A stretch of 18,652 bases of DNA from Desulfuromonadaceae bacterium (lineage in GTDB: Bacteria > Desulfobacterota > Desulfuromonadia > Desulfuromonadales > Geopsychrobacteraceae), in contig WTCI01000111.1 in assembly GCA_013138655.1 (NCBI GenBank), forward strand, positions 1 through 18,652. Reading direction: 5' to 3'. Each line of letters starts with the position of its first letter. Position 1 is the first letter of the stretch. The position numbers and the translations under genes were made by a program. A model generated the notes under the pieces. The model made no database searches. It saw only the letters and a list, made by a program, of their open reading frames with translations, and was not told the origin of the DNA. This document shows positions 1 through 18,652 of this stretch, piece by piece.

Positions 1-222
1 CGGATCAAGAGAGAGAAGGTTCGCGAGTTCAAAGCGATAAAAATGAACTCATGGCGCAATGCCGCCAGCCCCCTGTCCAGCTACGCTATTCCCAACCGTT
101 ACTTCAGGGAACTGGGTCTCTTTGAGAGGACTTCAGTGCAAACGGGATACCTGCCTCTCAGCGTTACTGAGGAGAAGAATGGGCAGGAGCCGTATACGAG
201 GCCCGTACGTACGGTTCTGTGA
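1..222 (+). CDS. Group II intron reverse transcriptase/maturase, C-terminal fragment
   Basis: This is an open frame from base 1 to the TGA at 220-222, with its start outside the window. The readable end (WRNAASPLSSYAIPNRYF followed by RELGLF) has the look of the maturase domain X/C-terminal tail, where a W-R-x-x-x-x-P-L segment and an aromatic-rich Y-F-x-x-L-G-L/F segment are common. These proteins combine reverse transcriptase with RNA maturase activity and help the intron splice and retrohome. After about residue 44 the frame runs through domain IV/V RNA sequence (ending EPYTRPVRTVL), so the last 30 or so residues are probably just the translated intron core. The assignment rests mainly on the linked domain V/VI structure. 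The family is fairly sure; the subclass is not determined. Confidence 0.7.
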   Translation, partial: RIKREKVREFKAIKMNSWRNAASPLSSYAIPNRYFRELGLFERTSVQTGYLPLSVTEEKNGQEPYTRPVRTVL

Positions 223-266
223 GAGGGCTGAGGCGAGCCTGATTCGCTCACCTCACCCTACTCGAT
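187..266 (+). ncRNA. Group II intron domains V and VI
   Basis: Domain V: GAGCCGTA (187-194) pairs with TACGGTTC (210-217) and contains the catalytic AGC triad at 188-190. An upper helix TACG/CGTA (195-198 with 204-207) follows, with a two-base CG bulge at 208-209. Domain VI: GAG-AGGG (221-227) pairs with CCCT-CTC (256-263, minus A260). This leaves A260 bulged, seven bases from the splice site, as expected for the branch point. The inner helix is TGAGG/CCTCA plus GAGC/GCTC. The upper loop of domain V is not a clean GNRA tetraloop. Confidence 0.8.
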
Positions 267-314
267 TCGCTTGCTTGACGATGAGTGCGGCAATCCTCTC
301 TGGCGTGCTACCGG

Positions 315-1730
315 TCAGATGGTTCCAGCCGCATCCCAGCCGCTGCTGACCGCTTTGAGATTTATCTCAAGCAGGGCCGGTTTATTGAAGGTTTTGCGCA
401 GGAAAGCTTCAAGTTCAGCCAGCTCGAATATGCCGGTTAAGCGGGCGATGAAACCGAGGACTACGACGTTGGCGGCCTTTGCTGTCCCCGCAGCAGTGGC
501 GAGATCGGTTGCTGGCAGGGCGTGCACCTTGCCCTTGAGATCGGCGGGGATTTGGTCAATCAGCGAACTGTTGTAGATGATCAGTCCGTCTTTCGGGACC
601 AGTGGGCCAAACTTTTCTAGCGATGGGCGGTTGAGGGCGACCAGCACGTTGGGGGCATCGACCACCGGCGTGCTGATCGGGTTTTTGCCGGCGACCACCG
701 AGCTGTTGGCGACGCCGCCGCGCATCTCCGGGCCATAGGAGGGTAGCCAGGTGACCTCCAGATTGTACTGCATCGACATTTGAGCCACCATCATGCCGAG
801 TGACAGAACCCCCTGCCCGCCGAAACCGGCGAACTTGAAGCGCATCTCCTCATAAGGCAGGATCAGTTCTTTATCGACCGTCTTCTCTTCAGCATCAAGG
901 CCAAGCAGCTTGGCCACGGCTGCAAAATCAGCCTCTTTACGTGGCCGTTCCTGTGGTCCCTGTTCGTCGGCGAGATCTTTGAGTACGCCAATCGGGTACT
1001 GTTTGCTGACCACATCGTCGATCCACTCGCAGGCCTGTTCCGGGTCCTTTTTCCAGTTTGTCGGACATTGGGAGAGAACCTCAATGAAGACATAGCCTTT
1101 CTTGTCTCGCTGAATTTCCAGACCGCGCTTGATCACCTTGACCGCTTGGCGGATGTTGCGTGGGTTGTTGACCCCGACCCGGGCGACGAGTGTCGGCGCT
1201 TCCAGTCCGGCAATCATCTCAGCCACCAGTAGCGGAAAGCCGTCATTGCTCTTGCTGCGTCCGTAGGGCGAAGTGGTGGTTTTCTGTCCGAGCAGCGTGG
1301 TTGGAGCGAGCTGTCCACCGGTCATGCCGTACAGGTTGTTGTTGACAAAGAAGACGATCATATTCTCGCCGCGGTTTGCCGCATGGATGGCGTTGCCGGT
1401 ACCGATCGCCGCCAGATCACCGTCCCCCTGATAGGAGACCACGATGCCGTCCGGGTTAGAGCGGCTGACGCCGGTGGCGACCGCAGAAGCACGCCCGTGC
1501 GCGGCCGAAACGCTGGCGCTCTCAAAATAGTAGTAGATAAAGACGCCGCAACCGACTGGCCCGACGTAGATGGTTTGATCCTGAATACCCAGTTCGGCCA
1601 CCTGATCGGCAATGATCTTGTTCAGGGTGCCATGACCACAGCCGGGACAATAATGGGTGGTCTTCTGAAACCCCGGCTTGCGCTCGAAAGTATCGAAAAA
1701 GGCCTCGGATTTCTGGAAGATTTTAGGCAT
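315..1730 (-). CDS. 2-oxoacid:ferredoxin oxidoreductase, fused beta (TPP-binding) and gamma subunits
   Basis: This 471-residue protein joins two subunits that are usually separate. Residues 1 to about 280 are the thiamine-pyrophosphate beta subunit, with CPGCGHG at 28-34, GDGD at 102-105 and NNN at 130-132 forming the TPP/Mg site. Residues from about 294 on are the gamma subunit, starting with the conserved FAGFGGQGV segment. With the alpha subunit it should oxidatively decarboxylate a 2-oxo acid to an acyl-CoA, passing electrons to ferredoxin in the cytoplasm. The best family guess is the VOR/KOR type (3-methyl-2-oxobutanoate or 2-oxoglutarate); substrate cannot be fixed from sequence. It has a GGAGG site before its ATG and overlaps the end of the alpha gene by 8 bases, so translational coupling is likely. 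It is the last gene of the operon. Confidence 0.93.
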   Translation of the reverse strand: MPKIFQKSEAFFDTFERKPGFQKTTHYCPGCGHGTLNKIIADQVAELGIQDQTIYVGPVGCGVFIYYYFESASVSAAHGRASAVATGVSRSNPDGIVVSYQGDGDLAAIGTGNAIHAANRGENMIVFFVNNNLYGMTGGQLAPTTLLGQKTTTSPYGRSKSNDGFPLLVAEMIAGLEAPTLVARVGVNNPRNIRQAVKVIKRGLEIQRDKKGYVFIEVLSQCPTNWKKDPEQACEWIDDVVSKQYPIGVLKDLADEQGPQERPRKEADFAAVAKLLGLDAEEKTVDKELILPYEEMRFKFAGFGGQGVLSLGMMVAQMSMQYNLEVTWLPSYGPEMRGGVANSSVVAGKNPISTPVVDAPNVLVALNRPSLEKFGPLVPKDGLIIYNSSLIDQIPADLKGKVHALPATDLATAAGTAKAANVVVLGFIARLTGIFELAELEAFLRKTFNKPALLEINLKAVSSGWDAAGTI

Positions 1731-2778
1731 TGGAAACCTCCTGCAGGCACTTTTCGACCTGGGCGACGATCTGTTCCAGCTGCGGGAGGTTGCCGCCGAC
1801 GCGTCCGTACCAGTTCACCTGGTGCTTCGGCAGGGACAGTCGGACATCTTCAACGAACTGGCCGCGGCTCATCTCGACGGCGAGTACCGGTACTCCAGGC
1901 TTAACCGTCTTCTGGTAGATAGCTGTGGGGAAGGGCCAGAGGGTCTTTGGCCGGATTAGCGCGGCGCGAATACCGCGGGCGTCGAGTGTCTCCAACGTAC
2001 TGCGCAACAAGCGGCTGCTGATGCCGTAGCCGGTCAGGACAATCTGGGGATCTTCGGCCCCACTGACCTCGGCCTGGGCCTCGGTCTCACTGATTTGCCG
2101 ATACTTTTCATGCAGTCGTTCGATATGCGCTTCCATATCGTCGAAATCGAGATAGATAGAGGTGACCAGATTCCGGTTGCTTTCCGGCGAGGCGTCGAGG
2201 GCCCAGGGTTTCGCAACCTTCTGAATGGGCTCCTGACGGATGTCGATCGGCTCCATCATCTGCCCGAGGGTGGCATCGGTCAGCAAAAACACCGGGGTCC
2301 GCCAGCGGTCGGCCAGATCGAAGGCTTCGATGGTCATGCGATAGGTCTCCTCCACCGATGCCGGGGCTAACACGATGGCACGGTAATCGCCATGTCCGCC
2401 GCCTTTGACCACCTGGAAATAGTCGCTCTGCTCCGGGCCGATGTTGCCCAGCCCGGGGCCGACCCGCTGCACATCGACAATAACGCATGGCAGTTGGGCT
2501 CCAGCCAGGTAGGAGATCCCTTCCATCTTGAGACTGATGCCGGGACCGGAACTGGCGGTCAGGGTCCGCAGACCGGACGCTGCAGAGCCGAAGACCATAT
2601 TGATGGCGCCGATTTCGCATTCGGCCTGGACGAATACTTTGCCCAGCGCCAGGAAATATTCACTGGCCGCATGGGCAATTTCGCTCGCCGGGGTGATCGG
2701 GTAGCCGTAATAGGCATCGCAGCCGGCAACGAGGGCACCGATCACCACGGCCTCATTCCCTTTAACCAGTTTCTTCAA
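1723..2778 (-). CDS. vorB: 2-oxoacid:ferredoxin oxidoreductase alpha subunit (VorB-like)
   Basis: This 351-residue protein matches the usual length of VorB, the alpha subunit of 3-methyl-2-oxobutanoate (2-ketoisovalerate) ferredoxin oxidoreductase. It has the pyrimidine-binding fold start GNEAVVIGALVAGCDAYYGY with PITPASEI, then the glutamate-containing QAECEIGAIN and the TASSGPGISLKMEGISYL region that contacts TPP. The later part is the C-terminal transketolase-like domain (IVLTGYGISSRLL). The start codon is TTG at 2776-2778, supported by AGGAG eight bases upstream; no ATG lies near. It lies 27 bases after the synthetase-ferredoxin gene and overlaps the beta-gamma gene, so all are one transcript. 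The symbol is by resemblance; a 2-oxoglutarate or aryl-pyruvate enzyme of the same superfamily is possible. Confidence 0.9.
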   Translation of the reverse strand: MKKLVKGNEAVVIGALVAGCDAYYGYPITPASEIAHAASEYFLALGKVFVQAECEIGAINMVFGSAASGLRTLTASSGPGISLKMEGISYLAGAQLPCVIVDVQRVGPGLGNIGPEQSDYFQVVKGGGHGDYRAIVLAPASVEETYRMTIEAFDLADRWRTPVFLLTDATLGQMMEPIDIRQEPIQKVAKPWALDASPESNRNLVTSIYLDFDDMEAHIERLHEKYRQISETEAQAEVSGAEDPQIVLTGYGISSRLLRSTLETLDARGIRAALIRPKTLWPFPTAIYQKTVKPGVPVLAVEMSRGQFVEDVRLSLPKHQVNWYGRVGGNLPQLEQIVAQVEKCLQEVSNA

Positions 2779-2805
2779 ACCAGTAACTCCTGTTATTCTA
2801 TGTTG

Positions 2806-4692
2806 TTAAGGGCGCACCACGGTGACTGCACCCGGTTCGGGGCAAACCAGATAGCAGTTTGCGCAGCCGATGCAACCGTCGCCGGTGACGATGGTGGCCG
2901 GATAGCCGAGTTCATTGATCTTATCGGATACGCTCAGGATATTTTTCGGACAGTGAACAATGCAGAGGCCACAGGCCTTGCACAGGTCGGCGTGGATGGT
3001 CACCGAAGGTTTTTCGCTGTCCGGTTTGTCGGATGTCTCGTCCTTGAACAGATCGACCTTGATGCCGAGCTGTTCAGTGGCGATTTCGCGCAGCTTATAT
3101 TTCTGAGTTTTGCCGCTGGCCGTGAGAGGAAATGCGTCGATGAAGAAGACGTGTTTCGGTTTCTTGTAGGGGGCAATCCGGGTGCGGGTGAAATCGATGA
3201 CATCCTCTTCGGACAGGTCGCTCCCTTCTTTGCGGATGATGAAGGCACCGACCACTTCGCCGTAACGCTCGTCCGGAATGCCGACCACCTGCACATCGAG
3301 GACGCCGTCCATGGTATAGAGGAATTCCTCGACCTCGCGTGGGTAGATATTTTCGCCACCGCGGATGATCATGTCCTTGATCCGGCCGGTGATGCGGTAG
3401 TAACCATCTTCATCCATTTCCGCTTGGTCGCCGGAGTGGAGCCAGTCTTCGGTATCGATCGCCTCAGCGGTCTGTTCGGGTAAATTGTAGTAGCCCTTCA
3501 TGATGTTGTAGCCACGGCAGCAGAGTTCACCGCGCTGGTTTGGCGCGAGCGTGGCACCGGTTTCGGGGTCGATGATTTTGACCTCTATTTCGGGAAGAGC
3601 CATGCCGACGGTACCGACCCGGTGGTCGATGGAATCGTCGGTGCGGGTCTGGGTGATGACCGGCGAAGCCTCGGTCAGTCCGTAGGCGATGGTGATGTCG
3701 CGACAGTGCATCTTCCCCATGACTTGGCGCATCGTTTCTTTGGGGCAGGGTGAGCCGGCCATGATGCCGGTGCGCAGAGAACTGAGGTCGAACATGTCGA
3801 ACATCGGGTGATCCAGTTCGGCAATGAACATGGTCGGCACACCGTAGATCGCGGTACACTTCTCTTTTTGCACTGCCGCCAGGGTTAACAGCGGATCGAA
3901 GATCTCAAGCGGAACCAGGGTGGTGCCGTGGGTGAGCGCTGCCATCACGCCGAGCACACAGCCGAAGCAGTGGAACAACGGCACCGGCAGGCAGAGCCGG
4001 TCGGCTTCAGTGAACTTCTGTCGTTCTCCGATGTAATAGCCGTTGTTGAGAATGTTGTAGTGGCTGAGCATGACCCCTTTCGGGAAACCGGTGGTCCCGG
4101 AGGTGTACTGCATGTTAATGACATCATGCGGATCAAGGGATGACTTTATCGCGTTCAACTCCGTATCGTCGTACTGGTCGCCGAGCAGCATCAGCTCGCG
4201 GGTGTTGTACATGCCGCGGTGTTTTTCCTGGCCGATGAAGATGATGTTCTCCAGGCTCGGAAACTTCTTGCTCTGCAACCTGCCGCGCTGGCAGGAGCCG
4301 AGTTCTGGAATGAGTTCGTTGACTGTTTTCAGGTAGTCGTGGTCGCGAAAACCGTCGATCAGCACCAACGCTTTGAGGTCGGCCTGACGGACCAGATATT
4401 CCAGTTCGAAGCTGCGGTAGTGGGTATTGATGGTGACCAGCACTGCGCCGATTTTGGCGGTAGCGAACATGAAAGTCGTCCAGTCTGGCACGTTGGTCGC
4501 CCAGATGCCGACATGGTCTCCCTTGCCGATACCGATGGCCAGCAGGCCTTTGGCCAGTTGGTTGACGCGCTGGTCAAATTGGCTGAAGGTGAATCTCAGG
4601 TCGCGGTCGGGGTAGACGATGAATTCATGATCCGGCAGGCGCTGAACCTGATCTTCAAAAAAAGCGCCGATGGTTTTATCAGTATGGGGCAT
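2806..4692 (-). CDS. AMP-forming acyl-CoA synthetase fused to a C-terminal 2x[4Fe-4S] ferredoxin
   Basis: This 628-residue protein has residues 1 to about 545 as a FadD-like acyl-CoA synthetase of the ANL superfamily. Visible motifs are the ATP loop [20 protein letters not shown], the SGD and [16 protein letters not shown] hinge region, and the catalytic lysine segment [15 protein letters not shown] hydrophilic linker then leads to about 60 residues with two cysteine clusters, [13 protein letters not shown] and [14 protein letters not shown], typical of the delta (ferredoxin) subunit of 2-oxoacid oxidoreductases. No separate delta gene is seen beside the alpha and beta-gamma genes, so this tail probably serves as delta. 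The synthetase would turn a free acid, ATP and CoA into acyl-CoA. The ATG follows AAGGAG and shares a base with the stop of the regulator gene (TAATG). The acid substrate is unknown. Confidence 0.93.
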
Positions 4693-5288
4693 TACGGCTC
4701 CTTCGTCCCCGAGCAGGGGGCATAAACGACAGCCAGGATGCGTGCGCTGTCATCGCCCTTGGCATGAACATCATGGGGCACGACAGAGTCGTAGTAGATA
4801 CTCTCTCCGGCTTCCAGTTCGTAGGTCGTGCGGCCGTAGTTAATCTGGATAGCACCGGAGAGCACAAAGATGAATTCTTCACCTTCATGGGCGGACAGTG
4901 GCGGGGCCTCGCCGGTCCGCGGCTTGACATCGATCATGAAGGGTTCCATGTGGCGGTCGCGCTTGCCGGCGCCCAGGGAGTAGAAATCGAGATTACTACA
5001 GGTAGCGTTGGGGTCCTTACCAGAGAAGCGGATCACGTTTGGCGTCTGGGTGGAATTAAACACTACCGGGCCATCCAGCGGATCATCGTCCAGAAGGGTG
5101 CCGAGTCGTACGCCCAGTGCTCGTGAAATTTCCATCAGCGGGGTGAGCGAGGGAACCAGAGCTCCATCCTCAATCTGCCGGATTTGATCGGCATGGCATT
5201 GACTCTGCTCGGCCAACTGCTCGACGGTCATTTGCTTGACGTTGCGCAATTGACGGACCTTGGCTCCTATCCTATTCTCAGCAGACAT
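4692..5288 (-). CDS. XRE-family transcriptional regulator with C-terminal cupin domain
   Basis: This 198-residue protein has an N-terminal XRE helix-turn-helix (about residues 8-62, with [22 protein letters not shown] as the recognition region) and a C-terminal cupin_2 barrel (about 115-190, [19 protein letters not shown] and [19 protein letters not shown]). Regulators with this layout often sense a small ligand through the cupin and control adjacent catabolic genes. It is first in the operon, followed by the acyl-CoA synthetase with a TAATG overlap, so it likely regulates its own operon in response to an acid, acyl-CoA or related ligand; that is inference. The ATG is preceded by AAAGGAG at good spacing. 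Family confidence is high; ligand unknown. Confidence 0.93.
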
Positions 5289-5340
5289 CTCGACTCCTTT
5301 TTAACGATTTTTTGGCAATAAAAACAGAAGGATCAGATAA

Positions 5341-5373
5341 CATATCATGAAACATAATAACCTGCCCGATATG
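5341..5373. promoter_or_regulatory. Inverted repeat upstream of the XRE-cupin operon (candidate operator)
   Basis: CATATC (5341-5346) and GATATG (5368-5373) form an inverted repeat with a 21-base AT-rich spacer, 53-85 bases upstream of the XRE-cupin start. The position fits an autoregulatory site. The half-sites are short, so the call is tentative, and no convincing -35/-10 pair was found nearby. Confidence 0.25.
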
Positions 5374-5441
5374 ATAATAATCGTCAAGGCAGAAGTTTAT
5401 TTCCGGTGAAGTTTTGTTTTGGTGGGGATATACAGAGTTCC

Positions 5442-5460
5442 CGTCCTCTGGACGTTTTTT
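5442..5460 (+). terminator. Small hairpin followed by T6 ahead of threonine aldolase gene
   Basis: CGTCC-TCT-GGACG (5442-5454) is followed directly by six T. It has the form of a minimal intrinsic terminator or attenuator on the plus strand, 52 bases before the threonine aldolase ATG. The stem is only 5 bp, so function is uncertain. Confidence 0.3.
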
Positions 5461-5512
5461 ACTATACGGCTGGGGGCAGCTTTGTTATCTTGCGCTAATG
5501 GGGGCTCGGTAA

Positions 5513-6559
5513 ATGAATAAAAATATGTTTGCCAGCGATAATTACAGCGGTGTCTGTCCTGAGGCTTGGCAAGCCATGGCAGAAGCAAATAGTGGCGATG
5601 TCAATTCCTATGGTGACGACCCCTGGACGGCGAGAGCCTGTGACCAGTTACGTGAATTTTTTGAGACCGACTGTCAGGTTTTTTTCGTCTTCAATGGCAC
5701 TGCTGCTAATTCACTGGCACTGGCCGCCCTCTGCCGTTCTTATCACAGCATCATCTGTCACGAGATGGCCCACGTGGAAACGGATGAATGTGGGGCAGTG
5801 GAGTTTTTTTCTAACGGCACCAAGATTCTTCTCGTCCCTGGGGCTGACGGCAAGATTGATCCTGATGCAGTGACCCGGACCGTTGAGCGGCGCACCGATA
5901 TCCATTATCCAAAACCGAAAGTGCTGAGTATTACTCAGGCGACCGAGCTGGGGACGGTTTATTCAACTGAGGAGTTGCAGCTTGTCGGCGATCTGGCCAG
6001 GCGCCATCAGCTGAAGTTGCATATGGATGGTGCCCGGTTCGCCAACGCGTTCGCTACGCTCAATCTGCCGGCTAAAGAAATAACCTGGCAGGCGGGGGTA
6101 GATGTGCTGACTTTCGGCGGCACCAAAAACGGCATGGCAGTCGGCGAGGCGGTGGTCTTTTTCGACCGGCAACTGGCCGAGGAATTTGATTATCGATGTA
6201 AACAAGCGGGCCAGCTGGCCTCGAAGATGCGTTTTTTGTCTGCCCCCTGGGCCAGCATGTTGCAGCAAGGCACCCTCTTACAGAATGCCGCCCATGCCAA
6301 TCGCTGCGCAAAGTTGCTGGCGGAGCAATTACAGTCGTTGGATGTGATTCAACTGGTTCATCCGGTGCAGGCCAACGCGGTTTTTGTGCAGATGCCGGAA
6401 GCTTTGATTGATGCATTGCATGCAGCCGGGTGGTATTTTTACACCTTTATCGGTTCCGGCCATGCCCGGTTCATGTGCTCATGGCAGAGCCGGGAAGAGG
6501 AGATCCTTGGTTTTGGCGAAGAGTTGCGCAGGATTGCTGCGGATCTCTATGTGGATTAA
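5513..6559 (+). CDS. ltaE: Low-specificity L-threonine aldolase
   Basis: This 348-residue PLP enzyme of fold type I has the usual length of the bacterial beta-eliminating lyase/threonine aldolase family. It begins FASDNYSGVCPEAW, a hallmark of the family. NGTAAN (61-66) binds the cofactor phosphate, H87 in the CHEMAHVETDECGA region probably stacks on PLP, D172 in HMDGAR contacts the pyridine nitrogen, and K205 in TFGGTKNGM is the Schiff-base lysine. It would cleave threonine or allo-threonine to glycine and acetaldehyde in the cytoplasm. The ATG at 5513 follows a G-rich stretch (GGGGGCTCGG); a second in-frame ATG lies 12 bases on. The HDOD gene starts 28 bases after its stop and is probably co-transcribed. 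Confidence 0.94.
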   Translation: MNKNMFASDNYSGVCPEAWQAMAEANSGDVNSYGDDPWTARACDQLREFFETDCQVFFVFNGTAANSLALAALCRSYHSIICHEMAHVETDECGAVEFFSNGTKILLVPGADGKIDPDAVTRTVERRTDIHYPKPKVLSITQATELGTVYSTEELQLVGDLARRHQLKLHMDGARFANAFATLNLPAKEITWQAGVDVLTFGGTKNGMAVGEAVVFFDRQLAEEFDYRCKQAGQLASKMRFLSAPWASMLQQGTLLQNAAHANRCAKLLAEQLQSLDVIQLVHPVQANAVFVQMPEALIDALHAAGWYFYTFIGSGHARFMCSWQSREEEILGFGEELRRIAADLYVD

Positions 6560-6578
6560 CGGCTATGTGGATTAACGG
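6547..6578 (+). repeat. Exact 16-bp tandem duplication across the ltaE stop codon
   Basis: CTATGTGGATTAACGG occurs twice in a row (6547-6562 and 6563-6578). The first copy holds the last codons and TAA of the threonine aldolase gene; the second fills the gap before the HDOD gene. It looks like a recent replication slippage event. Confidence 0.9.
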
Positions 6579-6587
6579 AATCTAGCG

Positions 6588-7445
6588 ATGGCGACCTATA
6601 CGGATTTCAGTACAATTATCAAAAACATGGGAGAGCTTCCGCCGTCACCGCTTGTGGCGAGCAAGATACTCGAACTGTTACGAAAACCGGACCTGACGAT
6701 CAAGGAACTGGCCAACGCCGTATCCCTGGATCCGGTGCTTTCAGCGCGGCTGATGCGGATGGCCAATTCGGCTTTCTATGAGCAACAAAAGCAGATCACC
6801 ACTGTTGACCGGGCGATTATTGTTATTGGTGAAAATGTCCTGAAAAATCTCGCTCTGGAAAGCAGTTTGCGTAATGCACATAAAACCTACGGTCTGCTGG
6901 AGCGACGCTTGTGGGAAATGTCGATCGGCAGCGCCGTGGCCAGCCGGATGCTTGCTGACCAGCTGACCGAAATCGATAAAAATGAGGCCTATCTGGCCGG
7001 TTTACAGCACCATATCGGCAAAGTGGTGATGATGAATCGTGACAAGGATCTTTACAAGGAAGTGGTCCGGATTGTTGATGCCGGGAAGGGTAGCCTGCAG
7101 GATGTCGAGCGCGCCCTTTTTGCCTACTCTCACGAGTTGGTCGGGGCAGCCCTGCTCGACCACTGGAATTACCCGAGAACACTCGTCAAAGCCACTCAGT
7201 ATCACCATGAATTCGAAAAACTGCGGGATGAAGATGGGGAAGTCTTTACGATTTGTGCGATTCTTTGCCTGGCAAGTGATTTCTGTCGCTATTACGGTAT
7301 CGGTCAATTGCAGTCGGACGACAGCATCGATCTGACCAGAAACAAGGGAGCGATGGCATTGGCAGCCAACCCGATCGTGGTTGATGACCTGTTGGAAAAA
7401 TTTCACCCCGAGTTTATCAAAGAGCGTAATCTCTTCCTGTCTTGA
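6588..7445 (+). CDS. HDOD domain protein
   Basis: This 285-residue protein is almost entirely an HDOD domain (about residues 16-212), starting with the typical LPPSPLVASKILELL and SLDPVLSARLMRMANSAFY segments. HDOD proteins are related to HD-type phosphohydrolases but have mostly lost catalytic residues; they are linked to signalling, motility and stress responses. Here the usual HD pair is replaced by HH (LQHHIGK, 139-145), and a later YHHE (205-208) remains, so hydrolase activity is doubtful. No receiver or GGDEF domain is attached. The ATG at 6588 has only a weak upstream site (ACGGA). It lies in the same direction as the threonine aldolase and BioD-like genes; a functional link is not evident. 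Confidence 0.92.
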   Translation: MATYTDFSTIIKNMGELPPSPLVASKILELLRKPDLTIKELANAVSLDPVLSARLMRMANSAFYEQQKQITTVDRAIIVIGENVLKNLALESSLRNAHKTYGLLERRLWEMSIGSAVASRMLADQLTEIDKNEAYLAGLQHHIGKVVMMNRDKDLYKEVVRIVDAGKGSLQDVERALFAYSHELVGAALLDHWNYPRTLVKATQYHHEFEKLRDEDGEVFTICAILCLASDFCRYYGIGQLQSDDSIDLTRNKGAMALAANPIVVDDLLEKFHPEFIKERNLFLS

Positions 7446-7515
7446 TGCCGCCTGGCAGCCATGCTAATTTTGATTTTAATGTAATCCGCACTTCCTCCTC
7501 CCAAGGAGACGGTTT

Positions 7516-8607
7516 ATGTGCAAGAAAATCTTTATCGCCGCGACCGATCAGCACTGTGGTAAAACCACAACCAGCTTGTCTTTGTTGCATCTGGCACGCA
7601 GGAAATACCAAAGGATTGGTTTCATCAAGCCGTTCGGCCCGAAAAGAATCAGTTGCCGGGGGCGGGATGTCGATGTTGATGCGGCGCTCATAGCGCATGT
7701 TTTCGATATGGATAAGGATCTGTCACTCATGTCGCCGGTGGTGCTGCAGCCGCAGACAACCCGCGATGTTCTTGATGGAAAGATCGATCCGCAACTTTAT
7801 CTGGAACAGATCTGCCGGGCGACGGCCGCGTTGGAAGACAAGTGTGATTTTCTGATTATCGAGGGGGCCGGGCATGCCGGGGTCGGTTCGGTGATCGGTT
7901 TGAACAATGCCCAGCTGGCGAAACGTCTGAATGCCCCGGTGCTGATGGTTGCCGGTGGCGGGATCGGCAACGTCATTGACGCGATAAACCTGAATCTGGC
8001 CCTCTTTCGGGAAGCCGGTGCCGAGGTTCGGGTGGTGCTGCCGAACAAGTTGCTGAAGGAGAAGCGGGACACGACCCTGCATTATCTCCGTTTGGCGTTC
8101 AAGGAGAGTGGCATCAGGGTGATCGGGGGGTTTAACTATTCGCCGATCCTCGCCAACCCGACATTGAAGTATCTCTCGGAACTGCTGAAGCTTGAGTTGC
8201 ATGCTGCGCCGGAAGATGCCCGCCGAATTACCCATCATTTCCAACTGGGGGCGGCTTCAACCCAGCGGGTCATTGATAAACTGCTCGATTCGACTCTACT
8301 GGTTGTCACCAGTAGCCGGGACGAAGTGCTGGTTATGCTGGCGACGCTCTATCATCTTCCCGAATACCGGGCTAAAATTGCCGGCCTGGTCATCTCGGGG
8401 GTTGCACCGGTTGCCGATATTGTCCAGCGGGTTCTCGACGATGCCGGGATACCCTACATGCGTTCGACCGATACAATGGCGAAAATTTATACGACCATCA
8501 TGGAGGATGTCGCCAAAATTCGCGCAGATGACGAGGAAAAAATTGCCCTGATACAGCAACTGGCTGAGACCGAGCTCGATTTCGAAACCATAGATCGCCT
8601 CTTCTGA
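7516..8607 (+). CDS. BioD-like P-loop ATPase with DRTGG-type domain (phosphotransacetylase N-terminal-like)
   Basis: This 363-residue protein resembles the N-terminal regulatory half of long phosphotransacetylases but lacks the catalytic Pta domain. The P-loop is ATDQHCGKTT (9-18). IIEGAGHAGVGSV and APVLMVAGGGIGNVIDAINLNL give the dethiobiotin-synthetase-like (AAA_26) core, and residues about 215-320 fit a DRTGG-like domain (LLVVTSSRDEVLVMLATLYHL, IAGLVISGVAP). Stand-alone versions occur in several anaerobes and archaea; their role is unknown to me, perhaps metabolite or nucleotide sensing. The start is set by AAGGAG at 7503-7508. A 70-base gap separates it from the HDOD gene. It is not biotin synthesis by context, as no bio genes are present. 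Confidence 0.88.
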   Translation: MCKKIFIAATDQHCGKTTTSLSLLHLARRKYQRIGFIKPFGPKRISCRGRDVDVDAALIAHVFDMDKDLSLMSPVVLQPQTTRDVLDGKIDPQLYLEQICRATAALEDKCDFLIIEGAGHAGVGSVIGLNNAQLAKRLNAPVLMVAGGGIGNVIDAINLNLALFREAGAEVRVVLPNKLLKEKRDTTLHYLRLAFKESGIRVIGGFNYSPILANPTLKYLSELLKLELHAAPEDARRITHHFQLGAASTQRVIDKLLDSTLLVVTSSRDEVLVMLATLYHLPEYRAKIAGLVISGVAPVADIVQRVLDDAGIPYMRSTDTMAKIYTTIMEDVAKIRADDEEKIALIQQLAETELDFETIDRLF

Positions 8608-8692
8608 AAAAATTGGTAACTATTCAGAACGGGTGCTGATGGCCTGGTGCCGCCCATTCCAAGGGCCGCATGAACCCATCCCTGGGGCTTGA

Positions 8693-8713
8693 CTGTCGCC
8701 ATCCGGGCGACAG
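8693..8713. repeat. Perfect 8-bp hairpin in the gap before the TPR gene
   Basis: CTGTCGCC-ATCCG-GGCGACAG is a perfect stem with a 5-base loop. No T-run follows on either strand, so it is not a standard terminator. It lies 31 bases upstream of the predicted -35 box of the TPR operon and could be a REP-like or regulatory structure. Confidence 0.5.
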
Positions 8714-8744
8714 ACACCCTTTCCATGGGCATCACCAGCACATC

Positions 8745-8773
8745 TTGCTGAACAGTTACAAAAATTCTATAAT
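8745..8773 (+). promoter_or_regulatory. Sigma70-type promoter for the TPR-ybaK-nitroreductase operon
   Basis: TTGCTG (8745-8750) and a perfect TATAAT (8768-8773) are separated by 17 bases, which is optimal spacing. Transcription would begin near 8780, giving a leader of about 50 bases before the ATG at 8832. The first transcribed bases lie in a solo copy of the repeat-element end (8775-8792). Confidence 0.75.
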
Positions 8774-8774
8774 T

Positions 8775-8792
8775 GATGGTCTCGCAAAAAAG
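8775..8792 (+). repeat. Solo terminal end of the 150-bp MITE-like element (locus E)
   Basis: GATGGTCTCGCAAAAAAG matches the left terminus of the full copy at 14363 in 17 of 18 bases. The rest of the element is absent. It begins two bases after the -10 box of the TPR operon promoter. Confidence 0.55.
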
Positions 8793-8831
8793 AATACGCT
8801 GCCGTCATCGATAATCAAAGGACATATTTTC

Positions 8832-10091
8832 ATGGGTTGGTTGGGAAAAATATTCGGCGGCGGTGCCTCCGTTGATGGCTTGCGCAAAGCGCTGGCGCAG
8901 AAGCGTTTTGCCGATGCCCGGTTGCTGGCCGAGCAGCTGCAGGGACAGAATTTGCCCGCAGAAGAGGTTGCCGAAGTGGAGCGCTTAGCGGTGACTGCCG
9001 GTGATGGATTGGCTCGACTGAACCTGGACGAGGCTTGCGGTTTTCAGCGAGCCGGGGAGTCAGAGCGGGCTGACGAACATCTGCAATTGGCTCTGCAGCA
9101 AGTCTGTAGTGCCGAGTTGCGCAGGGAGATTGAGGAAGCGAGCATGAAACCGCTTCAGCCGACCATTGAAAATGTGCCGGAAGTGTTGTCCAATGTTTCC
9201 TGTAGTCGTTGTGCCCCGCAGAAGCTGACGCCATTGGCTCATGAGGAAAGCGATTTTCCGGATCTCGACAGTCGACTGGAGTTGGTGTTGATCTCTTACC
9301 CGCCGGACCTTGCTGAACGCTACCGGCACAAAAGTGAGCAATTCCTGGAGGGCTTTCTGTTTGCCCATGCGGGTCAGGATGGAGAGGCGTTGTTGAGTTG
9401 GCAGGGGCTTTCGGGGGCAGAGCAGGATGACCTTTACTGGTTCGAATTGGGATCTGCCCAAGCTCGCTGCGGCCAAAGAAAGGATGCCCGAAAATCGCTG
9501 GAAAAGGCGTTGCGGGAGAATCCTGACTTGCTGCCGGCAACCGAAGCGCTGGTGTCGGTGCTGGTGGCTCTCGGTACCGCTGATAAGGCCCGGGAACTCT
9601 TGCAGGGGATGCTTGACAGGGGGCAAGACCCGGCCTTTTGCCACGCCCAATTGGCGTACCTCTCCGTTCAGGAAAAAGCGCGGGAACAGGCACTTGTGCA
9701 TACTCGCCAGGCTCTGGTAGAGGGTGCTGGCGATCCTTCATTTCTGGTGTTGGGAGCGTCTTTACTGGAACAGGCGGGTGCGCTGGATGAGGCGGAGGTC
9801 GTGTTGAATCGGCTGTCCGGAGGGGGCTGTCGCGGGGGGCTGAACCTGCCGTTGGCAGAATTTCTGTTGCGGCAGCAACGGGATCTGGGAAAAATACTTG
9901 ATACGTTCAACGCGGCCTGCCGTGAGGATCCGGAAAATCCCCGTTGGCAGTTACGTGTGGCTCAAACCTATCTGGCTCGCAACTGGCGTAAAGAGGGATT
10001 GAATTTGCTGAAAAAGGTGGTTGATGATCCGCGGCTGGCTCCTGAGCTGCATCAGGAAGCAGTCACCCAACTGGCCGGATTGGATGCCTGA
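8832..10091 (+). CDS. Tetratricopeptide-repeat protein
   Basis: This is a 419-residue protein of helical repeats. The start chosen is the ATG at 8832, with AAAGGA ten bases upstream and downstream of a good promoter; the frame is open 54 codons further upstream, but that segment spans the promoter and is not credible as coding. TPR-like units are visible at about residues 195-330 (for example YWFELGSAQARCGQRKDARK, then an ENPDLLPATEALVSVLVALG unit) and again near the end (NPRWQLRVAQTYLARNWRKE). An N-terminal block (about 1-100) is also repeat-like, and a lone CSRC pair sits in the linker. No signal peptide is seen, so it is probably a cytoplasmic scaffold. Function cannot be named. Confidence 0.85.
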   Translation: MGWLGKIFGGGASVDGLRKALAQKRFADARLLAEQLQGQNLPAEEVAEVERLAVTAGDGLARLNLDEACGFQRAGESERADEHLQLALQQVCSAELRREIEEASMKPLQPTIENVPEVLSNVSCSRCAPQKLTPLAHEESDFPDLDSRLELVLISYPPDLAERYRHKSEQFLEGFLFAHAGQDGEALLSWQGLSGAEQDDLYWFELGSAQARCGQRKDARKSLEKALRENPDLLPATEALVSVLVALGTADKARELLQGMLDRGQDPAFCHAQLAYLSVQEKAREQALVHTRQALVEGAGDPSFLVLGASLLEQAGALDEAEVVLNRLSGGGCRGGLNLPLAEFLLRQQRDLGKILDTFNAACREDPENPRWQLRVAQTYLARNWRKEGLNLLKKVVDDPRLAPELHQEAVTQLAGLDA

Positions 10092-10093
10092 AA

Positions 10094-10564
10094 ATGCCGA
10101 GCATTGTCGAGGTTAAAAAGTATCTGGCCGAGCATGGAATCGAAGTCCGCGAGTATCAGCAGCCGACCCCGACCGCTGAGGCCGCGGCTGCAGCGGTCGG
10201 TTGCACCCCCGCCGAGATTGCTAAAACCCTGCTGTTTCTGATCGGCGGGAAGCCGGTTGCCGTTGTCACCTGTGGTGACATGAAGGTCAAGAGCTCGCCC
10301 TTAAAGAAGGCGGCAGGATTCTCCGGCAAGGTGAAGCTGCCGCACGCCGAAGAGGTGTTGCAATATACCGGTTATCTGCTGGGCGGGGTCTGCCCTTTTC
10401 TGTTGTCCAGGGAATTGCCGATATTGCTGGACGTTTCCCTCCAGCGCTTTGAGAAGGTTTACGCTGCCGCAGGAAATGATTATTCAGCTGTTCCGGTAAC
10501 CTATCAGCAGTTGCAGCAGTTGCAGCAGTTGACAGGGGGGCAAGCTGCAGTTGTCTGCGGCTAA
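10094..10564 (+). CDS. YbaK/EbsC-type aminoacyl-tRNA deacylase
   Basis: This 156-residue protein has the fold and length of the YbaK/ProX editing family, which hydrolyses mischarged tRNA such as Cys-tRNA(Pro) or Ala-tRNA(Pro). Visible family marks are the N-terminal TPTAEAAAAAVGCTPAEIAKTLLF segment, the GDMKVKSSPLKKAAG lysine region and YLLGGVCPF, the conserved glycine-rich substrate loop. It starts two bases after the TPR stop codon with little ribosome site of its own, so coupling is likely. The C-terminal QQLQQLQQL comes from a 9-bp triplet repeat (CAGCAGTTG at 10505-10531). Exact tRNA specificity is not determined. Confidence 0.92.
   Translation: MPSIVEVKKYLAEHGIEVREYQQPTPTAEAAAAAVGCTPAEIAKTLLFLIGGKPVAVVTCGDMKVKSSPLKKAAGFSGKVKLPHAEEVLQYTGYLLGGVCPFLLSRELPILLDVSLQRFEKVYAAAGNDYSAVPVTYQQLQQLQQLTGGQAAVVCG
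10505..10531 (+). repeat. Three copies of a 9-bp tandem repeat inside the ybaK-like gene
   Basis: CAGCAGTTG is repeated exactly three times, encoding QQL three times near the C-terminus. Copy number could vary by slippage without breaking the frame. Confidence 0.9.
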
Positions 10565-10587
10565 TTTGCAAATTCGGAGGAATGGTT

Positions 10588-11109
10588 ATGCTTGAATTAT
10601 TACGTCAGCGGCGCAGTGTCCGGAAATTTCACAATCGGTCGGTCGAACCGGAGAAGATCGAGCAGCTTTGTGAGGCGTTATTGCGGTCTCCGACTTCGCG
10701 GGATCTGCAACCCTGCCAGTTTGTGGTCGTTGATGACGCACAGCTTTTGCAGCGATTTGCCAGCGCCAAAGCACACGGTACCGCCTTTTTTGCCGGTGCC
10801 CCTTTGGCGGTTGTCATCGCTGCCGATCCGACAGTCAGCGATGTCTGGATTGAAGATTGCTCCATCGCGGCAATTATTGTGCAGTTGGCGGGTGAAGAGC
10901 TCGGGTTGAAAAGTTGCTGGGCGCAATTGCGCCTGCGCCTGCACGATGGGGAAACGGCTTCGGAATATGTCCGCGAGTTGGTCGGGTTGCCGGTGGGGAC
11001 GGAGGTGCCGATGGTGATCGCTTTCGGCTATCCGGATGAAGAAAAAGCGGGGCACCCACGCGCATCTCTGTTGGATGAAAAGATCCACCGGAACAAATTT
11101 AGTGGCTAA
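10588..11109 (+). CDS. Nitroreductase-family FMN oxidoreductase
   Basis: This 173-residue protein of the NAD(P)H-dependent flavin nitroreductase family opens with LLRQRRSVRKFHNRSV, where the conserved R-R-S-x-R binds FMN phosphate. RSPTSRDLQPCQFVVV is the second FMN contact, and EELGLKSCWAQL with AFGYPDEEK gives the C-terminal FMN/dimer motifs. Two in-frame ATGs exist at 10582 and 10588; GGAGG at 10576-10580 is 7 bases from the second and only 1 from the first, so 10588 is preferred. It is the third gene after the TPR and YbaK genes. The natural substrate cannot be read from sequence; small flavin reductases of this kind reduce quinones, nitro compounds or act in repair. Confidence 0.92.
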   Translation: MLELLRQRRSVRKFHNRSVEPEKIEQLCEALLRSPTSRDLQPCQFVVVDDAQLLQRFASAKAHGTAFFAGAPLAVVIAADPTVSDVWIEDCSIAAIIVQLAGEELGLKSCWAQLRLRLHDGETASEYVRELVGLPVGTEVPMVIAFGYPDEEKAGHPRASLLDEKIHRNKFSG

Positions 11110-11115
11110 GAAAGA

Positions 11116-11637
11116 TTATTTGCTTGTCAGTTCCGCAAGCGTTTGCCGATAACACTCGGCATCTTCGTCGGAAAAACAGCAGAAAATAATTTTTTCCAGT
11201 GAATTTTTCTGCTTGAGGAATTGCAAGGTTTCATGAATGGCAATCCGGCAAGCTTTTTCAATGGGGTAGCCATAGACCCCGGTACTGATCGACGGAAAGG
11301 CAATGCTGGTTAGACCGATATCTGCTGCGAGACGCAAACTGTTGCGGTAACAGTTCGCCAGCAATTGTGGTTCACCCTGAGTACCGCCGTGCCATACCGG
11401 GCCGACGGTGTGAATCACTTTCTTTGCCGACAGACGGTAACCGGCGGTTATTTTTGCTTCCCCGGTTGGGCACCCATGCAAGGTTCGACATTCTGCCAGC
11501 AATTCCGGTCCGGCAGCGCGATGAATGGCACCGTCTACACCACCGCCACCGAGCAACCTGTTGTTGGCGGCATTGACGATGGCAGCAACGGAGAGTTGGG
11601 TGATATCCCCCTGGATAATTTCAATTTCGGCAGCCAT
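11116..11637 (-). CDS. Macro-domain protein (O-acetyl-ADP-ribose deacetylase-like)
   Basis: This 173-residue single macro domain of the YmdB/MacroD type has the ADP-ribose pocket in full: GDIT near the start, [25 protein letters not shown] as the substrate loop, and [12 protein letters not shown] as the phosphate loop. Such proteins remove O-acetyl-ADP-ribose or mono-ADP-ribose from proteins and act in the cytoplasm. The ATG follows GGAGGT. The gene converges on the nitroreductase gene with only 6 bases between stop codons and no terminator visible there. A fragment of the MITE-like repeat lies 24 bases before its start codon. Which ADP-ribosylation reaction it reverses is unknown. Confidence 0.93.
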
Positions 11638-11660
11638 GCTGACCTCCGTGCATCAATATT

Positions 11661-11696
11661 GATGCTTTCGCAAAAAAAAACCTTGAGATGGCTAAG
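11661..11696 (-). repeat. Truncated right end of the MITE-like element (locus C)
   Basis: GATGCTTTCGC, an A-run, then TTGAGATGGCTAAG aligns with the right terminus of the full element (GATGTACTCGC...ATGAGATGGCTAAG at 16270-16302). The A-run is longer here, and the rest of the element is absent. A palindrome, CATCAATATTGATG (11651-11664), overlaps its outer end. Confidence 0.6.
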
Positions 11697-11799
11697 AAGA
11701 ACTATAGCGAAACAAACTGAGATTTCCAGTTCTGGTGTTTAGATGGATATTCCCGCTGACATGACTTTTAATCGACAGCTTGTTAAGCGGGGAAACGGT

Positions 11800-11988
11800 T
11801 CAGGGTAAGGGTTGATTCCGCACGCTTGGACAGCCGCAAAAACGGCGTTGATGAGCCAGGCAGAGGAGTTGGTTGTCGAAACGCTTCGCCTGCTCGCGGC
11901 AGAGTTCCAGTTCGCGTTCACTGAGAGGTTGGCCACAGAGGACGCAGCATGCGCAGCCCTTTCTTTTTTCAGGACAGCTCAGGAGCAA
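11800..11988 (-). CDS. Possible small zinc-ribbon protein (uncertain)
   Basis: This 62-codon frame starts at TTG (11986-11988), with an in-frame stop immediately upstream, and reads to a TGA at 11800-11802. Its core has paired cysteines (CCVLCGQPLSERELELC ... LLCLAHQRRFCGC) with spacing like small zinc-ribbon proteins, and a C-x2-C then C...C-x2-H pattern that chance frames rarely show. Against it: no ribosome site precedes the TTG, and the natural ATG with a GAAAGGG site, seven codons or so further in, is out of frame, which could mean a frameshift or decay. Its 5' end abuts the FKBP start on the other strand. It could be a real small gene, a remnant, or a coincidence. Confidence 0.4.
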   Translation of the reverse strand: MLLSCPEKRKGCACCVLCGQPLSERELELCREQAKRFDNQLLCLAHQRRFCGCPSVRNQPLP

Positions 11989-11990
11989 TC

Positions 11991-12416
11991 ATGATAGCAG
12001 CACATGGTAGCAAGGTTAAAGTCCATTATACCGGCACTTATGACCATGGTGAGGTGTTCGATTCCTCCTCGGAAGGGTGCCCGCTGGAATTCGAGGTTGG
12101 GGCCGGGCAGGTGATTCCCGGTTTTGAGAAGGCGGTGATCGGAATGTCGGTTGGTGACTCGAAAAAGGTGCGCATCCCCGAAGAGGAGGCCTATGGTCCC
12201 TATAATCCGGAGATGATGTTTGAGACCGATCCCAGCCAGTTTGAGGAAGGATTGGCGCCTGAAGCGGGACAACAATTTCAGACTGAATTGGAAGATGGAA
12301 CACCACTGCTGTTGACGGTGATGACCGTTACCGAAGATAAGATCGTTATGAACGCCAACCATCCGATGGCCGGTAAAACTCTCAATTTTGCAATTGAAAT
12401 GGTCGAGATCAATTAA
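11991..12416 (+). CDS. FKBP-type peptidyl-prolyl isomerase (SlyD-like)
   Basis: This 141-residue protein has the SlyD layout: an FKBP core opening VKVHYTGTYDHGEVFDSS, then VGAGQVIPGFEKAVIGM with the conserved isomerase residues, and a flap inserted between about 65 and 125 (EEAYGPYNPEMMFETDPSQF) that acts as a chaperone-like domain in this family. It ends NHPMAGKTLNFAIEMVEI, typical of SlyD, but has no histidine-rich metal-binding tail. The ATG at 11991 is set by AGGAG at 11981-11985; the frame is open upstream to 11949 without a better site. It should catalyse proline isomerisation in the cytoplasm. A strong hairpin terminator follows the stop. Confidence 0.95.
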   Translation: MIAAHGSKVKVHYTGTYDHGEVFDSSSEGCPLEFEVGAGQVIPGFEKAVIGMSVGDSKKVRIPEEEAYGPYNPEMMFETDPSQFEEGLAPEAGQQFQTELEDGTPLLLTVMTVTEDKIVMNANHPMAGKTLNFAIEMVEIN

Positions 12417-12443
12417 GTTTTCTACTGCGGTTTTGCTCCACCG

Positions 12444-12470
12444 GCCCGGTTGCAACTTTTGCAACCGGGC
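12444..12470. terminator. Bidirectional intrinsic terminator between the FKBP and rhomboid genes
   Basis: GCCCGGTTGCAA (12444-12455), a CTT loop and TTGCAACCGGGC (12459-12470) form a perfect 12-bp stem. A TATTTTA run follows on the plus strand, and an A/T-poor stretch with AAAA (12431-12434) lies on the other side. It ends on the first base of the rhomboid stop codon, so it serves two convergent genes. Confidence 0.75.
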
Positions 12471-13435
12471 TATTTTAGTGCTGTGAACCAGGCATAGTTG
12501 ATGACGGCGATAGCCAGAAAAACCAAGGCCGCGTTGGTGGGTTTATCTGGCGGACCAAGCTTGCCCAAAAAGAATTTGTAGGTTAACCCCAAGACAATCC
12601 CCGCCAGCAGACCGAACAGGTGGGCACCAAGATCGGTTGTGTCGCCAGCCGCTCCAAGCATCGCCAGTAAGCCCAGTGCGGCTGCAATTGGGAGTGGCCA
12701 GCGGTGGCGTAAATTGATTCGGTAATGCAGCATGTTGATCGCTGCAAGTATGCCGACGGCACCGAAGACGGCAGTTGATGCCCCGATGGAACGGTGGTTT
12801 TCTGCTTGCAGCAGAGCGTTCACTAAATTGCCAAGGGCTCCAGCAGCGAGGATAAGATTCCAAGCTGGCCCAGAGCCGAGATCACGGCAGAGACGGAGCA
12901 TGAATATCCCACCAACAAGCATGTTGCTGGCCAGGTGTAAGGCTCCGGAATGCAGAGTCAGGGCAGTGAACAGCCGCCACCATTCTCCGGCTAATATTTT
13001 CCCGGCCTGGGCATTGCCCTGGGCCATCCAGTCGACCGGATGGCCGAATAAAGTGATTTTCTGCAAAGTGAAATTGTGGAAGATTGCCAGTAGAATCAGC
13101 ACCCAGATGGTTGCGGCCCGGTTTTCCTGTTGTGGCGGTGACGTCGGAAGGGGGGGCGGCCAGTTGCGATTTTCTATCTCATATTTGCGCAATTCTTCGC
13201 AGGCTTCCTGAAACTGATCGATCGGCACCAGTATTTGCCGGCCTTGCGTGCTTTGTTCGCTGCGGCAAGGGATCTGCCGAGCCTGTAAAACCAGTGCCCA
13301 GTTGCGCAGTTGTTTTTTTGTCAGCTGACGGACTGTCAGTCCATCTTTCAGTTGTGGTGGAATTGCCACCCAGTCCAATTGTTCAATCTCAATGTCCGTT
13401 TTGTCCGTCATCCCGCTATCTTCGCAGATGAGCAT
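12470..13435 (-). CDS. Rhomboid-family intramembrane serine protease
   Basis: This protein is 321 residues from the ATG at 13435, or 313 from the ATG at 13411; neither has a clear ribosome site, and the shorter form starts MTDKTDIE. An N-terminal cytoplasmic part of about 105 residues precedes six or so hydrophobic helices. Rhomboid marks are WWRLFTALTLHSGALHLASNM (152-172), the nucleophile serine S220 in GASTAVFG, and the paired histidine H272 in GAHLFG, so the catalytic dyad is intact. It would cleave single-pass membrane proteins within the inner membrane. It diverges from the SprT-like gene, and its stop overlaps the terminator shared with the FKBP gene. The substrate is unknown. Confidence 0.92.
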   Translation of the reverse strand: MLICEDSGMTDKTDIEIEQLDWVAIPPQLKDGLTVRQLTKKQLRNWALVLQARQIPCRSEQSTQGRQILVPIDQFQEACEELRKYEIENRNWPPPLPTSPPQQENRAATIWVLILLAIFHNFTLQKITLFGHPVDWMAQGNAQAGKILAGEWWRLFTALTLHSGALHLASNMLVGGIFMLRLCRDLGSGPAWNLILAAGALGNLVNALLQAENHRSIGASTAVFGAVGILAAINMLHYRINLRHRWPLPIAAALGLLAMLGAAGDTTDLGAHLFGLLAGIVLGLTYKFFLGKLGPPDKPTNAALVFLAIAVINYAWFTALK

Positions 13436-13470
13436 TGCCAGGTCATCAGATAACTGCTACATCCATTTGT

Positions 13471-13989
13471 ATGACGATGACGGTTAAAAGCTTTGCCTTG
13501 GAACAAAACCTCTGGTGCCGGATTGAAAACGCGGTCAAGCAGAGATTGGAAGAGAAGGTTGTCGATGCTCTTTTGCAGCGTTTGGCGGTGGTTCCGATTA
13601 AAAGCAGCCGGGCAACTCGAACGCTCGGAATCTATGTATTCACAGCTGAAGAACCGGTTTGTATCCGCCTGCAGTTTGCGCAATCTACAGAGAGTCTGCA
13701 GCAGACTTTATTGCACGAAGTGGCGCATGTCTGTGACCATTTGAGTCATCAGCCGAAAAAAGTTCAGCGCCGTGGTCATGGCAGGAACTGGCAAGCCTGG
13801 GCCGTAGCGTTGGGGATTCTTCCGCTCCGATGTGGCGAAAGTGCTGAGCTTGCCCAGTTACACCGCACTCGGCTGAAGCCGGTTGCGGTTTGTCAGAAAT
13901 GTGGTTTTGTTTTGCGACGGATCAGGCGCTTGAACCGCCGGGATGACTACATCCATAGTTCCTGCGGCGGCCGTTTGAAAACGCTTTGA
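13471..13989 (+). CDS. SprT-like zinc metalloprotease domain protein
   Basis: This 172-residue protein has HEVAHVCDH giving the HExxH zinc site, and a downstream histidine in RRGHGRNWQAWA that fits the third ligand of the SprT/Spartan fold. A C-terminal zinc ribbon (VCQKCGFVLRR ... SSCGG) is typical of the family. Such proteins are thought to act on DNA-bound or cytoplasmic proteins; bacterial roles are poorly known. The start is uncertain: ATGs at 13471 and 13477, with no clear ribosome site before either, and an upstream TTG at 13435 is open in frame. The first residues after the start look like an N-terminal extension of the metalloprotease core. It diverges from the rhomboid gene across a short gap. 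Confidence 0.88.
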   Translation: MTMTVKSFALEQNLWCRIENAVKQRLEEKVVDALLQRLAVVPIKSSRATRTLGIYVFTAEEPVCIRLQFAQSTESLQQTLLHEVAHVCDHLSHQPKKVQRRGHGRNWQAWAVALGILPLRCGESAELAQLHRTRLKPVAVCQKCGFVLRRIRRLNRRDDYIHSSCGGRLKTL

Positions 13990-14076
13990 ATCAGTCAGGC
14001 AGGCAACTGATCCTGATTTTTGCCGGGTCTTTTCCTCCGGGAATTCAATTTGAAAAATGTGACCGATTTCACTGTT

Positions 14077-14343
14077 TCAGGGAGTTGACAGCAGTCTACC
14101 TAGCTTTGCCAGTTTTATTTCTTTTGCGGCGGCTACCTGTTCGGGGCCGAACATCCAGCTGAGTTGACCAAGCATCAAGCTGACATCCGCCAGTTCCGCA
14201 ATGACCGCCTGTTTGTCTATTTTACCGCGCCGGTAATGTTTCAGCGCGGCGATCAATTCGGCACATTCTTCGACCGCCTGGTCGTACTGGGCCTCTTCCC
14301 CCCATTTGTCGAGGGTTGCTTGATAGATCTGTTCCAGTGGCAT
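14077..14343 (-). CDS. MazG-like nucleotide pyrophosphohydrolase family protein
   Basis: This 88-residue protein looks like a short, all-alpha NTP pyrophosphohydrolase of the MazG type. The EEAQYDQAVEECAELIAALKHYRRG segment carries the acidic E-x2-E-x-E pattern that binds metal, and ELADVSLMLGQLSWMFG holds the second acidic pair (E-x2-D). It would hydrolyse a nucleotide triphosphate, but the small size and lack of C-terminal extension leave the substrate open. The ATG at 14343 has an AGGATC site upstream. The frame stays open 28 codons further upstream through the MITE-like element to an ATG at 14427; that extension is derived from the repeat, and the shorter start matches the family better. 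Confidence 0.85.
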   Translation of the reverse strand: MPLEQIYQATLDKWGEEAQYDQAVEECAELIAALKHYRRGKIDKQAVIAELADVSLMLGQLSWMFGPEQVAAAKEIKLAKLGRLLSTP

Positions 14344-14362
14344 AATAGATCCTGTGATAGTT

Positions 14363-14513
14363 GATGGTGTCGCAAAAAAGTCCGCCCTCCGGCATTGCAG
14401 CAGTTTTTTAGGATCTCGATATACCATATGTATGCCTTCGCCCCTGAAAAACCACTACGCCTTGTAGGTCGAAATTTTTACTTAGCCATCTCATGCCTTT
14501 TTGTGAGTGCATC
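14363..14513 (+). mobile_element. MITE-like palindromic element, full copy (locus A)
   Basis: This 151-bp element begins GATGGTGTCGCAAAAAAGTC and ends with the complement of GATGCACTCACAAAAAGGC, giving about 19-bp imperfect terminal inverted repeats. A second internal inverted pair surrounds the middle (GTTTTTTAGG and CCTGAAAAAC). The copy at 16270-16419 is its homologue in inverse orientation, differing at about ten positions and one gap. ATAGTT flanks it on both sides (14357-14362 and 14514-14519), consistent with a target-site duplication. No coding capacity is seen. It lies 20 bases before the MazG-like start codon. Confidence 0.8.
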
Positions 14514-14538
14514 ATAGTTGATTGCATCATAGTTGATT
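14509..14538 (+). repeat. 15-bp tandem duplication at the edge of the MITE-like element
   Basis: GCATCATAGTTGATT occurs twice in a row (14509-14523, 14524-14538). It covers the last bases of the element and the target-site copy, so an end fragment has been duplicated after insertion. Confidence 0.85.
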
Positions 14539-14545
14539 ACATAGA

Positions 14546-14587
14546 TTAATGAAAAAGGCTGCCCGATTCGGCAGCCTTTTTCATTAA
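14546..14587. terminator. Strong bidirectional terminator of the GntR/FCD regulator gene
   Basis: A perfect 18-bp stem runs from TTAATGAAAAAGGCTGCC (14546-14563) through loop CGATTC to GGCAGCCTTTTTCATTAA (14570-14587). The T-rich arm after GGCAGCC acts as the U-tract in either direction. It ends 16 bases beyond the stop codon of the minus-strand GntR/FCD gene, which it should terminate. Confidence 0.88.
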
Positions 14588-14603
14588 GTTGTCAGTTTGA
14601 TCG

Positions 14604-15341
14604 TCACGCAGTGTCCGGATGGTCCTTCTGGAGAAAGAGTGTCAGTTTTTCTTCCACCAGGGTCAGATGCTCCATCATCCGGTCGCGGGCACGCTCCGGG
14701 TCGTGATCGGCAATCGCTTCCATGATTTCACGGTGATGATTGAGCAGTAGCTCGATGTAGCCTTCCTTGCTGTAAAACTCGCTCAATGCTTCCATGATGG
14801 TGGTTTGAAAGAGCTTTTGGACAATATCGAGGATATGGACCTGCAAGGTATTGTGGGTGGCCGCAGTGATGGTCAGGTGGAATCGAAAGTCAACTTCAGC
14901 GTCCCAGTTCCCACTGGCGGCTAGCTCAACCATGGTGTTGTAAAGTTCCCGTAAACGCTCAATCTCGGAATCGTCGGCGCGCTTTGCCGCCAGATAGGCA
15001 GACCAGGTTTCCAGGCCGATACGGACTTCTGTCAAAGCATGCAATATACGTGGGTCACGCTGCTCAACCATACTGGCCAGTGGGTCGGCCATGGTGGCAT
15101 CCGCCAGTGAACGGACGTAAGTGCCGCCGCCCTGACGTGATTCGAGAAAGCCCATTGCTTCGAGCACCATGATGGCTTCGCGCACAGAGGGGCGGCTGAC
15201 GCCGAGAAATGATGCTAATTCCCGTTCCGAAGGAATCTTCTGGCCAGGACTCAGCTCACCGCGTGAGATCAGTTCTTTGATCTGGTTGACGATCTCTTCG
15301 GAGAGTTTTTTCGGACGGATCGGTTTAAAGACTGTGGCCAT
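14604..15341 (-). CDS. GntR-family transcriptional regulator with FCD domain (FadR subfamily)
   Basis: This 245-residue protein has the standard size of the FadR/PdhR/LldR group. Its N-terminal winged helix-turn-helix (about 10-75) has GQKIPSERELASFLGVSRPSVREAIMVLEAMG, a close match to the family signature, followed by the FCD ligand-binding domain (about 100-228) with the helical acid/histidine metal-site pattern (DFRFHLTITAATHN). These regulators usually respond to pyruvate, lactate, other organic acids or acyl-CoA. GGAGGA precedes the ATG, and a near-perfect palindrome lies just upstream (15360-15377), so it probably represses its own gene. A strong terminator closes the gene. Ligand and other targets are not evident. 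Confidence 0.93.
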   Translation of the reverse strand: MATVFKPIRPKKLSEEIVNQIKELISRGELSPGQKIPSERELASFLGVSRPSVREAIMVLEAMGFLESRQGGGTYVRSLADATMADPLASMVEQRDPRILHALTEVRIGLETWSAYLAAKRADDSEIERLRELYNTMVELAASGNWDAEVDFRFHLTITAATHNTLQVHILDIVQKLFQTTIMEALSEFYSKEGYIELLLNHHREIMEAIADHDPERARDRMMEHLTLVEEKLTLFLQKDHPDTA

Positions 15342-15359
15342 AAGTTCCTCCAGATTGCT

Positions 15360-15377
15360 TGGTAAGACCTTTTACCA
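15360..15377. promoter_or_regulatory. Probable FCD-regulator operator (TGGTAA-N6-TTACCA)
   Basis: TGGTAA (15360-15365) and TTACCA (15372-15377) form a perfect 6-bp palindrome separated by six bases. The left half reads TTGGTAAGACC, close to the known PdhR/LldR-type TTGGTnnGACC half-site. It is just upstream of the GGAGGA site of the GntR/FCD gene, where binding would block transcription. Confidence 0.7.
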
Positions 15378-15476
15378 CGGCTGTTGGGCAATAACAAGAC
15401 AAGAGAATCTGACGATAGCTGCAGTCTGCTTCCTTTTATTGAACCATGACCTGCTATTGGTGAGATAAGTCAGCGG

Positions 15477-16250
15477 TCAGACCAGTTGTGTCGGCGGTTC
15501 TTTAGCTTTTTGCGTCCGCTGGAAGCGCTTAAACCACGTCTTGAAATCTTTTTCTTCCCGCTCCATTTCAAAAGCGTTAATCAACCCCCGTGCTAATGAG
15601 ACGGCGACTGCCCGGTTTCGTAAATTGAAAGAGGCGCCAACTTTTTCACAGTGGAACTGTTCCTGGTCGAGGCCGAGCTTGTTGTAGAGGGAGTTGAGCC
15701 GACTTTGCACTCCGCGTCGGGAAAGGTAGCGTCGTTGGGCAATCAGGTTGTCAGTCAGGCCCAGCGAAATGTCGAGCAATGCCTCGTATTCAATGTCAGA
15801 CAGGGCCGTCAAGCTGTGTCCTGCCCGTCCCTGCACTTTGCGCACCTCTGGAGAAATCCAGCACTGTTCCTCCAGAAGGACGGTCCGAATGGCCGAGGTA
15901 ATCCGCTCTCGGGGGCTCGATTTAAGGATGTAACCATAGACCGTCTCCGGTGGAACAATTTTCGTCAGGGCGCGGACATACATCTCATCCTTGAACTGGC
16001 TCCAGAAAACAATGCGGGCTTCCGGCTGTGCTTGCCAGAGGCTCTGGGCCAAATCGATCCCGTTCATTTCCGGCATCTGTATGTCACTGATGATTAACGG
16101 ATTAGTGCGGGTCAAAGCAATATCCAAGGCATCTTTGCCGTTGGGTGCCCGGGTGATCCGGACCTCCTCATCCCAGTCTGAAAGCAGTTGTTCGAGGAAT
16201 TCATAATCTTTCGGATTATCTTCAGCAATCAGAATTTCAATCGGTTCCAT
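15477..16250 (-). CDS. Response regulator, NarL-like with receiver and LuxR-type HTH
   Basis: This 257-residue protein starts with a receiver domain: acidic pocket E10-D11, phospho-acceptor D56 in SDIQMPEMNG, S84 in VFWSQF and conserved lysine K110 in YILKSS. After a linker, residues about 152-193 (ALLDISLGLTDNLIAQRRYL, then SRRGVQSRLNSLYNKLGL) follow the LuxR/NarL helix-turn-helix pattern, though the usual K-T-V recognition stretch is altered to R-G-V-Q-S-R. A further 60-residue C-terminal tail rich in basic residues (FKTWFKRFQRTQKAK) is longer than in typical NarL proteins. It is encoded just after its probable kinase, with the MITE-like element between. GGAGC precedes the ATG. The genes it controls are not visible here. 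Confidence 0.9.
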   Translation of the reverse strand: MEPIEILIAEDNPKDYEFLEQLLSDWDEEVRITRAPNGKDALDIALTRTNPLIISDIQMPEMNGIDLAQSLWQAQPEARIVFWSQFKDEMYVRALTKIVPPETVYGYILKSSPRERITSAIRTVLLEEQCWISPEVRKVQGRAGHSLTALSDIEYEALLDISLGLTDNLIAQRRYLSRRGVQSRLNSLYNKLGLDQEQFHCEKVGASFNLRNRAVAVSLARGLINAFEMEREEKDFKTWFKRFQRTQKAKEPPTQLV

Positions 16251-16269
16251 TGGTTTTGCTCCAAAAAAT

Positions 16270-16419
16270 GATGTACTCGCAAAAAGTCATGAGATGGCTA
16301 AGCAAAAATTTCGACCTACAAGGCGTAGTGGTTTTTCAGGGGCGAAGGCATACATACGGTATGTCGAGATCCTGAAAAACTGCTGCAACGCCGGAGAGCG
16401 GACTTTTTGCGACGCCATC
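16270..16419 (-). mobile_element. MITE-like palindromic element, full copy (locus B)
   Basis: This 150-bp element is homologous to the copy at 14363 when read on the opposite strand. The termini are GATGTACTCGCAAAAAGTC and, on the other strand, GATGGCGTCGCAAAAAGTC. Internal GTTTTTCAGG and CCTGAAAAAC also pair. AAAAAAT lies on both sides (16263-16269 and 16420-16426), consistent with a 7-bp target-site duplication. No coding capacity is seen. It sits between the histidine kinase and response-regulator genes, ending 19 bases before the latter's start. Confidence 0.82.
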
Positions 16420-16450
16420 AAAAAATAGCTTAGGAGGGTGTCGGACTCTC

Positions 16451-17821
16451 CTAGGAGACGAGCAGGGTCAGTTCAAAGCGGGTGCCGGAAGAAAAGCGCG
16501 AATTTTTCCAGGTGACGTCGGCACCGATACTTCTGGCCCGTTCCTGAATGTTGCTCAATCCCCGACCCCGGCCGGGGTCGGACAAGTCAGCGATTCCATT
16601 GCCATTATCTTCGACAGAGAGGACCAGTGTTTTGTCCCGCACTTCCAGATTAACTTCGTAGCGACTGGCGGCAGCATGCTTGAGGACATTCTGGATTGCT
16701 TCCAGGGCAATCCGGTAGAGGGCCAGTTGCCGAACCCGATTTAGATTCAATGCGCCGATTTTCGGATCGAGATAGAGGTGGTACTCAGGAAGGCTCTCAA
16801 TTGAACAATAGCGATCCAAGTGAGCTTCGATTGCTGCACCCAAACCGAGAATGTCGAGAGTTTGCGGGTGCAGGTTGTTCATGATGTCACGCAGGTTGGT
16901 GATTGCGCGATCCAGGTCCTGTTCCAGTGCGGTAATACTCTGGAGCGTTTCCTGATCCACTGATTTTGCCGCCAGGCTTTGTATGCCCCGCAAAATTGCC
17001 GAGAGGTCGGTCAGTGACTGGTCATGCAGATCCATAGCGATTCTGCGTCGCTCGTCCTCTGCACCTTCGAGCAGTTTTTCTGTGCCGACAACCTGAATCA
17101 GGCGGCCGGTCATGCGCTTGATCGAAACACCCAAAGCATCCAATTCGTCACGGATGTTATCGGGTGCTGGTGGCAGGACCAGTTCACCACCGGCAATTCG
17201 GCCGGCACTGTCCGACAATAACTGGATACGATTGAGGATCCGCTTGCTGAAGTAGCTGGCCAGCACGAGTCCGAGAAAAATTGCCAGGCCGATGACCGAA
17301 ATTGATACCAGCACCGATCGCTCAACCAGTTGATTGATATCTTGACTGTGCCGGTGGCGCAGCTTATTCCGGTGAATCTGGGTCGTGTTCGACAGGTTCG
17401 ATAGCTGGGCTCGAAGGTGGGCATAAAGCTCGGCAGTCTGTTCCGGTTCCGGGCCGTTGATCGGATTGAGTTTGCCGGCGAGGGTATGGAGCTGACTGAG
17501 TTCGTTGTTCTCTTTCAGTGGCCCGAATGGTTCAATCCGCTCGATGGCATCAATCAGGCGATCATAGAGATCGGCGACCAGGGCCATTTCTTCCGGTGAG
17601 GCAATCCCCGTGTGCTGGAAGGTGCGAATGATGACGTGCAGGCGCCTGGCAGCCATATCCGCTTCAGCCAGGGCGATAAAGGTTGTGCCGAGCGCCTTGG
17701 CTTCCTGGCGGATCAGGGTCAGGTTCCGGTAGGTATACTGCATGAAAGCAAGCAATAGAACCAGCAATAACAGGACGGTCGCGGGGGCCAGCAGTATCTG
17801 TTGTTTGACGGTAATTCGCAT
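16451..17821 (-). CDS. Membrane sensor histidine kinase (NarX-like, HisKA_3)
   Basis: This is a 456-residue protein. TM1 spans about residues 8-28 and TM2 about 169-190, with a periplasmic part of about 140 residues containing helical, four-helix-bundle-like sequence. A HAMP-like linker (190-245) leads to the HisKA_3 dimerisation domain, with the phospho-histidine H266 in ERRRIAMDLHDQ. The ATPase domain follows: N-box HAAASRYEV region with IALEAIQNVLKH, then VEDNGNGI and GRGRGLSNIQERA. It should phosphorylate the response regulator encoded next. The signal is unknown; no PAS or known sensor motif is visible. The ATG is at 17819-17821; a sigma54-like site lies upstream. Confidence 0.93.
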   Translation of the reverse strand: MRITVKQQILLAPATVLLLLVLLLAFMQYTYRNLTLIRQEAKALGTTFIALAEADMAARRLHVIIRTFQHTGIASPEEMALVADLYDRLIDAIERIEPFGPLKENNELSQLHTLAGKLNPINGPEPEQTAELYAHLRAQLSNLSNTTQIHRNKLRHRHSQDINQLVERSVLVSISVIGLAIFLGLVLASYFSKRILNRIQLLSDSAGRIAGGELVLPPAPDNIRDELDALGVSIKRMTGRLIQVVGTEKLLEGAEDERRRIAMDLHDQSLTDLSAILRGIQSLAAKSVDQETLQSITALEQDLDRAITNLRDIMNNLHPQTLDILGLGAAIEAHLDRYCSIESLPEYHLYLDPKIGALNLNRVRQLALYRIALEAIQNVLKHAAASRYEVNLEVRDKTLVLSVEDNGNGIADLSDPGRGRGLSNIQERARSIGADVTWKNSRFSSGTRFELTLLVS

Positions 17822-17874
17822 GTGTGCAGCTTAACATGTGGTTTCGGGGAAAGCACTGTGCAGATGCGCAGTCG

Positions 17875-17889
17875 GCAATTGCCTGCCCA
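17875..17889 (-). promoter_or_regulatory. Possible sigma54 (-24/-12) promoter of the histidine kinase gene
   Basis: On the minus strand TGGGCAGGCAATTGC has GG and GC at the invariant positions and spacing of the -24/-12 consensus (TGGCACRnnnnTTGC), with mismatches in the CAC part. Start would fall about 40 bases before the kinase ATG. No activator site was identified. Confidence 0.35.
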
Positions 17890-17952
17890 TGTGCTCTCTC
17901 GGAGGCTCTGGCAGTGAACTTTGAGATCGGGTAATAAGGGGGACTAAAAGAG

Positions 17953-17992
17953 AAAGCCCCAAAGACCTGGAGGGGGGGGAGGTCTTCGGGGC
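17953..17992 (-). terminator. Intrinsic terminator of the downstream histidine kinase gene
   Basis: On the minus strand GCCCCGAAGACCT pairs with AGGTCTTTGGGGC (one mismatch, 13-bp stem) around an 11-base loop of almost only C, and TTTCTCTTTT follows. It lies about 110 bases beyond the stop codon of the partial histidine kinase at 18105, so it should end that transcript. Confidence 0.7.
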
Positions 17993-18055
17993 CCGAAACC
18001 TTAAAAAAGGTCTCTAGTGCTCTTTATATAACAATTGACGGAAAAAGTGAACCGT

Positions 18056-18092
18056 AAATTTTTGCTTAGCCATGACTTTTTGCGCGTGCATC
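18056..18092 (+). repeat. Truncated right end of the MITE-like element (locus D)
   Basis: AAATTTTTGCTTAGCCAT, then GACTTTTTGCGCGTGCATC matches the right end of the full element, with CTCAT deleted from the middle. It lies 12 bases past the stop of the partial histidine kinase gene, before the terminator hairpin. Confidence 0.6.
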
Positions 18093-18104
18093 AAATTCGG
18101 GCGA

Positions 18105-18652
18105 CTAGTTTTTTTCTCTTTCATTCACCGAGTAACTCGGCTGGTGTGTTAACGGCAGTGTGATGGCAAATTTGCTTCCTTGTCCCGGCACTGAACAGAC
18201 CCTGATGGAACCGGCATGCGCATCGACAATCCATTTAGCAATCGCTAATCCGAGCCCGGAGCCGCCATCGTTACGGTTGCGAGTTTTGTCGATCCGATAA
18301 AATCGGTCAAAGATATGTTGCTGATGTTCGCTGTCGATTCCGATGCCGGTATCTTCAATAATGATTCTGGCTGCTTCTCCCTGAAGTGACCAGTTGATAA
18401 TGATGAGTCCCCCCTCAGGTGTGTACTTGATTGCGTTCGTTAATAGATTGAGGAAAACCTGACGCAGCCTGGCGCCGTCGGCAAACAAGCTGATCTGTTC
18501 TTCCTCCCCTTTGAGTTCAAGCTTGATTTGCTTGGACTCGGCTAATATTTTTGCCTGTTCATGTAGCTCTTCCAACAGGGTTCCGAGGTCAAGAGCTTCC
18601 ATCTTCAGGGGAATTTCTCCCAGTTCGCTTTTCGATAAAAGGAGCAGGTCTT
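18105..18652 (-). CDS. Sensor histidine kinase, C-terminal part (runs off window)
   Basis: The frame is open from the TAG at 18105-18107 to the window edge, giving about 182 residues. It carries the end of a dimerisation domain (DLLLLSKSELGEIPLKMEAL) and a full HATPase domain: N-box RQVFLNLLTNAIKYTPEGG, G1 box IEDTGIGID, F-box HIFDRFYRID, and G2 box GGSGLGLAIAKWIVDAH. This is the classic HisKA-type (PhoR-like) kinase core, unlike the HisKA_3 kinase next door. An ATG at 18600-18602 lies mid-domain and is not the start. The sensor part and partner lie beyond the window. A repeat fragment and an intrinsic terminator follow its stop. Confidence 0.93.
   Translation of the reverse strand, partial: DLLLLSKSELGEIPLKMEALDLGTLLEELHEQAKILAESKQIKLELKGEEEQISLFADGARLRQVFLNLLTNAIKYTPEGGLIIINWSLQGEAARIIIEDTGIGIDSEHQQHIFDRFYRIDKTRNRNDGGSGLGLAIAKWIVDAHAGSIRVCSVPGQGSKFAITLPLTHQPSYSVNEREKN

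Follow-up and report, generated by a model that had tools for sequence, protein, structure and literature searches.

Short, palindromic, extragenic repeats with no gene of their own are known as REP/REPIN elements with RAYT, and these properties are common to the element described here; target duplications and DNA-transposon ends, however, belong to the present element. Bacterial MITEs such as MITEAba12 are alike in size, terminal repeats, short fixed-length duplications, AT-rich targets and the lack of a gene, as set out in the available part of that account (PMC6382973), which describes a co-resident IS with the same ends, whereas none was found for the present family; replication-linked orientation is not mentioned in that part. 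Chunjie of Geobacter uraniireducens (Chen 2008, via the part available of review PMC10969869) is likewise a MITE of a related bacterium. Its copies differ in length as described there (178-235 bp, against 150 bp here), and Chunjie sits in an operon, much as copy 2 of the present element lies between two genes of the same direction. Geobacter and Pelobacter genomes also hold multicopy nucleotide sequences, which are intergenic and partly palindromic repeat families according to the available portions of three papers (PMC2700814, PMC3543383, PMC2996986); the present family, compared with these by description, is possibly identical to one of them. Insertion orientation that follows replication is reported for Tn7 via TnsE, for IS200/IS605 and for several IS families (PMC5371812, in the excerpt available, citing Gomez 2014), but these carry their own transposase, whereas here it is a passive element that shows the bias. 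In the open-licence literature, subscription papers and supplements aside, no account was found of the present family, of stop-codon insertion by a MITE or of MITE orientation by replication.

The window, an 18,652-nt stretch of contig WTCI01000111.1 from a Desulfuromonadaceae bacterium (GCA_013138655.1), contains two full-length copies of the element and three end pieces (Table 1). The original prediction had described two near-identical copies of about 150 bp in opposite orientation, and this was confirmed by an inverted-repeat search and by alignment: the copies are 93-94% identical (alignment of 153 nt at 93%) and form the longest inverted repeat of the window, with ungapped arms of 141 nt that are 94% complementary, the runner-up having 37 nt at 73%. 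Both have GATGnnnTCGCAAAAAGTC-type terminal repeats, start with GATGG(C/T)GTCGCAAAAA and finish with a GATGnnnTCGCAAAAAG-like end in reverse complement; these repeats, the internal GTTTTTCAGG/CCTGAAAAAC pair and the coordinates of the copies are as first proposed. With up to two mismatches, the terminal pattern occurs 58 times in a 4.4-Mb genome of the order, versus twice for the reversed control, so that chance is not the explanation. Copy 2 ends 19 bp ahead of the start codon of the response-regulator-like gene; this label and that of the histidine-kinase-like gene are readings of the translations, not family-search results.

Table 1. Element copies, target duplications and end pieces in the window.
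Feature	Position	Strand	Remarks
MITE copy 1	14363..14513	+	151 bp, full length; one extra A in left end
Left target duplication of copy 1, ATAGTT	14357..14362	.	Sequence and end-pair scan
Right target duplication of copy 1, ATAGTT	14514..14519	.	Sequence and end-pair scan
GATTGCATC and third ATAGTT	14520..14534	.	Probably the two tips left by another insertion in tandem
MITE copy 2	16270..16419	-	150 bp, full length; between histidine-kinase-like and response-regulator-like genes
Target duplication of copy 2, AAAAAAT	16263..16269	.	Single AAAAAAT in empty site of G005
Target duplication of copy 2, AAAAAAT	16420..16426	.	Sequence and end-pair scan
Left-type terminal repeat GATGGCGTCGCAAAAAGTC of copy 2	16401..16419	-	Sequence and end profile
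Right-type terminal repeat GATGTACTCGCAAAAAGTC of copy 2	16270..16288	+	Sequence and end profile
Internal inverted repeat arm GTTTTTCAGG of copy 2	16331..16340	+	Paired in predicted folds
Internal inverted repeat arm CCTGAAAAAC of copy 2	16371..16380	+	Paired in predicted folds
Right-type end GATGGTCTCGCAAAAAAGAATACG	8775..8809	-	Possibly a 35-bp derivative, imperfect duplication ATAAT; lower limit presumed
Right-end fragment	11660..11703	-	Profile match, E 0.011
Right-end fragment	18056..18093	+	Profile match, E 4e-5

The direct repeats proposed for the two copies, ATAGTT and AAAAAAT, are both exact. The further suggestion that ATAGTT extends to ATAGTTGAT did not hold, as ATAGTTGAT is not a longer duplication; ATAGTT is instead present three times around copy 1 (at 14357, 14514 and 14529), and the 9 nt GATTGCATC between the last two are probably the two tips of another element, nearly all of which has been deleted. 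Tandem full copies, head to tail, are present in genome G122. Fragments had also been placed at 8775, 11661 and 18056, and right-type ends were recovered at all three; the five loci in 18.6 kb are better described as two full copies and three end pieces.

When copies were aligned with their flanks, exact duplications were found at many independent sites. An earlier scan gave 73 end pairs with exact 5-8-bp duplications (window copy 1 counted twice, also as L001). A set of 89 non-redundant elements with exact duplications was then drawn up with 600-bp flanks, a duplication of at least 5 bp being the entry condition, and 86 of these have duplications of 6 bp (66) or 7 bp (20), the others being of 8 bp (two) and 5 bp (one). 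The target motif is YC|AWNNWT|GA, which is AT-rich and weakly palindromic (logo from 58 sites of 6 bp and 19 of 7 bp). Copy 2 is missing from the congener G005, where TTTTGCTCC|AAAAAAT|TGCTGAGG with its single AAAAAAT forms an exact empty site, and it is also absent from its place in G002. Copy 1 is absent from the orthologous place in both genomes, where the flank is altered with no single ATAGTT remaining. On the evidence of the empty site and the fixed-length duplications the element is a genuine MITE: it is short and non-coding, has terminal inverted repeats at both ends and a fixed-length duplication, and occurs in many dispersed copies with empty sites in congeners. The proposal of a dispersed MITE family with target duplications, lacking a transposase within the window, is thus borne out: the ends are consistent throughout, and neither of the observations named beforehand as refuting it, inconsistent ends or missing duplications, was made. 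Copies within one genome have a mean identity of 0.93 in G000 (n = 21) and of 0.90 in G034 (n = 19, with some copies identical), which points to recent spread in these two genomes; the values for G122 and G079 are 0.77 and 0.80.

The empty orthologous sites also refute a functional RNA as the primary nature of the repeat, and it is scarcely credible that it is a riboswitch, a terminator or some other conserved RNA or regulatory repeat and not a mobile element. Such a function would suit the stable fold, a single imperfect hairpin predicted on either strand (z -4.2 and -6.0), and the many copies that lie behind genes in the same direction. However, both orientations occur, duplications are present, the window has 0 Rfam matches at the gathering threshold, and no terminator-like site is found in 14100-16700, which leaves a terminator role unsupported. 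Inserted copies may nevertheless have acquired a role later, as a secondary matter. The internal open frame of 43 codons shows heterozygosities of 0.144, 0.164 and 0.165 at codon positions 1, 2 and 3 among 102 distinct copies in one orientation; as the three positions vary alike there is no coding signal, and a coding role for this frame is ruled out.

The length of end pairs bearing target duplications ranges from 43 to 311 bp, with a mode of 150. One element (L036) has an unrelated interior between its ends and two others (L134, 46 bp; L140, 43 bp) have almost no interior, from which the ends alone appear to be enough for an element. A short form of 37-39 bp, made up of the right end and a brief palindromic tip (GATGGCGACGCCATC or a variant of it), is found with duplications of its own in G122, in G079 and at three sites in G000. 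Complete deletion derivatives of 38-39 bp with their own duplications also lie on other contigs of the window's genome, and by comparison with these the three end pieces in the window may be deletion derivatives rather than random fragments.

When 179,823 bp of the element's own genome (the window and 20 contigs, 18 of which were picked for containing a match) were scanned with a profile built from the two copies, 22 near-full copies were detected, and a 154-bp query gave at least 20 scored copies and 110 first-look candidates in that genome. The same query matched 21 of 41 genomes, and the search of related genomes with the element of about 150 bp, as foreseen in the original prediction, gave matches in 73 of 136 genomes from the order, where first-look candidates reach 232, and in 33 of 395 genomes sampled from the phylum, own genome included in each count. 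An exact match to the 19-base left end is present in at least 115 stretches of the species collection; among the matches listed for it, 72 of 80 titles fall under Desulfobacterota or 'Deltaproteobacteria' names, and two cyanobacterial matches have no MITE behind them. The spread of the element takes in many bacteria that reduce sulfur and metals. Plasmid and phage records searched with the element gave no match; MITE matches were present in 8 of 47 viral loci, with no IS-sized end pair with a duplication there. Congeners G001, G003, G004, G006 and G007 are MITE-free and G000, G002, G005 and G009 are MITE-rich, and copies could be used as insertion markers to compare the poorly cultured Desulfuromonadales. 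A family found across much of the phylum and recently active in several genomes, without a recognisable partner, raises the question of what moves it.

Very probably the MITE is a non-coding 150-bp element that depends for its movement on a transposase acting in trans, which recognises its ends and duplicates the target by cutting it with a stagger of 6 or 7 bp. The ends recognised would be GATGnnnTCG(C/T)AAAAAGTC, the cut would fall at the AT-rich, weakly palindromic YC|AWNNWT|GA, and the enzyme, by analogy with elements that leave short fixed-length duplications, would be of the DDE type. Movement by a RAYT (Y1) transposase, in the manner of a REP/REPIN system, is very improbable. The element shares with such systems its palindromic nature, mostly intergenic position and many copies, and Y1_Tnp proteins were present in 14 of 15 genomes scanned, but these proteins are not confined to repeat-bearing genomes: the MITE-free congeners have Y1 matches (G003 11, G004 3, G001 2, G007 1; G006 none), as have the MITE-rich ones (G000 5, G009 7, G005 3, G002 2). 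The 6-7-bp duplications likewise speak against it, and target duplication is not known for Y1 enzymes of the IS200/REP kind.

The search for a transposase gene bounded by the same ends, which had been proposed beyond the window, did not yield an IS-sized element in four genomes: no IS-sized pair of MITE ends was seen in G034, G122, G079 or G009 (lists judged by eye at the mismatch levels searched, two of the genomes being drafts), and none with MITE ends in the fetched loci. The two best IS-sized spacings (G122 at 1.94 Mb and G034 C13) have ends that are unrelated and enclose ordinary genes; those of 4-8 kb, which are wider, were assessed by eye only. An element finder for A....T 6-bp duplications, applied to 1.66 Mb, gave no transposase element, its top matches pairing MITE with MITE and the remainder being few and weak. 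Among the loci returned, a MITE-type end was absent from 10 ISNCY, 21 DDE_Tnp_1 and 10 Y1 loci, and was present in one of 30 rve loci (L314), in which an end fragment of the MITE has an IS30-like gene next to it. No DDE_Tnp_1 match was obtained for G122 or G034. A gene that stops 26 bp from an end (L098) was considered as the transposase and rejected, as it is an ordinary gene whose stop codon carries a MITE derivative. The transposase has perhaps been lost from the genomes examined, lies in an unassembled part, has ends that are too divergent for recognition, or is encoded by a gene that is not bounded by these ends.

Copies tend to face the direction of chromosome replication in most genomes examined. 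In the single-contig genome G122, sampled as 40 stretches around known ends, 44 of 49 copies follow their replichore; copies covering at least 80 model positions number 19 '-' versus 2 '+' on one replichore and 25 '+' versus 3 '-' on the other (Fisher p 2e-8), and with all matches, partial ones included, the ratios are 20:2 and 30:4. The replichore borders (0.7 and 2.1 Mb) were set after the orientations had been seen and agree with GC skew. Where flanks of 3.5-20 kb had |skew|>0.03, copies lay along the flank skew in 17 of 21 cases in G000, 10 of 11 in G009, 6 of 8 in G034 and 42 of 46 in G122; G079, with 9 of 14 at this strong skew and 11 of 19 overall, shows no orientation bias, and neither does G076 (2 of 4). 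The sign of the local skew is matched by 91 of 128 copies, and by 50 versus 6 at |skew|>0.06 (counts that overlap the G000 figures); pooled over twelve genomes, 103 of 126 copies are oriented with replication. One copy of the window's own pair runs against the local skew. These tallies were unchanged with a clean single-orientation profile. A hold-out set fixed beforehand, which comprised 20 of 40 planned regions and shorter pieces of six more, gave 19 of 26 copies with the skew (p 0.03), weaker than the predicted ~85%, and 23 of 34 regardless of skew; in a second small set, chosen afterwards and with 3-kb flanks, 7 of 12 were oriented with the skew.

With G079 left out, the leading strand is followed by 24 of 26 copies whose flanking genes are on different strands (hold-out 10 of 14), by 36 of 38 between two leading genes and by 12 of 19 between two lagging genes (hold-out 4 of 5); as the bias is weak in the last class, gene direction matters too. 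Of the ORFs of at least 150 aa, the leading strand carries 61-63% in G000, G009, G034 and G122 and 55% in G079. Under the proposed mechanism insertion would be coupled to the replication fork, which would account for the left-to-right reading of copies on the leading, G-rich strand in most of the genomes studied. Replichore-linked orientation would then be a natural record of replication-coupled transposition by the enzyme that moves the family.

It is quite possible, if somewhat doubtful, that the bias instead arises after an insertion that is itself unpolarised, either through faster loss of copies whose stabler-folding strand is on the lagging-strand template or through harmful antisense transcripts running through the element. 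The antisense strand has the more stable fold in 98 of 102 copies with RNA parameters and 99 of 102 with DNA parameters, and the favoured orientation would put the weaker strand on the lagging template; the separate effect of gene direction and the fact that the strongest bias is seen in G122, whose copies are old, are in keeping with such a loss. The gap in folding is modest, however (mean DNA folding energies of -27.3 and -32.1 kcal/mol for the two strands), the copies of G079 are about as diverged as those of G122 yet unbiased, and the young copies of G000 are already biased.

Insertion at stop codons likely has a polarity, with the left end favoured over the right by a margin of uncertain size. 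When genes are called strictly (ORFs of at least 100 aa, without overlap, in the reconstructed empty site), 16 of the 89 elements have their left end within the stop codon of the gene upstream and none has its right end there; left and right counts are 17 and 1 at a cut-off of 80 aa and 15 and 0 at 150 aa. The odds ratio is 11.4 relative to motif sites within 60 bp past 829 control gene ends (63 sites at the stop and 946 further on), this control counting motif sites and not true targets. Lenient frames raise the number at a stop to 26 of 89, a count that takes in open frames that are not genes, such as one that runs opposite a gene at window copy 1. The excess was not reproduced in the hold-out set (0 left and 1 right of 17), and the second set had 2 left and 0 right of 12, giving 2 left versus 1 right of 29 for these two combined and 18 left versus 1 right of 118 for all sets.

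Whether any targeting of stop codons takes place is finely balanced, and we lean only slightly away from an origin in the target motif (T|GA) together with the purging of insertions from coding sequence. A matrix from 63 non-stop insertions already predicts that 14% of gene-end sites would fall at the stop, and the small left-end counts of the two later sets agree with this. Against it are the 26 of 54 observed in the first set with lenient frames, the strict count with its odds ratio, and the predominance of left ends over all sets, since a right end at the stop would equally restore TGA, yet is nearly absent there. On a further reading the mover would be a resident, non-mobile transposase, a DDE counterpart of RAYT-REPIN, guided to replication forks and gene 3' ends, so that the passive 150-bp element inserts in one polarity, often in a stop codon that its first bases restore, with the gene unharmed. 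We regard this version as unlikely.

The element begins with GA, and the T|GA formed on insertion would restore a stop whatever the old one was; insertions at stop codons would be tolerated for this reason. The old stops of the 16 genes were TGA in 10, TAA in four and TAG in two, and all are TGA after insertion; such stop-rebuilding insertions show how an element can settle cheaply in compact genomes.

The repeated target duplication lying directly beside copy 1, the full-length MITE on the forward strand, probably marks the tips of a second, tandem MITE insertion from which nearly all of the element has been deleted. A head-to-tail array of three MITEs with 5-bp spacers between the copies is present in the single-contig genome G122 (C1:1258494-1258947, L171). 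In another MITE-bearing genome, G079, the copies show no orientation bias, despite a divergence about equal to that of the G122 copies.

Locations of MITE-related features
Feature	Location	Remark
ATAGTT-GATTGCATC-ATAGTT	window 14514-14534	immediately 3' of copy 1
MITE match in viral contig	L149 (IMGVR_UViG_3300033553_000705) 273-398	

MITE matches were also found within viral contigs (L149, L416, L422, L424, L425, L431, L432 and L435); in L149, the upstream reading frame terminates at the stop created at the MITE left end (T|GA). Copies at L055, L095 and L097, two of them with exact duplications, belong to a MAG labelled Chloroflexi (C2.bin.19), which may reflect transfer or mis-binning.

At L020:8337-8409 a left end is joined to a right end in an unusual order, TTTTTACGACGCCATC then TCAAGGCTTTTTGCGAGTGCATC, which suggests template switching on the palindrome. 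The element at L036:1768-1899 has MITE-type ends and a 6-bp duplication, but its interior is a different repeat (CTTCGACAAGCTCGGCACGAGCG).
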